The translations under genes and the position numbers were made by a program. Positions 1 to 64,000 of a DNA stretch of 64,000 nucleotides are shown piece after piece (within the stretch, counting starts at the first letter, position 1; each line of letters opens with the position of its first letter). A model generated the notes under the pieces. It did not search any database, was not told the DNA's origin, and was given only the letters and a program-made list of their open reading frames with translations. Source of the DNA: Microbacterium lemovicicum (GTDB lineage Bacteria; Actinomycetota; Actinomycetes; Actinomycetales; Microbacteriaceae); the NCBI RefSeq assembly GCF_003991875.1, contig NZ_CP031423.1, positions 496,001 through 560,000 of the forward strand, read 5' to 3'.

Positions 1-279
1 CCGGTCGAGACCGTCCTGTCGAACGAGCTGTCCATGCCGATCGAGGACCTCGACCTGTCGGTGCGCTCGTACAACTGCCTCAAGCGCGAGGGCATCAACA
101 CCGTCAGCGAGCTCGTGGCCCTCTCCGAGACGCAGCTCATGAACATCCGCAACTTCGGTCAGAAGTCGGTCGACGAGGTGCGCGACAAGCTCATCTCGCT
201 GGGCCTGTCGCTGAAGGACTCGGTCCCCGGGTTCGATGGCGCGCACTTCTACGGCGGCTACGACGACGAGACCGCCTGA
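1..279 (+). CDS. rpoA: RNA polymerase alpha subunit, C-terminal part (partial)
   Basis: The last 92 codons of the alpha subunit are visible; the gene enters from the left edge in frame with base 1. They cover the alpha C-terminal domain, which binds UP-element DNA and activators. The helix-hairpin-helix signature is seen in [16 protein letters not shown] and in [15 protein letters not shown]. The acidic tail ends in GGYDDETA, as is usual for actinobacterial alpha. rplQ follows 40 bases downstream, the normal order at the end of the alpha operon. Confidence 0.97.
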
Positions 280-319
280 GCTTCGGCTTCCGACCTTTTA
301 GACACTGGAGTAACTGAGA

Positions 320-892
320 ATGCCTAAGCCCACCAAGGGTCCCCGCCTCGGCGGAGGTCCCGCCCACGAGCGCCTCATGCTGGCAAACCTCGCGGCAGCC
401 CTCTTCACCCACAAGGCGATCACGACGACCGAGACGAAGGCCAAGCGCGTTCGTCCCCTCGCCGAGCGTCTCGTGACCTTCGCGAAGCGCGGCGACCTGC
501 ACGCCCGCCGTCGCGTGCTCTCCGTCATCGGCGACAAGTCCGTCGTGCACGAGCTCTTCACCGAGATCGCGCCGCTGGTCGCCGACCGCGAGGGCGGCTA
601 CACGCGCATCACGAAGATCGGCAACCGCAAGGGCGACAACGCCCCCATGGCCCGCATCGAGCTCGTCCTCGAGCCCGTGTCGCCGAAGCCGAAGTCGGCG
701 AAGAAGTCCGCCGCCGCGTCCGCCGGATCCGCAGCGCCCGCCGCTGACGAGACCGTCGAGGCCGAGCCGGCCGCCGACGAGACCGTCGAGGCACCCGCCG
801 CCGACGAGACCGTCGCTGACGAGACCGCCGCCGACGAGGCTCCCGCTGCCGACGCCCCCGAGGCCGAGGCCGCGAAGGAGAAGTCCGAGTAA
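320..892 (+). CDS. rplQ: 50S ribosomal protein L17 with long acidic tail
   Basis: L17 lies near the peptide exit tunnel of the large subunit. The conserved core (starts [31 protein letters not shown]) occupies about residues 1-120 of 190. The rest is an Ala/Asp/Glu tail with repeated ADETV and AADE units, so the protein is about 60 residues longer than E. coli L17. Extended tails are common in actinobacterial L17. The ATG at 320 has a GGAG ribosome-binding site nine bases upstream, and the gene sits directly after rpoA. Confidence 0.97.
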
Positions 893-909
893 CTCGGACA
901 CCCTGCGCA

Positions 910-949
910 CAGCGGAGCCCGCGACCCTTCGGGGTCGCGGGCTCCGCTG
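910..949 (+). terminator. Strong hairpin after rplQ
   Basis: A perfect 18-bp stem (910-927 with 932-949) closed by a TTCG tetraloop begins 18 bases after the rplQ stop. There is no clear U-tract, as is common for terminators in high-GC actinobacteria. It probably ends the rpoA-rplQ transcript. Confidence 0.8.
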
Positions 950-984
950 CGTGGTGCGTGCGCGTCACTCCACGTGCGGAATCG

Positions 985-1046
985 CGGAGATGTGCACGAT
1001 GACGGAGGCCGGTGGGCTGCGGCATCCGTCATCGTGCACATCTCCG
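985..1046. repeat. Intergenic inverted repeat, 22-base perfect arms
   Basis: Arms 985-1006 and 1025-1046 are exact reverse complements (core GATGTGCACGATGACGGA) separated by 18 bases. A looser relative lies at about 1197-1273, sharing GCATCCGTCAT and CATCTCCGTCATC blocks. Together they fill most of the 490-base gap between rplQ and truA, in which I see no gene. They look like a dispersed intergenic palindromic element, possibly also a terminator. Confidence 0.7.
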
Positions 1047-1374
1047 TCATCCTGCGTGTCTCCGCCGCGGTGGGCTGGCTGTGTGAGACGCAGGCCGAGT
1101 TGTGCGAAACCGCATGCTTCGTGAGCAAATGCGGGCGGATGCGGGCCATCGCGCAGCCGTGGCCCCCCACCTGGGCCCTCATTCCGCGCGCAGAAGTGCG
1201 GACATGTGCAGGATTGCGGATGCGGGGAGGCCGCAGCATCCGTCATTCTGCGCATCTCCGTCATCGTGCACGCGTCTGGAGGTCCCCCCGAAGTGAGCCC
1301 GCAGCCGCCCCCACCGTGAGCCCGCGACCGCTTCCGCGGCAGCCATCGCCGAGTGGGCGCGTCGCCGCCGCGGC

Positions 1375-1380
1375 TACGCT
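1375..1380 (+). promoter_or_regulatory. -10 element of leaderless truA promoter (TACGCT)
   Basis: TACGCT ends six bases before the GTG of truA, the spacing expected when transcription starts at the first base of the start codon. Confidence 0.6.
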
Positions 1381-1386
1381 GAAGTC

Positions 1387-2232
1387 GTGCGGATCCGTCT
1401 CGACATCGCCTACGACGGAACCCATTTCCGCGGCTGGGCCCGACAGCCCGGCCTGCGCACGGTGCAGGGCACGCTCGAGGACGGCCTCTCCCGTATCGTC
1501 GGCGGCTCCGTGCGGCTGGTCGTCGCGGGGCGGACGGATGCCGGGGTGCACGCCACCGGACAGGTCGCCCACGTCGACCTCGACGACGAGCAGAGCGACC
1601 GCGTCCTCGCCCGGAGGGGCCGGGACGGGGCATGCGATCCTGTCGAGACGCTCTCGCGACGGATGCAGGGCGTGCTGGGTGCGTACTCCGACGTCGCCGT
1701 CCTGCGCACGTCGCCCGCCCCCGCCGGCTTCGATGCCCGCTTCTCCGCCGTCTGGCGCCGGTACGCCTACCGGCTCGCCGACCAGGCGGCCGGATACGAC
1801 CCGCTCGAGCGCCACCGAACGACGACGGTGCGGGGCGAGCTGGACGTCGAGAGGATGGATGCCGCGGCCCGCTCCCTGCGCGGTCTCCACGACTTCGCCG
1901 CCTACTGCAAGCCCCGCGACGAGGCGACCACCATCCGCACGCTGCTCGAGTTCGACTGGCACCGCGACCCCGCGGGAGTGCTGGTGGCCCACGTGCGGGC
2001 GGACGCCTTCTGCCACAGCATGGTGCGCGCCCTCGTCGGCGCGTGCGTGGCCGTGGGGGAGGGGCGGCTCGATCCCGACGACCTGGTGGCGATCCGGGAC
2101 GCCGCGTCGCGCGTACCCGAGGTGAAGGTGCTGGCCGCGCGGGGACTCACCCTCGCCGAGGTCGGCTATCCCGCCGACGACCTGCTCGCCGATCGCGCGG
2201 AGCAGACGAGGAACCGGCGCGACAGCGAGTGA
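1387..2232 (+). CDS. truA: tRNA pseudouridine synthase A
   Basis: TruA converts uridines 38-40 of tRNA anticodon stems to pseudouridine. The 281-residue protein begins MRIRLDIAYDGTHFRGWARQ, typical of TruA, and carries the catalytic motif GRTDAGVHATG with nucleophile Asp51. The GTG at 1387 is preferred because the family N-terminus starts there and a TANNNT box lies six bases upstream. Location after rplQ matches many actinobacteria. Confidence 0.96.
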   Translation: MRIRLDIAYDGTHFRGWARQPGLRTVQGTLEDGLSRIVGGSVRLVVAGRTDAGVHATGQVAHVDLDDEQSDRVLARRGRDGACDPVETLSRRMQGVLGAYSDVAVLRTSPAPAGFDARFSAVWRRYAYRLADQAAGYDPLERHRTTTVRGELDVERMDAAARSLRGLHDFAAYCKPRDEATTIRTLLEFDWHRDPAGVLVAHVRADAFCHSMVRALVGACVAVGEGRLDPDDLVAIRDAASRVPEVKVLAARGLTLAEVGYPADDLLADRAEQTRNRRDSE

Positions 2233-2297
2233 CCGATCGCGCCGCGGGACACGCGCCGCGCATCTGTCAAGACATCGTGGCGCTCACCCGGGAGTCC

Positions 2298-2303
2298 TAG
2301 GCT
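2298..2303 (+). promoter_or_regulatory. -10 element (TAGGCT), probably leaderless
   Basis: TAGGCT ends seven bases before the GTG at 2311. Confidence 0.55.
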
Positions 2304-2310
2304 GGGATCC

Positions 2311-3018
2311 GTGAAGGTCATCTCGTACAACCTCCGCAAGCACCGCGCCGCGGTCGAGCTCGAGGAGCTCGTCGAACGGCACGGGGCCGATGTCCTGTGC
2401 GTCCAGGAATGCGACACGACGGACATCCCCGAGCGGATCGGCGGCTTAGTGCTCGCGGATTCGACCAACCGCAACCGCCTGGGCCTCGCCGTCTACTACC
2501 GCGAGAACACCTACCGGGCGGTCGAGGTCCGGGCGCTCGCGCTCAAGAAGTCGCTGCACGACTACGTGCTGAAGCCGGCGGAGGAGCGCCTTCTCGGCGT
2601 GCGCCTGCACGACATCGACCATGGCCGCGAAGTGATCGTCGCGTCGTTCCACGCCGCGCCCCTCACGGCGCTGAACTCCCTGCGGCGCCACCAGATCCGC
2701 ACGGCGCTGAACGAGCTGGCCGCCCTCGGCGAGGGTCTGCCCGCGCTGATGGTCGGCGACTACAACTACCCGGTCTTCAAGGAGAACCTCGGCCAGAAGG
2801 TGCGCGAGCAGGGCTACGAGCTGAGCCTGAGCGACGCCCGCACCTATACGCGCTACCGGTTCTTCCGCGGGCACTACGACTTCGCCACCTCGGTCGGGTT
2901 CACGATCGACCAGGTGCGCACGTTGCCGCAGGGCCTCAGCGACCACCTGCCGATCCTCGTGACGGCCCGTCTCCCCGGGGTGGCCGCCGCCGCGGACGTC
3001 GCGGGCAGCGCAGCCTGA
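2311..3018 (+). CDS. Endonuclease/exonuclease/phosphatase family hydrolase
   Basis: A 235-residue metal-dependent phosphoesterase of the DNase I-like EEP fold. Expected active-site residues are present: Asn7 in SYNLRKH, Glu33 in VQECD, Asp150/Asn152 in GDYNYP, and Asp211-His212 in SDHLPI. There is no signal peptide, so a cytoplasmic enzyme is likely. EEP members act on DNA, inositol phosphates or other phosphodiesters, and the sequence does not settle which. The GTG start follows a TAGGCT promoter box. Confidence 0.88.
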   Translation: MKVISYNLRKHRAAVELEELVERHGADVLCVQECDTTDIPERIGGLVLADSTNRNRLGLAVYYRENTYRAVEVRALALKKSLHDYVLKPAEERLLGVRLHDIDHGREVIVASFHAAPLTALNSLRRHQIRTALNELAALGEGLPALMVGDYNYPVFKENLGQKVREQGYELSLSDARTYTRYRFFRGHYDFATSVGFTIDQVRTLPQGLSDHLPILVTARLPGVAAAADVAGSAA

Positions 3019-3078
3019 TCCCCGCCGACGACCGACGCCCGAGGCGGACCTGCACAGCGGGCTCAGAGGCGGCCGACC

Positions 3079-3084
3079 TAGCGT
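3079..3084 (+). promoter_or_regulatory. -10 element (TAGCGT), probably leaderless
   Basis: TAGCGT ends seven bases before the ATG at 3092. A GAGGA also lies just before the ATG but sits too close for a standard ribosome-binding site. Confidence 0.5.
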
Positions 3085-3091
3085 CGAGGAT

Positions 3092-3835
3092 ATGACGCCG
3101 CCCCCGCACGAGCCGACTCAGCCGCCGCAGACGACCGCGCCGCCGCAGACACTCGGCGTCGTCGGCGACGAGACCTTCTCCGCGACGCTCGCCGAGATGC
3201 GCGCGCTGCGCGACGAGCTCCAGCGTTTCCTCCTCGAGTACCAGTTCGCGCTCAAGGAGGTGGAGACGAAGATCGCCATCCTCCGTGACGAGTTCCTGCA
3301 CATGCACGACTACAACCCGATCGAGCACGTCTCCAGCCGGGTGAAGTCGGCGGACAGTCTGGTGGAGAAGGTGACCAGGAAGGGCGTCGATCCGGACTTC
3401 CCCTCGATCCGTGCGCACATCCACGACGTCGCCGGCATCCGCATCACCGTCAGCTTCGTCGCCGACGCCTACCTGCTGTTCGATCTGCTCACGGCGCAGG
3501 ACGATGTGACCGTCCGAGAGGTGAAGGACTACATCGCCGAGCCGAAGGAGAACGGCTACAAGAGCCTGCACGTGATCATCGACGTGCCGGTGTTCCTCTC
3601 GACGGGGCGCGTGGACATCCCCGTCGAGGTGCAGTTCCGCACGATCGCCATGGACTTCTGGGCGAGCCTCGAGCACAAGATCTATTACAAGTTCGACCGG
3701 CAGGTGCCGGGCGACCTGCTCGGGAGCCTGAAGGATGCCGCGGACACGGCCGCCGAGCTCGACGAGCGGATGGAGCGGCTGCACCGGGAGGTGCGGGCAC
3801 CGGTTCCGGTGGCCGCCCGACAGCTCGACGTCTGA
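3092..3835 (+). CDS. Small alarmone synthetase (RelA/SpoT-domain GTP pyrophosphokinase)
   Basis: A single-domain (p)ppGpp synthetase of 247 residues, transferring pyrophosphate from ATP to GDP/GTP. The synthetase signature is seen in HVSSRVKSADSLVEK (Arg83, Lys85), HDVAGIRI (Asp112), EPKENGYKSLH and PVEVQFRT (Glu179, Gln181). There is no HD hydrolase domain and no TGS/ACT tail, so it is a RelP/RelQ-type small synthetase and not the long Rel enzyme. The first 22 residues are a Pro/Thr/Gln-rich disordered leader. It is transcribed alone. Confidence 0.92.
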   Translation: MTPPPHEPTQPPQTTAPPQTLGVVGDETFSATLAEMRALRDELQRFLLEYQFALKEVETKIAILRDEFLHMHDYNPIEHVSSRVKSADSLVEKVTRKGVDPDFPSIRAHIHDVAGIRITVSFVADAYLLFDLLTAQDDVTVREVKDYIAEPKENGYKSLHVIIDVPVFLSTGRVDIPVEVQFRTIAMDFWASLEHKIYYKFDRQVPGDLLGSLKDAADTAAELDERMERLHREVRAPVPVAARQLDV

Positions 3836-3951
3836 GTGGGCGGCGACATCCGGCGACACTCCGGACGCCATTGCGCGACAGGCATCGCCCCACGTCGCGC
3901 CGACCACCCCATCAGGGCCCCGGACCAGCGGAGAGGGCCATCGCACCGTCC

Positions 3952-3957
3952 TAGGCT
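3952..3957 (+). promoter_or_regulatory. -10 element (TAGGCT) of the lipoprotein gene
   Basis: TAGGCT lies 51 bases before the chosen ATG at 4009, which would give a leader of about 44 bases containing a GGGAGGC ribosome-binding site. Confidence 0.45.
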
Positions 3958-4008
3958 GTGCCTGATCGGCGCTCGCGGGATGCGCCCGACCGCACCGGGA
4001 GGCGCACC

Positions 4009-4632
4009 ATGGCTCGTACTGTCCGCCGCACATCGGTGCTCGGCGCCGTGGTCGTCGCCACAGCCCTCGCGCTCGCCGGCTGCAGCACCCCGCCGTGGCT
4101 CGAGCCCGGCGCGTCCTCCTCCGCCGAGCCCGATCCCAGCGCCAGCGCCAGCGCCACCGCGACCGAGGCGCCTCAGCCGACGCCGAACGACCTGTCCACC
4201 GGCGCCACCGCGCGCAGCCTGACCGCCGGTCCGCTCGGCATCTCGTTGAACTACTGGTCGAGCCTCGCCATGGACAAGTGGACGCCGGGCGTCCTCAAGC
4301 CCGTCAGCCTCTCGCTCATCAGTTCGATCACCCCGAACGACGGCCAGAAGGTCTACCTGCAGCGCGCCACGATGACCGCCACCCCCGGCTCCGCGACGGA
4401 GACGTTCGATCCGCTGACCGCGCAGGTCGACGCGGCGACCACCTCGCCCGGCTATCTCGTGCTCGATCCGTACAGCTACTCGCAGACCTTCACGGTGGGG
4501 CCGACCCCTGAGGGGGCCACCTTCGTCACGCTCGAGTTCTCCTACGAGTTCCTCGTGCAGACGACGCCGACCTCCACCGACTACGCCAAGCAGACCGCCA
4601 CCGACACCCTCACGGTCGCCGTCACGCCGTAG
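4009..4632 (+). CDS. Putative lipoprotein of unknown function
   Basis: A 207-residue protein with an n-region RTVRR, hydrophobic core and lipobox LALAGC, so lipid-anchored at Cys25 on the outer face of the membrane. A Ser/Ala/Pro/Thr linker (about 30-60) leads to a domain rich in Thr and aromatic residues that I do not recognise. The start at 4009 is chosen over an in-frame upstream ATG (3958) because of the GGGAGGC site and the proper signal-peptide length. Its end overlaps the convergent gene by 11 bases. Confidence 0.8.
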   Translation: MARTVRRTSVLGAVVVATALALAGCSTPPWLEPGASSSAEPDPSASASATATEAPQPTPNDLSTGATARSLTAGPLGISLNYWSSLAMDKWTPGVLKPVSLSLISSITPNDGQKVYLQRATMTATPGSATETFDPLTAQVDAATTSPGYLVLDPYSYSQTFTVGPTPEGATFVTLEFSYEFLVQTTPTSTDYAKQTATDTLTVAVTP

Positions 4633-5806
4633 CGGGTGCCGGGCCGACCCGCACCCAGCGGTCGCCTCCCTGCTGCTGCGCCTCGTGGACGGCTGCGGCG
4701 GCGCGGACCGCGAGATCGGCGTAGCCGTCCGACACCGGATCGACGGCGATGACGCCGGCGCTCGCGGTGATGCCGAGGGCCACGGGAGCGCCGTCCTCAC
4801 CCGCGGACGTTTCGTTGAGCACGGTCCGAACGAGCGCGCGCACGGCCGCGAACGACTGCGACACGAGCACCGTCACGTGCCCCGGCGCCACGCGGCAGAT
4901 GTCGGCGTCGGCCGGGAAGGTGGCGGACACGATGCGTTCGAAGCGGGCGACGGTCGAGGCGTGGGCGGCCTCACCCGTGGCATCGCGGAGATCTTCGTCG
5001 TCGTCGAGTCGGATGTCGATGAAGGACCACGTCTGCTCGTGGCGGATGGCGGCGCGCCGGAGCCGCTCCTGCGCGAGGGTTCGCATGACCGGAACGGGAA
5101 GCAGCGTGTCGAGAGCCTTGAGGACGTCGCTCGCGCCGGCTCGTCGGTCGGCGATGAACAGCAGGCTGACAGTCGCGCAGATGACGTAGACGGTCATGAT
5201 CATCACGAAGGCGCGGACGAAGAGGACCTCGGATGCCGCGCTCGTGCCGGCGGCGCTTCCGGCGAGCCCCACTGTCGCAACCAGGAGGATGGCGCACGAG
5301 GCGACGACGAGCGGGAGGCTGTGACGAGAGGCGCGGGCGCCGTCGCGGATGGACTCGATCGCGCCCGGGGCCGCGCCCAGAGCCGCCCCGAGGACGAACA
5401 CCCGGAAGACCAGTGAGCCGTAGGGACCTTCTGTCGTGGCGAGCAGGGCGAGGAAGGACCCGACCGACTGCACCAACCCGATCCAGGCGTGGGGGCGCAG
5501 CCGTGCCGTCGCGCGCAGCCCGGACCACACCAGTGCCGGTACGCCGCACAGCAGACCGAACGACACCGGGTGACGAAGGACGTCGATGCCCAGGGCGACC
5601 GAGGCGAGCGACCCGTATGAGCCGAGGAGCGCGAGGATCATCGCGAGTGTCCAGATCAGCGTCGCCCTGCTCGGCCGCGCCAGCAGGCCCATCCAGATCA
5701 TGAGTGCGACGCACACCGTCACGACGGTGGTCTGGCCGATGATGAGCCCGTTCGGGGGAGCGACGGCCGCGACCTCGCCCACGCCGGCGAGGATCTCAGG
5801 AGACAC
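4622..5806 (-). CDS. Multipass membrane protein with degenerate GGDEF-like domain (B)
   Basis: A 394-residue protein with about seven transmembrane segments (residues 20-225) and a cytoplasmic C-terminus resembling a GGDEF/cyclase fold: ARFERIVSATF, an ALGITASAGVIAV strand and a YADLAVRAAAAVHEAQQQGG helix. The GGDEF/GGEEF catalytic loop is absent, so it is probably a sensor or binding pseudo-cyclase. The GTG start has a strong AAGGAGG site and overlaps the 3' end of the upstream kinase gene by 11 bases. Last gene of a three-gene minus-strand operon. Confidence 0.7.
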   Translation of the reverse strand: MSPEILAGVGEVAAVAPPNGLIIGQTTVVTVCVALMIWMGLLARPSRATLIWTLAMILALLGSYGSLASVALGIDVLRHPVSFGLLCGVPALVWSGLRATARLRPHAWIGLVQSVGSFLALLATTEGPYGSLVFRVFVLGAALGAAPGAIESIRDGARASRHSLPLVVASCAILLVATVGLAGSAAGTSAASEVLFVRAFVMIMTVYVICATVSLLFIADRRAGASDVLKALDTLLPVPVMRTLAQERLRRAAIRHEQTWSFIDIRLDDDEDLRDATGEAAHASTVARFERIVSATFPADADICRVAPGHVTVLVSQSFAAVRALVRTVLNETSAGEDGAPVALGITASAGVIAVDPVSDGYADLAVRAAAAVHEAQQQGGDRWVRVGPAPATA

Positions 5807-7535
5807 GTCGTCCTCCTTCCGCCGACGCGCCGGCGCCGAGCCCGGGCGGGAAGGCGCCGGCCTCGTCGGCTGCCGGAGAGTCGTCGAGCGGAATCTGCAC
5901 CGTCACCGTCGTGCCGCGGCCCGGCGAGCTCTCCACCACGACGGTGCCGCCGTGCTGAGTCACGAGCGATTGCACGATGCCCATGCCGAGGCCCGTTCCG
6001 ACGATGGTGCTCTGCTCGGCGGCGGCGGAGCGGAAGTACGGCTCGAACACGCGCGCCACCTCGTCCTGCTCCATGCCGATGCCGGTATCGGTGATGCGCA
6101 GGACAGCGGACGGTGGCGGGGATGTTCCCGCCTGGCCGGTGGGCGTCTCGGAGATATGGACGTCCACGAGCACGCGCCCGCCCTTCGGCGTGTACTTGAT
6201 CGCGTTGCTGAGGAGGTTGTCGCCGACCTGCCGGAGGCGGAAGGCGTCGCCCCGGACGATGACGCCCTCCGATGGGGCGAAGTCGACGACGACACCGGCA
6301 CCCAGCGCGGTCGGGGCCAGCGATTCCACCGACTCCGCCACGACCGCGGCGAGGTCCGTGCTCGTGACCGCCGACTCGGTCATGCGGGCCTGCCGGCCGG
6401 ACTGGAGGATCTGGTTCGCGAGTCTCATCATCCGCTCGGCCGCGGAGTTGATCGCCTCGATGCGCTCGCGCACCTTCGGGTCGAGCGACTCGTCCTCCAG
6501 GACGAGGTCGGAGTATCCCAGGACCGTGGTCAGGGGATTGCGCAGTTCGTGCGAGACCCGGGTCGCGAGGCTGTCGCGTGCGCGCTCCGCGCTGACCATG
6601 GGGGTGATGTCGTGCACGACGAGGAGCGATTCGCCGGCAGCGAGGTCGTGGTCGTCGGGAAGGCGGAGCGCCGTCTGCGACAGGGCGCGCCACGACCCGT
6701 CGGCGGTGAACAGCCAGGTGCGGAGGTCTTCGAACTGCTCGCCCGCCCGGGAGCGCACGAGCGGCCGGTCGGCGCGCGCGAGGGGTCGCCCCTGATAGTC
6801 GTCGTATTCGACGGAGCGGGCGACGAGCTGGGGATCCAGCGGCGCCACGTCGTACAGCTCGCGGTAGGTGAGGTTCGCCTCGACGATGTCACCGTCCGCA
6901 GACAGGCGCACCACACCGACGTCGACGGAGCCGAGGACGCGCGACACCTCGCGCTCCTGACGCTTCGAGCGGCCGAGCGTCTCGGAGAGTCTGTTCGCCT
7001 CGCGTCTCAGCAGCCGCTTGAACGCCCGGGTCTGACGCGAGGCGGTGTGCGTGCTGATGGCGATGAAGGTGAGTGAGAGCGTCACCACGACGAGGCGCAG
7101 TGTTCCGGCGGCGTTCTCCTCGCGCTGCGCCTCCTCGATGAGCACCATCACACCGATGCCGCTGAGCCCGATCCCCGTCGCCCACAGCGGGAAGTACGTC
7201 GCGATCCAGATCACCGGGAACACCCAGAGGAAGGCGAAGTCGACCGTGGTCTCCCGGGTCATGATGCCGACCGCGAGGATGTCCAGGAACGGGATGCTGA
7301 GCACGGTCACCGGCGGGAACCGCTGCCACGGCACGGCGAGGGCCACGCCCGTGAGCACGACGACGAGCGAGACGCCGACGGTGAACGTCCAGAGATCGAC
7401 GGTCTCGGGAGACACGGATTGCACGAGGAGGACGACCACCACGACGACGATCGCGAGCAGGAGCTGCGACAGCCAGATGGACGTGGTCCTCGTGGCGATC
7501 GGGTGGGTGGAGGTGTCGGTGTCGGGCACGGTCAC
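5796..7535 (-). CDS. Membrane sensor histidine kinase with PAS domain
   Basis: A 579-residue kinase. Roughly six transmembrane helices (22-166) precede a PAS-like region (195-315). The HisKA box is SHELRNPLT with phosphoacceptor His329, and the ATPase domain shows DNLLSNAIKYTPKGG plus DTGIGM and GTGLGMGI. The GTG start overlaps the stop of the upstream gene in a GTGA junction, and its own stop overlaps the next gene, so the three proteins are co-produced. The OmpR-type regulator at 10351-11322 is the obvious candidate partner. The stimulus is unknown. Confidence 0.9.
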   Translation of the reverse strand: MTVPDTDTSTHPIATRTTSIWLSQLLLAIVVVVVVLLVQSVSPETVDLWTFTVGVSLVVVLTGVALAVPWQRFPPVTVLSIPFLDILAVGIMTRETTVDFAFLWVFPVIWIATYFPLWATGIGLSGIGVMVLIEEAQREENAAGTLRLVVVTLSLTFIAISTHTASRQTRAFKRLLRREANRLSETLGRSKRQEREVSRVLGSVDVGVVRLSADGDIVEANLTYRELYDVAPLDPQLVARSVEYDDYQGRPLARADRPLVRSRAGEQFEDLRTWLFTADGSWRALSQTALRLPDDHDLAAGESLLVVHDITPMVSAERARDSLATRVSHELRNPLTTVLGYSDLVLEDESLDPKVRERIEAINSAAERMMRLANQILQSGRQARMTESAVTSTDLAAVVAESVESLAPTALGAGVVVDFAPSEGVIVRGDAFRLRQVGDNLLSNAIKYTPKGGRVLVDVHISETPTGQAGTSPPPSAVLRITDTGIGMEQDEVARVFEPYFRSAAAEQSTIVGTGLGMGIVQSLVTQHGGTVVVESSPGRGTTVTVQIPLDDSPAADEAGAFPPGLGAGASAEGGRRVS

Positions 7536-8608
7536 ATCCCTTCGAAGGACGCCGCGCGGCGTGCCGTGGTGCGGGCGGCGCGGGCGAAGCGGCGTAGGTC
7601 GGCGGACTCCGTGATGTCGAGCACTTCGATCTTCACCTCGGGAGGATCCGTCGGCCCGGCCGGGGGCAGCATCCGCTCGTATGCGGTCTGCAGTCGCTCG
7701 CGGATGGCGTCGGTGTCGGCGCCGGAGCCGAAGCGCAGCGATACCAGGACGCCTGCGGTGACCTCGCCGACCACGCTTCCGGTGGGCATGGACGCGGTCG
7801 TGGCCCGGGAGAGGGCGGACGAGACGCTGTGCGCCCATGCGCGTCCGAAGGCGGTGCGGTGGAGGGCGAGATCGGGCACCGTCACCGACAGGGCCGACAC
7901 CTCCCCGCGCTGCTGCAGCAGCGCGTCGACCCAGTCCGCGAGCGTGTCGGCGTTCACGGTGTCCTTCTCATCGATGCCCGACTCGCTGCGGATGAGCATC
8001 ACCGTGCCGACGGCGGTCACCCCGACGGCCAGCGCCGACACCAGCGAACTCGGCCCCGACGAGAGGTAGAGCTGGACCTCGGGCGCATCCGGGCCGAGGA
8101 GCAGCGGGCCCACGAGGCGAGCCAGGGCGTACACGCCGTAGATCCCGCACGTGATGCCGATCAGTCGCGCGCCGAGGGCGGGAAGCGGGCCGCGCGCGCA
8201 GGTCCACACGGTGGCCGCGCAGAAGGCCGCCAGAGTCACCAGCTTCACAGCCTGGCCCGCCTCGGCGGAGACGACCAGCGTGGTCAGGCCCACCCCCACC
8301 GAGACGATGAGGAAGACGGTCGCGTGGTGCCGGCGGCCGGCGGCGCGTCGCACTCCTGCGGCCAGCAGGCCCACCGCGAGGGGCATGGAGATGTCGCCGA
8401 TGACGAGGGGGATGAGCTTGTCGGCTTCGTCGCCCGCGAGCGCGTACGCGAGGGTGGAGAGCGTCGCACAGCAGGCGGCGAGTACGGCGAAGTTCGACAG
8501 CGTCAGCCAGCTCTGCTGGTCACCGCCGCGGCGTCGCTCCGCGATGATCGCCACTCCCACCGCGACGCAGCAGACGATCGTCAACGTGACGGTGTACAGC
8601 GTGACCAT
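7532..8608 (-). CDS. Multipass membrane protein with GGDEF-like C-terminus (A)
   Basis: A 358-residue protein with about seven N-terminal membrane helices (3-220) and a cytoplasmic region (250-358) containing VSALSVTVPDLALHRTAFG and GEVTAGVLVSLRF. Its layout mirrors the protein encoded at 4622-5806, and the soluble part looks like an even more eroded GGDEF fold; this is inference from layout. The ATG at 8608 is chosen for an AGGAG site and the start of the first helix; the open frame extends upstream to 8818. First gene of the operon with the histidine kinase. Confidence 0.65.
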   Translation of the reverse strand: MVTLYTVTLTIVCCVAVGVAIIAERRRGGDQQSWLTLSNFAVLAACCATLSTLAYALAGDEADKLIPLVIGDISMPLAVGLLAAGVRRAAGRRHHATVFLIVSVGVGLTTLVVSAEAGQAVKLVTLAAFCAATVWTCARGPLPALGARLIGITCGIYGVYALARLVGPLLLGPDAPEVQLYLSSGPSSLVSALAVGVTAVGTVMLIRSESGIDEKDTVNADTLADWVDALLQQRGEVSALSVTVPDLALHRTAFGRAWAHSVSSALSRATTASMPTGSVVGEVTAGVLVSLRFGSGADTDAIRERLQTAYERMLPPAGPTDPPEVKIEVLDITESADLRRFARAARTTARRAASFEGM

Positions 8609-8807
8609 CGGCCGCTCCTGCACGTCGGTCGGGCCTCGGACCCGCGCGTTGCGCGAATCTTGCGGATTCGTTGAGTTCATCTCCGCCAAGCAGGGGTGCT
8701 TTGCGGAGGTCAGCATACCAAGCTGGGTGTTACCGGCCAGGGAGCGGATTCGACGCCCGAAGGCCGACGGGGACTCCCCCCGGGACCCCGCTGACGAAAG
8801 CCGAGAA

Positions 8808-10286
8808 ATGACCGACATGCCCTACCGCCGCAACGAGATCGCCCTGCGATCCGCGACCGTCGGTCCCGTGACGCCGCCCCTGGAAGACCTGCTCTCGCAC
8901 GCCTTCCCCGCCGACTTCGACTCGGTCTTCGAAGGCTCGTCGACGCAGCGGTCGACCATCGGATGCATCATCCCCGCCTACAACGAGGAGGAGTCGATCG
9001 CCCAGGTGATCGAGGGCCTGCTCACGCAGACGCGTGTCCCCGACGTCATCCACGTGGTCGTCAACAACACGAGCGACCAGACGGTCGCGCTGGCCTCGCA
9101 GTACGCCGGTCCGCACGAGATCACCACCGAGCTCGGCGAGCAGTTCACCGAGGTGTTCGTGCACGACATCGGCAAGAACCCCGACAAGAAGGTCGGCGCC
9201 CTCAACTACGGCTACTCGCTCGTCGAGGGCTACGACTACCTGCTCGGCGTCGACGGCGACACCATCGCCGAGGCCCGCGCCGTCGAGTACCTCGAGACCG
9301 AGATCATCAACGACAGCCGCATCGGCGGCATCTCGGCGATCTACTCGATCGACAACAAGCCGTTCAAGGGCCTCGCGTCGTTCCTCATCAGCGGACAGCG
9401 CTCGCAGTTCGCCGCCTTCAACCTGCAGAACCTGCTGCGCGGCAGGAACATGGCGGTGCTCGGCGGTCAGTTCTCGATCTTCTCCACCCACGCCCTGCGC
9501 GAGGTCATGGAGCAGAACCACCAGACGACACCGTGGGTCAAGGACAGCGAGGTCGAGGACTCGCTGCTGTCGCTGCAGATCAAGAGCGCCGGCTACCTCA
9601 CGAAGATCAGCCCCTTCGCCCGCGCCGACGTCGGCGGCATGACCACGCTCAGCGGTCTCGACGCGCAGCAGGTGAAGTGGACCTACGGCGCCATCGAGCT
9701 CATGTGGCCCGGTCAGCGCGGCGACACCAAGGGCCAGCCGCTGCACCCGAACCTTCGGATCCGCTGGTTCGAGAACTTCGGCATGCTGACCAACCTCTTC
9801 GTCCGCATCGCGTTCCTGCTGCTGCTGGCCGGGTCGCTCTCGCTCAGTGCCTTCGTGTTCTCGCCGTGGTGGCTCCTCCCGATCGGCATGGCGGTCCTGC
9901 TCAACCTGCGGATGGCGCTGACCATGGAGTCGCGCACGCGCAAGGACATCCTGTTCGCCGTGCTGATCGTGCCGGCCGAGATCTACATGTGGATCCGGCT
10001 CTCGCACTTCGCGCGCGCCTGGACCCGCTTCCTGTCCAAGAAGAAGGTCGACAACTGGGCCATGCAGGCGAAGGCGGAGAAGGGCGGCGGCTTCGGCCAC
10101 TGGACCCCCGCGATCGTCACGCTCGCCGTGCTCGTCGCCGTGGCGGTCATCTGGATGATGCTCGGCCCGGTCGTGCAGTCCAGCATCCTGTGGGTCGGCT
10201 GGCCCATCGTCGGCGTCGTCACGGTCCTTCAGACCCTGATGATGTTCACCAAGCTCTTCCGTCGTCAGCATGGATACAAGGTCTGA
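8808..10286 (+). CDS. Processive family-2 glycosyltransferase, membrane bound
   Basis: A 492-residue GT2 enzyme of the cellulose/hyaluronan/chitin synthase type. It shows IIPAYNEEES (about 52), GVDGDT as the DxD motif, MAVLGGQFSIFS, SEVEDSLLSL with the catalytic ED, and QQVKW as the QxxRW-like acceptor motif, so it probably extends a beta-linked homopolymer. Three to four membrane helices follow (about 330-485). There is no PilZ domain. The start at 8808 is chosen from family length, and an ATG at 8817 is possible. Divergent from the kinase operon and close to a GH6 gene. Confidence 0.87.
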   Translation: MTDMPYRRNEIALRSATVGPVTPPLEDLLSHAFPADFDSVFEGSSTQRSTIGCIIPAYNEEESIAQVIEGLLTQTRVPDVIHVVVNNTSDQTVALASQYAGPHEITTELGEQFTEVFVHDIGKNPDKKVGALNYGYSLVEGYDYLLGVDGDTIAEARAVEYLETEIINDSRIGGISAIYSIDNKPFKGLASFLISGQRSQFAAFNLQNLLRGRNMAVLGGQFSIFSTHALREVMEQNHQTTPWVKDSEVEDSLLSLQIKSAGYLTKISPFARADVGGMTTLSGLDAQQVKWTYGAIELMWPGQRGDTKGQPLHPNLRIRWFENFGMLTNLFVRIAFLLLLAGSLSLSAFVFSPWWLLPIGMAVLLNLRMALTMESRTRKDILFAVLIVPAEIYMWIRLSHFARAWTRFLSKKKVDNWAMQAKAEKGGGFGHWTPAIVTLAVLVAVAVIWMMLGPVVQSSILWVGWPIVGVVTVLQTLMMFTKLFRRQHGYKV

Positions 10287-10302
10287 GTTCGGGGGAACTC
10301 AG
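10283..10302. terminator. Short hairpin over the GT2 stop codon
   Basis: CTGAGTTC and GAACTCAG form an 8-bp stem with a GGGG loop that includes the GT2 stop codon, between two convergent genes. No U-tract. Confidence 0.45.
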
Positions 10303-10350
10303 AACGCTCACGTCACGCGGTTCCTCACCTGGGGAGGTGGAGCCGGACGG

Positions 10351-11322
10351 TCAGGCAGAGGGAGCCGACTGATCGGACGTGAGACGGTAACCGACGCCCC
10401 GCACGGTCTCGATGAATCGAGGCTGTGCGGGGCTGTCGCCGATCTTGCGGCGCAGGTTCGTCATGTGCGCCTCGATCGCCCGCTTGTCGGCCTCGCCGAC
10501 GAAGTATGTGGTCACGTACGACTCGCCGCGCAGCACCAGCGTGAGGTCCGCCTTGCTGCGCACCCGTCGGCGCGATTCCATGAGAGCCGCGAGCAGGTCG
10601 AACTCCGTCCGGGTGAGGTCGACTTCGGCGCCGTCGATGAGAACGATGCGGCTGTCGAGGTCGAGGCGGAGGTTGCGGTGCGCGAGCCAGGAGCCCTCGG
10701 TGTCGAGCTGCGTGGTGGCGATGACGCCCGCGTCCGCCACCCGCTGCACCAGGACGCCGGCGCCCGTCGACGTCGGCGCGGCTCCGCCGGACGGCGCGGA
10801 GGTGAGGATCGGGATCTGCGCCGGCTCTGCGGATGCCGCGGGCACGCGCACCTCGGCGGTGGAGGTCACCTGCGGCCGTGCGCCGGGGAAGGAGGGGCCG
10901 GCGCTTTCCTGCGTGCGCACCGGCGTCTGCGGCGTCGCGGACCGCGGACGACGGAGCATCGCCTCCACGCGCGCGCGGAACTCTCGGGGGCGGAACGGCT
11001 TGGTGATGTACTCGTCCGCTCCGGCGCTCAGTCCGAGGACGACGTCGGCCTCTTCGCCCATCGCGGTGATCATGATGATGTAGGTGTCGCTCTGGGCGCG
11101 GATGCGCCGGGCGGCCTCGATCCCGTCGAGACCGGGCATGTTCACATCGAGCGTGGTGATCAGCGGCTGATAGGACAGCACCGCCTGGATGCCGTCGATG
11201 CCGTTGCCGACCGAGACGGTCGAGAAACCCGCGGCCTCGAGGACGTCCACCAGCAGGTGGCGGAGGTCGGCGTCGTCCTCCACGATCACGGCCGTGCGAC
11301 CAGCAGGCGTCGTCTCGGTCAT
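10351..11322 (-). CDS. OmpR/PhoB-type response regulator with long linker
   Basis: A 323-residue regulator. The receiver domain (10-125) has the acidic pair in VEDDADL, phosphoacceptor Asp59 in TTLDVNMPG, Thr86 and Lys108 in ITKPF. A winged-helix domain (about 215-315) ends IETVRGVGYRL. The linker of about 90 residues, rich in Pro, Ser and Ala, is unusually long for this family. The ATG at 11322 has a GGAG site. Probable partner of the kinase at 5796-7535, although the synthase gene lies between them. Confidence 0.9.
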   Translation of the reverse strand: MTETTPAGRTAVIVEDDADLRHLLVDVLEAAGFSTVSVGNGIDGIQAVLSYQPLITTLDVNMPGLDGIEAARRIRAQSDTYIIMITAMGEEADVVLGLSAGADEYITKPFRPREFRARVEAMLRRPRSATPQTPVRTQESAGPSFPGARPQVTSTAEVRVPAASAEPAQIPILTSAPSGGAAPTSTGAGVLVQRVADAGVIATTQLDTEGSWLAHRNLRLDLDSRIVLIDGAEVDLTRTEFDLLAALMESRRRVRSKADLTLVLRGESYVTTYFVGEADKRAIEAHMTNLRRKIGDSPAQPRFIETVRGVGYRLTSDQSAPSA

Positions 11323-11526
11323 GGGAATGCTCCAATCGAACTGTCAAGGGGCCGGTGCGGCATCTGTCGAACCCCTCGGGCGAGCGGGATGGAGTGCTGG
11401 CTTCGCATCCTGTCACACCGCGTGCGACGCCTGTCCGATCGTCCGGCGTCACGCGTGCCGCCGCTCCTCGAGCGGGAGAAGACATGGCGCGTGAGGGATG
11501 TCAGCTGGCGCGTGAGCGGGCGTTCT

Positions 11527-12570
11527 TCAGCGCACCTCGCGCGTGAGGGTCACGGCAGCCTCCGGCCACCAGGTGCCCGCCGGCGGGCCGCCGTTGCACG
11601 TCCCGTCGCTCTCGCCGGGCACTTTGACCCAGAGGTTCGCGTCGACCACGTCATCGCCGACCGTTCCGCCCTGCTGACCGAGGAGCCGGTCCGGGGGATT
11701 GCACCACTGGCCGTCCGACCCGCTGCCGTTGCGCGAGGTGTCGATGACGGCGTGGGCGCCGGGGAGGAGCCCTGCGAGCCGGTGGGCGTAGTCGATCTCC
11801 CGATCGGTCGCGTTGTAGTTCGAGACGTTGGTGACGAAGCCGCGGACGTCCTCCACCCCGGCGCCCCGCAGGAGCTCGGCCATCTGCTGCGCCGGCAGCC
11901 AGTTCGAGTGGCCGCCGTCCAGGTAGATGTAGGTGCCCGGCGAGGCGAGGGCGTCGGCCGCGGCGCGCAGCTGGGAGAACCGAGCCGCTTCGTTGCCGCA
12001 CTCGGGCGCGAGGGCGAGGCTGTCCGGTTCCAGGATGAGGATCGTGCGTCCCCCGCCGTCGGCGCGGAGCTCGTCGCCGATCTCGGTCGTCCACGCGGGA
12101 TACTCCCCGGGGCTGAGGCCGCCGGCGGAGAAGCTCCCGCAGTCGCGCTCGGGCAGCCCGTACACGACGATCGTCGCCGTCGCGCTCTGGGCGTGGGCCT
12201 CGTCGAGGAGGGCACGCACGCGCGGCCCGACCGAGCCGATCGGATAGGCCTCGGGGGTGAGCCAGGACGCCGTCGGCTGCTGCGCGAGGTAGGCCGCGGC
12301 GGCCTTCTCCGCGGATCCTTCGGCCGTCGAGTCCGCAGCCTCGACGGCTGCGGTGTCGGTGTTGACAACGAGGCGGATGCCGGGCGTCGGCGCCCGGTCG
12401 GCGGGGGAGAAGGTCAACGCGATCACGATCACTCCTGCCACGGCGAGGGTCAGCACGCTTCCCACGATCGCCGTCACGAGCACGGTGAGGCGGGAGGGCG
12501 ATCGTTCCCAGCGCTTCTCGGCGCCCGCCGAGGGGCGGGATCCCCTCGCAGTGGGGCGCTTGTCTGCCAC
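11527..12570 (-). CDS. Glycoside hydrolase family 6 (cellulase-like), membrane anchored
   Basis: A 347-residue GH6 enzyme. A single N-terminal membrane anchor (about 29-53) exports the catalytic domain. Family hallmarks: VYGLPERDCGSFSAGG (Asp143), LILEPDSLA (catalytic-acid Asp183), YLDGGHSNW, VIDTSRNGSG and WVKVPGESDGTC. GH6 enzymes hydrolyse beta-1,4-glucan with inversion. Next to a processive GT2, it may trim or release an own cellulose-like polymer, as the GH6 partner does in streptomycete CslA loci. The GTG start lies six bases after a TAGAGT box. Confidence 0.9.
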   Translation of the reverse strand: MADKRPTARGSRPSAGAEKRWERSPSRLTVLVTAIVGSVLTLAVAGVIVIALTFSPADRAPTPGIRLVVNTDTAAVEAADSTAEGSAEKAAAAYLAQQPTASWLTPEAYPIGSVGPRVRALLDEAHAQSATATIVVYGLPERDCGSFSAGGLSPGEYPAWTTEIGDELRADGGGRTILILEPDSLALAPECGNEAARFSQLRAAADALASPGTYIYLDGGHSNWLPAQQMAELLRGAGVEDVRGFVTNVSNYNATDREIDYAHRLAGLLPGAHAVIDTSRNGSGSDGQWCNPPDRLLGQQGGTVGDDVVDANLWVKVPGESDGTCNGGPPAGTWWPEAAVTLTREVR

Positions 12571-12576
12571 GGCCCG

Positions 12577-12582
12577 ACTCTA
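12577..12582 (-). promoter_or_regulatory. -10 element (TAGAGT) of leaderless GH6 promoter
   Basis: On the minus strand TAGAGT is followed by six bases and the GTG start of the GH6 gene. Confidence 0.6.
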
Positions 12583-12620
12583 CTCAGCGCCCTCCAGGGC
12601 CGGCGGGCGCAGCATCCGAG

Positions 12621-13472
12621 TCAGCTGCGAGCGGGAAGAAGCGCGGGGTCGCTCTGCCGCCACTTCTCGACGGTCTGCACGAGCCAGAACGCGCTGAAGA
12701 GGGCCAGCGCGGCGGACTCCGCGAACAGGAGGGACGGCGCGGCGCCGTCGCCGGCCCGGATGGCCGAGACGACATAGACCGCGAGTACCAGGAGCAGCAG
12801 GCCGGCGACGAGCGAGTAGGCCACCCGATAGCGCCGTGGCGGCGGCGAGAGTCGGGACGGGAACGCGCTGCGGATCGCCACGAGTGCGAACAGGGCGAAG
12901 AAGATGACCGTCGCGACGAAGTGCCCCTGCGCGAGGAAGGCGTCGCGCGCGCCGAGCCAGCACGCGGCGACGCTCACGAGCACCCCGGCGGAGCCGATGA
13001 GGCTGGAGCGGACGCGCGAAGCGGTGACCTGGCCCGTGATGACGAGGATGACGGCCGTCAGCACGACGAGTGCGCCGACGATGAGATAGGTCGCGACGCC
13101 GTCGGCGGCGGCGTCGACGGCGTCGGGGGGAAGGCAGCGTGACGGGCACGCGACGTCCACTCCCGGGATCGTCCCGGGCACCACGGTGGTGGGAATCAGC
13201 GCGATGAGCGGGCCGAACACGGCCGCGCCGTCCAGCAGCGCGCGGTCGGCCCCGCGGCCCGACAGAACGAGAAGAGCGAGGGAGACCGCGACGAGAGCAC
13301 CGACGAAGGCGTTGCGCGCGGGCGTGTAGTAGTAGTCGCTCAGCGCTGGGAGCCATCCGACGCGCCCCGCCGCCACCGACACCGACACGAAGATGACGAC
13401 GACGGTCCCCACGACGCCGAGCCGGAGATAGCGGTAGGTCCTCTCGGGGGACGTCGAGGACGCGGCCGCCAT
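12621..13472 (-). CDS. Multipass membrane protein of unknown function
   Basis: A 283-residue protein with seven or eight predicted membrane helices. A YYYTPARNAFVGALVAVSLALL segment near residue 46, after the first helix, resembles DUF998-type integral membrane proteins. The loop around residues 100-120 carries a paired CPSRC. I see no transport signature or catalytic motif. It starts with ATG directly after a TACCCT box and GAGGAG. Confidence 0.7.
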   Translation of the reverse strand: MAAASSTSPERTYRYLRLGVVGTVVVIFVSVSVAAGRVGWLPALSDYYYTPARNAFVGALVAVSLALLVLSGRGADRALLDGAAVFGPLIALIPTTVVPGTIPGVDVACPSRCLPPDAVDAAADGVATYLIVGALVVLTAVILVITGQVTASRVRSSLIGSAGVLVSVAACWLGARDAFLAQGHFVATVIFFALFALVAIRSAFPSRLSPPPRRYRVAYSLVAGLLLLVLAVYVVSAIRAGDGAAPSLLFAESAALALFSAFWLVQTVEKWRQSDPALLPARS

Positions 13473-13478
13473 CTCCTC

Positions 13479-13484
13479 AGGGTA
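13479..13484 (-). promoter_or_regulatory. -10 element (TACCCT), probably leaderless
   Basis: Minus-strand TACCCT, six-base spacer GAGGAG, then ATG at 13472. Confidence 0.6.
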
Positions 13485-13570
13485 ATGCGAAGAAGCGACA
13501 TCACGTCCGACACTGCGCGACGATCCGTCGCGGGACGGATGGCAGCGCTCCCAAGCGACGGAATCTGTCC

Positions 13571-13576
13571 TACCCT
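13571..13576 (+). promoter_or_regulatory. -10 element (TACCCT) of leaderless promoter
   Basis: TACCCT ends six bases before the GTG at 13583. It is divergent from the TACCCT box at 13479-13484. Confidence 0.6.
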
Positions 13577-13582
13577 GAACGC

Positions 13583-14974
13583 GTGGACCGGTATATCGTC
13601 GTCAGCGCCCTCGGCGCCCCGGTGCGGATCGAGACCTCCGCGCTCGATGGCGACGCGATGACCGCCGTGAGCGACGCGTGGGCTGACGCGACGGTACCGG
13701 GCGACGGCGAGGGCGGGCCCACGGTCACGGCGAACGCCACCACCTCCACGCCGGAGATGCTCAGCGATCTGTCGCAACGTGTCACGCTCGCCGCCATCGA
13801 CAACGCCCGCGCGCGGCGATGGATGCTGCACGCGGCCGGTCTCGCGCGGGAGGACGGTCGGGTGGCCGCGCTCATCGGCCCATCGGGCCGGGGCAAGACG
13901 ACGGCGTCCCGCACGCTCGGACGCCGCTTCGGCTACGTCTCGGACGAGACGGTCGCCGTCGACGACGACGGCACCGTCCACCCGTACCGCAAGCCGCTGT
14001 CGATCATCGAGAACGGCGTCCAGCACCCTAAGGTGCAGCGCGCCCCCCGCTCCCTCGGTCTCGGAGACCTCCCCGACGTCCCGCTGCGGCTCGGCGCGAT
14101 CGTGCTGCTGGAGCGGCGCCCGGACGGACCGGACGAGCCGGAGGTGGAGGAGGTCGACCTCGGCGACGCCCTGGCCGAGCTCGTCGCCCAGACGAGCTTC
14201 CTCGCGTCCCTTCCGCGCCCGCTGCAGACCGTCGCCGGTCACGCGGCGGCCGTCGGCGGGATCCGGCGGGTGACCTACCGAGAGGCCGAGACGCTCGACC
14301 GGACGATCCGGCGGATCCTCGACAGCGCGCAGCCCGCGCCCGCGCCCGCAGCCGTCGCCGCCGACCTGCCGCTGCCCGCCGCATCCGCCGACCGGGCGCC
14401 GGGCGCGCGCTACACCCGCACGGACGCCGTGGACGCCGTGCAGCTGGACGATCCCGACCGCCTCATCGTGCTGCACACCGACGAGGCGGGGCAGGGCGTC
14501 GTCCGCGTGCTGTCGGGCCTTGCCCCCGCGATCTGGCGCGCCGCCGCGGACGCGACCCTCGAGGAGCTCGTTTGCGCGGCCGTCGAGCGATACGGAGAGC
14601 CGGAGGGGATGGATGCCGCGGCCGCCGTGTCGACGGCGGTGGACGACCTTCTCGCCGAGGGCGTGCTCCGCCGCGCCGACGCCGTGCGCTGGGCCGTGGC
14701 AGACGACGTGGCGTGGGTGGACGAGCCCGACCGGGCGGTGGTGCTGCGACTGTCGGCGGAAGCAGCGGAGCCGGTCACCCTCGAAGGCTCGGCGGCCGTG
14801 ATCTGGGACGCCGTCGTCGCGGGCGGCCCATCGGGCGACGACGTCGCGGCGATCACGTCGCGCACGGCCGAGGCCGCGGGGATGGAGGCGCCCGACGACA
14901 TCGCGGCCGACGTCTCGGACTTCCTCGCGCACCTCCTCGACGGCGGCCTGATCGAGGCGCGTCCACAGCCCTGA
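13583..14974 (+). CDS. HprK-like kinase fused to two PqqD-like domains
   Basis: A 463-residue protein. Residues about 70-260 form an HPr kinase-like P-loop domain: Walker A GPSGRGKTT at 99-107, then FGYVSDETVAVDDDG and RKPLSIIENG. After an Ala/Pro linker come two PqqD-like winged-helix domains (about 297-375 and 378-460), each with a buried ...APAIWRAA / SAAVIWDAV segment and a final LLxxGLI element. PqqD folds bind leader peptides in RiPP systems. HprK-like, PqqD and NTP_transf_5 proteins are known to travel together near polysaccharide and surface-protein loci. The substrate is unknown. Confidence 0.82.
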   Translation: MDRYIVVSALGAPVRIETSALDGDAMTAVSDAWADATVPGDGEGGPTVTANATTSTPEMLSDLSQRVTLAAIDNARARRWMLHAAGLAREDGRVAALIGPSGRGKTTASRTLGRRFGYVSDETVAVDDDGTVHPYRKPLSIIENGVQHPKVQRAPRSLGLGDLPDVPLRLGAIVLLERRPDGPDEPEVEEVDLGDALAELVAQTSFLASLPRPLQTVAGHAAAVGGIRRVTYREAETLDRTIRRILDSAQPAPAPAAVAADLPLPAASADRAPGARYTRTDAVDAVQLDDPDRLIVLHTDEAGQGVVRVLSGLAPAIWRAAADATLEELVCAAVERYGEPEGMDAAAAVSTAVDDLLAEGVLRRADAVRWAVADDVAWVDEPDRAVVLRLSAEAAEPVTLEGSAAVIWDAVVAGGPSGDDVAAITSRTAEAAGMEAPDDIAADVSDFLAHLLDGGLIEARPQP

Positions 14975-15020
14975 CGCGTCAGCGCCGGGCTGGGCGGCGC
15001 GGTGGACCCGAAGCAGCCGC

Positions 15021-15719
15021 CTACAGACCGGCCCAGCGCGGGATCGGCCAGATGACGGCGGCGGCCCTGCCGACCAGCCCGTCGCGGGTGGCCCACCGCC
15101 AGCATCCGTCATCCGCCCCGGGAGCACGGCAGAACGCGGCGGAATCCGACGAGTTGCCCCTGTTGTCACCGAGCACGAGGTAGGAGCCGGCGGGCACCAC
15201 CACCTCGTCGAAGCAGCGGGGCGATCGCGCCTCGGTCGCACAGTCGAGCGAGCCGGGGACGAACGGAAGGTCATTGCTGACGTAGTCCTCCGCGAGGGGT
15301 GTGCCGTCGACCTCCACAGCCCCCTCGGCCGAGCAGCAGGCCACTCTCTGACCGGGCAGCCCGATGATCCGCTTGACGAGGGTGTGCGGGCCGGTCGGCC
15401 CGAACCCGGTCACCTCGCCCACCCAGCGAGCGGCGTCCTTCAGGGCGCCGCCGGAGGGCTGCTCGCCGCCGTCCCACGCCGCACCGGCGTCGAACACGAC
15501 CACATCACCCATGCCCGGTGCGGCGCCGACATACGCCAGCCGGTTCACGAGGATCCGGTCGCCGTTCTGCAGGGTCGCGTCCATCGACGCGGACGGCACG
15601 GCGTACGGCTTGGCCACGAAGGTGAGGAGCAGGCCGAACACCACGAAGGCGGCGAGGAGATGGAACCACACGCTGCCGCCGATGCGCCTCCAGAGCGGTC
15701 GGGGGGCGGCATCCGTCAC
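15021..15719 (-). CDS. Signal peptidase I
   Basis: A 232-residue membrane serine protease removing signal peptides from exported proteins. One N-terminal anchor (14-36) precedes box B VPSASMDATL with nucleophile Ser45, the Lys116 box LVKRIIGLPG, and box GDNRGNSSDS. A CysCys pair and further cysteines in the beta domain suggest disulfides. The GTG at 15719 is chosen over an upstream in-frame start (15776) because a TACCCT box ends six bases before it. Its position among surface-protein genes suggests a dedicated peptidase (inference). Confidence 0.92.
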   Translation of the reverse strand: MTDAAPRPLWRRIGGSVWFHLLAAFVVFGLLLTFVAKPYAVPSASMDATLQNGDRILVNRLAYVGAAPGMGDVVVFDAGAAWDGGEQPSGGALKDAARWVGEVTGFGPTGPHTLVKRIIGLPGQRVACCSAEGAVEVDGTPLAEDYVSNDLPFVPGSLDCATEARSPRCFDEVVVPAGSYLVLGDNRGNSSDSAAFCRAPGADDGCWRWATRDGLVGRAAAVIWPIPRWAGL

Positions 15720-15725
15720 GTTCCG

Positions 15726-15731
15726 AGGGTA
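15726..15731 (-). promoter_or_regulatory. -10 element (TACCCT) of leaderless signal peptidase promoter
   Basis: Minus-strand TACCCT, six-base spacer CGGAAC, then the GTG at 15719. Confidence 0.6.
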
Positions 15732-15855
15732 TCGATGCGGCGGATCGGGGACGTCCGCCGGTCCCTTACGCGCCACCGGACGTCCCCGACGCGCCGAATT
15801 CCGCCAGATCCGGGTGCGAAGGCGCCCGTCCTCTGGTGTGCGAAGGGCCGACGGC

Positions 15856-15861
15856 TATAGT
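15856..15861 (+). promoter_or_regulatory. -10 element (TATAGT)
   Basis: TATAGT lies 96 bases before the ATG at 15958, giving a leader of about 90 bases that ends in a GGGGAG ribosome-binding site. Confidence 0.5.
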
Positions 15862-15957
15862 CAAGGTGTCGTCGACCGGTGAAAGGTCGTGGCGAGAGGT
15901 TTGGGGACCGATCGTCGCGATGCCGGCAGGCGCGCGATTACGTGACTGGGGAGTCGT

Positions 15958-16473
15958 ATGGTCAATTCTGCTGTGCAGGAGAGCGCCCTTTCGAAGGGGG
16001 CGGGTCTCGTCGATCTCGTCGTCGAGGACGGAAGCGCCATCGTGCTGCGCAACCATTCCTTGCACGACCTCACCGTGCTGGTGTCGTTCGTGACGAACGC
16101 CCGCGGCCGGAATCCGGAGGAGGCGCGCGCGCGGGTGGAGAGCACCACGGGCGGCGGGCCGAACGGAGAGGGGCACGTGCCGCGGATCTCGTCCGACGAC
16201 GATGAGCGCGACGCGTACCGCACCGTCTGGCGCGACGAATTCGGAATGCGCACCGCGATCTCGGGCGACTACATCTGCACGCGCTTCGGCAGCGTGACGG
16301 TGTCGCTGTCGGCTGGATCGCGGTTCGCGTTCCACGTCGGCGCCGGGCCGACGACCGTGGTGGCCGGTGTGGCAGCCCTCGGTCTCGGCACCGACGACGA
16401 CGTGGCGCTGTCGCCGATCTCCGACGGCCCCGTCGCGGTCATCGCCGCGGCGATCGAGCCCCTGTCGCGCTGA
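15958..16473 (+). CDS. Hypothetical protein, no signal peptide
   Basis: A 171-residue protein I do not recognise. It contains a VEDGSAIVLRNHSLHDLTVLVSFV strand pattern split by a charged loop (about 50-90) and a beta-rich second half with repeated V/A-G segments, and could be a small beta-sandwich. No membrane helix or cysteine cluster except one Cys in YICTRFG. ATG at 15958 with GGGGAG upstream. It lies between the signal peptidase and nucleotidyltransferase genes and may belong to the HprK/PqqD group by position only. Confidence 0.65.
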   Translation: MVNSAVQESALSKGAGLVDLVVEDGSAIVLRNHSLHDLTVLVSFVTNARGRNPEEARARVESTTGGGPNGEGHVPRISSDDDERDAYRTVWRDEFGMRTAISGDYICTRFGSVTVSLSAGSRFAFHVGAGPTTVVAGVAALGLGTDDDVALSPISDGPVAVIAAAIEPLSR

Positions 16474-16481
16474 CGCCTCCG

Positions 16482-17444
16482 TCAGCGGTCCCGCCGGTGG
16501 GCGCGGATCGCGCGGACCGCGCGGGGGAGCGAGCGGATGCCGCGGCCCCAGCGGGCCGCGCGCGCGAGCGTCATCGAGCGCAGGTCGGTGCCGACGTGGG
16601 GGAGCGCGAGGCGGAGATCAGCGGCGCTCGGCCAGACGGCGGCGCGGACGATCTGCGACCGCTCGCGGATGGACGCGCGCCGGAAGGCGGAGATCCAGAA
16701 GTACGCGCCCGAGCGGGCGTCGACGCGCTCCCGCCAGGCGCGCACCTGAGCCGGGTCGACGGCTGAGGCGTCGTCGCCCGCGGAGATGCCGAGCGCCGAC
16801 AGCACGGGGGCGAGCGTCTCCGCGCTCCCCGTGAGGCGCGCGAGATCCGAGATGTCCTGGCGCTCGGTCGGTGTCAGCTCGAGGCGGAGGAGGTTCGCGA
16901 GCTCCTCCTCGTGACGCGGCTGACGATCCGTGCCGCGCATGGAGTGCAGGGCGAGGATGAGGAACGAGCCCGTCCTGTCGGGGACGACGCAGTCGCGGTG
17001 CGCGAAGTCCATCAGCGTGCGCCGCGACCAGAGGTGCTCGAAGGTGACCTCCGGGAGTGCCAGCATCCCCGGGTAGAAACGGTGGACGTCGATGTCGCAC
17101 GGCCAGCGGTCGTGGAGGAACGTGCGGGAGTGCTTGCCCATGTGGCGCCCGAGAACTGTTGAACCTCGTTCGCGCCAGCCGGCGCCGATCACCGCGTCGC
17201 ACAGCTCGTCGAACGCGGCGGGGTCGACCAGCACGTCGATGTCGCCGGACGTCCGATGCGGGCGGAGCCCGTGGCGATGCAGGGCGGGGCCTTTGATGAA
17301 CAGCGCGCGGATCCCCGCACGATCAAAGAGGGCCTGCAGCCACGCGTGACCCAGCTCGACGGCGGTGGCGAGGGACAGCTCGGCGACCGGCGACCCGGTG
17401 TCTTCCGCCGATCGGTCGTCGACGACGCCGGTCCCGTCGAGCAT
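16482..17444 (-). CDS. Nucleotidyltransferase family protein (NTP_transf_5 type)
   Basis: A 320-residue protein with the nucleotidyltransferase core: LFIKGPALHRHG then SGDIDVLVDP, with metal-binding Asp68 and Asp70, and a third acidic position in CDIDVHRFYPG. The C-terminal half is helical and Arg-rich. This family is uncharacterised biochemically but co-occurs with PqqD and HprK-like proteins and EPS genes. It starts five bases after the stop of the surface-protein gene 17450-18058, so the two are probably co-transcribed. Confidence 0.8.
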   Translation of the reverse strand: MLDGTGVVDDRSAEDTGSPVAELSLATAVELGHAWLQALFDRAGIRALFIKGPALHRHGLRPHRTSGDIDVLVDPAAFDELCDAVIGAGWRERGSTVLGRHMGKHSRTFLHDRWPCDIDVHRFYPGMLALPEVTFEHLWSRRTLMDFAHRDCVVPDRTGSFLILALHSMRGTDRQPRHEEELANLLRLELTPTERQDISDLARLTGSAETLAPVLSALGISAGDDASAVDPAQVRAWRERVDARSGAYFWISAFRRASIRERSQIVRAAVWPSAADLRLALPHVGTDLRSMTLARAARWGRGIRSLPRAVRAIRAHRRDR

Positions 17445-17449
17445 CCGGC

Positions 17450-18058
17450 TCAGAGCATCCCCGTCCGGGGCGGCATCGTAATCGACGTGGTGACCCGCAG
17501 GGAGCGCCCGCCGACGGTGAGCACGGCAGCGACCGGGAAGACGACGCTCTGCTCGAGATGTGCGGCCGAGCCGATGCCGACGGAGCCGAACTCCACCGGG
17601 AAGATCACCGTCTCATGGGCTGCCACGTCGAGAACGGACGTCGTCGTAAACGTCGTCGCCGGGAAGCCGTGTCGTCCGATGACGGGGGCACTCCGGTAGG
17701 CGACCGTGCGGGAGGATTCCGCGACGCGCTCCCCGTTCCACCGCTCCACGGCGAAGCCGGGTGCCGCACCGACGCCCGGCGCGGAGACCGCGGGACGGAA
17801 CACGGTCACCTGGAGGAGGGCCGGCTCCCTCTCGATCGGCCGCGAACCGTTGCTGAGCACGAGCTCGAGCGGCAGGGCGACGCCGCCGAGCGCGCTCGCG
17901 ACGCCGTGATCCGCATCGCTCATCGTCCAGTGGAGGATCGGACGGTAGACCGCCGTCGACCGCACGCGGCTCTTCACGAGCCGCGTCGCACCACCCAGGA
18001 GTGAGCGCGTCAGGGAGACCTGACCGCGTCGGTCCGCGTCGATTTCGAGCATCGGCAA
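17450..18058 (-). CDS. Surface-type beta protein, paralogue without signal peptide
   Basis: A 202-residue protein whose C-terminal 110 residues align by eye with the protein at 18293-18952: GFAVERWNG/GFGVRQFDG, YRSAPVIGRHGFP/YQSAPIVGQFGFP and VGGRSLRVTTSI/IGGRTLTAATTI. It lacks the twin-arginine signal and starts LEIDADRRGQVSLT. The TTG at 18058 is preferred over ATG 18052 because the identical GGAGCTGGA precedes both this TTG and the paralogue's ATG. Function unknown. Confidence 0.72.
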   Translation of the reverse strand: MPMLEIDADRRGQVSLTRSLLGGATRLVKSRVRSTAVYRPILHWTMSDADHGVASALGGVALPLELVLSNGSRPIEREPALLQVTVFRPAVSAPGVGAAPGFAVERWNGERVAESSRTVAYRSAPVIGRHGFPATTFTTTSVLDVAAHETVIFPVEFGSVGIGSAAHLEQSVVFPVAAVLTVGGRSLRVTTSITMPPRTGML

Positions 18059-18112
18059 TCCAGCTCCTGGGGTGGGTGAACCCCCTCACTCTCTCCCGAA
18101 CCCTCCGGAGGG
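18059..18112 (-). promoter_or_regulatory. Conserved upstream region of surface-protein gene
   Basis: On the plus strand TCCAGCTCC (18059-18067) and TCCCGAACCC (18094-18103) recur at 18953-18961 and 19000-19009 before the paralogue. The first block is the ribosome-binding site. The second is a candidate operator or promoter box. Confidence 0.5.
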
Positions 18113-18157
18113 CATTCGCCCGCGGCGCTGATCGTCGCTTCGGCGTCGCGAAACGAA

Positions 18158-18208
18158 CGAAAAGGGCCCCCGTCGACTCGATCCTGGGGAGATCGGGCGA
18201 CGAGGGCC
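18158..18208 (-). terminator. Terminator after the Tat surface-protein gene
   Basis: Arms 18198-18208 and 18165-18175 pair with one mismatch around a loop containing a second GATC/GATC pairing. On the minus strand the stem is followed by CTTTT, so it terminates transcription coming from 18293-18952. Confidence 0.65.
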
Positions 18209-18292
18209 GTGCCTCGAGGAGTGACCGGGATGCTGGGGACACCGCCGGTGCGGGCTGGAACGCCTACCGCGAGGAGTTGGGGGGAGGGTGGA

Positions 18293-18952
18293 TCAGAGGA
18301 TGCCGGCGCCCACCGGGACGGAGATCGTGGTGGCCGCCGTGAGGGTGCGCCCGCCGATGGTCACGATCGTCGTCACGGGGAAGTCGGCGAGTGCTGCGAT
18401 CGTCAGACCGGTCGAGTTGCCCGCGAGCCCGAACTGCACCGGGATGTTGAGCGAGCCGTTGGCAGCGATCGTGACCGGGACGGTGGTCGAGTACGTGGTG
18501 AGGGGGAAGCCGAACTGGCCGACGATCGGGGCCGACTGATAGGTGGCCGTGCGCGATCCGGACGGAGTGCTGGCACCGTCGAACTGACGCACGCCGAAAC
18601 CGCGCGCGCGCCCCACGGTGATGGGAATGCCCGAGGGGCGGCCGACGGTGATCTGCACCGTCGCCGACTCGCCGGAGATCGCACCGGATCCGTTGGTGAT
18701 CGTGAGCTGGGTGGGAACGGTGACCAGGGTCTGGGCAGTGACCAGTGATGCGGAATCGAGGATGCCGAGCGTGAGCAGGCCGGTGTTGCTGCTCGTCCAG
18801 GCGAGTCCCGCATTGTTCACCGAGGCGACGGCCATGGGTGCCGCGGCGGAGGCGACGATGACCGGAACCGACCACGCGGCGCCCTTCATCACGGAGCGGC
18901 GGCTGAGCCCGCGGGCGGCGTCAGCGGGGTTTCGGGTAACGAGGTCGGTCAT
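18293..18952 (-). CDS. Tat-signal surface-type beta protein
   Basis: A 219-residue protein. Its N-terminus has a twin-arginine signal, SRRSVMKGAAWSVPVIV (Arg18-Arg19), followed by an Ala-rich core and likely cleavage near AVAS. The mature part is Thr/Ser/Val/Gly-rich and almost without charge, typical of beta-sandwich surface proteins, with the YQSAPIVG and IGGRTLT motifs shared with the paralogue downstream. No sortase or lipid anchor is visible. ATG at 18952 with GGAGCTGGA directly before it. Probably controlled by the AraC regulator next to it. Confidence 0.78.
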   Translation of the reverse strand: MTDLVTRNPADAARGLSRRSVMKGAAWSVPVIVASAAAPMAVASVNNAGLAWTSSNTGLLTLGILDSASLVTAQTLVTVPTQLTITNGSGAISGESATVQITVGRPSGIPITVGRARGFGVRQFDGASTPSGSRTATYQSAPIVGQFGFPLTTYSTTVPVTIAANGSLNIPVQFGLAGNSTGLTIAALADFPVTTIVTIGGRTLTAATTISVPVGAGIL

Positions 18953-19018
18953 TCCAGCTCCAGGTTCGGGAAAAGTGAGTGGGTTGTGCTGTCACTTTGT
19001 CCCGAACCCGCGGATGGG
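18953..19018 (-). promoter_or_regulatory. Conserved upstream region of Tat surface-protein gene
   Basis: TCCAGCTCC (18953-18961) and TCCCGAACCCGCGGATGGG (19000-19018) match the region before 18058. The 10-base TCCCGAACCC is identical. Confidence 0.5.
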
Positions 19019-19173
19019 GCGATCGTCCTGGCGTCGATCAACACGGCCGTGGCGCGGAATTCACCTGTTCGGTCACACCCGTCGCATCAGGCCGGACAGC
19101 ACGTCGCGCTGGGTCTTGTCGCGTGCGACGCCGGAGTCGTGTGGCGTATCAGCGCTCGTCGCGACCCGCGCGG

Positions 19174-20034
19174 TCAGCGCGAGCGGAGTTCCGCCGGCGA
19201 CTTCGCGCCGTGGGCCTGGAATGCCCGGCGCATCGCGGCGGTGTTGCTGAAGCCGGAGTGCCGGGCGATCTCGGTGATCGACAGGGCGTCGTACTGGGTG
19301 TCGCCGAGCAGCGACTGGGCCAGCTCCAGGCGGAGTGCACGAAGCGCTGCCGCCGGCGACGTCCCCTCGCGGGCGAAGAGGCGCTGGAGATTGCGCATCG
19401 ACATGTGCAGGTCTCGCGCGAGGTCTTCCACCCCGTAGTCCGGATCCGCGCGATTGAGGAGGAGCAGCATCCGAGCCCGGTGGCTGGGTCGGCCCGACTG
19501 CAGCGACGGCGGCTCGGTCTCGACGCGCTCGAGGAGGACGCCGTAGGCCATCTCCACCAGGAGCCGTTCGACCAGATACGACGACACCCTCGTCTGCACC
19601 TCGGCGCGGCGTGCGACGGAGCTGGCGAACGTCAGCATGCCGTGATTGAGCGGGGTGCCCGCGAGCGCGAACGGCGACGGAGCCTCCGGCACGCTCGCAT
19701 CGACCACGTTGTCAGTGTCCAGCCAGACGACGGTCGCGCGAGCGTCTTCGCTCCAGTGGATATCGGCCTGCTGGGTGCTGTGGATCAAGACCCCGACGGC
19801 CGGCTCGTCCGCGTGGAGCAGATCGGGGCTCAGGGCGACGCGACCCTCGGTCGCGAAGATCATGACCGTGGTGCGGGCGACATCCGTGCGCGGCGACCAG
19901 TGCCAGCGCGGACCCCGCGGCCGATGTGCGCTGACGATGGCAGAGCGGTACTCCTGCACCGTAAGCAACCCGCTGGCCGGCGCGTCCATGTCCAGGCAGG
20001 CGGCCATCGCTCTGCGTAGTGCTCCGTTGGGCAT
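19174..20034 (-). CDS. AraC-family transcriptional regulator
   Basis: A 286-residue regulator. The N-terminal half is a cupin-like sensor region of the AraC-binding type. The DNA-binding half holds two helix-turn-helix units: VEDLARDLHMSMRNLQRLF and TEIARHSGFSNTAAMRRAF, ending HGAKSPAELR. A SSYLVERLLVEMAYGVLL helix before the HTH is matched by AYYFERLLQEMMIGLLV in the AraC protein at 43378-44235, so the two are paralogues. Located immediately upstream of the Tat surface-protein gene on the same strand. Confidence 0.88.
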   Translation of the reverse strand: MPNGALRRAMAACLDMDAPASGLLTVQEYRSAIVSAHRPRGPRWHWSPRTDVARTTVMIFATEGRVALSPDLLHADEPAVGVLIHSTQQADIHWSEDARATVVWLDTDNVVDASVPEAPSPFALAGTPLNHGMLTFASSVARRAEVQTRVSSYLVERLLVEMAYGVLLERVETEPPSLQSGRPSHRARMLLLLNRADPDYGVEDLARDLHMSMRNLQRLFAREGTSPAAALRALRLELAQSLLGDTQYDALSITEIARHSGFSNTAAMRRAFQAHGAKSPAELRSR

Positions 20035-20423
20035 GTTGTCCGATCGAATCTCTGGGAACGGGCGACCGCGCCCTTGCGGCGATCTGGGAGAAGTCTATGA
20101 CTTTGTCGCGAAAAGCAGGGACCACTGTCGCGCAGTTCGCACCTACATGAATTGCGCCAATCTTGCGCTCTCATCGTGGGCGCCTTGTGGGACGCCCTCC
20201 TAACGTGGAGTCATCGCCTGGTGAACCCGAAGCACCGGGCGACGTCGCCGCCGAGAGATCGGCGGTCGGCATCGGGCCTCGCGCGTGCCCTGCAGCGCGC
20301 GCGAGGCCTCTTCCGGCTACTGGGGAGCTGACGGAAGAGGCCGGTCCGCACTGGGGAACACAGCACGGGGCCGGCGCGATCTGATCGCGCCGGCCCCGAC
20401 TGGTTCCCCCGCTTTACGCCGGC
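20035..20423. other. Intergenic region with hairpins, no convincing gene
   Basis: A 389-base gap upstream of the AraC gene and downstream of the UDP-glucose dehydrogenase gene. The left part is less GC-rich and must hold the AraC promoter. The right part is a hairpin array. A GTG-started 36-codon frame at 20221-20331 ends inside the array; it has no similarity I recognise and I do not call it. Confidence 0.6.
20275..20397. terminator. Array of three hairpins
   Basis: Stem 1: 20275-20285 with 20298-20308. Stem 2: 20305-20315 with 20332-20342, overlapping stem 1 and therefore mutually exclusive at GGCC. Stem 3: 20367-20380 with 20384-20397, 14 bp with a 3-base loop. All are perfect. They lie just after the minus-strand UDP-glucose dehydrogenase gene and probably terminate the exopolysaccharide operon. 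Confidence 0.65.
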
Positions 20424-21734
20424 TCAGGGGCGACCCATGCCGTAGTACGTCCACCCCGCGGCGCGCCACGCGGCGGCATCCAGGCAGTTGCGGCCGTCGA
20501 CGACGATCCGTCCAGCGGTCAGGGTGGCTGCGTGCTCCGGAGAGAGCTCGCGACGGTACTCGTCCCATTCCGTGACCACGATGATCGCGTCAGCCGCACG
20601 CAGGGCCTCGTCACGATCCTCGACGTACGTCAGCTGCGGGTGGACTCGCTGCGCATTTGCGATGGCCTCGGGATCCGTGACGGCCACGTGGGCACCGAGG
20701 CCGTGAAGCTTCACCGCCACATCGAGGGCGGGCGAGTCGCGGATGTCGTCGCTGTGCGGCTTGAACGCTGCCCCGAGCACGGTGATGTTCTTCTTGAACA
20801 CCGTGCCGGCGAGGGCCTCCACGACGAGCTCGACGGCCCGGTCTCGCCGACGGAGGTTGATCGCGTCGATCTCACGGAGGAAGGCCACGGACTCACCGCG
20901 GCCCAGCTCTTCGGCTCGAGCGGAGAATGCCCGGATGTCCTTCGGCAGGCACCCGCCGCCGAATCCGATGCCGGCGCCGAGGAAGCGGCGCCCGATCCGC
21001 GCGTCGTGTCCGATCGCCTCCGCGAGCTGTGTCACGTCTGCCCCGGTGACTTCGGCGATTTCCGCCATCGCGTTGATGAATGAGATCTTGGTGGCCAGGA
21101 AGGCATTGGCGGCAACTTTCACCAGCTCGGCCGTCGCGAGGTCTGTGACGATGAAGGGCGTGCCCTTCCCGACCGCGGGGTGGTACACCTCCCGCAGAAT
21201 GTCGGCGGCGCGCTCGCCCGCTGTACCGCTGGGCACGCCGGCGACGAGGCGGTCGGGGTCGACCGTGTCCTGGACAGCCCAGCCCTCGCGGAGGAACTCA
21301 GGATTCCAAACAAGCGTGGCGCCGGTGGCCTCCACGCGAGGAGCGAGCCCGGCCGCCGTCCCGACCGGCACCGTCGACTTCCCGGCGACGATGTCCCCGT
21401 CGTCGAGGTAGGGGAGGAGACCGTCCACTGCCGCATTCACGTACGTCATGTCGGCCGCATAGCCGCCCGCCTGCTGCGGCGTTCCGACGCCGATGAAGTG
21501 CACCGAGGCATCCTTGGCCGCCGCCATCTCGGTGGTGAAGCGGAGGCGTCCCGACTCGATGCCCGCGGCGAGGATCTCCTGCAGCCCGGGCTCGAAGAAG
21601 GGAGCCTCACCCTTCGACAGGGATTCGATCTTCCGGGTGTCGACATCGATACCGACGACGTCGTGGCCGATGGATGCCATGGCCGCGGCATGCACCGCGC
21701 CTAGGTAGCCGCAGCCGATCACAGACAAACGCAT
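20424..21734 (-). CDS. UDP-glucose 6-dehydrogenase
   Basis: A 436-residue enzyme oxidising UDP-glucose to UDP-glucuronate with two NAD+. It has the Rossmann motif VIGCGYLGAVHA, FFEPGLQEIL, the ELVKVAANAFLATKISF active-site helix (Lys206), and GFGGGCLPKDIRAF with catalytic Cys262. The start at 21734 places the Rossmann motif at the N-terminus and has an AAGGACG site; an open frame continues 30 bases upstream. It supplies glucuronate, so the exopolymer probably contains uronic acid. Confidence 0.95.
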   Translation of the reverse strand: MRLSVIGCGYLGAVHAAAMASIGHDVVGIDVDTRKIESLSKGEAPFFEPGLQEILAAGIESGRLRFTTEMAAAKDASVHFIGVGTPQQAGGYAADMTYVNAAVDGLLPYLDDGDIVAGKSTVPVGTAAGLAPRVEATGATLVWNPEFLREGWAVQDTVDPDRLVAGVPSGTAGERAADILREVYHPAVGKGTPFIVTDLATAELVKVAANAFLATKISFINAMAEIAEVTGADVTQLAEAIGHDARIGRRFLGAGIGFGGGCLPKDIRAFSARAEELGRGESVAFLREIDAINLRRRDRAVELVVEALAGTVFKKNITVLGAAFKPHSDDIRDSPALDVAVKLHGLGAHVAVTDPEAIANAQRVHPQLTYVEDRDEALRAADAIIVVTEWDEYRRELSPEHAATLTAGRIVVDGRNCLDAAAWRAAGWTYYGMGRP

Positions 21735-21760
21735 AGGACGTCCTTCGTTTGGGTCGATAG

Positions 21761-23011
21761 TCAAAGGGCGGCCAGGTCGATCGGCTTCCGCCTACGGCTG
21801 GCACTCCGCGAGCGTGTCACATGAGCGAGGCGCGCGAGAAATTCCTCTACGCGGGCGTCCCAGGAATGATGCTCCCCGACGGATTCGCGTTGTGTGCGAA
21901 TGCGAGCCTCATCATTGCTCGTCGCCCGGAGAAGGGCGGCTCTTAGCGCGTCCGGCAAAGCGGTCCAATCGGTGAAGATGTGAACGTCGGACCCGGACGA
22001 CTTCAGCGCCGCCGCGTCTCCCGATGGCGTGCAAACAACGCTTAGACCCAGTGCGGCGTACTCGTAGATCTTGAGGGGTGAGTGGTACATCTCACTGCTG
22101 GAGGACTTAGTATGCCCCGCGAACCCGACGTGCCACGTGGCGATCCGCTCGACTGCCTCTGCATGACTCAAGCGTCCGAGGAAGGCGACGTTTTCCCAGC
22201 CCTCTTCTCGGCTGAGCGACTGGAGTCGTTCGAGGTCTCCGCCCTCGCCCACGATCTCGACCGCGATCCGGGCGCCCGTCTCCCGCAAGATCTGTTCCCG
22301 GCAGGCCTTGACGGCCGCAAGGAAGACGTCGAGATGCTGCCAGGCGACGACAGATCCGACGAAGCCGATCACAACCCGGCCAGGACTGCGTGGACTGCGC
22401 GGCACCAGCGTGAGCGACTTCCTCACGCCGTTCGGAAGTACAAGAATCTTGGAGGGATCGACCGCGGCGAACCGGACGATCTCTTCCGCGAGAGGCCGGC
22501 TCACGGAGATCACGAGATCCGCGCGCCGCAGAACGTGACGCTCGATCAATGCCGCCAGCTTCTCGGCGCGAAGGACTTTGCGGTCGTGCGCAGTCTCCCG
22601 CGAAAGGATCCCATTGGCTTCCACTACCCGGATCGTGGCGTGTTTCCAGCGGTGGAAGCTCGTCAGGCTCTGAAGAACTGCCGCGCGTTCGTAGATGAAG
22701 TGCGGACGCGGGCTGCGCGCCGTTCGGACGAACGTGCATAAGCCCGACCACAGACCGGCGCCGATGCGGATCGCGTCGGCGATGCGGATCTTCGCGTTGG
22801 ACACGCCGCCGTAGTCGGATTGACGCACTCTTGCGAACCGACCCAGAAAGGGTAGGGACGACGCCAGAGTCAGAGTGACCTCGATCCCGGCGATCTGCAG
22901 AGCCTCGATGAAGTTGACGATGTGCGTACGTGGCCCAGGTGTGTTGCTGTTCGACCCGATCGAGATGCGGAAACCGCCGACCAGATAGTCGGCGCGCTTA
23001 GTGACCGTCAA
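21761..23011 (-). CDS. Family-4-like glycosyltransferase
   Basis: A 416-residue GT-B glycosyltransferase. The acceptor domain begins with FRISIGSNSNTPGPRTH. The donor domain has VIGFVGSVVAWQHLD, VEIVGEGGDLERLQ, FLGRLSHAEAVE and the nucleotide-sugar glutamate motif in SSEMYHSPLKIYEYAALG. It begins with TTG at 23011 in a TTGA overlap with the stop of the upstream gene, so translation is coupled. It adds a sugar to the lipid-linked repeat unit; donor and acceptor cannot be read from sequence. Confidence 0.88.
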   Translation of the reverse strand: MTVTKRADYLVGGFRISIGSNSNTPGPRTHIVNFIEALQIAGIEVTLTLASSLPFLGRFARVRQSDYGGVSNAKIRIADAIRIGAGLWSGLCTFVRTARSPRPHFIYERAAVLQSLTSFHRWKHATIRVVEANGILSRETAHDRKVLRAEKLAALIERHVLRRADLVISVSRPLAEEIVRFAAVDPSKILVLPNGVRKSLTLVPRSPRSPGRVVIGFVGSVVAWQHLDVFLAAVKACREQILRETGARIAVEIVGEGGDLERLQSLSREEGWENVAFLGRLSHAEAVERIATWHVGFAGHTKSSSSEMYHSPLKIYEYAALGLSVVCTPSGDAAALKSSGSDVHIFTDWTALPDALRAALLRATSNDEARIRTQRESVGEHHSWDARVEEFLARLAHVTRSRSASRRRKPIDLAAL

Positions 23012-23943
23012 ACCGTCGTCCGCTTTCGTAGGGGCGAAACGCCCATGGTCGAAGCGCGCCGCACGAGATCAGCTGTGAGGTCGCCCGGCATCGAAGAGAT
23101 CGCTATGCCACCTTGGGATACGACGCGAGCGATCTGGTGCTGGTGGTCGTCGACATGCTCGCCGAAGCGCCTACTCCTCGGAACGACGATCGGGTAGATG
23201 CCCGCATCGAGGAGTTGCAGGATGGTTCCCACACCGGAATGGGTGATGACTACATCGGCGTCCACGGCGGCTGCATGGAACTCCGACGCACTCATCTCCG
23301 ACCGGACCTCTCCCGGAAGGTCATGTCGGGCAGTGACACCGACCTGCCACACAGTTCGATCATCGGCGAGTCCGGTAGCGAGGATCGCGTCGATCATCGC
23401 GTCGAAACGAAATCCTTCGATAGTCCCGAGGGTGACGAATAGGCGAGGACTGATTGCCTCGGGGCGGGCGACATGGGCCTCGAAATCGTTGAGGACGCCG
23501 GGTATCGCGCGCCAGCGACGATCAGACCACCCGGCGTGCTGCGTATGGAGATCTGCCGCCCGCAATGCCTTAAGGATTCTTCCTGACTGCGATGGCCCGT
23601 CCACGCGGGAAACGCTCTCGATGTAGGTCGACTTGATGCCAGCCATCCGTGCTGCGGGAAGAACGGCGACCGCGAGCGCGGCGCCGGTGCTGACGGCCTG
23701 GTCGAAGTGCTCTTCGCGAAGCAGACGCCGTATCTGTCTGTATACGGAGAATGTCGTCCGTGAATCGCGTGGTCGGATGTACGGCACGTGCAGAACGTGC
23801 CGACCCTCGAGCAGCGACTCGCTCTGCGGCGTGCGGAACGTGACCCACAGTGAGTCTTCCGAGGGTTCGAAACGGTGGGAAAGCCTGACCAGCTGAGCCA
23901 GGTGTCCGCCTGTCGAAGCCGCGAACAGCATTCTCCGGCTCAT
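23008..23943 (-). CDS. Fused PssD/PssE (Alg14/Alg13-like) glycosyltransferase
   Basis: A 311-residue protein. The N-terminal half resembles Alg14/PssD membrane-recruiting subunits (LFAASTGGHLAQLVRLSH, STGAALAVAVLPAARMAG, YIESVSRVDGPS). The C-terminal half resembles the GT28 catalytic domain of Alg13/PssE (RLFVTLGTIEGFRFDAM, ADVVITHSGVGTILQLLD, PRSRRFGEHVDDHQHQIA). In many bacteria these are separate subunits, and here they are one chain. Overlaps the downstream glycosyltransferase by four bases and its upstream neighbour by four. Confidence 0.88.
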   Translation of the reverse strand: MSRRMLFAASTGGHLAQLVRLSHRFEPSEDSLWVTFRTPQSESLLEGRHVLHVPYIRPRDSRTTFSVYRQIRRLLREEHFDQAVSTGAALAVAVLPAARMAGIKSTYIESVSRVDGPSQSGRILKALRAADLHTQHAGWSDRRWRAIPGVLNDFEAHVARPEAISPRLFVTLGTIEGFRFDAMIDAILATGLADDRTVWQVGVTARHDLPGEVRSEMSASEFHAAAVDADVVITHSGVGTILQLLDAGIYPIVVPRSRRFGEHVDDHQHQIARVVSQGGIAISSMPGDLTADLVRRASTMGVSPLRKRTTV

Positions 23944-24773
23944 GGGGCCACTTCCTTTCGTCTTGAGCGCGCGTTGCTGGCGCTGAAGAGATCAATAGGG
24001 AATGCTCCGAGGAGCGAATCGCTGGACCATTCAACAAGCGGAGAAGGCCGCATCCGAATCGCCGCTTGCACGTCGTCCGCGAGGGGCGGCAGATCCTGCC
24101 CGATCCCCCTGAAGTAGTCCTCGTACTTGAAGAGCGACTCGCTCTGCGGGCGAAGCATGACCGTCGGCACTCCGAAGGAATGCGCCACGATCAGCCCGTG
24201 GAGTGAAGATGCGATGACGAGGTCGCTCCAACGGATGCGGGCGAGGACCTCCGTGAGGGGGCCGCGGGGATCCAGCACGCGAGGATCGCTGGCATCGAAA
24301 TGCGGAAGATCGTTGAGGTTTGGCACGATAGCCACAGCGGGCGATTCATTCCGGTGGAGAAGTAACTCCTCGTCCTGCCACAGATGGCGGACGAGAAGTC
24401 CAGGATCACCAAATACAGCCGGCACATGGATCCCGCGGTTCTGCAGGAACTCACGAGTCCGTGGGCCGCGCACCGCCCGGACATCGAGATCTGAGAACGT
24501 GTGCAGACGTGGGTCCATCTTTCCGTTCACGCCGGTGCCCCACACGGTCGCCCCGCTACGTGCGAAATGCATGATCGAACCGATGGCGAGCAGATCATTT
24601 GAGGGATTGACCGGGTCGGGGGCGCCGAGCAGACGGGCTGATCTGACCACAACCTCAGGGCCGAGGAGGTCGCCGAAATTGTTCACCCGGGGTCCCCACC
24701 GCAGAATCCTGCCGATCGGGCCTGGAAAGATCCGCTTCCGAGGATTCCAGTGGACTATGCGACCTCGACTCAC
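23940..24773 (-). CDS. Polysaccharide pyruvyl transferase family protein
   Basis: A 277-residue enzyme, probably transferring pyruvate from phosphoenolpyruvate to a sugar as a ketal. Features: VNNFGDLLGPEVV near the N-terminus, IGSIMHFARSGATVWGTGVNG, VRGPRTREFL, VFGDPGLLV, and SDLVIASSLHGLIVAHSFGVP. The GTG at 24773 overlaps the stop of the upstream gene. Pyruvylation would add further negative charge to the polymer. Confidence 0.87.
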   Translation of the reverse strand: MSRGRIVHWNPRKRIFPGPIGRILRWGPRVNNFGDLLGPEVVVRSARLLGAPDPVNPSNDLLAIGSIMHFARSGATVWGTGVNGKMDPRLHTFSDLDVRAVRGPRTREFLQNRGIHVPAVFGDPGLLVRHLWQDEELLLHRNESPAVAIVPNLNDLPHFDASDPRVLDPRGPLTEVLARIRWSDLVIASSLHGLIVAHSFGVPTVMLRPQSESLFKYEDYFRGIGQDLPPLADDVQAAIRMRPSPLVEWSSDSLLGAFPIDLFSASNARSRRKEVAP

Positions 24774-25642
24774 GACGATGACCCGCCAGATGCTGCCTGG
24801 GAGATTCGCTTTCCCATCAGCCTCTTGAATTTGCTGCTCCGCTGCAGGCGCGCACGGTACCCGTTCGCAGATATGAGGATCTTCCGCGCCATGCTCGGCG
24901 GCTCCGGGAGCCTGTTCCAGTCGATCTCGAAGAGAGACGAGCGATCAGCTAGACGTGGCAAGCCGACCTGGGTCTGGACGGTGTTGCTCGTGTGCATGGC
25001 CCTGATCCACGAAGGTGGACGGCGCACGTTGACGACCTTCTCCGTCTTCTTCACGAGGTGATGCTGGCGGAAGTAGACGCCCAGGAAGGCGCCGTCTGCT
25101 GAGGGCTGCTCGATGAGTGACATGAAGGGGTTGGAACTCCAGTGGCCGGTGAACAACGCGCCGTCGCATGCCCGCAGTCCCCAGGGGAAGTTGATGAAGA
25201 CGCGGTCCTGACCGGCGTACTCCGATTGAACAGCCTCGATGAAGTCGATCGCGAGCGCATCGTCGTTATCCACGCGGGTTGTGATGAGCGGACGAGCTCC
25301 GGTGTATCCCCGATCGCGCAGAAGTGCCCCCATCGTGGCGTTGGTCATTCCTGACACGAAGACCGGCTCGACGGGCGGTCCATACGACGCCATCCGGTCC
25401 TTGAACCACTGGGGGCTCTCGTCATCGCAGAAGATGAGCCATCTGAAGGTTTTCGTCGACTGACTCCTCAGGGAGGGCAGCGAGAAGGTCTCGAACTCCG
25501 CGAGCCGACGCTCAAGCCAGGCGTCCTCGAGACGTCGCGCGGCAGGACCGTACTCCGGCGTCGTTAAGATGTTGAATTTGGTGAGCACCAGGTGGTCGAA
25601 CTCCGCAGCCACATTCCCCGCCCGTTCACGTCGGCTCCACAT
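24770..25642 (-). CDS. Putative rhamnosyltransferase-like glycosyltransferase
   Basis: A GT-A-type protein of 290 residues similar to the putative rhamnosyl transferase family (PF11316 type): KTFRWLIFCDDESPQWF, then TRVDNDDAL as the DxD metal/nucleotide site, FINFPWGL, and MHTSNTVQTQ near the end. The start is uncertain: ATG 25642 is used, a TTG at 25648 is in frame, and neither has a good ribosome-binding site. First gene of a five-gene minus-strand operon ending with the UDP-glucose dehydrogenase. Confidence 0.78.
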   Translation of the reverse strand: MWSRRERAGNVAAEFDHLVLTKFNILTTPEYGPAARRLEDAWLERRLAEFETFSLPSLRSQSTKTFRWLIFCDDESPQWFKDRMASYGPPVEPVFVSGMTNATMGALLRDRGYTGARPLITTRVDNDDALAIDFIEAVQSEYAGQDRVFINFPWGLRACDGALFTGHWSSNPFMSLIEQPSADGAFLGVYFRQHHLVKKTEKVVNVRRPPSWIRAMHTSNTVQTQVGLPRLADRSSLFEIDWNRLPEPPSMARKILISANGYRARLQRSSKFKRLMGKRISQAASGGSSS

Positions 25643-25839
25643 CAGCAAAACGATGAAATCCTATGCGGGGTATGTTTCGCCTAAGCTACAGGAGCGGGCG
25701 CAGTCAACACGATGGCGCGGAATGCGCGTCTGTTGTCGCGAGGTAGTTCACCTCCGACCTCGGCTTCGCAAGAAGCCCGCAGCGCTCGGTATGATCGTCG
25801 CTCGTGCGGTTCTGAGCCCGCACCTGGGAGCCGTCTCGC
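25643..25839. promoter_or_regulatory. Divergent promoter region of the exopolysaccharide cluster
   Basis: About 200 bases between two divergent glycosyltransferase genes. A TATGAT box at 25790-25795 on the plus strand would serve the rightward operon with a leader of about 38-40 bases. The leftward promoter is not evident beyond AT-rich sequence near 25650-25680. Confidence 0.5.
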
Positions 25840-26898
25840 ATGGGTGAAGTGCAACTGTTGCCACCGGAGGAACGGCCCTCCGTTGTCGTCCTTCAGTCTG
25901 TCAGCGCCCCTTCGCGCGGCATCGACTTCGTTTCGGAACTCGAGCGTCATGCAACGGTCGAGACGTGCTTTCGCTACTTCTCCTGGCCGCGAGCTCTGTT
26001 GACCGACTACGACGTACTGCACATGCACTGGCCGGAATATTGGATTCGTAACTCGAACGTGTGGAAGCGATCGGCTCAATACGCCCTCTTCCCTCTGTTA
26101 CTGGTGAGGCTGCGCCTGCGGAGGGCAGCCGTCGTGCGGACGATGCACAACGTAGCCCCTCATGAAGGCGGGTCTCGGCTCGAATCCCTCTATCTCCAAT
26201 GGTTGGACCGGGTCACCACTCTGCGCATAAAGCTGAACCCATCGACCATCGCCCCAGATGGTGCAGCCTTCGCGACCATCCCCCACGGCGACTTCCGAGC
26301 ATTCGCAGAGCTGGTCGTACCGAACACGGCCCGCGTCGGTGGTCGCATCCTCTTCTTCGGGCACATACGCGAATACAAGGCCGTACCCGAGCTGCTCCGA
26401 GCGTTCTCGGCGATCTCGGACCCGGCGCTCTCGCTGCATGTCGCCGGCGGGGTGAAGGGAGCCGGACTGCGCGCCCAGATCGAATCGCTCGCATCGTCGG
26501 ACGAACGCATCGCCACGACACTCGCCTTCGTTGAAGATCGAGATCTCGCGCGAGAGGTCGTGCAGTCGACACTCGTGGCGCTGCCGTACTCGGAGATGAA
26601 CAATTCCGGTGCCGTCTTCGTTGCGTTGTCTCTGGGGCGCCCCGTTCTCGTACCTCGGTCTGCCGCAACAGACGACCTTGCCAAAGAGGTGGGGGAGCAG
26701 TGGGTCATCAGATTCGACGGCCCGTTGGACAGGGAGGTACTCGAGCGTGCTACATCCGCGGCGCAGGATCTTCTCGGATCGTCATCTGATGCGCCGCGGC
26801 TGCATGAGCGCGATTGGGCGCGACTCGACGAGCTTCACTATCGAGCCTATGTCGCCGCCCTGGCGCTAGTTCGTCCTCCTCGGAAGGAATCCAGTTGA
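25840..26898 (+). CDS. GT-B glycosyltransferase
   Basis: A 352-residue glycosyltransferase. DVLHMHWPEYWIR and VVRTMHNVAPHEGG are typical of the acceptor domain of GumH/GumI-like and related enzymes. The donor domain has RILFFGHIREYKAVPELLRAF, LSLHVAGGV and EMNNSGAVFVALSLGRPVLVP in place of the usual ExxxxxE motif. First gene of the rightward operon. The next gene begins inside its stop codon. Confidence 0.83.
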   Translation: MGEVQLLPPEERPSVVVLQSVSAPSRGIDFVSELERHATVETCFRYFSWPRALLTDYDVLHMHWPEYWIRNSNVWKRSAQYALFPLLLVRLRLRRAAVVRTMHNVAPHEGGSRLESLYLQWLDRVTTLRIKLNPSTIAPDGAAFATIPHGDFRAFAELVVPNTARVGGRILFFGHIREYKAVPELLRAFSAISDPALSLHVAGGVKGAGLRAQIESLASSDERIATTLAFVEDRDLAREVVQSTLVALPYSEMNNSGAVFVALSLGRPVLVPRSAATDDLAKEVGEQWVIRFDGPLDREVLERATSAAQDLLGSSSDAPRLHERDWARLDELHYRAYVAALALVRPPRKESS

Positions 26899-27644
26899 GC
26901 GGCCTGATCTTCACCATCGCCCAGAACGGCTACGACACGGCGTTTCTGCAGTGCATCGCCTCTCAGCGTGCATATGCGCGCCGCATCGGCGTCGAGTACG
27001 TCGCTGTCACCAGGCCTTCCCGTGTGGAGGACACGGCGCTCAGCGCCTGGCTGAAGTTGCCTCTGGCACAGGCCGGCCTGGAATCCGGGTACGACTGGGT
27101 CATGTACATCGACGCGGATTGCGAGGTGAGTGGGCTCGCTCCGGACTTCCGGGAAGGTCGGGACCCGAACGGCAGTGTCTTCATGGCAGACGGACGAAGC
27201 GGTCGAGTCAACTCCGGCGTCATCATGTGTCGGAATACGGAGGCCGCCAGGACCTTCCTCAACCTCGTCATTGATAGTGCGACGAGCGTGGTTCCTCCGG
27301 AGGACCGGTTGCACCTCAAGTATGAGAACGGGAACGTGATCTTCGTAGATCGCGTGCATGGAGGCGTGTCGCCTCTTTCGCAGGAATGGAACAACGCGTC
27401 CGATCCAGATCTTGCGGACTTTGTCCGTCACTACACAGGGGACATGCGCCCGATGCTGAAGCGCACCCCGTGGCGGGAGCTGCAGTACCGCGTGCTCAAG
27501 CGGTTTCGCTCACGCCAGCTGTCGAAGTTCCAGAGCCAACCAGAAAGTAGAGGCGAGGGATTCGTGACCGCGTTGATGCGCCTTCGCGACGAAGTGCTCG
27601 AAGCGCATCCCGAAATCACGCTAGCTGTGACTCACAGGCGTTGA
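26895..27644 (+). CDS. GT-A glycosyltransferase
   Basis: A 249-residue protein starting (M)SGLIFTIAQNGYDTAFLQC. WVMYIDADCEV is the DxD motif and RSGRVNSGVIMCRNTEAA the typical following helix, resembling galactosyl/GT34-like enzymes. The start is the TTG at 26895 in a TTGA overlap with the previous stop, with AAGGAA about six bases upstream. The open frame extends to 26814 inside the previous gene, but the family N-terminus begins here. Confidence 0.82.
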   Translation: MSGLIFTIAQNGYDTAFLQCIASQRAYARRIGVEYVAVTRPSRVEDTALSAWLKLPLAQAGLESGYDWVMYIDADCEVSGLAPDFREGRDPNGSVFMADGRSGRVNSGVIMCRNTEAARTFLNLVIDSATSVVPPEDRLHLKYENGNVIFVDRVHGGVSPLSQEWNNASDPDLADFVRHYTGDMRPMLKRTPWRELQYRVLKRFRSRQLSKFQSQPESRGEGFVTALMRLRDEVLEAHPEITLAVTHRR

Positions 27645-29044
27645 TGATGAGCCGCACGCTGCCGACCTGGAGCTTCTTCGCGCTTGCGGCCGTCGCAACG
27701 GTTGCCATCACCTGGCTGACCCTGGTGATCTCGAGTCAGCCGGGTTTGAGCGCCTTCACCCTCGTCCCGCTCGCCGCGGCAGCGTGTATCGCGCTCCTTC
27801 TTGTGCCCACTGATTCACTTCTGGCGATAGCCCTCATCGTCTACTTGTTCATTCCTCGAACAGTGCTGTCCCTCAATGACCTGTTGAGCACGGTGACTCC
27901 GTCGCTCGCGGTGGTTCTGGTGTGGGCTGTCCGAACGGTGACCAGCAGGGATCGATCTCGCGTGACCGCTGTCGGCGGGGGAACTCAGAGCCTCGTTGCC
28001 CTGTCAGGGCTGTGGCTCGTCGTCAGTGTGGTGACCCACCGCGCACAGGAGAGCATGATCGCCTGGTCGTTGGACTTCTGCATTCTTCTCCTCCTCCTCA
28101 TGGTCGTGCCTTCAAGCCCTGAGGCTCGGTCGAATCTCGAGAAGGCGTTCCTCTGGTCTTCGGTCATCATGGTGGTGCTCTGTGCCATCGAGTTCGCGGC
28201 TGGATCAAACATCCTGCTCGATCCGCTCTACAGGGCGCTGGGTCTCCCGGAGGTGCAGCACTGGTCCGTGTATCGCGCAACCGGCACGCTCGGACATCCG
28301 CTTTACGCTGGCCTCTTTTTTTCCATGGCATTTGGTCTGGCATTCGGCAAACGATTCCAGGTAGGAGACAACCGGTATCTCTGGTTCGCGGCGGCGAACA
28401 TACTCGGCGTACTTCTCACGGTGTCGAGAAACAGCCTCGGGGCCATCGCGGTGGCGGTCGCCGTCGTATTGATACCGAGCATCTTCTCCCGCTCGACGGC
28501 CCTGCGCAGCGGCAGCAAGATCTTGATCGCCGCCGCCGTTGCCGTCGCTGCGTTCGCGGTCACGCAAGCCCCGGTGTTCCAAGACCGGCTGACCTCAGAC
28601 GAGGCGCAAGGATCCACAAATGCACGGGATTACATCTTCGGGGTCGCGTTGCAGGCAGCCGCCGACCACTCCTGGCTAGGTGCTGGACCTTCAACGTCGA
28701 TCGTCGCCGCGGCTCCCTTCAACCCCCGCGGTGCGATCATGGAGAGTGCGTACCTGCAGACGCTGACCAGCTTGGGCGTGCCGGGTCTCATCCTTCTCTG
28801 TCTTCTCATCGCGGGTGGCGCCATACGGGCGATCCGGACGCGTTCCTACGGACCGCTCGGGCTGCTCGCCGCTTACGCATTTTCCATCGGTTTCTTCAAC
28901 ATCCTTGAGTCGAGCAGGCCGTCGCTCCTTCTAGGGGGGCTCGCGCTGATGCTCACATGGCAGAGCGCAACGCCCGGAGCGCCATCGATGCTTCCAACCT
29001 CCGACAGGCACCGGAGACCTCGGCCTGCCGCGTTGATCACATGA
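27644..29044 (+). CDS. O-antigen polymerase-like membrane protein (Wzy type)
   Basis: A 466-residue protein with about eleven membrane helices and a large extracytoplasmic loop after the middle helices (SRNSLG..., then DEAQGSTNARDYIFGVAL...WLGAGPST), matching the Wzy_C/O-antigen ligase pattern. It would polymerise lipid-linked repeat units outside the membrane. ATG at 27644 overlaps the previous stop by one base. Flippase gene follows with a four-base overlap. The segment 28321-28380 is only 50% GC by count. Confidence 0.86.
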   Translation: MMSRTLPTWSFFALAAVATVAITWLTLVISSQPGLSAFTLVPLAAAACIALLLVPTDSLLAIALIVYLFIPRTVLSLNDLLSTVTPSLAVVLVWAVRTVTSRDRSRVTAVGGGTQSLVALSGLWLVVSVVTHRAQESMIAWSLDFCILLLLLMVVPSSPEARSNLEKAFLWSSVIMVVLCAIEFAAGSNILLDPLYRALGLPEVQHWSVYRATGTLGHPLYAGLFFSMAFGLAFGKRFQVGDNRYLWFAAANILGVLLTVSRNSLGAIAVAVAVVLIPSIFSRSTALRSGSKILIAAAVAVAAFAVTQAPVFQDRLTSDEAQGSTNARDYIFGVALQAAADHSWLGAGPSTSIVAAAPFNPRGAIMESAYLQTLTSLGVPGLILLCLLIAGGAIRAIRTRSYGPLGLLAAYAFSIGFFNILESSRPSLLLGGLALMLTWQSATPGAPSMLPTSDRHRRPRPAALIT

Positions 29045-30501
29045 CGGACGACTCGGAGTTCCGCCGCCGGGCGGTTTCCGGTGCTGGATGGGTTGCTGCC
29101 GACAAATGGAGCAATCGCCTCATGGGGCTTCTCGTCCTCGTGGTCCTAGGGCGACTACTGTCGCCGCAGGACTTCGGTCTCGTGGCGGTCGCGACAGCCT
29201 TCATGGCCTTTGCGGCCGTTTTTGTGGAGCAAGGCCTGGGCCGATCGCTCGTGCAGAAGCATGAACTCTCCTCGATATACCCCAACACCACGCTGTGGAC
29301 CTCCCTCGTGACGTCGGGGCTCATCGCCGCAGTGATCATCGTTCTGGCGCCGCTGATCGCCGGGGTCTACGGTGCAGGGGACGAACTGACGCCCGTGATC
29401 CAATGGCTCGCCGTGGGGTTGGTCATCAACGCACTGTCGTCGACTCCGGCAGCGCTACTCGAGCGAGAGTTCAAGTTCAAGTCTCTGGCGATTCGACGTT
29501 TCGCGGGCACGATGGTGGGCGGCGTTGCTGCCGTCATTGCGGCGCTCTTCGGTCTCGGCGTGTGGAGCCTTGTCATTCAGTCTTTGACGACAGGCGTCGT
29601 CGGGTTGCTCACTCTGTGGACAGCAAGCAAATGGCGGCCCCAGTTCGAGTTCAGCTTCTCTAAGCTGAAAGAACTGTGGGGCACGGGTACCAGCATCATC
29701 GGTATGGAACTGATCGGTCTCCTGAATTCTCAAGCGGATCGCCTGCTCATCGGGGCTTTTCTGGGCCCCACGACGCTCGGCTACTACTTCATGGCAATCC
29801 GCATCGTCTCGATCGTCGTTGAACTGTTCTCATCCGTTTTCTCGGGGATATCGCTCACGACCTTCTCTCGGCTGCAGAACGACCGACCGCGCCTTCTTGC
29901 GTGGTTCTACAAGTTGACGAGCTTGAGCAGCACTACTGCCATTCCAATCTTCGCAGTAGCGGGCACAACGGCCCCGGTGCTCCTGCCGTTCGTCTTCGGC
30001 GCCCAATGGGCCCCGAGCGTCGTCCTGATGCAGATCCTGTGCTTCCTTGGCGCGCTGAATGCGGTCGCGTATTTCGACAGGTCTGTACTTATTGCGGTCG
30101 GCAAGGCGCGGGCCGCTTTCCTGCTCACGCTGGGTCAGGCTCTTCTCGGACTCGTGCTGGTAGTCATCGCGTTGCCGTGGGGAGTGGTGTTCGTGGCAAT
30201 CGCGGTGACTTTGCGGCAGTACGCCTACTGGCCGATGAGGCTCGTTATCTTGAAGCGGAACGTCGGAGTCGAGCCGTGGAAGTACTTCCTCCAGTGGCTG
30301 CGTCCGTTCGGTCTGTCCGTGCTTGCGGTAGGACTGTCGCTTCTCATGACCCTTTATCTGCCGCAGTTGAGTCAAAATGCGCCGATTGTCTTCGTGGCGG
30401 CGAATGTGCTGATCGTCACGGTAATCTTCCTCGCGGGCACATGGGCGCTGAACCGCAGCTTCTTCAGTGACCTCATGAAGATCGTCCGACGAAAAATGTG
30501 A
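29041..30501 (+). CDS. Lipid-linked oligosaccharide flippase (Wzx type)
   Basis: A 486-residue MOP-superfamily exporter with about fourteen helices. It begins EFRRRAVSGAGWVAADKWSNR and has FGLVAVATAFMAFAAVFVEQG followed by the LGRSLVQ segment, as in polysaccharide biosynthesis family-13 flippases. It would move undecaprenyl-linked repeat units across the membrane for the adjacent polymerase. ATG overlaps the polymerase stop in an ATGA junction. Confidence 0.9.
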   Translation: MTDDSEFRRRAVSGAGWVAADKWSNRLMGLLVLVVLGRLLSPQDFGLVAVATAFMAFAAVFVEQGLGRSLVQKHELSSIYPNTTLWTSLVTSGLIAAVIIVLAPLIAGVYGAGDELTPVIQWLAVGLVINALSSTPAALLEREFKFKSLAIRRFAGTMVGGVAAVIAALFGLGVWSLVIQSLTTGVVGLLTLWTASKWRPQFEFSFSKLKELWGTGTSIIGMELIGLLNSQADRLLIGAFLGPTTLGYYFMAIRIVSIVVELFSSVFSGISLTTFSRLQNDRPRLLAWFYKLTSLSSTTAIPIFAVAGTTAPVLLPFVFGAQWAPSVVLMQILCFLGALNAVAYFDRSVLIAVGKARAAFLLTLGQALLGLVLVVIALPWGVVFVAIAVTLRQYAYWPMRLVILKRNVGVEPWKYFLQWLRPFGLSVLAVGLSLLMTLYLPQLSQNAPIVFVAANVLIVTVIFLAGTWALNRSFFSDLMKIVRRKM

Positions 30502-30542
30502 CACGCATCACGCGGTCGGCAATCGAACCCCGGAGGTTCTCC

Positions 30543-32291
30543 ATGATCAGAAGCCGATCCGCCCGGATGAGCGCAGTCGTCTTGGCGCTGTCGGTCTTTC
30601 TTTGTTCAGTTCTGCAGCAGGGGACACCTGCGCAGGCGGGGACAGAGGTGGCGACGAAGGGCCCGTCGAGCACGTTGAATCGCATGGCTGACACCGCGAC
30701 AGTAGCCTCTGGCACGCACGAGGAGACGTCCGCCGCCATCAGCAAGATCGGTGACTGGGTGGTGGCAAAGCATTCGTCCGACTCCGCTGGCGCCAGCGCC
30801 AATGCCAAAGCCCGAGGCAACTACGCAGAGCTGTCGTTCAGTGGGGACTCGGTGGAATGGATCGGACGATCGGGACCCTCGCTCGGGATCGCGGAGGTGT
30901 ATGTCGACGGCGTGATGATGAAGCAGGTCGACCTCTACTCGAATCAGCAGACCTTCCAGACGGTGTTGTTCCGCACTGGAAGTCTCAGTACGAATACGCA
31001 CACCATCCGCATCGTTCGGACTGGCACCCACTCCGCCAGCTCGACAGGGAACGACATCTCGCTGGACGCATTCCGGGTCATCGACAATGCGGCGCCCGCT
31101 GCGCCGCGGAACATCTCGGTGGCTCCCGCGCGTGACAGCCTCCTCGTCAAGTGGGATCCGTCTTCTGAGCCGGACGTCGTCGGGTACCGTCTCTATCGAG
31201 CGCTCGAGGACGGCCCGTTCGCGCTCATCAGCGGAAGCGACTCGCTGTCGACGACGAACTTCTTGGATGTCGGGCTGACGTACGGGGCGCGATACCGATA
31301 TTCGGTCACTGCGTTGGATTCCAGCGGCAACCAGTCGCTGCGCGGCAAGCTGCCTTCGGCGGTCCAGCCTGCTCCCGTCACGCCGCCGTTTCGGGCCTCG
31401 AACTGTCCGGCGACTGGAACAAAAGTGTCGACCCTTGAACAACTGCGCACCGCAGTCGCGAGCGCGCGTCCCGGCACGGTCATCCTCCTGGCTCCTGGAA
31501 CCTACAGAGGCGGCATAACAGTCACGTCGAGTGGTACGAGCGATAAGCCGATTTGGATCTGCGGCCCTCGGACGGCCATTCTCGACAACCAGAACGTCCA
31601 GTCCAAGAACGGAGTGCATCTGGACGGTGCAGACAACGTTCACGTCGCCGGCATCTCGATCCAGAACTTCCGCAAAGGCATCGTCATATCCGGATCCGTC
31701 GGGTCGTCGGTTGCCGACGTCTCGATCGCCTCGACCGGCGAAGAAGCGGTTAAGGTCCGCTACTCTTCGACGGACACCGCCGTGCTCTATAACGTGATCC
31801 GCCAAACCGGTCTGGCTATACCGATGTATGGGGAAGGCGTCTACCTCGGCACTTCACCGAAAGACTGGTGCTCTGTGAACGGCTGTGAGCCCGACCGCAG
31901 CGACCGCACCGTCGTCGTCGGAAACGACATCGCCCGTACCACCGCTGACCCGATCGAGGCCAAGCCGGGGACGTCGGGTGGCGTGATCCGTGGCAATACA
32001 ATCGATGCAGGCGGAGTGTCTGAAGTGACCACGATCGTCGCGATCAAGGGCAACGACTACATCGTCGTTGACAATGTCGCCCGAAACGGTGTCGGCCCGT
32101 CGGGCTTCTACGCGAGCGAGACGGAAGTCGCGGGGTGGGGTCAGAACAACATCTTCGCGAGGAATAACGTGGCGCTCCTGAACGCAGGGGTAGCGATATA
32201 TGTGAAGACGGGTGCTAACAATGTGGTCGATTGCTCGAACACCCCTGCTGGGCAGGGCGTGGAGCGGTCGAATGTGGTCTGTCAGAAATAG
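30543..32291 (+). CDS. Secreted right-handed beta-helix protein with Fn3 domain
   Basis: A 582-residue exported protein. Signal peptide 1-32 ends in TPAQA. Then comes a jelly-roll-like region (about 60-185: YAELSFSGDSVEWIGR, AEVYVDGV), a fibronectin type III domain (about 190-275: APRNISVAPARDSLLVKW) and a parallel beta-helix (about 300-582) with a CGPRTAILDNQ... coil pattern, as in polysaccharide lyases. The ATG at 30543 has a GGAGG site; a GTG at 30498 overlapping the flippase stop is also in frame but would spoil the signal. Likely polymer-cleaving or -binding. Confidence 0.8.
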   Translation: MIRSRSARMSAVVLALSVFLCSVLQQGTPAQAGTEVATKGPSSTLNRMADTATVASGTHEETSAAISKIGDWVVAKHSSDSAGASANAKARGNYAELSFSGDSVEWIGRSGPSLGIAEVYVDGVMMKQVDLYSNQQTFQTVLFRTGSLSTNTHTIRIVRTGTHSASSTGNDISLDAFRVIDNAAPAAPRNISVAPARDSLLVKWDPSSEPDVVGYRLYRALEDGPFALISGSDSLSTTNFLDVGLTYGARYRYSVTALDSSGNQSLRGKLPSAVQPAPVTPPFRASNCPATGTKVSTLEQLRTAVASARPGTVILLAPGTYRGGITVTSSGTSDKPIWICGPRTAILDNQNVQSKNGVHLDGADNVHVAGISIQNFRKGIVISGSVGSSVADVSIASTGEEAVKVRYSSTDTAVLYNVIRQTGLAIPMYGEGVYLGTSPKDWCSVNGCEPDRSDRTVVVGNDIARTTADPIEAKPGTSGGVIRGNTIDAGGVSEVTTIVAIKGNDYIVVDNVARNGVGPSGFYASETEVAGWGQNNIFARNNVALLNAGVAIYVKTGANNVVDCSNTPAGQGVERSNVVCQK

Positions 32292-33453
32292 CAAAGACCG
32301 CGCCCATGTCATTTCCACGAGAACACCGCTGAGACCGTCGCCCGCGGGACCGGCGGGGCAACCTTCGCTACCTGCGGCCCCCCCGACGACGCGCCTTGCC
32401 CTTCGTGCCCTGACGACGGTCGCTCTAGTGTTGTCGATACTTTCGTGCCTGACTGGATGTGTTCCCGAGAAGACGCCGCTCGAGCGCTACCTGGCCGGCA
32501 AGGATTACCTGAGAGGGGTAAACCTCTACACGCTGGTTTTGCAGAGAGACGCAGCGCCCGGAGCAACCGTCGGCGATTCGCAAGCTTCCTATGACTATCT
32601 CGCTGATCGGGGTGTGTCGGTCGTGCGCCTGGGTGTGCCGTGGCAGCAGCTCCAACCCATCGCTGCAGGGCAATCCGCAACTGACGCTCTGAGCAAGCCC
32701 GTCTCGGCTGACTACCTGGATCTCCTGGAGTCGCAGGTCGACATGGCGGACAAAGCTGGCATACGGATCATCCTTGATCTGCACAATGGCTGCACCTATC
32801 CCTGGGGCCCGGGGGCCTACGTCCCGGGTTCCGTCGTATGCGGCGACGGCATCAGTCCCACCGATGTGAAGAAGGTATGGCTGGCGTTATCCGACCGTTT
32901 CCGTGAGGACGATCGCGTCGCCGCCTACAACCTCTTCAACGAACCACGCGCTCGTATCGGGGTGGATCTCTACTTCGACTATGTCCAGGTGGTGATCGAC
33001 GCGCTTCGTAGCTCTGGGGACCATCACGCCATATGGATCGACTCGATGCCAGGAGGAGCTCCGGGGGGATTTCCGCGCATCGCCGAGGACGGATCGCCCC
33101 TCCACGACCCCATCGATGCTCTCGTTTATTCGCAGCACTTTTACCGTCAAAATGGTGAAAGCCGAGCTCGTCTCCTCGAGAGAGTCACTGACTTCGGTCT
33201 CTGGTGTCAGCGGAACGGCGTTCACTGCTCCATCGGAGAGATGGGCTGGAAGGCTAGCGCTCCGCGCGGCACAGCGGATGTCTTCACAGCCGTGTACGAG
33301 TTGGCCAACTCTTTTGAGATGGATGTCCTGTATTTCAATGCCAGCTCGGTCCCGAAGTCAGGGGATATGGCAGCCTACTTCGCCGCGACCGGGTCCAGTT
33401 CCATCGACTCGAGTGGTCCGCAGGCAAACGTGATCGAGCAGTTCCTCGATTGA
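32272..33453 (+). CDS. Glycoside hydrolase family 5 lipoprotein
   Basis: A 393-residue enzyme. A long n-region of about 45 residues precedes a hydrophobic core and lipobox LTGC (Cys63), so it is lipid-anchored outside the cell. The GH5 fold shows RGVNLYT, VVRLGVPWQQLQP, IILDLHNG, YNLFNEPRAR with acid/base Glu224 and SIGEMGWK with nucleophile Glu322. It probably cleaves a beta-glycan, perhaps the polymer made by this cluster. ATG at 32272 (GGAG eight bases upstream) overlaps the previous gene by 20 bases. Confidence 0.85.
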   Translation: MWSVRNSKDRAHVISTRTPLRPSPAGPAGQPSLPAAPPTTRLALRALTTVALVLSILSCLTGCVPEKTPLERYLAGKDYLRGVNLYTLVLQRDAAPGATVGDSQASYDYLADRGVSVVRLGVPWQQLQPIAAGQSATDALSKPVSADYLDLLESQVDMADKAGIRIILDLHNGCTYPWGPGAYVPGSVVCGDGISPTDVKKVWLALSDRFREDDRVAAYNLFNEPRARIGVDLYFDYVQVVIDALRSSGDHHAIWIDSMPGGAPGGFPRIAEDGSPLHDPIDALVYSQHFYRQNGESRARLLERVTDFGLWCQRNGVHCSIGEMGWKASAPRGTADVFTAVYELANSFEMDVLYFNASSVPKSGDMAAYFAATGSSSIDSSGPQANVIEQFLD

Positions 33454-33523
33454 ACCGATGTGTCGACTTAGTGGGCCGTCCTACGGCTGAGCCCGGTCGC
33501 TGACGGCAGGGTGTCTGACGGCT

Positions 33524-35152
33524 TCAGGCGGCGGTCATGCCTGGGCGCAGCACAGCCTTGCCGGTCTTGAGCAGGATGAGGATGTCGCCGGCCAGCGACC
33601 AGTTCTCCACGTAGGAGAGGTCCAGGCGCACCGAGTCCTCCCACGAGAGCGTGGAGCGGCCGCCGACCTGCCAGGCGCCGGTGATGCCGGGCTTCGCGAG
33701 GAAGCGGCGGTGCACGTGGTCGGCGTACTTCTCGACCTCGCTGGCGAGCGGGGGACGGGGGCCGACGAGCGACATCGAGCCGCCGATGACGTTGAACAGC
33801 TGGGGCAGCTCGTCCAGGCTGAACTTGCGCATGATGCGGCCGATCGGCGTGACGCGCGGGTCGTTGGTCATCTTGAAGAGGATCTCGTTGCCCGCATCGC
33901 GCTGCGCGGCCAGCAGGCCGGGCAGCAGTGCCTCTGCGTCCGGCACCATCGTGCGGAACTTGAGCATCGTGAACTCGCGTCCCTTGAGCCCGATGCGCTT
34001 CTGGCGGAAGAAGATGGGGCCGTCGCTGCTCAGCCGGATCGTGATGATGAGGAACAGGAACACCGGGCTCAGCACGATCACGCCGAGGAGGCTGGCCGAC
34101 AGGTCGGTGATCCGCTTGAGGAAGAGCTGTCCCTTGCTGAACCGGGGCGTCTCCACGTGGATGAGGGGGAGGCCCGCGACCGGGCGCGTGTGCAGACGCG
34201 GCCCCGCGATGTCGACGATGCTCGGCGCCAGCACCAGATGCTGGCGGCCGGCCTCGAGCTGCCAGGAGATCTGCTTGACCTTGAATGGAGGCAGCTCATC
34301 GGTGCTGGTGACGACGACCGTGTCGGCGCCGACCGCGCGCATGGCCGCGCTGATGTCGTTGACGTTGCCCATCACGGGGATCTCGGTGGCGCCGATCGTG
34401 GCGCCGACCTGGCCGGTCGGGATGCAGGCGCCGACGACGTGATAGCCGGCGCCGGGGGTGCGGGTGAGTTCGTGCGCGATGCGCTCGACAGACTGCTCCG
34501 AGCCGATCAGCAGCACCCGTGAGGAGTAATCGCCGGTGCGCCTGCGACGCAGGAGCCAGTGGCGCCAGAGCGACCTCTCCGCCATGAGGAGCAGGATGCC
34601 GGTCGGCAACGCGACGAGCAGATAGCCCCGGGCGACGTCGAACTGGAGGAGGAAGCTGGCGATGATCACGACGCTGAAGACGACGAAGCTCGAGTTCGCG
34701 ACGCGGACATACTCCATCGACCCGGTGCCCACGACGCGGGGGCTGCGGGTGTCGGCCATCGACAGGCCCACCATCCAGAGGACGACGAGGAGCGCGGAGA
34801 ACATCCAGTACGAGACGTCGGTCAGTCGCGTGTCCGCCGCCATGGCGACCTTCGCGGCGCCCACGCCCAGCCACAGCACCTGCGTGCCGTAGACCACGAG
34901 CACCAGCACGAGAAGATCACTGAAGAGCAGCCGACGCGCGTACCCCGCGGTCCACCCATGGAACCCCGACCGGGGGGTCCGGTCGAACTGCGCGACGACG
35001 GGTGCGGATTCGGGGTCTGCGGCGGGCGGCGCGACCGAGGCGCGCGGGCGTACAGGCAGAAGTCCGGCCGGGCGCATCACGCGCTCCGGCGTGTGCAGTT
35101 CCGTGCCGGCTTCGTGTTCGCCCGGGATCTGCACGTCGAGATCGATTTTCAC
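33524..35152 (-). CDS. Undecaprenyl-phosphate sugar phosphotransferase (initiating)
   Basis: A 542-residue polyisoprenyl-phosphate hexose-1-phosphate transferase of the WbaP/WcaJ type. A disordered N-terminus, four to five membrane helices (70-215), a nucleotide-binding-like domain (RVLLIGSEQSVERIAHEL) and the catalytic sugar-transferase domain (about 345-542: KRITDLSASLLGVIVL, MLKFRTMVPDAE, FSLDELPQLFNVIGG, SLVGPRPPL). It starts synthesis by loading the first sugar phosphate on the lipid carrier. GTG start at 35152, convergent with the GH5 gene. Confidence 0.93.
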   Translation of the reverse strand: MKIDLDVQIPGEHEAGTELHTPERVMRPAGLLPVRPRASVAPPAADPESAPVVAQFDRTPRSGFHGWTAGYARRLLFSDLLVLVLVVYGTQVLWLGVGAAKVAMAADTRLTDVSYWMFSALLVVLWMVGLSMADTRSPRVVGTGSMEYVRVANSSFVVFSVVIIASFLLQFDVARGYLLVALPTGILLLMAERSLWRHWLLRRRRTGDYSSRVLLIGSEQSVERIAHELTRTPGAGYHVVGACIPTGQVGATIGATEIPVMGNVNDISAAMRAVGADTVVVTSTDELPPFKVKQISWQLEAGRQHLVLAPSIVDIAGPRLHTRPVAGLPLIHVETPRFSKGQLFLKRITDLSASLLGVIVLSPVFLFLIITIRLSSDGPIFFRQKRIGLKGREFTMLKFRTMVPDAEALLPGLLAAQRDAGNEILFKMTNDPRVTPIGRIMRKFSLDELPQLFNVIGGSMSLVGPRPPLASEVEKYADHVHRRFLAKPGITGAWQVGGRSTLSWEDSVRLDLSYVENWSLAGDILILLKTGKAVLRPGMTAA

Positions 35153-35433
35153 GTGGCCCCATTTCCGGCGATGTCGCGCCAGGCCCGCAGCGTGAGGTTC
35201 ACCACACGCCTGCGAGGTCGGCTGTGAACTCCCTTGGATCGTGACGCTACCCGCCGATACAGCACCGTATTGAGCGGGCAGGTTACGTTGGCGTTAATTG
35301 ATCCCGGGGTCGTCGCGGGGTGGAACTCGCAGGCTGGAACCGCCGCGCCCGCGACGCGGAGGCGCAACCGGTGTCGCGGTCGGATCGGCATGGCGCGCGA
35401 GGACGTAGACATGTCGTTCTGGGGATGGATAGG
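35153..35433. promoter_or_regulatory. Upstream region of the initiating transferase
   Basis: About 280 bases without a convincing gene. A minus-strand TAGCGT (plus ACGCTA 35244-35249) would give the transferase a leader of about 85 bases. The stretch around 35260-35310 is AT-richer (GCGTTAATTGATC). Confidence 0.45.
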
Positions 35434-36042
35434 TCAGCGTCCCGCCGGCATCAGTGCCACTGCGCGGCGGAAAAGACCCACGACGGCTTCCGCGGCGGGC
35501 ACGAGCTGAGCCCCGGAGAGCTCGTACACCTCGGTGCTCCGCCGGTAGGGGTCGATCACGTCGAGATCCGTCGGCGCCTCCGGCGGCGGGACGATGCCGC
35601 GGAACGACGAAGCGAGGGAGACCACCGACCGCAGGGCGGCTTCGGCGGACAGCGCCCCGTCGACCTCGTCACGGAGCTCCTCATCGGTGATCTCGGCGGC
35701 GATGCGTGCGAGCTCCCGGACCGTGAAGGCCTTGCGCGTGGCTGCGGGAGTCAGTTCCACGATCGACCGGCGGTGGTCGCGGGCCATCGCCAGCACCAGA
35801 TCCGCCTCGGTCAGATCGGCGGCCACCAGCTGACGGGCGCGATGGGCCGCGGCATCAGCCACCCCCGCGCGCAGTGCGACGGCCTGAGCCTCCTCGGGCA
35901 TGCCGGCGCCCACGAGGGCGCCGGTGCCGGCGCTGCGCACCGACACGTCGAGGAAGGAGCTCAGCTCGCGACGCAGCAGCTGCTCCGCCAGCGGCGAGCG
36001 GCAGATGTTGCCGGTGCACACCGTCAGAATCCGGAACGTCAC
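35434..36042 (-). CDS. Low-molecular-weight protein tyrosine phosphatase (Wzb-like)
   Basis: A 202-residue phosphatase. CTGNICRSP is the CX5R loop (Cys9, Arg15), and DPYRR supplies the general acid Asp164. It is about 50 residues longer than classic members because of an extended helical middle. It lies one base downstream of the BY-kinase gene, so it probably dephosphorylates that kinase's tyrosine cluster, controlling polymer export or length. Confidence 0.92.
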   Translation of the reverse strand: MTFRILTVCTGNICRSPLAEQLLRRELSSFLDVSVRSAGTGALVGAGMPEEAQAVALRAGVADAAAHRARQLVAADLTEADLVLAMARDHRRSIVELTPAATRKAFTVRELARIAAEITDEELRDEVDGALSAEAALRSVVSLASSFRGIVPPPEAPTDLDVIDPYRRSTEVYELSGAQLVPAAEAVVGLFRRAVALMPAGR

Positions 36043-36043
36043 C

Positions 36044-37591
36044 TCACGCGCCTCGCGCGCTCTTGACGGGCTCGACCGAAGCGCTCGAGGACTCCGCGGA
36101 ACCAGCGGACGAGAGGAGATCGGATGCCCCGACCGCCGCGTCGGACGCCGGCCCCGAGGTCGCCTGATCCTCGCGCTCGCGACGGAGCTGGGCGCGGGTG
36201 GTGCCCTTCGAGCGGATGTCGTTGTTCGCGCTGTAGGTGTAGCTGCCGTAGCCGTAGCTGTCGGGACCCTTCGAGGGCAGCATCGTGACGATGACGCCGA
36301 GCAGGTTGCTGCCGATGCCGTTCAGGGTCTTGACGGCGGCCTCCAGCTGCGGGCGCTTCGTGCTGCCCGAGGCGGCGATCAGGATCACGCCGCTGGTGTA
36401 CTTCGACACCACGGCGGCGTCGGTCACCAGCAGGAGCGGGGGAGCGTCGACGAGGACGTAGTCGAACGCCTCGGTCAGCTCAGCGAGCGTGCGCTGCATA
36501 GCGTGGCTGCCGAGGAGCTCGGCGGGGTTGGGAGGAACGCGACCCGAGGGCAGGACGAAGAGCTTGCCGCGACCCCAGCGCTGCAGGACGTCGACGAGCT
36601 CGGCGTTGCCGATCAGCACGTCGGTGAGGCCGGAACCGCCCTCGACGCCCATGTAGTCGGCGACGCGGGGGAGGCGCAGATCGCCGTCGACCAGCGCCAC
36701 ACGGGCGCCCGTCTCGGCCAGCGCGATGGCGAGGTTGGCGGTGGTGGTCGACTTGCCCTCGCCCGGTCCGGCGCTGGTGATGACGAACGAGCGCGAGCCC
36801 GCGCCGGCGTCCACCCCCACGAACTGCAGGTTGGTGCGCAGAGTGCGGAAGGACTCCGCCCGCGGGTTCATCGGATCGGCGTGCACGATGAGCGGGCGCT
36901 TCTTGGCGTCCGCGTCGAACGCGATGCCGCCCAGGAGCGGTTTGTCGGTGACGACCTCGATGTCGTGGATCGAGTGGATGCGCGTGTCGAGCACGGTGCG
37001 CAGCACGGCGAATGCCATGCCGAGGGCAAGACCGAGCAGGGCGCCGAGCGCGACGCTGAGCGGGAAGTTCGGGCTCGACGTGGCGGTCGGCACGAGCGCC
37101 GGCTCGATCGTCTCGATGCGGACGAGGCTGGCGGCGTCGCCCTCGGGCTTCTCGAGCCGATTCACGACGACGTCGGCGAAGTTCTTGCCGACGGAGTTGG
37201 CGATCGCGGCCGCCTGCTCCGGGTTCGGATCGTTGACCGTCGCGGAGATGATGACGGTGTTCGTGGGAACGGATGCCGTCACCTGACGCGCGAGCTGCGC
37301 CGAGGTCGTGTCGAGGTCGAGCTCGTCGATCACGCGGTCGAGGACGGCGGCGCTGTCGACCACGTCGACGAAGCTCGTCACGGCCTGACGTGCGTAGTTC
37401 GTGCCCTGCGCGAGCTCGCCGACCACGGCGCTGTCGCTCGCGCGGACCGACACGTAGAGCTGCGTCGTGGCCTGGTACTCCGGTGTCTTGAGCAGTGCCC
37501 AGCCGAAGCCCGCTGCCGCCCCGAGGACGGTCAGAGCCACGATGAAGATCCAGTTGCGGTGAAGGATTCTGACGTAATCGCGCAGTTCCAA
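36044..37591 (-). CDS. BY-type tyrosine kinase / chain-length regulator (1)
   Basis: A 515-residue Wzc/CapAB-like protein. A Wzz domain with two membrane helices (14-32 and about 175-195) precedes a P-loop kinase (Walker A GPGEGKSTTTANLA near 275, Walker A' VALVDGDLR, VDAPPLLLVTD) and a tyrosine cluster GYGSYTYS near 445-455. The TTG at 37591 is chosen because LELRDYVRIL aligns with the start of the second kinase (MELRTYLRIL) and a GAGGGG site lies upstream; the frame is open to 37630. Co-transcribed with the phosphatase. Confidence 0.92.
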   Translation of the reverse strand: MELRDYVRILHRNWIFIVALTVLGAAAGFGWALLKTPEYQATTQLYVSVRASDSAVVGELAQGTNYARQAVTSFVDVVDSAAVLDRVIDELDLDTTSAQLARQVTASVPTNTVIISATVNDPNPEQAAAIANSVGKNFADVVVNRLEKPEGDAASLVRIETIEPALVPTATSSPNFPLSVALGALLGLALGMAFAVLRTVLDTRIHSIHDIEVVTDKPLLGGIAFDADAKKRPLIVHADPMNPRAESFRTLRTNLQFVGVDAGAGSRSFVITSAGPGEGKSTTTANLAIALAETGARVALVDGDLRLPRVADYMGVEGGSGLTDVLIGNAELVDVLQRWGRGKLFVLPSGRVPPNPAELLGSHAMQRTLAELTEAFDYVLVDAPPLLLVTDAAVVSKYTSGVILIAASGSTKRPQLEAAVKTLNGIGSNLLGVIVTMLPSKGPDSYGYGSYTYSANNDIRSKGTTRAQLRREREDQATSGPASDAAVGASDLLSSAGSAESSSASVEPVKSARGA

Positions 37592-37670
37592 GAAGCTGTT
37601 CCCCTCGAGCGGCGCCTGGTGCGCGACCACCCGAAGGCCGCGTATCCGGAGCGCACGGTGCTCGTTGCCG

Positions 37671-37682
37671 GAATTCTATAGT
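37671..37682. promoter_or_regulatory. Overlapping divergent -10 elements
   Basis: TATAGT (37677-37682, plus) and TAGAAT on the minus strand (37673-37678) overlap in GAATTCTATAGT. They would drive the coiled-coil gene to the right and the BY-kinase operon to the left. Confidence 0.5.
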
Positions 37683-37695
37683 TGTCGTCGAGCGG

Positions 37696-39027
37696 GTGCT
37701 GAACCCGCCGTCGCCCGCCGAGATCCGCCCGACCGATTGGCTAGACGTGACCTCCCTCTCCGAGCTGTTCGCTGACGACCCCGCAGCAGCCGCACCCGCC
37801 GACGGCACGCGAAGCGACCAGATCGCCCGGCTTCGCGACGTCGTGGGAGCTCCGGCGAGCGGCGCGGCGACACCCCGGCCGGCGGTCGAGACCGCGTCCG
37901 CGGGGGCCTCCGCGCTCGCCGCGGTGGTCGGCGAGCGTGCCCCCGCACTGCAGCCCGCACGGGCCGCCGCGGGATCGTCGGACGGTCCCGCGGCTGATTC
38001 CGCCTCGAGCCGCTTCGGCGAGATGCGACAGATGGTCGGCCTCGACCGGATCGGCGCCGTGACGGCGATCGTGTCCGTCCTCGCGGTGGTCGGCGTCGTC
38101 TCGGGGGCGACCGCGCTGCAGGCCACATCGGGAGATGTGCGCGAGGCGCAGCAGAGCCTGCGCGCGGAGGAGGCAGACCTCCGCAACCACGTCACCGCCC
38201 TCGACACCGCGCAGACGCGCTTCGAAGACGCGGTGCAGGATGCTGCGGCCCTGGCTGCGGAGGCCGACACCACGCTCACCGCCCTCGCCGGGAAGAGCGA
38301 CGAGACGGCCCGCGTGACGGCGACCGGGGCGCTCGGCCGGCTGCGATCCAGCGTCTCCGCCCAGGAGGCGGCATCGACGCCGCAGTACGTCTCCGCATCG
38401 CTGCCCTCCGGTGAGCTGGCGGAGGTCGCCACGGCGCTGGACCGGGTGCGCGCCACCGCCGGTCAGGTCGAGGTCGCGATCGACGACACCCGATCCGCCC
38501 GCGCCGCGGTCGAGCAGTCGCGCGCCGTCTTCATCGACGCGCTGTCCGGTTTCGGCGGCACCCTGCCGACGACGGCCGCCACGATCGTCGCCGAGAACAC
38601 CGCCGCCGAGGCCGCCTACCGCGACGGCGTGACCGCCGCGCTGGTGGCCGTCACCGCCGAGCAGCAGGCCGGCGGCTCGGGCCTGGCCGCGATGATGACG
38701 TACGCGAGCGCCGTCGACAGCCTGCGAGCGGACAACGACCGGGCGATCGCCGAGATCGAAGCCGAGATCGAGGCGCGCGACAACGGCGGATCGAACGACG
38801 GCGGGATCTTCGTCCCCTACACGCCGCCGTCCTCCGGCGGGGGATCGCCGACGCAGCCGACGCCGCCTGTCACGGACCCGGGAACCCCGGTCGACCCGGG
38901 CACCGGGGGAGGGGCGCCGACCGATCCTCCGGTCGACCCGCCCGTCGATCCGCCCGTCGATCCCGATCCGACGCCCACGGAGCCGCAGCCCGAGCCCACC
39001 CAGCCCGAGGCGCCGGTCGGCGGCTGA
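37696..39027 (+). CDS. Single-pass membrane protein, coiled coil and Pro-rich tail
   Basis: A 443-residue protein I cannot name. Cytoplasmic N-terminus of about 115 residues rich in Ala/Pro, one membrane helix (about 117-140, [18 protein letters not shown]), a long extracytoplasmic helical region with coiled-coil character (145-370), then a Pro/Asp/Thr tail with PPVDPPVDP repeats typical of wall-spanning segments. Start uncertain: GTG 37696, or GTG 37747 (VTSLSELF). Divergent from the BY-kinase, so it may take part in polymer export or wall anchoring. Confidence 0.68.
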
Positions 39028-39066
39028 CGCATCCCGCCCCGATTTGGGCGCGGCATCCTCATGCCG

Positions 39067-39072
39067 TAGTCT
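39067..39072 (+). promoter_or_regulatory. -10 element (TAGTCT) of the rplM-rpsI operon
   Basis: TAGTCT lies 143 bases before the rplM start, leaving a leader of about 135 bases (39079-39214). A leader of this size before rplM could carry autoregulatory structure, but I do not recognise one. Confidence 0.4.
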
Positions 39073-39214
39073 TGACCTTTGGTGTCCGGCTCTGCTGACC
39101 CGGCCCGCGAACGTGAGCCCTCCACTGGCGTGTTCCACCGTGCTTCTGTACGGAGAACCACCCCGGAGCGGGATTCACGAACCTCTCCGTTCGATTCAAG
39201 AAAGCAGCACTACT

Positions 39215-39661
39215 GTGACGCGCACTTTCACCCCCAAGGCTGGCGAAGTCCAGCGCGAGTGGCTCATCATCGACGCGACCGACGTCGTCCTGGGCCGTCT
39301 CGCCACCCACGCCGCGGCGCTCCTGCGCGGCAAGCACAAGGCGACCTTCGCCAACCACATCGACTCGGGCGACTTCGTCGTGATCATCAACGCCGAGAAG
39401 GTGGTGCTGACCGGTCAGAAGGCCGAGAAGAAGAAGGCGTACCGCCACTCCGGCTACCCGGGTGGTCTGAAGTCGGTCACGTACACCGAGCTGCTCGAGA
39501 AGAACCCCGAGCGCGCCGTGGAGAAGGCCGTGCGCGGCATGCTCCCGAAGAACAGCCTGGGTGCCGCCCAGCTGCGCAAGCTCAAGGTGTACCGGGGTGC
39601 CGAGCACCCCCACGCGGCCCAGGTGCCGTCGACGTACATCATCGACCAGGTCGCCCAGTAA
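39215..39661 (+). CDS. rplM: 50S ribosomal protein L13
   Basis: A 148-residue early-assembly large-subunit protein. [38 protein letters not shown] and [11 protein letters not shown] are diagnostic. The GTG at 39215 is chosen because the family starts [15 protein letters not shown] there; the frame is open further upstream without family similarity. Followed by rpsI, the universal pair. Confidence 0.97.
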
Positions 39662-39690
39662 GCGCCGCTCAGACAGCTAAGGACACACTC

Positions 39691-40197
39691 GTGGCGAACA
39701 TCTCCGACTCCATCGACAGCGCCGGCACCGCCGACGCGCTCCAGAACTACTCGACCGAGACCCCGGCCGACGAGACCAGCGAGGCCGCCGCGCCCCGCCC
39801 GGTGCTCAGCGTCCCCGGTGCCGCGGTCGGCCGCCGCAAGCAGGCCATCGCCCGCGTGCGCCTCATCCCCGGCTCCGGTGTCATCACCGTCAACGGTCGC
39901 GAGTTCGAGGACTACTTCCCGAACAAGCTGCACCAGCAGCTGATCACCGACCCGTTCACGGTGCTGAACCTCACCGGCGCCTACGACGTCATCGTCCGCA
40001 TCTCCGGTGGCGGCCCCTCGGGCCAGGCCGGTGCGCTGCGTCTGGGCATCGCCCGGTCGCTGAACCAGATCGACGCCGAGAACAACCGTCCGACCCTGAA
40101 GAAGGCCGGCTTCCTGTCGCGTGACGCCCGCGTCATCGAGCGCAAGAAGGCGGGTCTCAAGAAGGCCCGTAAGGCTCCTCAGTACTCGAAGCGCTGA
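39691..40197 (+). CDS. rpsI: 30S ribosomal protein S9
   Basis: A 168-residue protein whose C-terminal 130 residues are classic S9 ([45 protein letters not shown] with the tail contacting P-site tRNA). The first 40 residues are an acidic Ala/Thr/Asp extension, common in actinobacteria. GTG at 39691, with AAGGAC nine bases upstream. Confidence 0.97.
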
Positions 40198-40211
40198 TCG
40201 GCACCGCTCCG

Positions 40212-41570
40212 ATGCCGCTTTTCGGCACGGACGGGGTGCGGGGGCTGGCCAACGGCCCCCTCACCGCCGACCTCGCTCTCTCCCTGGCCCAGGCGACCGC
40301 CGTCGTCCTGGGCCAGGGCCGTACGGCCGACGCGCGTCGTGCCGCAGGCAAGCGCCTCACCGCCGTCGTCGCGCGGGATCCGCGCGTCTCGGGTGAGTTC
40401 CTCGCCGCCGCCGTCGCGGCCGGCCTCGCCTCGTCCGGTGTGGACGTGCTGGAAGCCGGCGTCCTGCCGACCCCTGCCGCGGCGTTCCTCATCGCCGACA
40501 TGGACGCCGATTTCGGCGTGATGGTCTCGGCCTCGCACAACCCGGCGCCCGACAACGGCATCAAGATCTTCGCGCGGGGCGGCGTCAAGCTCCCCGACCT
40601 CGTCGAGCAGCGCATCGAAGCGGCCATGTCCGGCCCGAAGCTGCAGCCCACCGGAGCGGGTGTCGGTCGCATCCGGCGCTTCTCGGACGCCGAGGATCGC
40701 TACGTCATCCACCTGCTCGGCTCCCTGCCGCACCAGCTCGACGGCATCCACGTCGTGCTCGACTGCGCGCACGGCGCGGCCTCCGGTGTGTCGCCCGAGA
40801 CCTTCCGCGACGCCGGGGCGCGTGTGACCCTGATCGGGGCCGACCCCGACGGCATGAACATCAACGACGGCGTGGGCTCCACCCACCTCGACCAGCTCGC
40901 GCGCAAGGTGCGGGAGGTCGGCGCCGACCTCGGCATCGCCCACGACGGCGACGCGGACCGCTGCCTGGCCGTGGACGCCGACGGCAGGATCGTCGACGGC
41001 GACCAGATCATGGCCATCCTCGCGGTGGCGATGAAGGAGCGCGGCCACCTCGTCAAGGACACGCTCGTGGCCACGGTGATGAGCAACCTCGGCCTGCACA
41101 AGGCGATGGCCGACCACGGCATCACCGTCGAGCAGACCTCGGTCGGCGACCGCTACGTGCTGGAGCGCATGGACCAGGGCGGCTTCTCGCTCGGGGGAGA
41201 GCAGTCCGGCCACGTCATCATGAGCGAGTACGCGACCACCGGTGACGGCCTGCTGACCGGCCTGCACCTCGTCGCCGAGATGGCTCGTCAGCGCAAGACG
41301 CTCGCCGAGCTCGCGTCGATCATGACGGTGTTCCCGCAGGTGCTCATCAACGTCAAAGGTGTGGACCGCACCCGCGCCACCACGGACGAGGGCGTCGCGG
41401 ACGCCGTCGCGAAGGCGACGGCGGAGCTCGGCGCCTCCGGACGCGTGCTCCTGCGCCCGTCGGGCACGGAGCAGCTCGTCCGCGTGATGGTCGAAGCCGC
41501 CGACGAGCACACGGCTCACCGTCTCGGCGAGCAGCTCGCCGACGTGGTCCGCGAGCGCCTCGCCATCTGA
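40212..41570 (+). CDS. glmM: Phosphoglucosamine mutase
   Basis: A 452-residue enzyme interconverting glucosamine-6-P and glucosamine-1-P for UDP-GlcNAc and wall synthesis. It begins [14 protein letters not shown], has the phosphoserine loop VSASHNP (Ser108), the metal loop HDGDADRC, and the phosphate-binding [12 protein letters not shown] at the end. It lies 14 bases after rpsI, so it is likely read from the ribosomal promoter. glmS, the preceding step, is 5.8 kb away. Confidence 0.96.
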
Positions 41571-41590
41571 CGATCCCCGTCGGCCCCCAC

Positions 41591-41644
41591 CGGCGGCGTC
41601 TCGCGCCGCTGTCGTCCCCTCCGACGGCGTCTCGCGCCGCTGTC
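41591..41644. repeat. Duplicated 23-base hairpin unit after glmM
   Basis: CGGCGGCGTCTCGCGCCGCTGTC (41591-41613) recurs with one change at 41622-41644. Each copy folds as CGGCG-TCTCG-CGCCG. Probably a double terminator for the rplM-rpsI-glmM transcript. Confidence 0.55.
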
Positions 41645-41722
41645 CGGCCTGCGGCGGATCGTAACGCGACAAGACTCGCGCGTTCCGCGACGGGCGGCGC
41701 GGACCCCGAACGACGCTCGCTC

Positions 41723-41728
41723 TACAGT
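41723..41728 (+). promoter_or_regulatory. -10 element (TACAGT) of second BY-kinase
   Basis: TACAGT lies 34 bases before the GTG at 41763, which is also preceded by a GGGGGAG ribosome-binding site. Confidence 0.5.
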
Positions 41729-41762
41729 CAGGAGCTGAGGTCGACGAAGGGGGAGATCGGCC

Positions 41763-43373
41763 GTGGAACTGAGGACGTATCTGCGCATCCTGCGCGCGCA
41801 CTGGCTCGGACTGATCGTGCTGGTGGTCGTCGGCGTCGTGAGCGCCTTCGGATGGACACTGCTCCAGCCGAAGGTCTACAGCGCCGACGCGAGCGGCATC
41901 GTCGCGCCCGTGCGCACGGAGCTGTCGGGCAACGACGCCGGCTCCGCGCTCGTGGCCGAGAACCTGGCCAAGGCGAAGGTCGGCTCCTACCTCGACCTCG
42001 GGTCGTGGCGGGCCGTCGCCGAGCACGCGATCGCCGAGCTCGGCCTCACCTCCAGCCCGGAGTCGCTGGTGAACCGCGTGCAGGTGAGCAACCCGACCGA
42101 CACCGTGAACATCAGGGTCGTGGCATCCGCATCCTCCCCGGAGGGCGCCCGCGATCTCGCGCAGGCCTGGATCCGCGCGATGGCCACCGAGGTCGAGAAC
42201 CTCGAGACGAGTGGCGGCGTCAGCCTCGCCACGGTGCAGCTGGTGCCCGGCGACACCGCCCGGCTGCCGTCGTCGCCGAGCTCCCCGAACGTGCGGATCG
42301 CCCTGGCGCTCGGCGCCCTGGCGGGTCTCGTGCTCGGCATCGCCTACGCGGTGCTGCGGTACACACTGGACCGCCGCATCCGCTCCGCCGACGCGGTGGA
42401 GAAGGAGACGGGCCTCTCGGTGGTCGGCACCATCCCCGACGAGAAGTCCTTCACCGCCGACAACCGGCTGCTGCCCGTGGACGGCATCTCCAGCGGATCG
42501 CATGCCGACCTGTTCGGCGTCTCCGAGGCGATGCGCGAGCTGCGCACCAACCTCCAGTTCATGGACGTCGACAACCCGCCGCGGATCATCGTCGTCACGA
42601 GCCCGCTCCCCGGTGACGGCAAGTCGACCACGAGTGCCAACCTGGCCATCACGCTGGCGGCCAACGGCTCCAAGGTCGTGCTCATCGACGGCGACCTCCG
42701 CCGCCCGATGGTCGCCACGATCTTCCGCCTCGTCGACGGCGTCGGCGTCACCGACGTGCTGGCCGGCCGTGCCACCGTGGAGGACGTCGCCCAGCGGGTG
42801 GGCCGCAAGGGCAACCTCCTCGTGCTCGGCGCCGGCAAGCTGCCGCCCAACCCGAGCGAGGTGCTCGGCTCCGAGCGCATGAAGAACCTGCTGCGGACAC
42901 TCGCGAAGGACTACACGGTCATCGTGGACGCGCCGCCCCTGATCCCGGTGACGGATGCCGCGGTGCTCAGTCACAGCGCGGACGGCGCCATCATCATCAC
43001 GAGCGTGGGCAAGACGACGTTCGAAGCGCTGACCAAGGCGCTGCAGAACCTCGAGCGCGCCGGCTCGCGCGCGCTGGGCGTCGTGCTCAACCGCGTGCCG
43101 CGCAAGGGCCGCGGCGGCTACCACGACTACCGCTACGCCGGGGACTACTACCGCTCGAAGGGCGGAGAGGACGGGTTCGACATCGACCTGACAGAGGACA
43201 CCGCGGGGACCATGGTCTCCGCGGGCGCGCCGGGCGCAGCATCCACCCCTTCCCCGTCATCCGCGACGCGGCCTGCATCCGGTGTCACGGGCTCGCCCGC
43301 GGCGACCGGCACGGCCACGCCGACGGTCGTCGCGACCGACTCCACGCGCCGCTCGCGCAGAAGCAAGAGGTGA
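41763..43373 (+). CDS. BY-type tyrosine kinase / chain-length regulator (2)
   Basis: A 536-residue paralogue of the kinase at 36044-37591 with the same layout: Wzz domain with two membrane helices (14-34 and about 178-200), P-loop kinase (Walker A LPGDGKSTTSANLA near 280, VVLIDGDLRRP, VDAPPLIPVTDAAV) and a tyrosine cluster YHDYRYAGDYY near 454-464. It then has an extra Ala/Thr/Pro/Ser tail of about 60 residues. No phosphatase gene is adjacent. GTG start; an AraC-type gene follows four bases after the stop. Confidence 0.92.
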   Translation: MELRTYLRILRAHWLGLIVLVVVGVVSAFGWTLLQPKVYSADASGIVAPVRTELSGNDAGSALVAENLAKAKVGSYLDLGSWRAVAEHAIAELGLTSSPESLVNRVQVSNPTDTVNIRVVASASSPEGARDLAQAWIRAMATEVENLETSGGVSLATVQLVPGDTARLPSSPSSPNVRIALALGALAGLVLGIAYAVLRYTLDRRIRSADAVEKETGLSVVGTIPDEKSFTADNRLLPVDGISSGSHADLFGVSEAMRELRTNLQFMDVDNPPRIIVVTSPLPGDGKSTTSANLAITLAANGSKVVLIDGDLRRPMVATIFRLVDGVGVTDVLAGRATVEDVAQRVGRKGNLLVLGAGKLPPNPSEVLGSERMKNLLRTLAKDYTVIVDAPPLIPVTDAAVLSHSADGAIIITSVGKTTFEALTKALQNLERAGSRALGVVLNRVPRKGRGGYHDYRYAGDYYRSKGGEDGFDIDLTEDTAGTMVSAGAPGAASTPSPSSATRPASGVTGSPAATGTATPTVVATDSTRRSRRSKR

Positions 43374-43377
43374 TGTG

Positions 43378-44235
43378 ATGCTGCGCGAAGAGGGAACAGT
43401 GCTCGCCGGCCGCAGGGTCGCCCGCTCGGCGACGGTCGCCGTGTTCGGCACGGCGAGGATCCGCCACAGCTTCGTGCCCGAGGGGGAGGCGCCGCTGCGG
43501 CTGGACGCCGGCCCCGAGGCCGTCGGACTGCACGCGGTGCGCACCGGAGCGGTCATCGCCGAGACGGCCGTCGGCCCGCGGCGGTTCCTGGCCGGCGACG
43601 CATTCGCCGCCGGCGACCGCACGCCGCCGCTCGCGCTGCGCGGCGATGTCGAGGTGCTGTCGCTCCTCGTGCCCCGCGACGCCTTCGTCGGCGTGGAGAC
43701 CCCGCGCGGCGGGGAGGTGCGGGTCATCACGAAGGACAACCCGCTGCTCGCGCCGACGATGGACTTCATCGGTCGCGCGGGTCGCGCGCAGAGCGACGAG
43801 ATCTCCGGATTCACGGCGTACTACTTCGAGCGGCTGCTGCAGGAGATGATGATCGGCCTGCTCGTCAGCGCGTCGGCCTCCACGCCCGTGCCGCAGGGGC
43901 CGGGCACGTTCCTCCAGGCCGTGGCGGCGATCACCGCCCAGCGCGCCGACCCCGCCCTCTCGCCGCGGAGCGTCGCCCGCCACCTCAACCTCTCGCTGCG
44001 GCAGCTGCAGCGCGCGTTCCAGGCCCGTTCGACGACCGTCGAGCGGGAGATCCGGCGCGCCCGGGTGCAGCACGCGGTGGCCCTCCTCCGCGACCGCTCC
44101 TACGACTCGCTGAGCGTCGAGCAGATCGGGCAGTACTCCGGGTTCGCCGGCGGCTCGAGTCTCGCGAGGGCGATGGCGGCCGAGGGGTTCGAGTCGCCCG
44201 CCCGCGTGCGTCGCACCTCCCGCTCCGGCCACTGA
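43378..44235 (+). CDS. AraC-family transcriptional regulator (second copy)
   Basis: A 285-residue regulator. The N-terminal sensor half is Val/Ala-rich beta structure. After SGFTAYYFERLLQEMMIGLL the HTH domain shows SVARHLNLSLRQLQRAF and SVEQIGQYSGFAGGSSLARAM. It resembles the AraC protein at 19174-20034. Starts four bases after the BY-kinase stop, with GAGG upstream, so it is probably co-transcribed. A relic of a Tat surface-protein gene lies 380 bases downstream, echoing the first AraC locus. Confidence 0.87.
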   Translation: MLREEGTVLAGRRVARSATVAVFGTARIRHSFVPEGEAPLRLDAGPEAVGLHAVRTGAVIAETAVGPRRFLAGDAFAAGDRTPPLALRGDVEVLSLLVPRDAFVGVETPRGGEVRVITKDNPLLAPTMDFIGRAGRAQSDEISGFTAYYFERLLQEMMIGLLVSASASTPVPQGPGTFLQAVAAITAQRADPALSPRSVARHLNLSLRQLQRAFQARSTTVEREIRRARVQHAVALLRDRSYDSLSVEQIGQYSGFAGGSSLARAMAAEGFESPARVRRTSRSGH

Positions 44236-44279
44236 CCCTCGACCTCCCGCTCCGCCCACTGACCCTCGACCTCCGCGTC
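44215..44279. repeat. 27-base tandem repeat, 2.4 copies
   Basis: Copies at 44215-44241 and 44242-44268 differ at one base, and a partial third copy follows at 44269-44279. The first copy contains the last codons and stop of the AraC gene. Confidence 0.75.
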
Positions 44280-44614
44280 ACGACTTCTGCGCCATCGGGC
44301 GACAGGTCGGTCGCTGCGCCGCGCCGTCCGGCGACACGATGCCACGCATCGCCCTCCGCGCGCCGGAGCGCGCCATGATGGGATCGGCAGATCGCACCCG
44401 AACGGCGATCGTCCATCGTGGCCCGGAGCACTCGACCGGGTCGTCGCGCTCGCACGTCGTGACCTGAAGGATCGACGAGCGCGTGGACCGCGTGGAAGCT
44501 GGGGCTGATGCGCGACAGGCACTCGCAGCGGGACCCTTCATCGGAGACCGCCGTGGTGTGGCCGGCGGTGGGCCCGGGGGGACGGTGCCGCGAATGAACC
44601 CTTTGGGAGGGATC
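44280..44614. other. Intergenic region, no gene seen
   Basis: About 330 bases between the second AraC gene and the Tat relic. It contains several short palindromes (GCGCGCCGGAGCGCGCC) and no frame with coding character in its own right. A possible upstream extension of the relic frame (GTG 44483) lacks a plausible protein sequence. Confidence 0.5.
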
Positions 44615-44770
44615 ATGACCGAGGACCTCGATCGTGAGAACGGCGACCGCAACGCCGTTCGTCGCGTCCGCAAGAGCGCCGCGTGGTCGGCATCCGTCAT
44701 CGCGACGGCGATCGGCGCATCGTCCGTCGGCGAGCTGACCGGCGCGCGTCAGTCGAGCGTCTCGAGGTAG
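44615..44770 (+). pseudogene. Truncated relic of Tat surface-protein gene
   Basis: A 51-codon frame starting MTEDLDRENG with a good GGGAGGG site. Residues 15-33 (RRVRKSAAWSASVIA) match the Tat signal of the protein at 18293-18952 (RRSVMKGAAWSVPVIV), including RR-V-K-AAWS--VI. It stops after the signal region and overlaps the 3' end of the convergent Ppx/GppA gene by 22 bases, so the mature domain has been lost. It could still be a tiny expressed peptide. Confidence 0.6.
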
Positions 44771-45675
44771 CGCAGCAGCACGCCCTCGCGAAGGGCCCAC
44801 GGACTCACCTCGAGCTCGTCGACGTCGAGGGCCTTCATCGTCGCGTGCAGCACGACGGCGCCGCCGACGACCTGGAAGGTGCGCTCGGGGGTGATGCCCG
44901 GCAGCTGCTGCCGTGCGTCGGCCGGCATGCCCGCCATGCGCGGGATCCAGTCCTTGAGCGCTGAGCGCGTCAGGATCAGCCGCTCGCTCTCGCCCCATCC
45001 CGGGGCCGACGTGCCGGCCAGGCGCGCCAGCGACCGGATCGTCTTGGACGACCCCACGACGTGATCGGGTGCGGTGCGCCCGGACATCGCCGCGAGCACC
45101 GGCGCGAGCCGTGCGCGGACGTGCGCCCGCAGGTCGCCCATCTGCTGCTCGGTGGGCGGGTCGTCGGGGAGGAAGCCGACCGTCACGCGGCCGGCGCCCA
45201 GCGGCAGGGACAGAGCCACGTCGGGCAGCTCGTCGGCGCCTGCGGCGACCTCGAGGGAGCCCCCGCCGATGTCGATCATGAGGATCTCGCCGGCCGACCA
45301 TCCGAACCACCGGCGGATCGCGAGGAACGTGAAGCGCGCCTCGCCGGGACCGTCGAGCACCTGCAGCGGCACGCCGGTCACGGCCTCGACGCGGGCGATC
45401 ACCTCGGCGCCGTTCGTCGCCTCGCGCAGCGCCGACGTCGCGATCGTCAGGAACGCCGCGACGCGCTCGCGCTCGGCGACCCGCCGCGCCTCGCCGACGG
45501 CCGCCTCCAGCGCCCGCACACCCTCCTCGCTCAGCGCGCCGTCGGGCTCCAGGAAGCGCATGAGACGCAGGACGGTGCGGTGCGAGGTCGTCGCGACCGG
45601 CATCGCGCCGGGGCTCGCTTCGGCGACCAGGAGGTTGACGGTGTTGGAACCGATGTCGAGGACTCCCAGGCGCAC
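44749..45675 (-). CDS. Ppx/GppA family phosphatase
   Basis: A 308-residue exopolyphosphatase/pppGpp phosphohydrolase of the ASKHA fold. LGVLDIGSNTVNLLV is the phosphate-1 loop and LMIDIGGGSLEVAAG the second. Actinobacterial members of this short type hydrolyse polyphosphate chain ends. With the small alarmone synthetase at 3.1 kb this window has both a synthase and a possible degradative enzyme for guanosine alarmones. GTG start after a TAGTCT box. Confidence 0.92.
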   Translation of the reverse strand: MRLGVLDIGSNTVNLLVAEASPGAMPVATTSHRTVLRLMRFLEPDGALSEEGVRALEAAVGEARRVAERERVAAFLTIATSALREATNGAEVIARVEAVTGVPLQVLDGPGEARFTFLAIRRWFGWSAGEILMIDIGGGSLEVAAGADELPDVALSLPLGAGRVTVGFLPDDPPTEQQMGDLRAHVRARLAPVLAAMSGRTAPDHVVGSSKTIRSLARLAGTSAPGWGESERLILTRSALKDWIPRMAGMPADARQQLPGITPERTFQVVGGAVVLHATMKALDVDELEVSPWALREGVLLRYLETLD

Positions 45676-45681
45676 GCGTCG

Positions 45682-45687
45682 AGACTA
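45682..45687 (-). promoter_or_regulatory. -10 element (TAGTCT) of leaderless ppx/gppA promoter
   Basis: Minus-strand TAGTCT, six bases, then GTG at 45675. The box includes the TAG stop codon of the upstream gene. Confidence 0.6.
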
Positions 45688-46236
45688 CTGGTCGGTCAGG
45701 GTGGCGCAGGGCGTGACCGCCGCCTTCACGAACGCCGCGGTCTGGTAGGCGTACTGGTAGATCCAGCCGACCGGGGAGATGGGGTCGTCGACGCCGACGA
45801 CGGTCGTCTCGCCGGGGAAGCAGCGCCCGAAGATGTAGCGGGTGCGCGCGACGTGAGGGGTGAAGGTGATGACGGCGGCGGTGGAGAGGCCCTCCTCCTG
45901 GGCGTACGCGCTGAGCATCGCCGCCTCGCCCTTGGTGGTGAACGGCTCGGGATGCCGGCAGACGACCCCGTCCTGTCTGCACAGCTTCTTCGCGGCCCAC
46001 TGCGGGCCGGCGGCGGGGATGGAGACGAGGATCCGGTCGGACACGCCGTCGGCGCGCAGCTGCTCGGCCATCTGCGCGCGGGCCGTCGTGATGGGTCCGA
46101 TGATGAAGATCACGTCGGCGCGGTCGGGTCGGTGCTCGGCCGGGAAGACGTAGACGGGGAGCCCCGCCACGACGACGGCCAGCACGCACAGGACGGCCGC
46201 GGTGATCACCGCCCACCACTCGCGCCTCGAACGCAT
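45685..46236 (-). CDS. YdcF/DUF218-like membrane-anchored protein
   Basis: A 183-residue protein with one N-terminal anchor (9-30) and a Rossmann-like extracytoplasmic domain: ADVIFIIGP, RAQMAEQLRADG, TKGEAAMLSAYAQEEG and VITFTPHVARTRYIFGRCF, matching the DUF218/SanA group implicated in envelope functions. ATG at 46236 is chosen for its GGAAGG site and signal-anchor; the frame continues upstream to 46329. The function of this group is not defined. Confidence 0.78.
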   Translation of the reverse strand: MRSRREWWAVITAAVLCVLAVVVAGLPVYVFPAEHRPDRADVIFIIGPITTARAQMAEQLRADGVSDRILVSIPAAGPQWAAKKLCRQDGVVCRHPEPFTTKGEAAMLSAYAQEEGLSTAAVITFTPHVARTRYIFGRCFPGETTVVGVDDPISPVGWIYQYAYQTAAFVKAAVTPCATLTDQ

Positions 46237-46351
46237 CGGCCCGCCTTCCCCTGGTCTTCGCGGGCGCCGGCGGCCGTCGGGCCCGATGGTACCCCGCCGC
46301 GCTCGCGGCTCCCTGTGACGCGGCGGCACGGGGCCGCGGCATCCGCTCGGT

Positions 46352-46357
46352 TAAGAT
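46352..46357 (+). promoter_or_regulatory. -10 element (TAAGAT) of leaderless coaA promoter
   Basis: TAAGAT ends six bases before the coaA ATG. Confidence 0.6.
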
Positions 46358-46363
46358 GGCGCC

Positions 46364-47317
46364 ATGTCCGCCGACGAGGCCGTCACGGCCGCCCCGCCCT
46401 CCGCGCTCTACCGTGCGCTCGACCGCGAGGACTGGGCCCGGCTGGCTCCCGAGATGGAGCAGCCCCTCACCGCCGCCGAGGTGGTGCAGCTGCGCGGGCT
46501 GGGCGACCGGCTCGACCTCCAGGAGGTGCAGGAGGTCTATCTGCCGCTGAGTCGTCTGCTCAGCCTGTACGCGCGGGCGACGAAGAGCCTCGGCGCCTCG
46601 ACGAGCACGTTCCTGCACGAGCCCGACACCACGACGCCGTTCCTCATCGGCATCGCCGGGTCGGTGGCCGTCGGCAAGTCGACCATCGCGCGCCTGCTCC
46701 GCGAGCTGCTCAGCCGCTGGTCCGACACCCCGCGGGTGGAGCTGGTGACCACCGACGGCTTCCTCTACCCCAACGAGGAGCTCGAGCGTCGCGGACTCAT
46801 GGCCCGCAAGGGGTTCCCGGAGTCCTACGACCGCCGCGCGCTGCTGGATTTCCTCACCGACCTCAAGAGCGGCGCTCCCGTCGCCCGCGCCCCCTTCTAC
46901 TCGCACCTGCGCTACGACATCGTGCCCGACGCCGTGGTCACCGTCCGCCGCCCGGACGTCGTCATCGTCGAGGGGCTGAACGTGCTGGCACCGCCGCCGA
47001 GCGCGAACGAGGTCTCCGTCAGCGAGCTGTTCGACTTCTCCATCTACGTGGATGCCGCACCCGACGACATCGCGCAGTGGTACGTCGACCGCTTCATGGC
47101 CCTGAAGAACGGCGCGTTCGCCAACCCGTCCTCCTACTTCAACGCCTTCGCCGAGATGAACGACGAGGAGGCGCACGAGACGGCGCTCGGCTACTGGACG
47201 AGCATCAACCTGCCGAACCTCGTCGAGAACGTGCTGCCCACCCGCCACCGGGCGACGCTCATCCTCCAGAAGTCCGCTCAGCACACCGTCGATCGCGTGC
47301 TCCTGCGCAAGCTCTGA
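46364..47317 (+). CDS. coaA: Type I pantothenate kinase
   Basis: A 317-residue enzyme phosphorylating pantothenate, the first step of coenzyme A synthesis. Walker [13 protein letters not shown] (about 96-107), [30 protein letters not shown] and [13 protein letters not shown] are typical of the bacterial PRK-like type I enzyme. Its location before glmS is common in Microbacteriaceae. Confidence 0.96.
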
Positions 47318-47372
47318 GGGGACGCGACCCGCGGCATCCGTTTCGTTCAGGCTCCTCGCATACCCTCCCTCG

Positions 47373-47378
47373 TAGCAT
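47373..47378 (+). promoter_or_regulatory. -10 element (TAGCAT) of glmS promoter
   Basis: TAGCAT ends seven bases before the glmS ATG. The spacer GGAGGTC could also act as a very close ribosome-binding site. Confidence 0.5.
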
Positions 47379-47385
47379 GGAGGTC

Positions 47386-49239
47386 ATGTGCGGAATCGTC
47401 GGATACGTGGGTCCTCGTCCCAGTGAGCCCATCCTCGTGGCGGGACTCGCCCGGCTGGAATACCGCGGATACGACTCCGCCGGCGTCGCCGTCATCGACC
47501 ACGACGGCGGCCTCGGCATGCGCAAGCGCGCGGGCAAGCTCAAGGTGCTGCGCGACGACCTCGCCGCCCATCCGCTCCCCGCGGGGACGACCGGCATCGG
47601 CCACACGCGGTGGGCCACGCACGGCGGCCCGACCGACGGCAATGCGCACCCGCACCTCGCCGACGACGACAAGCTGGCGCTGATCCACAACGGCATCATC
47701 GAGAACTTCGCCGAGATCAAAGCCGAGCTGCTCTCCGAGGGCTACACCTTCCGCAGCGAGACCGACACCGAGGCCGCGGCCATCCTGCTCGGTCGCGAGT
47801 ACCACGCCGCCGACGGCGACCTGCAGGCCGCATTCCGCGCGGTCGTCGTGCGCCTCGAGGGCGCCTTCACCCTGCTCGCCATGCACCAGGACCACCCCGG
47901 CCTCGTCGTGGGCGCCCGCCGCAACTCGCCGCTGGTGATCGGCCTCGGCGAGGGCGAGAACTTCCTCGGCTCCGATGTCGCGGCGTTCGTCGAGCACACG
48001 CGCAACGCCCTCGCCATCGGCCAGGACCAGATCGTCGCGATCACCCCCGAGGGCGTCACCGTCACCGATTTCGACGGCAACGACGTCGAGGTCGAGCCGT
48101 TCGAGGTGCTGTGGGATGCCGCGGCCGCCGACAAGGGCGGATGGTCGAGCTTCATGGCCAAGGAGATCAGCGAGGAGCCCGAGGCCGTCGCGAACACCAT
48201 CCGCGGCCGCATCCACGAGGGTCAGGTCGAGATCCCGGAGCTGGACGGTCTCGACGAGCTGTTCGCCGGCATCAACCGCGTCATCATCGTCGCCTGCGGC
48301 ACCGCCGCGTACGCCGGCCAGGTCGGCAAGTACGCGATCGAGCAGTGGGCGCGCATCCCGGTCGACGTCGAGCTCGCGCACGAGTTCCGCTACCGCGACC
48401 CGGTGATCGGCGACGACACGCTCGTCGTGTCGATCAGCCAGTCGGGCGAGACGATGGACACGCTCATGGCCGTCAAGTACGCCCACGAGCGCGGCGCGAA
48501 GACCCTCTCGATCTGCAACACCCAGGGCGCCACGATCCCGCGCGAGTCCGACGCGATCGTCTACACGCACGCCGGCCCCGAGGTCGCCGTCGCCTCCACC
48601 AAGGCATTCGTCGCGCAGATCACCGCGCTGTACCTCCTCGGCCTGCACGTCGGCCGGGTGCGCGGAACGCTCAGCGCCGTCGAGGCCGAGCAGCACGTCC
48701 GCGAGCTCGAGTCGATCCCGGCGAAGATCCGCCGCATCATCGACGAGGAGCAGGGACGCATCGAGCAGCTCGCGCACTGGATGGCCGACACCCGCTCGGT
48801 GCTCTTCCTCGGACGCCACGTCGGGTTCCCCATCGCGATGGAGGGGGCTCTCAAGCTCAAGGAGCTGGCCTACATCCACGCGGAGGGCTTCGCCGCCGGC
48901 GAGCTCAAGCACGGACCGATCGCGCTGATCGAGGCCGGACAGCCCGTCTTCGTCATCGTGCCGTCTCCGCGCGAGTCCGCCGAGCTGCACAAGAAGGTCG
49001 TCTCGAACATCGAGGAGATCCGGGCCCGCGGCGCCCGCGTCATCGCCATCGCCGAGGAGGGCGACGCCGCCGTGCTGCCGCACGCCGACGAGGTGCTGCG
49101 CATCCCGCTCGCCGGACCCCTCTTCGAGCCGCTGCTGGCCGTCATCCCCCTGCACATCTACGCCATGGCGCTGTCGATGGCGAAGGGTCTCGACGTCGAC
49201 CAGCCGCGCAACCTCGCGAAGTCCGTCACCGTCGAGTAG
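47386..49239 (+). CDS. glmS: Glucosamine-fructose-6-phosphate aminotransferase
   Basis: A 617-residue enzyme making glucosamine-6-P from fructose-6-P and glutamine. The start is fixed by MCGIVGYVG, where Cys2 becomes the N-terminal nucleophile of the glutaminase domain. Two SIS domains follow (SQSGETMDTL; CNTQGATIPRESDA; ASTKAFVAQITAL), and the sequence ends QPRNLAKSVTVE as expected. The frame is open far upstream (to 45061), but that is read-through of antisense to other genes. Confidence 0.97.
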   Translation: MCGIVGYVGPRPSEPILVAGLARLEYRGYDSAGVAVIDHDGGLGMRKRAGKLKVLRDDLAAHPLPAGTTGIGHTRWATHGGPTDGNAHPHLADDDKLALIHNGIIENFAEIKAELLSEGYTFRSETDTEAAAILLGREYHAADGDLQAAFRAVVVRLEGAFTLLAMHQDHPGLVVGARRNSPLVIGLGEGENFLGSDVAAFVEHTRNALAIGQDQIVAITPEGVTVTDFDGNDVEVEPFEVLWDAAAADKGGWSSFMAKEISEEPEAVANTIRGRIHEGQVEIPELDGLDELFAGINRVIIVACGTAAYAGQVGKYAIEQWARIPVDVELAHEFRYRDPVIGDDTLVVSISQSGETMDTLMAVKYAHERGAKTLSICNTQGATIPRESDAIVYTHAGPEVAVASTKAFVAQITALYLLGLHVGRVRGTLSAVEAEQHVRELESIPAKIRRIIDEEQGRIEQLAHWMADTRSVLFLGRHVGFPIAMEGALKLKELAYIHAEGFAAGELKHGPIALIEAGQPVFVIVPSPRESAELHKKVVSNIEEIRARGARVIAIAEEGDAAVLPHADEVLRIPLAGPLFEPLLAVIPLHIYAMALSMAKGLDVDQPRNLAKSVTVE

Positions 49240-49259
49240 AGCCGGGCCCACCGCGCTGT

Positions 49260-49332
49260 CCGCGAGACTGCACCCGGACGGCGAGACAGCGGGCTTCCTC
49301 CTACGTCTCGCCGCTCGGGTGCAGTCTCGCGG
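49260..49332. terminator. Large inverted repeat after glmS
   Basis: Arms 49260-49287 and 49305-49332 pair over 28 positions with only two adjacent mismatches, around a 17-base loop. Core CGCGAGACTGCACCC. No U-tract. Probably a glmS terminator and possibly a dispersed palindromic element. Confidence 0.7.
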
Positions 49333-49401
49333 TCGAACGGGGCGAGGGGCGCGCGGGATAAAGTGGCGGGTGCCCCGGGGAGGGGCCGGAGGGGAGCGGC
49401 G

Positions 49402-49815
49402 ATGATCGTCGGCATCGGCGTCGACCTGGTCGACATCCCGCGGTTCGAGCGCTCCCTCGAGCGCACGCCGCGGCTGCTCGAGCGCCTCTTCACGTCGGGC
49501 GAGCGCGTGCTCGCCCCGCGGTCGCTCGCCGCGCGGTACGCCGCCAAGGAGGCGCTCATCAAGGCGCTCGGCGGCTCGGACGGCGTGCACTGGACCGAGA
49601 TCGAGATCACCCCCGAGCCGTCCGGTCGCCCCTGGTTCACCTTGACCGGCTCCACCGCCGAAGTCGTGGCCGCCCGCGGCATCACGTCCCTCCACCTGTC
49701 GATGTCGCACGATGCGGGGCTCGCGACCGCCTACGTCGTCGCGGAGTCGGAGTCGGAGCCGCAGACGACGGATGCCGCGGCCGCCGGTCCGGCCGGCGAG
49801 CAGGTCGCCGCGTGA
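49402..49815 (+). CDS. acpS: Holo-[acyl-carrier-protein] synthase
   Basis: A 137-residue 4'-phosphopantetheinyl transferase. GIGVDLVDIPRFE has the metal-binding Asp8, and RYAAKEALIKALGG the second acidic site. It uses coenzyme A to activate acyl carrier protein. The ATG at 49402 has a GGAGGGG site; a GTG at 49363 beside a TAAAGT is in frame but adds an Arg/Gly leader absent from the family. Overlaps alr by four bases. Confidence 0.94.
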   Translation: MIVGIGVDLVDIPRFERSLERTPRLLERLFTSGERVLAPRSLAARYAAKEALIKALGGSDGVHWTEIEITPEPSGRPWFTLTGSTAEVVAARGITSLHLSMSHDAGLATAYVVAESESEPQTTDAAAAGPAGEQVAA

Positions 49816-50936
49816 GCCGGCTGCCGGTGGGCTCGATGCGCGAGGCCACGATCGACGTCGGCGCGATCACCGCGAACGTGCGGCACCTGCGGCGTCTGAC
49901 GGAGTCCGAGGTCATCGCCGTCGTCAAGGCCGACGGCTACGGCCACGGCGCCCTGCGCTCGGCGGTGGCCGCCGTCGACGGCGGTGCGTCGCGCATCGGC
50001 GTCGCGGACGTCGGCGAGGCTTTGCTGCTGCGCAAGGGCGGCATCCGCGCGCCCATCGTGGCGTGGCTGCACGCGCCGGGCATGTCCTTCCTCGAGGCGG
50101 CCGCGGGCCACATCGAGCTCGGCATCTCCTCATTCGACCAGCTGCTGGCGGCGGCGGCCGCGGCATCCGCCGATCGCCCCGTCGGCGTGCACCTGAAGAT
50201 CGAGACCGGCCTCGGCCGCAACGGCATCGCACCCGAGGACTTCGCACGGGTCTGCGCCGAAGCCGCACGGCTCGAGCGCATCGGCAAGCTCCGGGTGATC
50301 GGGATCTTCAGCCACCTCTCCAACACGAGCCGCGACGAGGATCTCGCGCAGCTGCGGGCGTTCCAGGACGGCCTCGGAGTCGCCGCCGCCGCAGGACTCG
50401 CGCCGCAGCTGCGCCACCTCGCGGCGACCCACGCCGCGATCGAGCTCCCCGAGACGCGGCTCGGCTGCGTCAGGCTCGGCATCGGCATCTACGGACTGTC
50501 GCCGATCGCCGGACGCTCCTCGGCCGACCTCGGGCTCCGCCCCGCGATGACGCTCCGCGCGGCGGTCGCCGCCGTCCGTCGCGTCGGCCCCGGGCACGGC
50601 GTCTCGTACGGCTTCGACCACCGCACCGAGCGCGAGACGACGCTCGCCCTCGTCCCCCTCGGCTACGCCGACGGCGTGCCGCGGCAGGCGTCCGGCGCCG
50701 GGCCCGTCTCGATTCGCGGTCAGCGTTTCCGGGTCGCCGGTCGCGTCGCCATGGATCAGGTCGTCATCGACGTCGGCGACGTCCCCGTCGCGGTGGGCGA
50801 TGAGGCCGTGCTGTTCGGCGACCCCACCCTCGGCGTGCCGTCGGCGACCGACTGGGCGGATGCCGCGGCCACGATCAACTACGAGATCGTCACGCGCATC
50901 GGACCGCGCGTCACCCGGCGGCAGGTGTCGGCGTGA
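49812..50936 (+). CDS. alr: Alanine racemase
   Basis: A 374-residue PLP enzyme converting L-alanine to D-alanine for peptidoglycan. AVVKADGYGHGA contains the PLP lysine Lys39, the second domain has GHGVSYGF with the catalytic tyrosine, and VAMDQVVIDVG is typical. GTG start in a GTGA overlap with acpS. The tsaE start overlaps its own stop. Confidence 0.96.
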   Translation: MSRLPVGSMREATIDVGAITANVRHLRRLTESEVIAVVKADGYGHGALRSAVAAVDGGASRIGVADVGEALLLRKGGIRAPIVAWLHAPGMSFLEAAAGHIELGISSFDQLLAAAAAASADRPVGVHLKIETGLGRNGIAPEDFARVCAEAARLERIGKLRVIGIFSHLSNTSRDEDLAQLRAFQDGLGVAAAAGLAPQLRHLAATHAAIELPETRLGCVRLGIGIYGLSPIAGRSSADLGLRPAMTLRAAVAAVRRVGPGHGVSYGFDHRTERETTLALVPLGYADGVPRQASGAGPVSIRGQRFRVAGRVAMDQVVIDVGDVPVAVGDEAVLFGDPTLGVPSATDWADAAATINYEIVTRIGPRVTRRQVSA

Positions 50937-51436
50937 GCGGTCTCGACCCGCTCGTCGGCCGACGCGAGGTGTCGTCGCCGGGGGCGATGGAGACCTTCGG
51001 CGAGGAGATCGGACGGATGCTGCGCGGGGGCGACCTCGTCGTGCTGACCGGTCCGCTGGGCGCCGGCAAGACCACGCTCACCCGCGGGATCGCAGCCGGC
51101 GTCGGCGTGCGCGGACCCGTGCAGAGCCCGACGTTCGTGATCGCACGCACCCACCCCTCGCTCATCGGCGGACCGAGCCTCGTGCACGTCGACGCCTACC
51201 GGCTGGGCTCGCCCGCCGAGCTCGACGACCTCGACATCGATGTGGAGCGCAGCGTCGTGGTAGTCGAATGGGGTCGCGGCATGGTCGACGGCCTGCGCGA
51301 CGAGTGGTGGGAGATCGAGCTCGAGCGTCCGGTCGGCGGACGCGGTGCCGACACGATGTGCGGCGACATCTCCGCCCACACGCTGGAGCTCGATGCCGAC
51401 GCCCCGAGGATCGTGACGGTCAGCCGACGGCCGTGA
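50933..51436 (+). CDS. tsaE: tRNA threonylcarbamoyladenosine synthesis ATPase TsaE
   Basis: A 167-residue P-loop ATPase that assists TsaD-TsaB in t6A synthesis. Walker A GPLGAGKTTL (40-49), RGPVQSPTFVIARTH, LVHVDAYRLGSPAELDDLDI and VVEWGRGM are diagnostic. GTGA overlap with alr. Its partners tsaB and tsaD lie 4.8 kb downstream, separated by six other genes. Confidence 0.95.
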   Translation: MSGLDPLVGRREVSSPGAMETFGEEIGRMLRGGDLVVLTGPLGAGKTTLTRGIAAGVGVRGPVQSPTFVIARTHPSLIGGPSLVHVDAYRLGSPAELDDLDIDVERSVVVVEWGRGMVDGLRDEWWEIELERPVGGRGADTMCGDISAHTLELDADAPRIVTVSRRP

Positions 51437-52424
51437 GCCGCGGCATCCGCTCGTCCTTCGCCTCGGCCATGGTCCCGAGGACGGCCGCGGGGTCCTCGAT
51501 GTGGGCGAAGTGGCCGGCATCGTCCAGCCGGCGCTCGGCGAAATCGGGGATGTCGACGACGAAGGCGGCAGCGTCGGAGTCGGCGCTGAAGACGTCGTGG
51601 CGGCCGCGTACCGAGCGGACCGCAGCGGTGATCCGCCTCCAGACCCGCGTGTCGTAGCGCGCCGCCAGCTTCGCCGCGCGGACGAAGGACTCCGGACGGA
51701 TCTCGTCGGCGAGGGCGTCGGCGACGCTCGAGTGCACGTAGCGCGGGCTGGCGAAGAGCGGAGAGGCCAGCCGGCGAATGAGCCCGGCGCGCCGCAGTGT
51801 GCGCAGAAGCCCGCGGCCGTCCGCGGGCAGAGCCGCGAGGAACCGCATGGCCAGCAGCATGCCGGCGAACCCGGGCAGGCGTCGTCCGGCCCGCAGAGGA
51901 TGCCGCACGGCGTCGGTCACACTGCGACCGGTGGGGGAGACGAGCGTGACCGACAGCGTCGCGTCCGGCTCCGTCGCGGCGATGTCGAGGGCGACGAAGC
52001 CGCCGAGCGAGTGGCCGACGACGTGCCAGGAGGTGTAGCCCAGCGAGCGGACGGCCAGCACGACCGCCTCGGACAGCTCGCCGATCCCGGCACCCGCCGG
52101 CAGCGACCGGCTCTCGCCCCAGCCGGGCAGATCGGGGATGACGAGATCGGACAGGGGGCGCGCGGACGCATCGGATGCCGCGACCAGCGGCGTCCACGTG
52201 GTCCAGGACCCCGCGGCGCCGTGGAGGAGAACGACGGCCGGTCCACCCGCCTTCCGTCCGGCACGGACGACCACGGGGCCGGTCGCCGTCTCCACCGTCA
52301 CGCGGCGCAGGCCGATCGCGCGCTCGCTCAGGAGGAGCGCGGCGGAGCGGCGAGCCGGTCGAGAAGGTTCCACACCTGTTCTTCGGCGCCCGGGCGGTGC
52401 CGGTTTGCACGACGGGCAGGTCAT
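51420..52424 (-). CDS. Alpha/beta-fold hydrolase
   Basis: A serine hydrolase of about 334 residues. VLLHGAAGSWTTW forms the oxyanion region, VVGHSLGGFVALD the nucleophile elbow (GHSLGG), and DDAGHFAHIEDP provides the final His. Acid residue probably in the preceding DSDAAAF region. Start uncertain: ATG 52424 is used, while a GTG near 52375 (VEPSRPARRS) would remove a Cys-Pro-rich leader. The 3' end overlaps convergent tsaE by 17 bases. Substrate unknown. Confidence 0.82.
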   Translation of the reverse strand: MTCPSCKPAPPGRRRTGVEPSRPARRSAALLLSERAIGLRRVTVETATGPVVVRAGRKAGGPAVVLLHGAAGSWTTWTPLVAASDASARPLSDLVIPDLPGWGESRSLPAGAGIGELSEAVVLAVRSLGYTSWHVVGHSLGGFVALDIAATEPDATLSVTLVSPTGRSVTDAVRHPLRAGRRLPGFAGMLLAMRFLAALPADGRGLLRTLRRAGLIRRLASPLFASPRYVHSSVADALADEIRPESFVRAAKLAARYDTRVWRRITAAVRSVRGRHDVFSADSDAAAFVVDIPDFAERRLDDAGHFAHIEDPAAVLGTMAEAKDERMPRLTAVG

Positions 52425-52484
52425 GTCGCGGAACTGCGACACGACTGCGACAGGGCCGCGACACCGCCGCGGCACGGCCACCAA

Positions 52485-52490
52485 TAACGT
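52485..52490 (+). promoter_or_regulatory. -10 element (TAACGT), probably leaderless
   Basis: TAACGT ends six bases (GGAGGC) before the ATG at 52497. Confidence 0.55.
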
Positions 52491-52496
52491 GGAGGC

Positions 52497-53711
52497 ATGA
52501 ACCGCACTCGCCCACTGCACCTCTCGGTGACCCTCGTGGTCGCCGGCACGATCGTGCTCCTGTCAGGGTGTTCCGCGCAGGTCGTCGCCGCAGGGTCGGC
52601 TGCGCCGCCCGCGAGCGCGACCCCGTCGGCCTCGGCGACGGGGGCGACGGCGGCAGCCGTGGACGCGCCCACCGTCGCGGGCTATCCCGTGGGGGAGTTC
52701 CCGCCGGTGCCGCTGTTCCAGCTGCCCGACCTGGCCCTACTGGACGGTTCCGCCTCCGCCTTCACGATCGATCTCACCGCCCGCGTCGGCGACCACCCGG
52801 GCCTCACGGTCGCCCCCGCTCACTGCGACGCGTCGGGAGCGGTGGTCTCCGGCGCCGGATCGGCCTACCTCTACGGCGACGGCTCGGGCACCTACACCGG
52901 GCCCGACGGCACGGTGCAGAACTTCCGGGACGGCTCGGGCACCACCGTCATCGGCGACGTCACGATCCAGAACTTCGGCGACGGGTCGGGCACCTACGCC
53001 GACGGGGCGACGACGATCCAGAACTTCGGCGACGGCTCGGGGACATACGTCGACCCCGAGCTGGCGGTGCAGATCTTCGGCGACGGCTCCGGCAACTGGA
53101 CCCGCGGCGACGTCACGATCCAGAACTTCGGCGACGGGTCGGGCACCTACGCCGACGGCACGACCCGCATCCAGAACTTCGGCGACGGGTCGGGCACGTA
53201 CACCGACCCCGGCATCACCATCCAGAACTTCGGCGACGGGACGGGAGTGGTCGACGGCACCCCCGTCGAGGTCGCGCCGATCGCCACGGTCCCCGTGCTC
53301 GGCGTGTTCCCGACGCTGGCCACCCTGGCGCCGCTCGCGTCCTGCGGCACCACCATCACCCTGTCGGACGGCGTGCTGTTCGACTTCGATCAGGCGGTCG
53401 TCCGATCCGATGCCGTTCCCGTCCTCGACGCGCTCGCCCGCGCGCTCGGCGAGACCGGGGCGCCCCAGGCGGTGATCTCGGGCCACACCGATGCGATCGG
53501 CTCGGACGACGACAACCAGGAGCTCTCGGAGCGTCGCGCCGCTGCCGTCGTCGCGGCCCTCCGCGATCGCGGCGTGTCGGGCGGCCTCTCGGCGGAGGGC
53601 TTCGGCGAGTCCCGCCCCGTCGCGCCCGATGAGATCGACGGCGCCGACAACCCCGCCGGACGGCAGCTGAACCGCCGTGTCGAGATCTTCATCCCCGCGT
53701 TCGGAGCATGA
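52497..53711 (+). CDS. Lipoprotein with 17-residue glycine-rich repeats and OmpA domain
   Basis: A 404-residue lipoprotein. Signal peptide and lipobox LLSGC (Cys25). Residues 123-258 are eight 17-residue repeats of the form IQNFGDGSGTYxDGxT, seven clear and the first degenerate, suggesting a beta-solenoid. Residues about 290-404 form an OmpA-like peptidoglycan-binding domain (LFDFDQAVVRSDAVPVLD, ISGHTDAIG, NQELSERRAAAV, NRRVEIFIPA). So it is probably tethered to both membrane and wall. First gene of a five-gene operon ending with a two-component system. Confidence 0.85.
   Translation: MNRTRPLHLSVTLVVAGTIVLLSGCSAQVVAAGSAAPPASATPSASATGATAAAVDAPTVAGYPVGEFPPVPLFQLPDLALLDGSASAFTIDLTARVGDHPGLTVAPAHCDASGAVVSGAGSAYLYGDGSGTYTGPDGTVQNFRDGSGTTVIGDVTIQNFGDGSGTYADGATTIQNFGDGSGTYVDPELAVQIFGDGSGNWTRGDVTIQNFGDGSGTYADGTTRIQNFGDGSGTYTDPGITIQNFGDGTGVVDGTPVEVAPIATVPVLGVFPTLATLAPLASCGTTITLSDGVLFDFDQAVVRSDAVPVLDALARALGETGAPQAVISGHTDAIGSDDDNQELSERRAAAVVAALRDRGVSGGLSAEGFGESRPVAPDEIDGADNPAGRQLNRRVEIFIPAFGA
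52863..53270 (+). repeat. Eight 51-base coding repeats
   Basis: 51-base units run without gaps from 52863; the seven clear units start at 52914 and every 51 bases after. The ATCCAGAACTTCGGCGACGG core is nearly identical in five of them. They encode the IQNFGDGSGTY repeats of the OmpA-type lipoprotein. Confidence 0.9.
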
Positions 53712-53712
53712 G

Positions 53713-54273
53713 ATGACCCGAGTGACCCCCCTCGTCCCTGTCACCGCCGCGCGCCGCGTCGTGCTCAGCGGCGGCGCCCTGATCCTCGCCGTGATGATGG
53801 CGGGATGCGCGGTCAGCCTCTCGGCCCCGGCATCCGGCACGCCCGCCGGCGAGGAGACGGCCGTGACGCCCGGCCCCACGTCGCCCGCGCCGGCGCCGTC
53901 CGTTCCGGCGACCGGTTCGGCGGACGGCCCTGCCCCGTCCTCGTCGCCGTCCGATGACCGCCTGACGCGGGAGGACCTCCTCGCCGCGGCATCCATCACG
54001 ATCGCGTGCACCCCGGGACTCGTGCTCACCGAGCCCGGCGCTGTCACGCGGGTCGAGGGGACGTGCGAGGACGTCACCGTCGCGACCGATGCCGCCTACG
54101 TCGTCCTCGACGACGCGTCCCGCGTGACCATCACCGGCAGCGGAGTCGTCGTCTCGGCGCTCGCCGTCGACACGATCTCCATCGACGGCGACGCGAACAC
54201 GGTGTGGTGGACGGGGTCGGCACCCGTCGTCACGGATTCCGGCGCCGGTAACGTCATCGAACGGGAGCGCTGA
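53713..54273 (+). CDS. DUF3060 lipoprotein
   Basis: A 186-residue lipoprotein with lipobox VMMAGC and a Pro/Ser/Thr/Ala linker (40-85). The C-terminal DUF3060-type beta domain has CTPGLVLTEPGAVTRVEG, a VTITGSGVVVSALAVDTI coil and DANTVWWTG, ending TDSGAGNVIER. The repeated TITGS/ISIDGD pattern suggests a short beta-solenoid. It begins one base after the stop of the OmpA-type lipoprotein gene. Confidence 0.8.
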   Translation: MTRVTPLVPVTAARRVVLSGGALILAVMMAGCAVSLSAPASGTPAGEETAVTPGPTSPAPAPSVPATGSADGPAPSSSPSDDRLTREDLLAAASITIACTPGLVLTEPGAVTRVEGTCEDVTVATDAAYVVLDDASRVTITGSGVVVSALAVDTISIDGDANTVWWTGSAPVVTDSGAGNVIERER

Positions 54274-54569
54274 TGTCCGCTCCCGTCATCGCCTGGCAGG
54301 GATGGCCGCGCCCCCCGGCGCGCACCGACGGGCTCGCCGTGGCCGCGCTGGTGCTCGGCGTCTGCGGATTCGGGCTCCTGCCCGTGGTCTTCGGCCACGT
54401 CGCGCTCCGCCGCATCCGCCGGACCGGCGACCAGGGCGCGGGACTCGCGATCGCCGGGCTCGTGCTCGGCTACCTCGCCCTCGCGGCGGCCGCCGTCGGC
54501 GTCGTGCTGCTCGTGCTCGCGGTCGGGATCCCGCTGTGGGCGGCTGCCGCATCCGGAGCGCTCTCGTGA
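54273..54569 (+). CDS. Small DUF4190-type membrane protein
   Basis: A 98-residue protein with two membrane helices linked by GHVALRRIRRTGDQGAGLAIAG, the hallmark of the DUF4190 family. The role is unknown. ATG overlaps the previous stop by one base (TGATG), and the next gene begins in a GTGA overlap, so it is part of a tightly coupled operon with the two-component system. Confidence 0.83.
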   Translation: MSAPVIAWQGWPRPPARTDGLAVAALVLGVCGFGLLPVVFGHVALRRIRRTGDQGAGLAIAGLVLGYLALAAAAVGVVLLVLAVGIPLWAAAASGALS

Positions 54570-55279
54570 CCGAGCGGCCCTCCCTCCTTCTGATCGACGA
54601 CGACGAGGCCATCACGGCCGGACTCGGGTCCTTCCTCGAGCGCAGCGGGTTCACAGTCCGCGTCGCCGGCGACGGCCGTGACGGCCTCGCCGCACTGGCC
54701 GAGGAACGGTTCGACGTCGCGGTCTGCGATGTGATCATGCCCCACATGGACGGGCGCGAGTTCGTGCGCCGCCTGCGGGCGGAGGGGAGCTGGATGCCGG
54801 TGATCCTGCTCACCGCGGTCGGGGAGTCGTACGAGCGCAGCGCCGCGCTGGACGAAGGCGCCGACGACTACCTGAACAAGCCGTTCGATCCGCAGGAGCT
54901 GCTGTCGCGCATCAGGGCGGTGCTCCGCCGCAGCGTGCCGGGGGAGCGGCCGCTGAGCGCTGCCTCGCGGCTGCGTGCCGGCGAGCTCGAACTGGACCGC
55001 TCCGCCCGCCGGGTGCGGCTGGCCGGTGCGGAGCTCGCCCTCACGCCGAAGGCCGTGATGCTGCTGGACTACCTCATGGCGCATCCGGGCGAGGTGCACA
55101 CCCGCGAACGACTGCTCTCGACACTGTGGGGGTTCGACTTCGCCGCGAGCACCCGCGCGGTGGACCACCGGGTTGCGGAGCTGCGCCGTCTGCTGGACGA
55201 CGATCCGGCCGAGCCGCGGTTCATCGAGACGGTGCAGACCCTGGGCTACCGGTTCTGCGCGGAGGTGGTGAGCGGATGA
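54566..55279 (+). CDS. OmpR/PhoB-type response regulator
   Basis: A 237-residue regulator. The receiver has LLIDDDEAI, phosphoacceptor Asp55 in VCDVIMP, Thr83 and Lys105 in LNKPFDPQ. The winged-helix domain (about 135-235) ends IETVQTLGYRF. Translation is coupled to both neighbours (GTGA and ATGA overlaps). It probably controls the lipoprotein genes in its own operon (inference). Confidence 0.93.
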   Translation: MTERPSLLLIDDDEAITAGLGSFLERSGFTVRVAGDGRDGLAALAEERFDVAVCDVIMPHMDGREFVRRLRAEGSWMPVILLTAVGESYERSAALDEGADDYLNKPFDPQELLSRIRAVLRRSVPGERPLSAASRLRAGELELDRSARRVRLAGAELALTPKAVMLLDYLMAHPGEVHTRERLLSTLWGFDFAASTRAVDHRVAELRRLLDDDPAEPRFIETVQTLGYRFCAEVVSG

Positions 55280-56244
55280 GGCGCGTGAGGACGGCCGTCG
55301 TGGTGCTCGCCCCGCTGCTTCTGGCCGCCGTGGTCGCCCTCGTGCTGGTCGTGCTCGGCGAGCGTCGCCGGCTCGTGGTGGAAGTCGCCCTCCCCGGAGT
55401 CGTGGTGATCGTCGGGGCGGTCGCCGCCGCCGTCGTGGCGATCGGTCTGCTTGTCGCGTCCGCACGACGACGTGGTGCGCGTCGACGCGAGGCCGCGCGC
55501 GCCGACGGCCTCGCCGACGGGCGTGAGGAGGAGCGCGCCGCGCGCCGCCGCTTCCTCGCGCGCCTCGACCACGAGCTGAAGAACCCGGTCACCGCGATCC
55601 GCGCGACCCTGGCCGGCGCCGCGGATCCGGGGGTTCCGCTCGAGGGGCCGCTGGCCGTCGTCGACGCCCAGGCGCGCCGCGTGGCGGCGCTCGTGTCCGA
55701 CCTCCGCAAGCTCTCCGAGATCGAGACCCGTCCGCTCGAGACCGAGCCCGTCGTGCTCGAGGATCTGGTGAACGAGGCCGTGGCGGCCGTCGGGCAGCAG
55801 CGTCCCGACGCGCGGGGGCGGGTGACGGTGACGGTCTCGCGCGTGCCGTGGCCGATCCCGACACTCGCCGCCGACCCCGACCTGCTGTCGCTCGCCCTCG
55901 ACAACGTCCTGGGCAACGCGGTGAAGTTCGCCGACCGCGGGCCGATCGAAGTGCGCGTCCGCGAGGATGCCGGCTGGGCGGTCGTGGAGGTGGCCGACAC
56001 CGGTCGCGGCGTTCCGCCGGATGCGCAGGCGCAGGTGTTCGACGAGCTCGCGCGGGCCGAGAACGCGCGGGATGTGCCCGGTTCGGGCATCGGTCTCTCC
56101 CTCGTCCGCACGATCCTGCGCCGGCACGGGGGCGATGCGCAGCTGCTCTCCCGCGAAGGGGCGGGCACGGTGGTCACCCTGCGGCTCCCCATCCCGCCCG
56201 GAGCCGGTGGGGCGGCGACCGTCGGCGCGTCCCGACTACCCTGA
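55276..56244 (+). CDS. Sensor histidine kinase
   Basis: A 322-residue kinase with two membrane helices (7-27 and 37-62) separated by only about nine residues, so there is almost no extracytoplasmic sensor; it may sense the membrane or partner lipoproteins. HisKA box DHELKNPVT (His99), N-box DNVLGNAVKF, then DTGRGVPP and GSGIGLSL. ATGA overlap with the regulator. Its last codons contain the TACCCT promoter box of tsaB. Confidence 0.93.
   Translation: MRRVRTAVVVLAPLLLAAVVALVLVVLGERRRLVVEVALPGVVVIVGAVAAAVVAIGLLVASARRRGARRREAARADGLADGREEERAARRRFLARLDHELKNPVTAIRATLAGAADPGVPLEGPLAVVDAQARRVAALVSDLRKLSEIETRPLETEPVVLEDLVNEAVAAVGQQRPDARGRVTVTVSRVPWPIPTLAADPDLLSLALDNVLGNAVKFADRGPIEVRVREDAGWAVVEVADTGRGVPPDAQAQVFDELARAENARDVPGSGIGLSLVRTILRRHGGDAQLLSREGAGTVVTLRLPIPPGAGGAATVGASRLP
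56237..56242 (+). promoter_or_regulatory. -10 element (TACCCT) of leaderless tsaB promoter
   Basis: TACCCT ends six bases before the tsaB GTG and lies inside the end of the kinase gene. Confidence 0.6.
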
Positions 56245-56248
56245 GAGG

Positions 56249-56881
56249 GTGTTCCTCGGCATCGACACCTCCCTCGGCACGGCCGTCGCGCTCGTCGACG
56301 CCGACGGGTTCGTCGTCGCCGAGGCGTCGAGCGACGACCCGCTGGGCCACGCCGAGGTGGTCGGCGATCTGCTCGCCGCCGTCACCGCGGGTCAGCGCAT
56401 CACGCACGTGGTCTCCGGCATGGGTCCGGGTCCTTTCACCGGCCTGCGCGTCGGGATCGCCGCCGCGCGCGCGTTCGCCCTCGGCTGCGGCATCCCCGTC
56501 GTCCCCGTGCCGAGCCACGACGCCGTCGCGCTGCAGGTGCTCCTGGCCGATGCGGTCGAGAGCCGTGACACGCCGCGATTCGCGGTGGTGACCGATGCCC
56601 GGCGGCGGGAGTTCGCCTGCTCCGTCTACGACGGGCTGGACGACGACGGGCTCCCCGTCCGCGTGGGCGGTCCGCTCCTCTGGCCGCGCGACGAGACCGA
56701 CGCGCGTCTCGCCGAGTCCGGAGCGCGCCGGGTCGATGCGGCGACGGTGCCCGCCGCTCTGCTCGCGACCGCCGCCGCCCGCGCCCTCGGCGCCGGTCGA
56801 GCGCTCGCCGGCGCGGAGCCGCTGTACCTGCGCTCGCCGGACGTCACCATGCCCCGCGGACCGAAGCGGGTGACCGCATGA
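56249..56881 (+). CDS. tsaB: tRNA threonylcarbamoyladenosine synthesis scaffold TsaB
   Basis: A 210-residue inactive TsaD paralogue that dimerises with TsaD for t6A formation. FLGIDTSLGTAVALVDADG and SGMGPGPFTGLRVGIAAARA are characteristic. The GTG at 56249 is fixed by the family start and the upstream promoter box. Overlaps rimI by four bases. Confidence 0.95.
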   Translation: MFLGIDTSLGTAVALVDADGFVVAEASSDDPLGHAEVVGDLLAAVTAGQRITHVVSGMGPGPFTGLRVGIAAARAFALGCGIPVVPVPSHDAVALQVLLADAVESRDTPRFAVVTDARRREFACSVYDGLDDDGLPVRVGGPLLWPRDETDARLAESGARRVDAATVPAALLATAAARALGAGRALAGAEPLYLRSPDVTMPRGPKRVTA

Positions 56882-57387
56882 GCCTGCGCGAGGCGACCGT
56901 CGCCGACCTCGACGGCATCATGGCCATCGAGCGGATGTCCTTCCTCGGTGACGCCTGGTCGACCGCGGTCATGGAGGCCGACATCGCCTCCCCGCACACC
57001 TGGTACGTCGTGTGGGAGGAGGGGGCCGGCATCCGCGGCTACGCCGGTCTGCGCGCGCCCGCGGGCTCCGCGGACGCCGACGTGCAGACCATCGCGCTCG
57101 CCGCCGACGCCCGCGGCCGCGGACAGGGCCGCGCCCTCCTCCGCGCGCTGCTCTCCGAGGCGACCCGGCGCGGCGCGCGCGAGGTGTTCCTCGACGTGCG
57201 CGACGACAACACCGCGGCGCAGTCGCTGTACGTCTCCGAGGGTTTCGTGCCGATCGGCCGCCGCCCGAACTACTACCCGGCCGACGGCGGGGTCGACGCG
57301 ATCGTCATGAAGCTCGAGCTGCGCGGGTGGGTGGCGCATCATGCGAGGACGGATGCCGCGGCCCCCGGTCAGGAGTGGTGCACGTGA
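56878..57387 (+). CDS. rimI: Ribosomal-protein-alanine N-acetyltransferase family (RimI)
   Basis: A 169-residue GNAT acetyltransferase. [19 protein letters not shown] binds acetyl-CoA, and [19 protein letters not shown] matches the RimI end motif. RimI acetylates N-terminal alanine, classically of S18. It sits between tsaB and tsaD as usual in actinobacteria. ATGA and GTGA overlaps with its neighbours. Confidence 0.92.
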
Positions 57388-58457
57388 GCGCGGCCGAGCC
57401 GCTGGTGCTGGGCATCGAGACGAGCTGCGACGAGACCGGCATCGGCATCGTCCGCGGCCGCACCCTGCTGTCGAACACCATCGCGAGCAGCATGGATGAG
57501 CACGCCCGCTTCGGCGGTGTGGTGCCCGAGGTCGCAGCGCGCGCCCACCTGGAGGCCCTGCAGCCGGCCGTCGAGGCGGCGCTGGCGGAGGCGGGCGTCG
57601 CGCTCGCCGACCTCGATGCCGTGGCCGTCACGAGCGGTCCGGGACTCGCGGGTGCGCTGATGGTCGGCATCGGCGCCGCTAAGGCGCTCGCCGTCTCGCT
57701 CGACCGCCCGCTCTACGCGGTCAACCACCTCGTCGGGCACATCGCCGCCGATCTCCTCGACGAGGACGCACCGCCGCTGGAGTATCCGACCGTCGCGCTG
57801 CTGGTCAGCGGAGGGCACACCTCGCTCCTCCTCGTCCGCGACCTGACCTCCGACGTGGAGCTGCTCGGCGAGACCGTCGACGACGCCGCCGGCGAGGCGT
57901 TCGACAAGGTCGCACGCCTGCTCGGGCTGCCGTATCCCGGCGGGCCGGAGATCGATCGCGCCGCCGACGGCGCTGCCGGTCCCGCCGGCGACGCCACGGC
58001 CATCCGCTTCCCCCGGGGTCTGTCCCGCGCGTCCGACATGGCCGCCCACCGCTACGACTTCTCGTTCTCGGGGCTCAAGACCGCGGTCGCGCGCTGGGTG
58101 GAGCAGCAGGACGGCGACATCCCGGTCGCCGATGTCGCAGCATCCTTCCGCGAAGCGGTCGTCGACGTCCTCATCACGAAGGCGCTCGACGCCTGCGCCC
58201 GCTTCGAGGTGCCGCGGCTGCTGCTGGGCGGAGGCGTCGTGGCGAACCGCCGACTGCGCGACGTCGCGACCGAGCGCGCCGAGGCCGCGGGCGTGACGCT
58301 GCGCATCCCGCCGCTGTCGCTCTGCACCGACAACGGCGCGATGATCGCCGGGCTCGCGGCCGAGCTGATCTCCTCGGGCCGCCGTCCCTCGACGCTCGCG
58401 TTCGGGGCGGACTCCACCCTCCCGGTGACCGAGATCCAGGTCGCGGAGCGGTCGTGA
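57384..58457 (+). CDS. tsaD: tRNA threonylcarbamoyltransferase TsaD
   Basis: A 357-residue catalytic subunit of t6A synthesis. [16 protein letters not shown], the HxxxH-type metal site in [10 protein letters not shown] (His115, His119), [22 protein letters not shown] and [13 protein letters not shown] are diagnostic. GTG start in a GTGA overlap with rimI. Confidence 0.97.
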
Positions 58458-58990
58458 CCGACGATCGGGATGCTGCGGCCACCCCGTCGGGGTCCGACGA
58501 CCGCCTCGGCGAGACGCCGCCGATCTTCCGCGCGCCGCCTCCGGCGGTCGTCCCAAAGACTCCGCACCCGGAGCCCGTCGTGGAGGCGCCGTCGCCGGAT
58601 GTCGCGCCGGCCGGTGAGGACCTCGTGCTGCCGGGTGCGCATCGCGGCGGCTTCGCCCGGCTGCCGACGGCCCCTGTGGGTATCGCGGCGCCCGTCGTGC
58701 CCGTCGACGACGTCGCTCCCCGCGTGGAGTGGGCGCCGCGTGCGCCGGTGTCGCGCGGACTGTCGGCGTGGGCGCTGGCCTTCGCCGTGCCCGGCCTCGC
58801 CTTCTCGCTGATCGTGGGCTGGGGGTTCCCCATCGGACTCGTCGCCGTCGTGGTGGGCGTCATCGCGCTGCGGCGTCCGGCCGAGAGCCGCGGCACCGCG
58901 CTCTGGGCGATCTGCCTCGGCGCGCTCTCCGTGCTCTACAGCGCGGGCTGGCTCATCTGGGCGGCGCAGCGTCTCGCCGTCCTCGGCTGA
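58454..58990 (+). CDS. DUF4190-like membrane protein with disordered N-terminus
   Basis: A 178-residue protein. Residues 1-95 are Pro/Asp/Ala-rich and probably disordered. Two membrane helices follow (about 105-135 and 148-172) linked by [16 protein letters not shown], similar in plan to the DUF4190 protein at 54273-54569. GTG overlaps the tsaD stop, so it is co-transcribed with the t6A genes, but no link in function is evident. Confidence 0.75.
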
Positions 58991-59003
58991 GGCGTCGCGC
59001 GAT

Positions 59004-60206
59004 TCAGACGCGGTCGGCCAGCAGCGTGAGCCGCTTCGACCCGATCCGCGTCACGATGAGCGTCGCGGAGGCGTCGCCGCGCAGCTTCAGCGACGTCCGC
59101 AGGCGGGCGGGATCGATGTCCACTCCCCGCTTCTTGATCTCCAGCACACCCACTCCGCGCTCGCGGAGGGCCCGTGACAGCGCCTTCACATCCGACGGAA
59201 GCTCCTCCCGCACGCGGAACGTCGACACGAACGGGCTCGTCAGCGGGGCGTCGGAGGTCAGGTAGGCGATGCCGTCGGCGAGCATCCCGGCATCGAGTGC
59301 GCGCGCCACGTCGCCGATGAGGCGCGCGCGGATGACCGCGCCGTCCGGCTCGTGCACAAAGGCCCCGAGCGGCCTCACCGGCTCGTCCTCCGCGTCGGCG
59401 GCGGCGGTCAGCTCGTGGGCGGCATCCCCGCGCATCATGAGCGCCGCCCGCCGCACACCCGGCCGGGCGAGCGCACCCGACCAGAGCACGAGCTCGATCG
59501 TGGAGCCGTCGGCGCTGACCCACTGCGCCTCGACGCCGTCGGGGATCGTGTCCCGGTCGAAGCCCGGCCCGAGCTTGATGCCGGTCGGCACACGGGCCGC
59601 GAGGGCGAAGGCCCAGTCCAGCGGCGGGGTGTGGTCCTCCGCGCGCAGGCGGGTGGTCTCGGAGTGCCCGGCCGTGCGGCGCGCGGGGTCGAGCCAGACG
59701 GCATCGACCGGGAGAGCGGATGCCGCGCCCGGCGCGTGATCCTCGGCGCGGCCGGCGCGCACCGACGCGTCCGCCCCGAACGGTGCGAGGTTGTACGCCG
59801 CGATCGCGGCCGTGATCTCGTCCGCGTCGACGGCGGTGACACGGAGCCCGAGGCCGGCGAACCCCATCGCGTCGCCGCCGATCCCGCAGCCGAGGTCGGC
59901 GACCGAGCGCATGCCGGCGTCGCGGAAGCGCGCCGCGTGACGTGCCGCCACCGAGAGCCGCGTGGCCTGTTCGAGGCCGGCGCGGGTGAACAGCATCCGC
60001 GCGGCGAAGTCGCCGAACTTCGGCTTCGCCTTCTCGCGCAGCCGTGCCTGCCCGACGACCGCCGACACCAGTGCGGGGGAGTGTCCGTCCGCACGCAGCC
60101 GCGAGACCGCGCGGGTGACGTCGGCCGTGGATGCGATGGCGGGCTGTGCGTCCAGCAGCCGGAGGCCTTCGGGCGTGAGGAGGGCGCTGAGCTCTGCCGA
60201 ATCCAT
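59004..60206 (-). CDS. THUMP-like class I SAM-dependent methyltransferase
   Basis: A 400-residue protein. After a helical N-terminus (KAKPKFGDFAARMLFTRAGLEQAT) it has the SAM-binding motif VADLGCGIGGDAMGFAGLG and VDADEITAAIAAYNLAPFG, then DAVWLDPARRT as the catalytic-site loop and a C-terminal THUMP-like domain (KRGVDIDPARLRTSLKLRGD). Probably an RNA methyltransferase; the target is unknown. ATG start six bases after a TAGGCT box. Confidence 0.87.
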   Translation of the reverse strand: MDSAELSALLTPEGLRLLDAQPAIASTADVTRAVSRLRADGHSPALVSAVVGQARLREKAKPKFGDFAARMLFTRAGLEQATRLSVAARHAARFRDAGMRSVADLGCGIGGDAMGFAGLGLRVTAVDADEITAAIAAYNLAPFGADASVRAGRAEDHAPGAASALPVDAVWLDPARRTAGHSETTRLRAEDHTPPLDWAFALAARVPTGIKLGPGFDRDTIPDGVEAQWVSADGSTIELVLWSGALARPGVRRAALMMRGDAAHELTAAADAEDEPVRPLGAFVHEPDGAVIRARLIGDVARALDAGMLADGIAYLTSDAPLTSPFVSTFRVREELPSDVKALSRALRERGVGVLEIKKRGVDIDPARLRTSLKLRGDASATLIVTRIGSKRLTLLADRV

Positions 60207-60212
60207 CCGGCC

Positions 60213-60218
60213 AGCCTA
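60213..60218 (-). promoter_or_regulatory. -10 element (TAGGCT) of leaderless methyltransferase promoter
   Basis: Minus-strand TAGGCT, six bases, then the ATG at 60206. Confidence 0.6.
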
Positions 60219-60366
60219 CGACGCACCCCCGGCCGCTCCCGGCGGGGCCCCGCGCGGACGGTACCCCGTAACCCCCTAAGGGGCCCGGGGGCGTCCCCGC
60301 AAACCCCCCGCCGCAGCATCCCATTGTCCGGAGTCCTCCCCGATGCGACCCCCGGTGCCCGGCTCG

Positions 60367-60372
60367 TAGCGT
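60367..60372 (+). promoter_or_regulatory. -10 element (TAGCGT) of the DNS-repeat locus
   Basis: TAGCGT lies 48 bases before the ATG at 60421. The predicted leader holds a small CGGGG/CCCCG hairpin and a GGGAAAG site. Upstream, 60258-60310 is an unusual C- and G-tract-rich stretch. Confidence 0.45.
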
Positions 60373-60420
60373 GAGGCCAACATCACACCGGGGTCTGTCC
60401 CCGAGATTGGGAAAGAAACC

Positions 60421-61551
60421 ATGGCGGACAACACCAGCGTCGCTGGCTCCTACAACACCGGCGTGTGGGGCTCGGGCAACGAGGACAACACGACCAACAA
60501 CGCGAACCTGAACCTCGGCATCGCGGACTCCTTCAACGCGGACGACTCCACGAACGACAGCGGCAACAGCGCCGTGGGCATCGCCGATTCCTACAACGAG
60601 GACAACTCGGTCAACGACAGCGGCAACGCCACGACCGACATCACCGACTCGTGGAACACCGACTCCAACGACGTCGTCACCGACACCGCCGACTCGTTCA
60701 ACGACAACTCGGACAACTCCGACAACTCGGACAACTCGGACAACTCCGACAACTCGGACAACAGCGACAATTCCGACAACAGCGACAACTCGGACAACTC
60801 CGACAACTCGGACAACTCCGACAACAGCGACAACTCGGACAACTCCACGACCGACAACAGCGACAACTCGGTCAACGACTCCTACAACGACAACTCGGTC
60901 GACATCACGGAGGACTCGTACAACTCCTGGACCGACGACAACTCGGTGACCGTCGGCGTCCGCGACTACAGCACGGGCCTCGGCAACCTCAGCATCGGCG
61001 GCGGCGCCGCAGGCACCGGCACCGGTGACGTGTGGGTCAACAACCAGAACACCATCATCGACCAGTCGGTCAACGGCGCCGGTGACGGCGGCTTCGCCGG
61101 CGGCGGGTCGGCGGTCGTGGCCTCGGGTGAGGACTCGATGGCTGCGGGCGACGGCATCAGCATCGTCAACACGATGGACTCGTCCGAGACCATCACGGCG
61201 ACCGACGGCAGCGTCAACATCGGCAACGAGACGACGATCACCACCGTCACCGACTCGTACAACGAGTACAACGAGACCAACGAGTGGACCGACAACTCGG
61301 TCGACACCACGGTCACCGACTCGTACAACGACAACTCGAGCGACTGGAGCGCGACGGACTCGTTCAACGACAGCTCCGCCGACTGGAGCGCGGCCGACTC
61401 GTTCAACGACAACTCGACCGACTACAGCGCGATGGACTCGTTCAACGACGAGAGCAGCCAGCTGTGGACGACGGACATCAACGCCGACGTCGACGTCATC
61501 ATCGACAGCCAGAACGCCGCCGTCCTCGACGGCTCCGACTTCGCCGGCTGA
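60421..61551 (+). CDS. DNS-repeat acidic protein, copy 1
   Basis: A 376-residue protein of no family I recognise, dominated by Asp, Asn, Ser and Thr. N-terminal 20-residue repeats (GIADSFNADDSTNDSGNSAV) precede sixteen uninterrupted Asp-Asn-Ser triplets at residues 95-142. A conserved Gly-rich block follows (178-248: VGVRDYSTG, DVWVNNQNTI, QSVNGAGDG, GGGSAVVASG), then four 13-residue repeats (299-350: TDSFNDSSADWSA). It has one Arg (VGVRDY) and no Lys, His, Cys or Pro. No signal peptide or membrane helix. Probably disordered or a beta-solenoid. The downstream IniA-like GTPase suggests an IniB-like role (inference). Confidence 0.85.
   Translation: MADNTSVAGSYNTGVWGSGNEDNTTNNANLNLGIADSFNADDSTNDSGNSAVGIADSYNEDNSVNDSGNATTDITDSWNTDSNDVVTDTADSFNDNSDNSDNSDNSDNSDNSDNSDNSDNSDNSDNSDNSDNSDNSDNSDNSTTDNSDNSVNDSYNDNSVDITEDSYNSWTDDNSVTVGVRDYSTGLGNLSIGGGAAGTGTGDVWVNNQNTIIDQSVNGAGDGGFAGGGSAVVASGEDSMAAGDGISIVNTMDSSETITATDGSVNIGNETTITTVTDSYNEYNETNEWTDNSVDTTVTDSYNDNSSDWSATDSFNDSSADWSAADSFNDNSTDYSAMDSFNDESSQLWTTDINADVDVIIDSQNAAVLDGSDFAG
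60703..60846 (+). repeat. 9-base tandem repeat, 16 units (copy 1)
   Basis: Sixteen GAC-AAC-Ser units with the Ser codon varying among TCG, TCC and AGC, and one AAT for Asn. Encodes the Asp-Asn-Ser run at residues 95-142. Confidence 0.95.
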
Positions 61552-61559
61552 CACAGACC

Positions 61560-61618
61560 GCCCGGCCGCCGCCGCCTCGTGGCGGCCGGGCACCACATCC
61601 GTCCTCCCCGGACGGATG
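61560..61618 (+). terminator. Two hairpins between the DNS-repeat genes
   Basis: Stem 61560-61570 with 61581-61591 (11 bp, perfect) and stem 61596-61604 with 61610-61618 (9 bp, perfect) directly after the first gene. They could terminate part of the transcript and set the ratio of copy 1 to downstream products. Confidence 0.65.
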
Positions 61619-61655
61619 ACACGACTTCACCACCCTCTTCCAGAAAGCGACGGCC

Positions 61656-62801
61656 ATGGCCACCTTCGACGCCACAGACGACTCGTTCAACACCCGCGTG
61701 CGCGACTCGTTCAACACCACCACCACCACCAACAACGCCACCCTCGGCGCCGACCTCGACAACGTCGGCAACACCGACGCCTCGACCAACAACAGCGGCA
61801 ACTCCGCCTGGTCGATCGACGGCAGCGGCAACACCGACAACTCGACCAACGACAGCGGCAACGTCGACTGGTCGATCGACGGCAGCGGCAACACCGACTC
61901 GAACGACACCACCACCACCACCACGGGGTCGGGCAACGACAACTCCGACAACTCCGACAACTCCGACAACTCGGACAACTCGGACAACTCCGACAACAGC
62001 GACAACTCGGACAATTCCGACAACAGCGACAACTCGGACAACTCGGACAACAGCGACAACTCGGACAACTCCGACAACTCGGTGACGGACAACAGCGACA
62101 ACTCCGTCAACGACTCGTACAACGACAACAGCCTCGGTGTCATCAGCGGCTCGTACAACAGCAGCATGGACGACCACTCGGTGGCCGTCGGTGTCCGCGA
62201 CTACAACACCGGCATGGGCGACCTCGACCTCGGCGGTGCCGGCGGCGGCGGCGGAGACGTCTGGGTCAACAACCAGAACACGATCGTCGACCAGTCGGTG
62301 AACGGCGCCGGCGACGGCGACTTCTCGGGCGGCGGCTCCGCGGTCGTGGCCTCCGGCGACGGCTCGATGGCGGCCGGCGAGGGCATCTCGATCACGCAGG
62401 TGCGCGACTCCTCCACCACGATCTCGGCCGACGGCGGCGACGTGAACCTCAACAACGACACGCGCATCACCACCATCGACGGCTCGTACAACACCTCCAC
62501 CGTCGAGACCACGTGGACCGACAACTCCGTCGACACCAGCATCGCCGACTCATACAACGACAACTCCGACAGCTACACCGCGGCCGACTCGTTCAACGAC
62601 AGCTCGGACAGCTACACGTCGACCGACTCGTTCAACGACAACTCGGACAGCTACAGCGCCGCCGACTCGTTCAACGACCTGTCGGTCACGCACGACGAGA
62701 GCAACTGGAACATCGACGCCGACGTGATCTGGGGCAGCGACGACTCCGTCATCGCCCAGGACGCGACGGTGGACGTCGACCCCGGCGACTGGGCAAGCTG
62801 A
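61656..62801 (+). CDS. DNS-repeat acidic protein, copy 2
   Basis: A 381-residue tandem paralogue of the preceding protein. The Asp-Asn-Ser run occupies exactly the same residues (95-142, sixteen units), the conserved block starts in register at 178 (VGVRDYNTG; DVWVNNQNTIVDQSVNGAGD), and four 13-residue repeats follow at 297-348 (ADSFNDSSDSYTS). The N-terminus differs (SIDGSGNTDNSTNDSGN repeats). No Lys or Cys, and a single Pro, in DPGDWAS. ATG at 61656 with a weak GAAAG site. The GTPase gene begins 98 bases after its stop. Confidence 0.85.
   Translation: MATFDATDDSFNTRVRDSFNTTTTTNNATLGADLDNVGNTDASTNNSGNSAWSIDGSGNTDNSTNDSGNVDWSIDGSGNTDSNDTTTTTTGSGNDNSDNSDNSDNSDNSDNSDNSDNSDNSDNSDNSDNSDNSDNSDNSDNSVTDNSDNSVNDSYNDNSLGVISGSYNSSMDDHSVAVGVRDYNTGMGDLDLGGAGGGGGDVWVNNQNTIVDQSVNGAGDGDFSGGGSAVVASGDGSMAAGEGISITQVRDSSTTISADGGDVNLNNDTRITTIDGSYNTSTVETTWTDNSVDTSIADSYNDNSDSYTAADSFNDSSDSYTSTDSFNDNSDSYSAADSFNDLSVTHDESNWNIDADVIWGSDDSVIAQDATVDVDPGDWAS
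61938..62081 (+). repeat. 9-base tandem repeat, 16 units (copy 2)
   Basis: Sixteen GAC-AAC-Ser units. The rare GACAATTCC unit also occurs once here, as in copy 1, pointing to common descent of the arrays. Confidence 0.95.
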
Positions 62802-62899
62802 GGATCCGTATCCCGACCGGCACCGAATAGCGATCAGGACCTGACGGCCCTGGGTGGGAGACCGCCCGGGGTCGTCGGGCGTCGAACGAGAGGTCGACC

Positions 62900-64000
62900 A
62901 TGCCCCCCACCACCCGTACGACCGAGGATGCCGCAGCCGACGTGGTCGCGGCCCGTCCCGCCGCCGACCTGCTCGCGCTGGTGGAGCGCACGGCGGGCCT
63001 GTCCGACTCCGTCGGACGCTCGGACCTGGTCTCCCGGCTCTCCGAGACCCGGCAGCGGCTGATCGACCCCTACGTGCGGGTGATCATCGTCGGGCAGTTC
63101 AAACAGGGCAAGAGCAAACTCGTCAATGCGCTGGTGAACGCACCCGCGTGCCCCGTGGACGACGACATCGCCACCAGCGTGCCGACCTCCGTCTCATACG
63201 GCGAGGAACCCGAGGCGTTCGCCCTGATCCGCCGCGACGAGGGCACCGAGCCGTCGATCGAGCGGCGGCCGATCGCGCTGGACGACCTCGCCGAGTTCGT
63301 CTCCGAGAAGGGCCAGGGCGGTAAGGGCCTCGAGGTCGTGGGCGCAGAGGTGAAGATCCCGCGCGCCCTGCTGAAGGGCGGCCTCCGCCTCGTCGACTCC
63401 CCGGGCGTCGGGGGAGTCGAGTCGACCCGCTCCGTCAGCACGCTCGCGGCCCTGTCGACCGCGCACGCCGTGCTGCTCGTCTCCGACGCCTCGCAGGAGT
63501 ACACCGAGCCGGAGGTGCAGTTCCTGCGGCACGCGCTGCGCGTGTCGCCGAACGTGGCCGCGGTGCTGTCGAAGACCGACATCTATCCCGAGTGGCGCCA
63601 GATCGAGCAGATCGACCGGTCGCACCTCGGCGACGTGGGCCGCATCCCGATGTTCGCCGTCTCCAGTGACCTGCGGATGATGGCGGCCCAGGAGCAGGAC
63701 CGCGAGCTCAACGAGGAGTCCGGGTTCCCGGCCCTCGTCGCCCACCTTCGTCGCGACGTGCTCGGGCGGGCGGAGGCCGTGCACCAGCGCGCCGCCGTGC
63801 ACGACCTCGTCTCGGTCGTCGACCAGCTGGGCATGGCCGTGAAGACCGAACTGCGCGCGCTGCAGCATCCGGAGGACACCCCGGTGATGATCGCCCGTCT
63901 CGAGGACGCCAAGGCGCGCGCGGACGAGTTCCGCAGCCGCTCCTCGCGCTGGCAGGTCACGCTCTCCGACGGCATCGCCGATCTCATCTCCGACACCGAG
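62900..64000 (+). CDS. IniA-like dynamin-family GTPase (partial, runs off right edge)
   Basis: The first 367 codons of a bacterial dynamin-like protein. G1 GQFKQGKSKL (Lys71, Ser72), G3 DSPGVGG (166-172) and G4 SKTD (224-227). DLVSRLSETRQRLIDPYVRV, SDASQEYTEPEVQFLR and DRELNEESGFPALV resemble M. tuberculosis IniA as I recall it. Such proteins bind and remodel membranes, and IniA is induced by cell-wall inhibitors. ATG at 62900 with GAGAGG upstream. The helical stalk and membrane-binding part lie beyond the window. Confidence 0.92.
   Translation, partial: MPPTTRTTEDAAADVVAARPAADLLALVERTAGLSDSVGRSDLVSRLSETRQRLIDPYVRVIIVGQFKQGKSKLVNALVNAPACPVDDDIATSVPTSVSYGEEPEAFALIRRDEGTEPSIERRPIALDDLAEFVSEKGQGGKGLEVVGAEVKIPRALLKGGLRLVDSPGVGGVESTRSVSTLAALSTAHAVLLVSDASQEYTEPEVQFLRHALRVSPNVAAVLSKTDIYPEWRQIEQIDRSHLGDVGRIPMFAVSSDLRMMAAQEQDRELNEESGFPALVAHLRRDVLGRAEAVHQRAAVHDLVSVVDQLGMAVKTELRALQHPEDTPVMIARLEDAKARADEFRSRSSRWQVTLSDGIADLISDTE

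Follow-up and report, generated by a model that had tools for sequence, protein, structure and literature searches.

The window, which is the 64,000-nucleotide stretch of DNA analysed, enters at its right-hand end a locus with two arms: (i) rep1-rep2-iniA-iniC and (ii) convergent hsp70-like, iniR-like, iniB, and small membrane protein genes (Table 1). The preliminary description had proposed an iniBAC-type locus in which two tandem acidic repeat proteins precede an IniA-like GTPase, with a second dynamin to be sought to the right of position 64,000. All of this holds: both repeat genes lie on the forward strand, the GTPase is an IniA orthologue by its match (430.8 bits), and IniC and a protein with the IniB N domain are present as well. 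As iniB is convergent to iniA-iniC, the genes do not form one iniB-iniA-iniC operon. The feature is most probably the right-hand end of a rearranged two-arm iniBAC-type locus, a reading that includes IniR control and a partner role for the acidic proteins and whose new element is an IniB that has been split and duplicated.

Table 1. Features of the repeat-protein arm and of the genes that follow it (window positions)
Feature	Position	Strand	Remarks
Putative promoter box CCCCGATGC	60338..60346	+	Repeat-protein/IniA arm; putative IniR site; start codon 83 nt on; same box type before iniB
-10-like element TAGCGT	60367..60372	+	20 nt past the 9-base box
rep1, IniB paralogue without N domain	60421..61551	+	376 aa; net charge -76
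rep1 (DNS)16 tract	60703..60846	+	Residues 95-142
rep1 IniB-core homology region	61030..61335	+	
rep2, IniB paralogue without N domain	61656..62801	+	381 aa; net charge -69
rep2 (DNS)16 tract	61938..62081	+	Residues 95-142
rep2 IniB-core homology region	62259..62564	+	
IniA orthologue (by sequence), first part of 634 codons	62900..64000	+	End at L004 6805, 804 bases past the window
IniC		+	Past the window
Small membrane protein, IniB with N domain, IniR-like, Hsp70-like		-	Past the window, after IniC

The repeat proteins and their relation to IniB

The two repeat proteins, Rep1 and Rep2, are 61% identical over 240 aa and contain one and five Lys/Arg residues, respectively. The 9-bp tandem arrays in their genes were confirmed to be real, and GC3-GC2 is 0.53 for rep1, 0.50 for rep2, and 0.49 for iniA. 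Both proteins are homologous to the core of the neighbouring IniB (44% identity over 142 aa, E 5e-13; 43% over 144 aa, E 4e-11). Because IniB residues 114-256 align with both, they are, judged by alignment, IniB paralogues without the N domain that stand beside a surviving IniB. Neither matches the IniB N-domain profile NF038175 at E <= 1, which makes them relatives of the IniB core rather than IniB itself and agrees with the earlier view of proteins in the IniB position that lack its N-terminal region. The further suggestion that the pair replaces IniB is right as to position, since N-less proteins occupy the place of iniB, but not as to loss: a genuine IniB persists on the opposite strand of the locus, which rules out its disappearance. 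Chance proximity of unrelated low-complexity genes to a dynamin is likewise ruled out, by the homology to IniB and by adjacency to IniA at 39 of 39 loci.

No Pfam family was matched for the DNS proteins, the single NCBIfam match of Rep2 (16.6 bits against a cut-off of 201) is not credible, and no hydrophobic segment was found in Rep1 or Rep2. AlphaFold returns no confident fold for Rep2 (106 alignment rows, mean pLDDT 50.5) or for the shorter relative P0011 (60 rows, 49.3); residues at pLDDT 70-90 number 39 and 40, respectively. Of 7984 candidates scored, 160 match Rep2 with E values, computed for a database of 5.8 billion sequences, of 1e-6 or lower, and 120 of these are listed; the repeat proteins are therefore more than a chance feature. 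The 106 aligned proteins have a median net charge of -53 and a median of three Lys/Arg residues; they are poor in Lys/Arg and Cys, and their S.N motifs (median 15 per protein) recur at no single period.

A long DNS run does not define the family. The longest run is one unit in 51 aligned proteins, two in 31, three in 22, and 16 in only two, namely Rep1 and Rep2; a long run is also present in an L040 protein outside the aligned set. The (DNS)n expansion is thus local, and with no more than three consecutive units in 104 of the 106 proteins, the long run is ruled out as the functional unit. Simple slippage as its sole cause is disfavoured by the mixture of TCG, TCC, and AGC serine codons in both tracts, and this mixture points to selection on the protein. 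The two tracts coincide in length, position, and codon counts, which may reflect homogenisation.

The dynamins, the convergent arm, and the shared promoter box

The full GTPase (634 aa, L004 4901-6805) matches residues 25-602 of Mycobacterium smegmatis IniA (PDB 6j72) and is, by this match, an IniA orthologue. IniA membrane binding is salt-sensitive, requires R488, and is abolished in R488D, according to excerpts of PMC6715688; the arginine aligned with R488 is kept here at residue 509, with a two-residue numbering offset read from the P-loop serine. The residue aligned with R63, which was mutated jointly with S50 in a GTPase-defective IniA mutant (same excerpts), reads as Pro85 in the alignment. 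The second dynamin (554 aa, Dynamin_N match at genome positions 560962-561372) lies directly downstream of iniA, in the same orientation. All 11 genomes examined from other families with an IniB N-domain match (nine over its cut-off) have their best IniC match, at 41-49% identity, starting 45-638 bases past the IniA match and on the same strand.

The gene for IniB itself lies on the opposite strand, 2.3 kb past the iniA end, and the N domain of the protein scores 73.5 bits against NF038175 (cut-off 40) and 43 bits against NF038176 (cut-off 100). The IniR-like protein (985-aa frame) scores 357.7 bits against NF038181, covering profile positions 278-826 of 827, far below the equivalog cut-off of 750; its gene is positioned as expected, and a LuxR-type HTH lies at its end. 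The small membrane protein has no match in 13 other-family genomes with an IniB N-domain match, a result of little weight alone.

A box CCCCGAY 21-23 nt before TAnnnT occurs in 18 of 28 DNS-arm and 38 of 44 iniB promoters, counted in the same sequences used to find it, as compared to about 0.5% of random windows. The other ten and six promoters, respectively, lack the strict combination of box and -10, and four of seven ordinary-layout loci of the family (L041, L042, L044, and L045) lack an exact CCCCGAY box. Genome-wide, the 9-bp box core occurs 341 times, with a control reading of 114. These promoter counts were made without (i) L050 (judged the same genome as L038), L073 (the other half of L068), and L076 (at a contig edge), (ii) L081, L082, L085, L086, L087, and L091, where the repeat-protein start is unsure, and (iii) the second L079 copy, upstream regions shorter than 90 nt, and near-duplicates. 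Because the box is common to both arms, it suggests their joint control by IniR.

Distribution and comparison with known ini loci

A genome scan that did not require IniA gave 45 loci (counted without L076), 39 of which encode N-less proteins. At each of these 39, iniA comes next after an N-less gene, in the same orientation and without any other labelled gene in between, which supports the predicted conservation of the pairing; wherever IniB is visible (35 loci), it is encoded on the opposite strand. Ten other loci have the order (Hsp70-)IniR-IniB-IniA. In the IniA tree (without L047, L050, L058, L065, L066, and L076), a single fully supported branch divides the N-less layout from the ordinary one; the core tree was made without L050, L057, L058, L062, L063, L066, L068, L076, L078, and L085. 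Among 150 Microbacteriaceae genomes, IniA occurs in 11 and the IniB N domain in the same 11, and the Rep2-type core is found in four of these and in none of the other 139. The layout is therefore not "the Microbacteriaceae counterpart" of iniBAC, as previously stated: iniB directly precedes iniA in seven of the 11. Presence is also patchy within the genus (15 of 59 genomes).

The mycobacterial iniR-iniB*-iniBAC locus, as excerpted from PMC5760070, shares an IniR-type regulator, the IniB N domain, IniA, IniC, and an additional IniB-related gene (iniB*), and in M. smegmatis a dnaK-like gene adjoins iniR. In contrast, the present locus has IniB separated from and convergent to IniA, N-less paralogues before IniA, and an added small membrane protein gene. 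In eight genomes of one family (presumably Mycobacteriaceae) that have the N domain, a search for the conserved IniB core gave no match. The NCBIfam family NF038176 (Rv0340-family IniB-related protein) is likewise an additional IniB-family gene in an ini locus, although its match covers the IniB N-terminal part (residues 9-74) that the DNS proteins lack. Ordinary-layout loci of Microbacteriaceae and Arthrobacter/Paenarthrobacter (L041-L046, L077, L084, and L092) share this gene content, down to the convergent membrane protein gene past iniC, but carry a single IniB with N domain and core directly before IniA, often with a DNS- or DSFN-rich tail, and no N-less paralogue.

Proposed working and alternative explanations

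The locus probably serves membrane remodelling under envelope stress, with IniR in control, IniB split and duplicated, and the DNS proteins as dynamin partners. IniR would sense envelope damage and switch on both arms through the shared box, and IniA and IniC would remodel or cut the cytoplasmic membrane, as others have observed in vitro for M. smegmatis IniA. The DNS proteins, encoded immediately before the dynamins, could be soluble, hyperacidic partners of IniA/IniC and bind or buffer the basic face through which these contact the membrane, either holding the dynamins in reserve or spacing them in the coat. For IniB, which has the N domain, the function might be identical but tied to one location, perhaps the membrane protein whose gene adjoins iniB. 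Counting against this working, excerpts of Boot et al. (PMC5760070) report no apparent phenotype for mutants with raised iniBAC expression. The low score of the IniR-like protein, the promoters that lack the box, the frequency of the box core across the genome, the lack of a confident fold for the DNS proteins, and Pro85 in IniA count against it as well. Tentatively, IniB-type proteins could represent a new type of partner for bacterial dynamins, namely hyperacidic and mostly disordered polymers co-expressed with a dynamin pair that set when and where the coat forms, and the Microbacterium lineage would have split this partner into an anchored IniB and mobile DNS proteins.

A possible, if rather doubtful, alternative is that the acidic proteins are crowding or condensate scaffolds whose steric pressure, once they are tethered, curves the membrane into buds for the dynamins to cut, so that the output is vesicle release rather than coat buffering. 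The hyperacidic, Lys/Arg- and Cys-poor composition, the many S.N motifs, and the low prediction confidence outside some 40 residues are consistent with this, and Boot et al. (excerpts of PMC5760070) raise, as speculation, vesiculation driven by IniA/IniC and a high abundance of IniB. Tethering is difficult to reconcile with Rep1 and Rep2, which have neither a hydrophobic segment nor the N domain. A role of the DNS proteins as cation binders, in which these IniB paralogues would capture calcium or other cations and act as reporters or buffers of ions during envelope leakage, is unlikely; net charges down to -76 and the Asp/Asn/Ser runs would suit such a role, while the absence of any Pfam or credible NCBIfam match leaves them with no known cation-binding motif. 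A Leo-type anti-phage function of the dynamin locus, in place of envelope stress, is very improbable: both dynamins match the PADLOC LeoA/LeoBC models weakly (24.8-58.5 bits) and the distribution is patchy, but the IniA match is far stronger, and IniB and an IniR-like gene adjoin. Surface or secreted adhesins near dynamins by chance, an idea prompted by one database name among the matches listed ("Fibrinogen-binding protein", P0013) and by a repeat-rich, Asp/Ser-rich make-up similar to that of Sdr-type surface stalks, are scarcely credible for proteins that are homologous to IniB, adjoin IniA at every counted locus, and, in Rep1 and Rep2, have no hydrophobic segment and hence no usual signal peptide or anchor.

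The genera carrying the DNS-type locus are not known to make mycolic acids; therefore, the core job of the ini system cannot depend on them. Among the titles listed from open-licence PMC papers, in lists of limited length, none concerns iniBAC genes outside mycobacteria or DNS proteins. According to excerpts of Boot et al. (PMC5760070), no promoter is induced more strongly by ethambutol and isoniazid than that of iniBAC, and the role of IniB is unclear. The present locus, a natural separation of the IniB N domain from the acidic part, provides a setting, in harmless and easily handled organisms, in which to learn that role, and its two promoters allow the predicted regulator box to be tested in parallel.

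Composition of the locus

The locus is not a categorically new system, as the preliminary description had considered possible, and is a variant of iniBAC. This new variant comes with a subfamily of IniB-related proteins that lack the IniB N-terminal domain (N-less), with a small membrane protein gene that is conserved, and with a promoter box that recurs upstream of the N-less genes and iniB. Confidence in this system-level reading is good. The window covers positions 496001-560000 of a single-contig 3.56-Mb genome, of which positions 554000-570000 were examined as locus L004 (L004 coordinates equal window coordinates minus 57999).

The dynamin-like GTPase encoded downstream of the Asp/Asn/Ser-rich (DNS) proteins rep1 and rep2 aligns with M. 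smegmatis IniA (PDB 6j72) at 430.8 bits across residues 25-602, which by sequence makes it IniA. The iniC-like gene that had been sought to the right of position 64000 is present: a same-strand second dynamin with a Dynamin_N domain lies downstream of iniA. It was searched for in the 11 genomes of other families that have both an IniA match and a hit to the IniB N domain, the latter above the cut-off in 9. All 11 gave matches, the best at 41-49% identity and beginning 45 to 638 bases past the end of the IniA match; because these trail IniA on the same strand in every genome, the second dynamin is assigned as IniC. Two further genomes with weak IniB N-domain hits (G346 and G438) gave no IniA match.

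On the opposite strand follow genes for the small membrane protein, a protein of 340 aa, a large regulator of the LuxR type, and an Hsp70-like protein, in that order. With 73.5 bits to NF038175 (cut-off 40), the 340-aa protein carries the N-terminal domain of IniB. The regulator matches the IniR model at 357.7 bits (profile 278-826 of 827), under the equivalog cut-off of 750. The Hsp70-like protein matches only the ATPase half of Hsp70 (best match at residues 86-357, profile 104-373 of 599), and this part is followed by a hydrophobic segment (448-466) and a Pro/Thr-rich tail; the protein resembles an Hsp70 ATPase domain anchored in the membrane.

Features of the locus and their coordinates
Feature	Coordinates	Strand	Remarks
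rep1	window 60421-61551		376 aa ORF
DNS tract of rep1	window 60703-60846		residues 95-142
rep2	window 61656-62801		381 aa ORF
DNS tract of rep2	window 61938-62081		residues 95-142
Dynamin-like GTPase (IniA)	from window 62900, runs past window end		downstream of rep2
Small membrane protein gene	L004:8349-9080	-	beyond window, convergent to iniC
Hsp70-like gene	L004:12755-14362	-	beyond window, adjoins iniR

N-less proteins and their pairing with IniA

IniB residues 114-256 align with rep2 at 44% over 142 aa (E 5e-13) and with rep1 at 43% over 144 aa (E 4e-11); the aligned stretch contains NTIVDQSVN and AVVASGD. The two DNS proteins share 61% identity across 240 aa and, judged by these alignments, are IniB paralogues. 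The earlier proposal that the pair replaces IniB stands insofar as neither protein matches the IniB N domain and fails in that an IniB with this domain survives beyond the window. The DNS tracts of rep1 and rep2 each hold 16 units with the same Ser codons (7 TCG, 6 TCC, 3 AGC), and this agreement in length, residue positions, and codon counts suggests gene conversion. In an alignment of rep1, rep2, and 104 relatives (106 proteins), the medians are 283.5 aa for length, -53 for net charge, and 3 for Lys/Arg. No DNS run exceeds three units in 104 of the 106; another long run occurs in a protein of locus L040.

A scan for two peptide patterns taken from the DNS proteins, covering 84,980 species with one genome per species, gave 45 loci. 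It made no demand for IniA, so that the pairing is not built in, and it is blind to relatives without both patterns. Forty loci were labelled N-less and 39 counted; L076 was left out because a contig end cuts its gene, which may be an IniB. That relatives of the repeat proteins always neighbour dynamin genes was borne out in the counted loci: IniA is next on the same strand in 39/39, some of which are close relatives or come from one genome (L050 and L038). No other labelled gene intervenes, and at most 321 bases separate the open frames; in L058, an overlong IniC open frame upset the automated gene order. Two N-less genes occur in nineteen or twenty loci (the automated count gave two in 20 loci and one in the other 20, L076 included). 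IniB lies on the opposite strand wherever visible (35/35); L073, on the same contig as L068, supplies the rest of that locus, and the arrangement is convergent there too. Of the remaining five scan loci, three come from Arthrobacter/Paenarthrobacter and keep the ordinary order; the others are L073 and L088, which is short.

Across 150 Microbacteriaceae genomes, IniA and the IniB N domain occur in the same 11; the DNS-type core, searched with a query from rep2, occurs in 4 of these and in none of the other 139. Comparison of the window genome's locus with 10 others in the family gave two layouts. L004, L038, L039, and L040 have one or two N-less genes before iniA-iniC and a convergent unit of hsp70-like, iniR, iniB, and membrane protein genes. 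L041-L046 have the order hsp70-like, iniR, iniB, iniA, iniC, as does L047, where a contig edge falls inside iniA. The core is present in 15 of 59 genomes of the window's genus, in two or three copies each, and in 5 of 396 phylum genomes, 15 of which have the IniB N domain (11 over cut-off); it was not found in eight family-f6 (presumably Mycobacteriaceae) genomes with that domain.

A branch with 100/100 support in an IniA tree of 48 rows sets the 39 N-less loci apart from the rest, and a core tree of 95 rows, 16 of them uneven in letter make-up, splits 50 N-less proteins from 45 IniB cores (100/99). With the root placed at midpoint only, the simplest reading is a single split of IniB followed by duplication. 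In several sub-lineages the first and second N-less copies cluster separately; in the window genome, L039, L052, and L079, the two copies of one genome cluster with each other, a pattern consistent with gene conversion or with repeated duplication. L088 (Mycobacterium sp. MAG) and L051 (Planococcus sp.) nest among Microbacterium loci in both trees, probably through contamination or wrong names.

Possible role of the DNS proteins

The DNS proteins are hyperacidic, have no confidently predicted fold and no detected hydrophobic segment, and their genes lie immediately before iniA. For these reasons, soluble acidic partners are favoured over surface proteins. Such partners of the dynamins would buffer or space the basic membrane-binding face, a role proposed tentatively and with the chances somewhat against it. 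IniA with GTP is described as binding and cutting membranes; its binding is salt-sensitive, and the R488D substitution abolishes retention on membranes (PMC6715688). In the window IniA, Arg509 aligns with R488 and Pro85 with R63. Overexpression of iniBAC is reported to improve growth of M. smegmatis under drugs (PMC13413693). Boot et al. cite earlier work in which raised-iniBAC mutants had no apparent phenotype, and call the role of IniB unclear and its amount perhaps high (PMC5760070).

Small membrane protein and promoter box

The small membrane protein is conserved, and its gene is convergent to iniC in both layouts. It follows iniC in the six ordinary-layout loci L041-L046, with scores of 98-269 bits against a profile built from four members, L044 among them. 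Four hydrophobic segments occur in 7 of 8 members inspected and three in that of the window genome. The protein has no Pfam or NCBIfam match, and a search without positive control gave none in 13 other-family genomes with an IniB N-domain hit.

CCCCGAY, in many cases preceded by a GGGG left arm, occurs upstream of both the first N-less gene and iniB, and TAnnnT follows after 21-23 nt. Both elements are found in 18/28 N-less and 38/44 iniB promoters, counted in the sequences from which the box was derived. For comparison, 6000 random windows of 150 nt drawn from these loci gave rates of 0.57% and 0.38%, and shuffled sequences gave 0.07% and 0%. The 9-bp core of the box occurs 341 times in the window genome versus 114 for the control. 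Among ordinary-layout family loci, L043, L046, and L047 (3/7) carry the box, as do Arthrobacter loci; the promoters of L041, L042, L044, and L045 have no exact box. The position of the box is compatible with an activator of the LuxR type near -35. For this putative regulator IniR is the leading candidate, since in M. tuberculosis it binds immediately upstream of iniBAC (PMC5760070); a word search of the main text of that paper found no IniR binding-site motif.

The single N-less genes of L081, L082, L085, L086, L087, and L091 have unsure starts, and several have an open, repeat-rich stretch upstream of the called start. In Microbacterium kunmingense, the promoter region recurs almost unchanged before the second N-less gene (L079:9781-10000 and 10950-11169), as if gene and promoter had been duplicated together.
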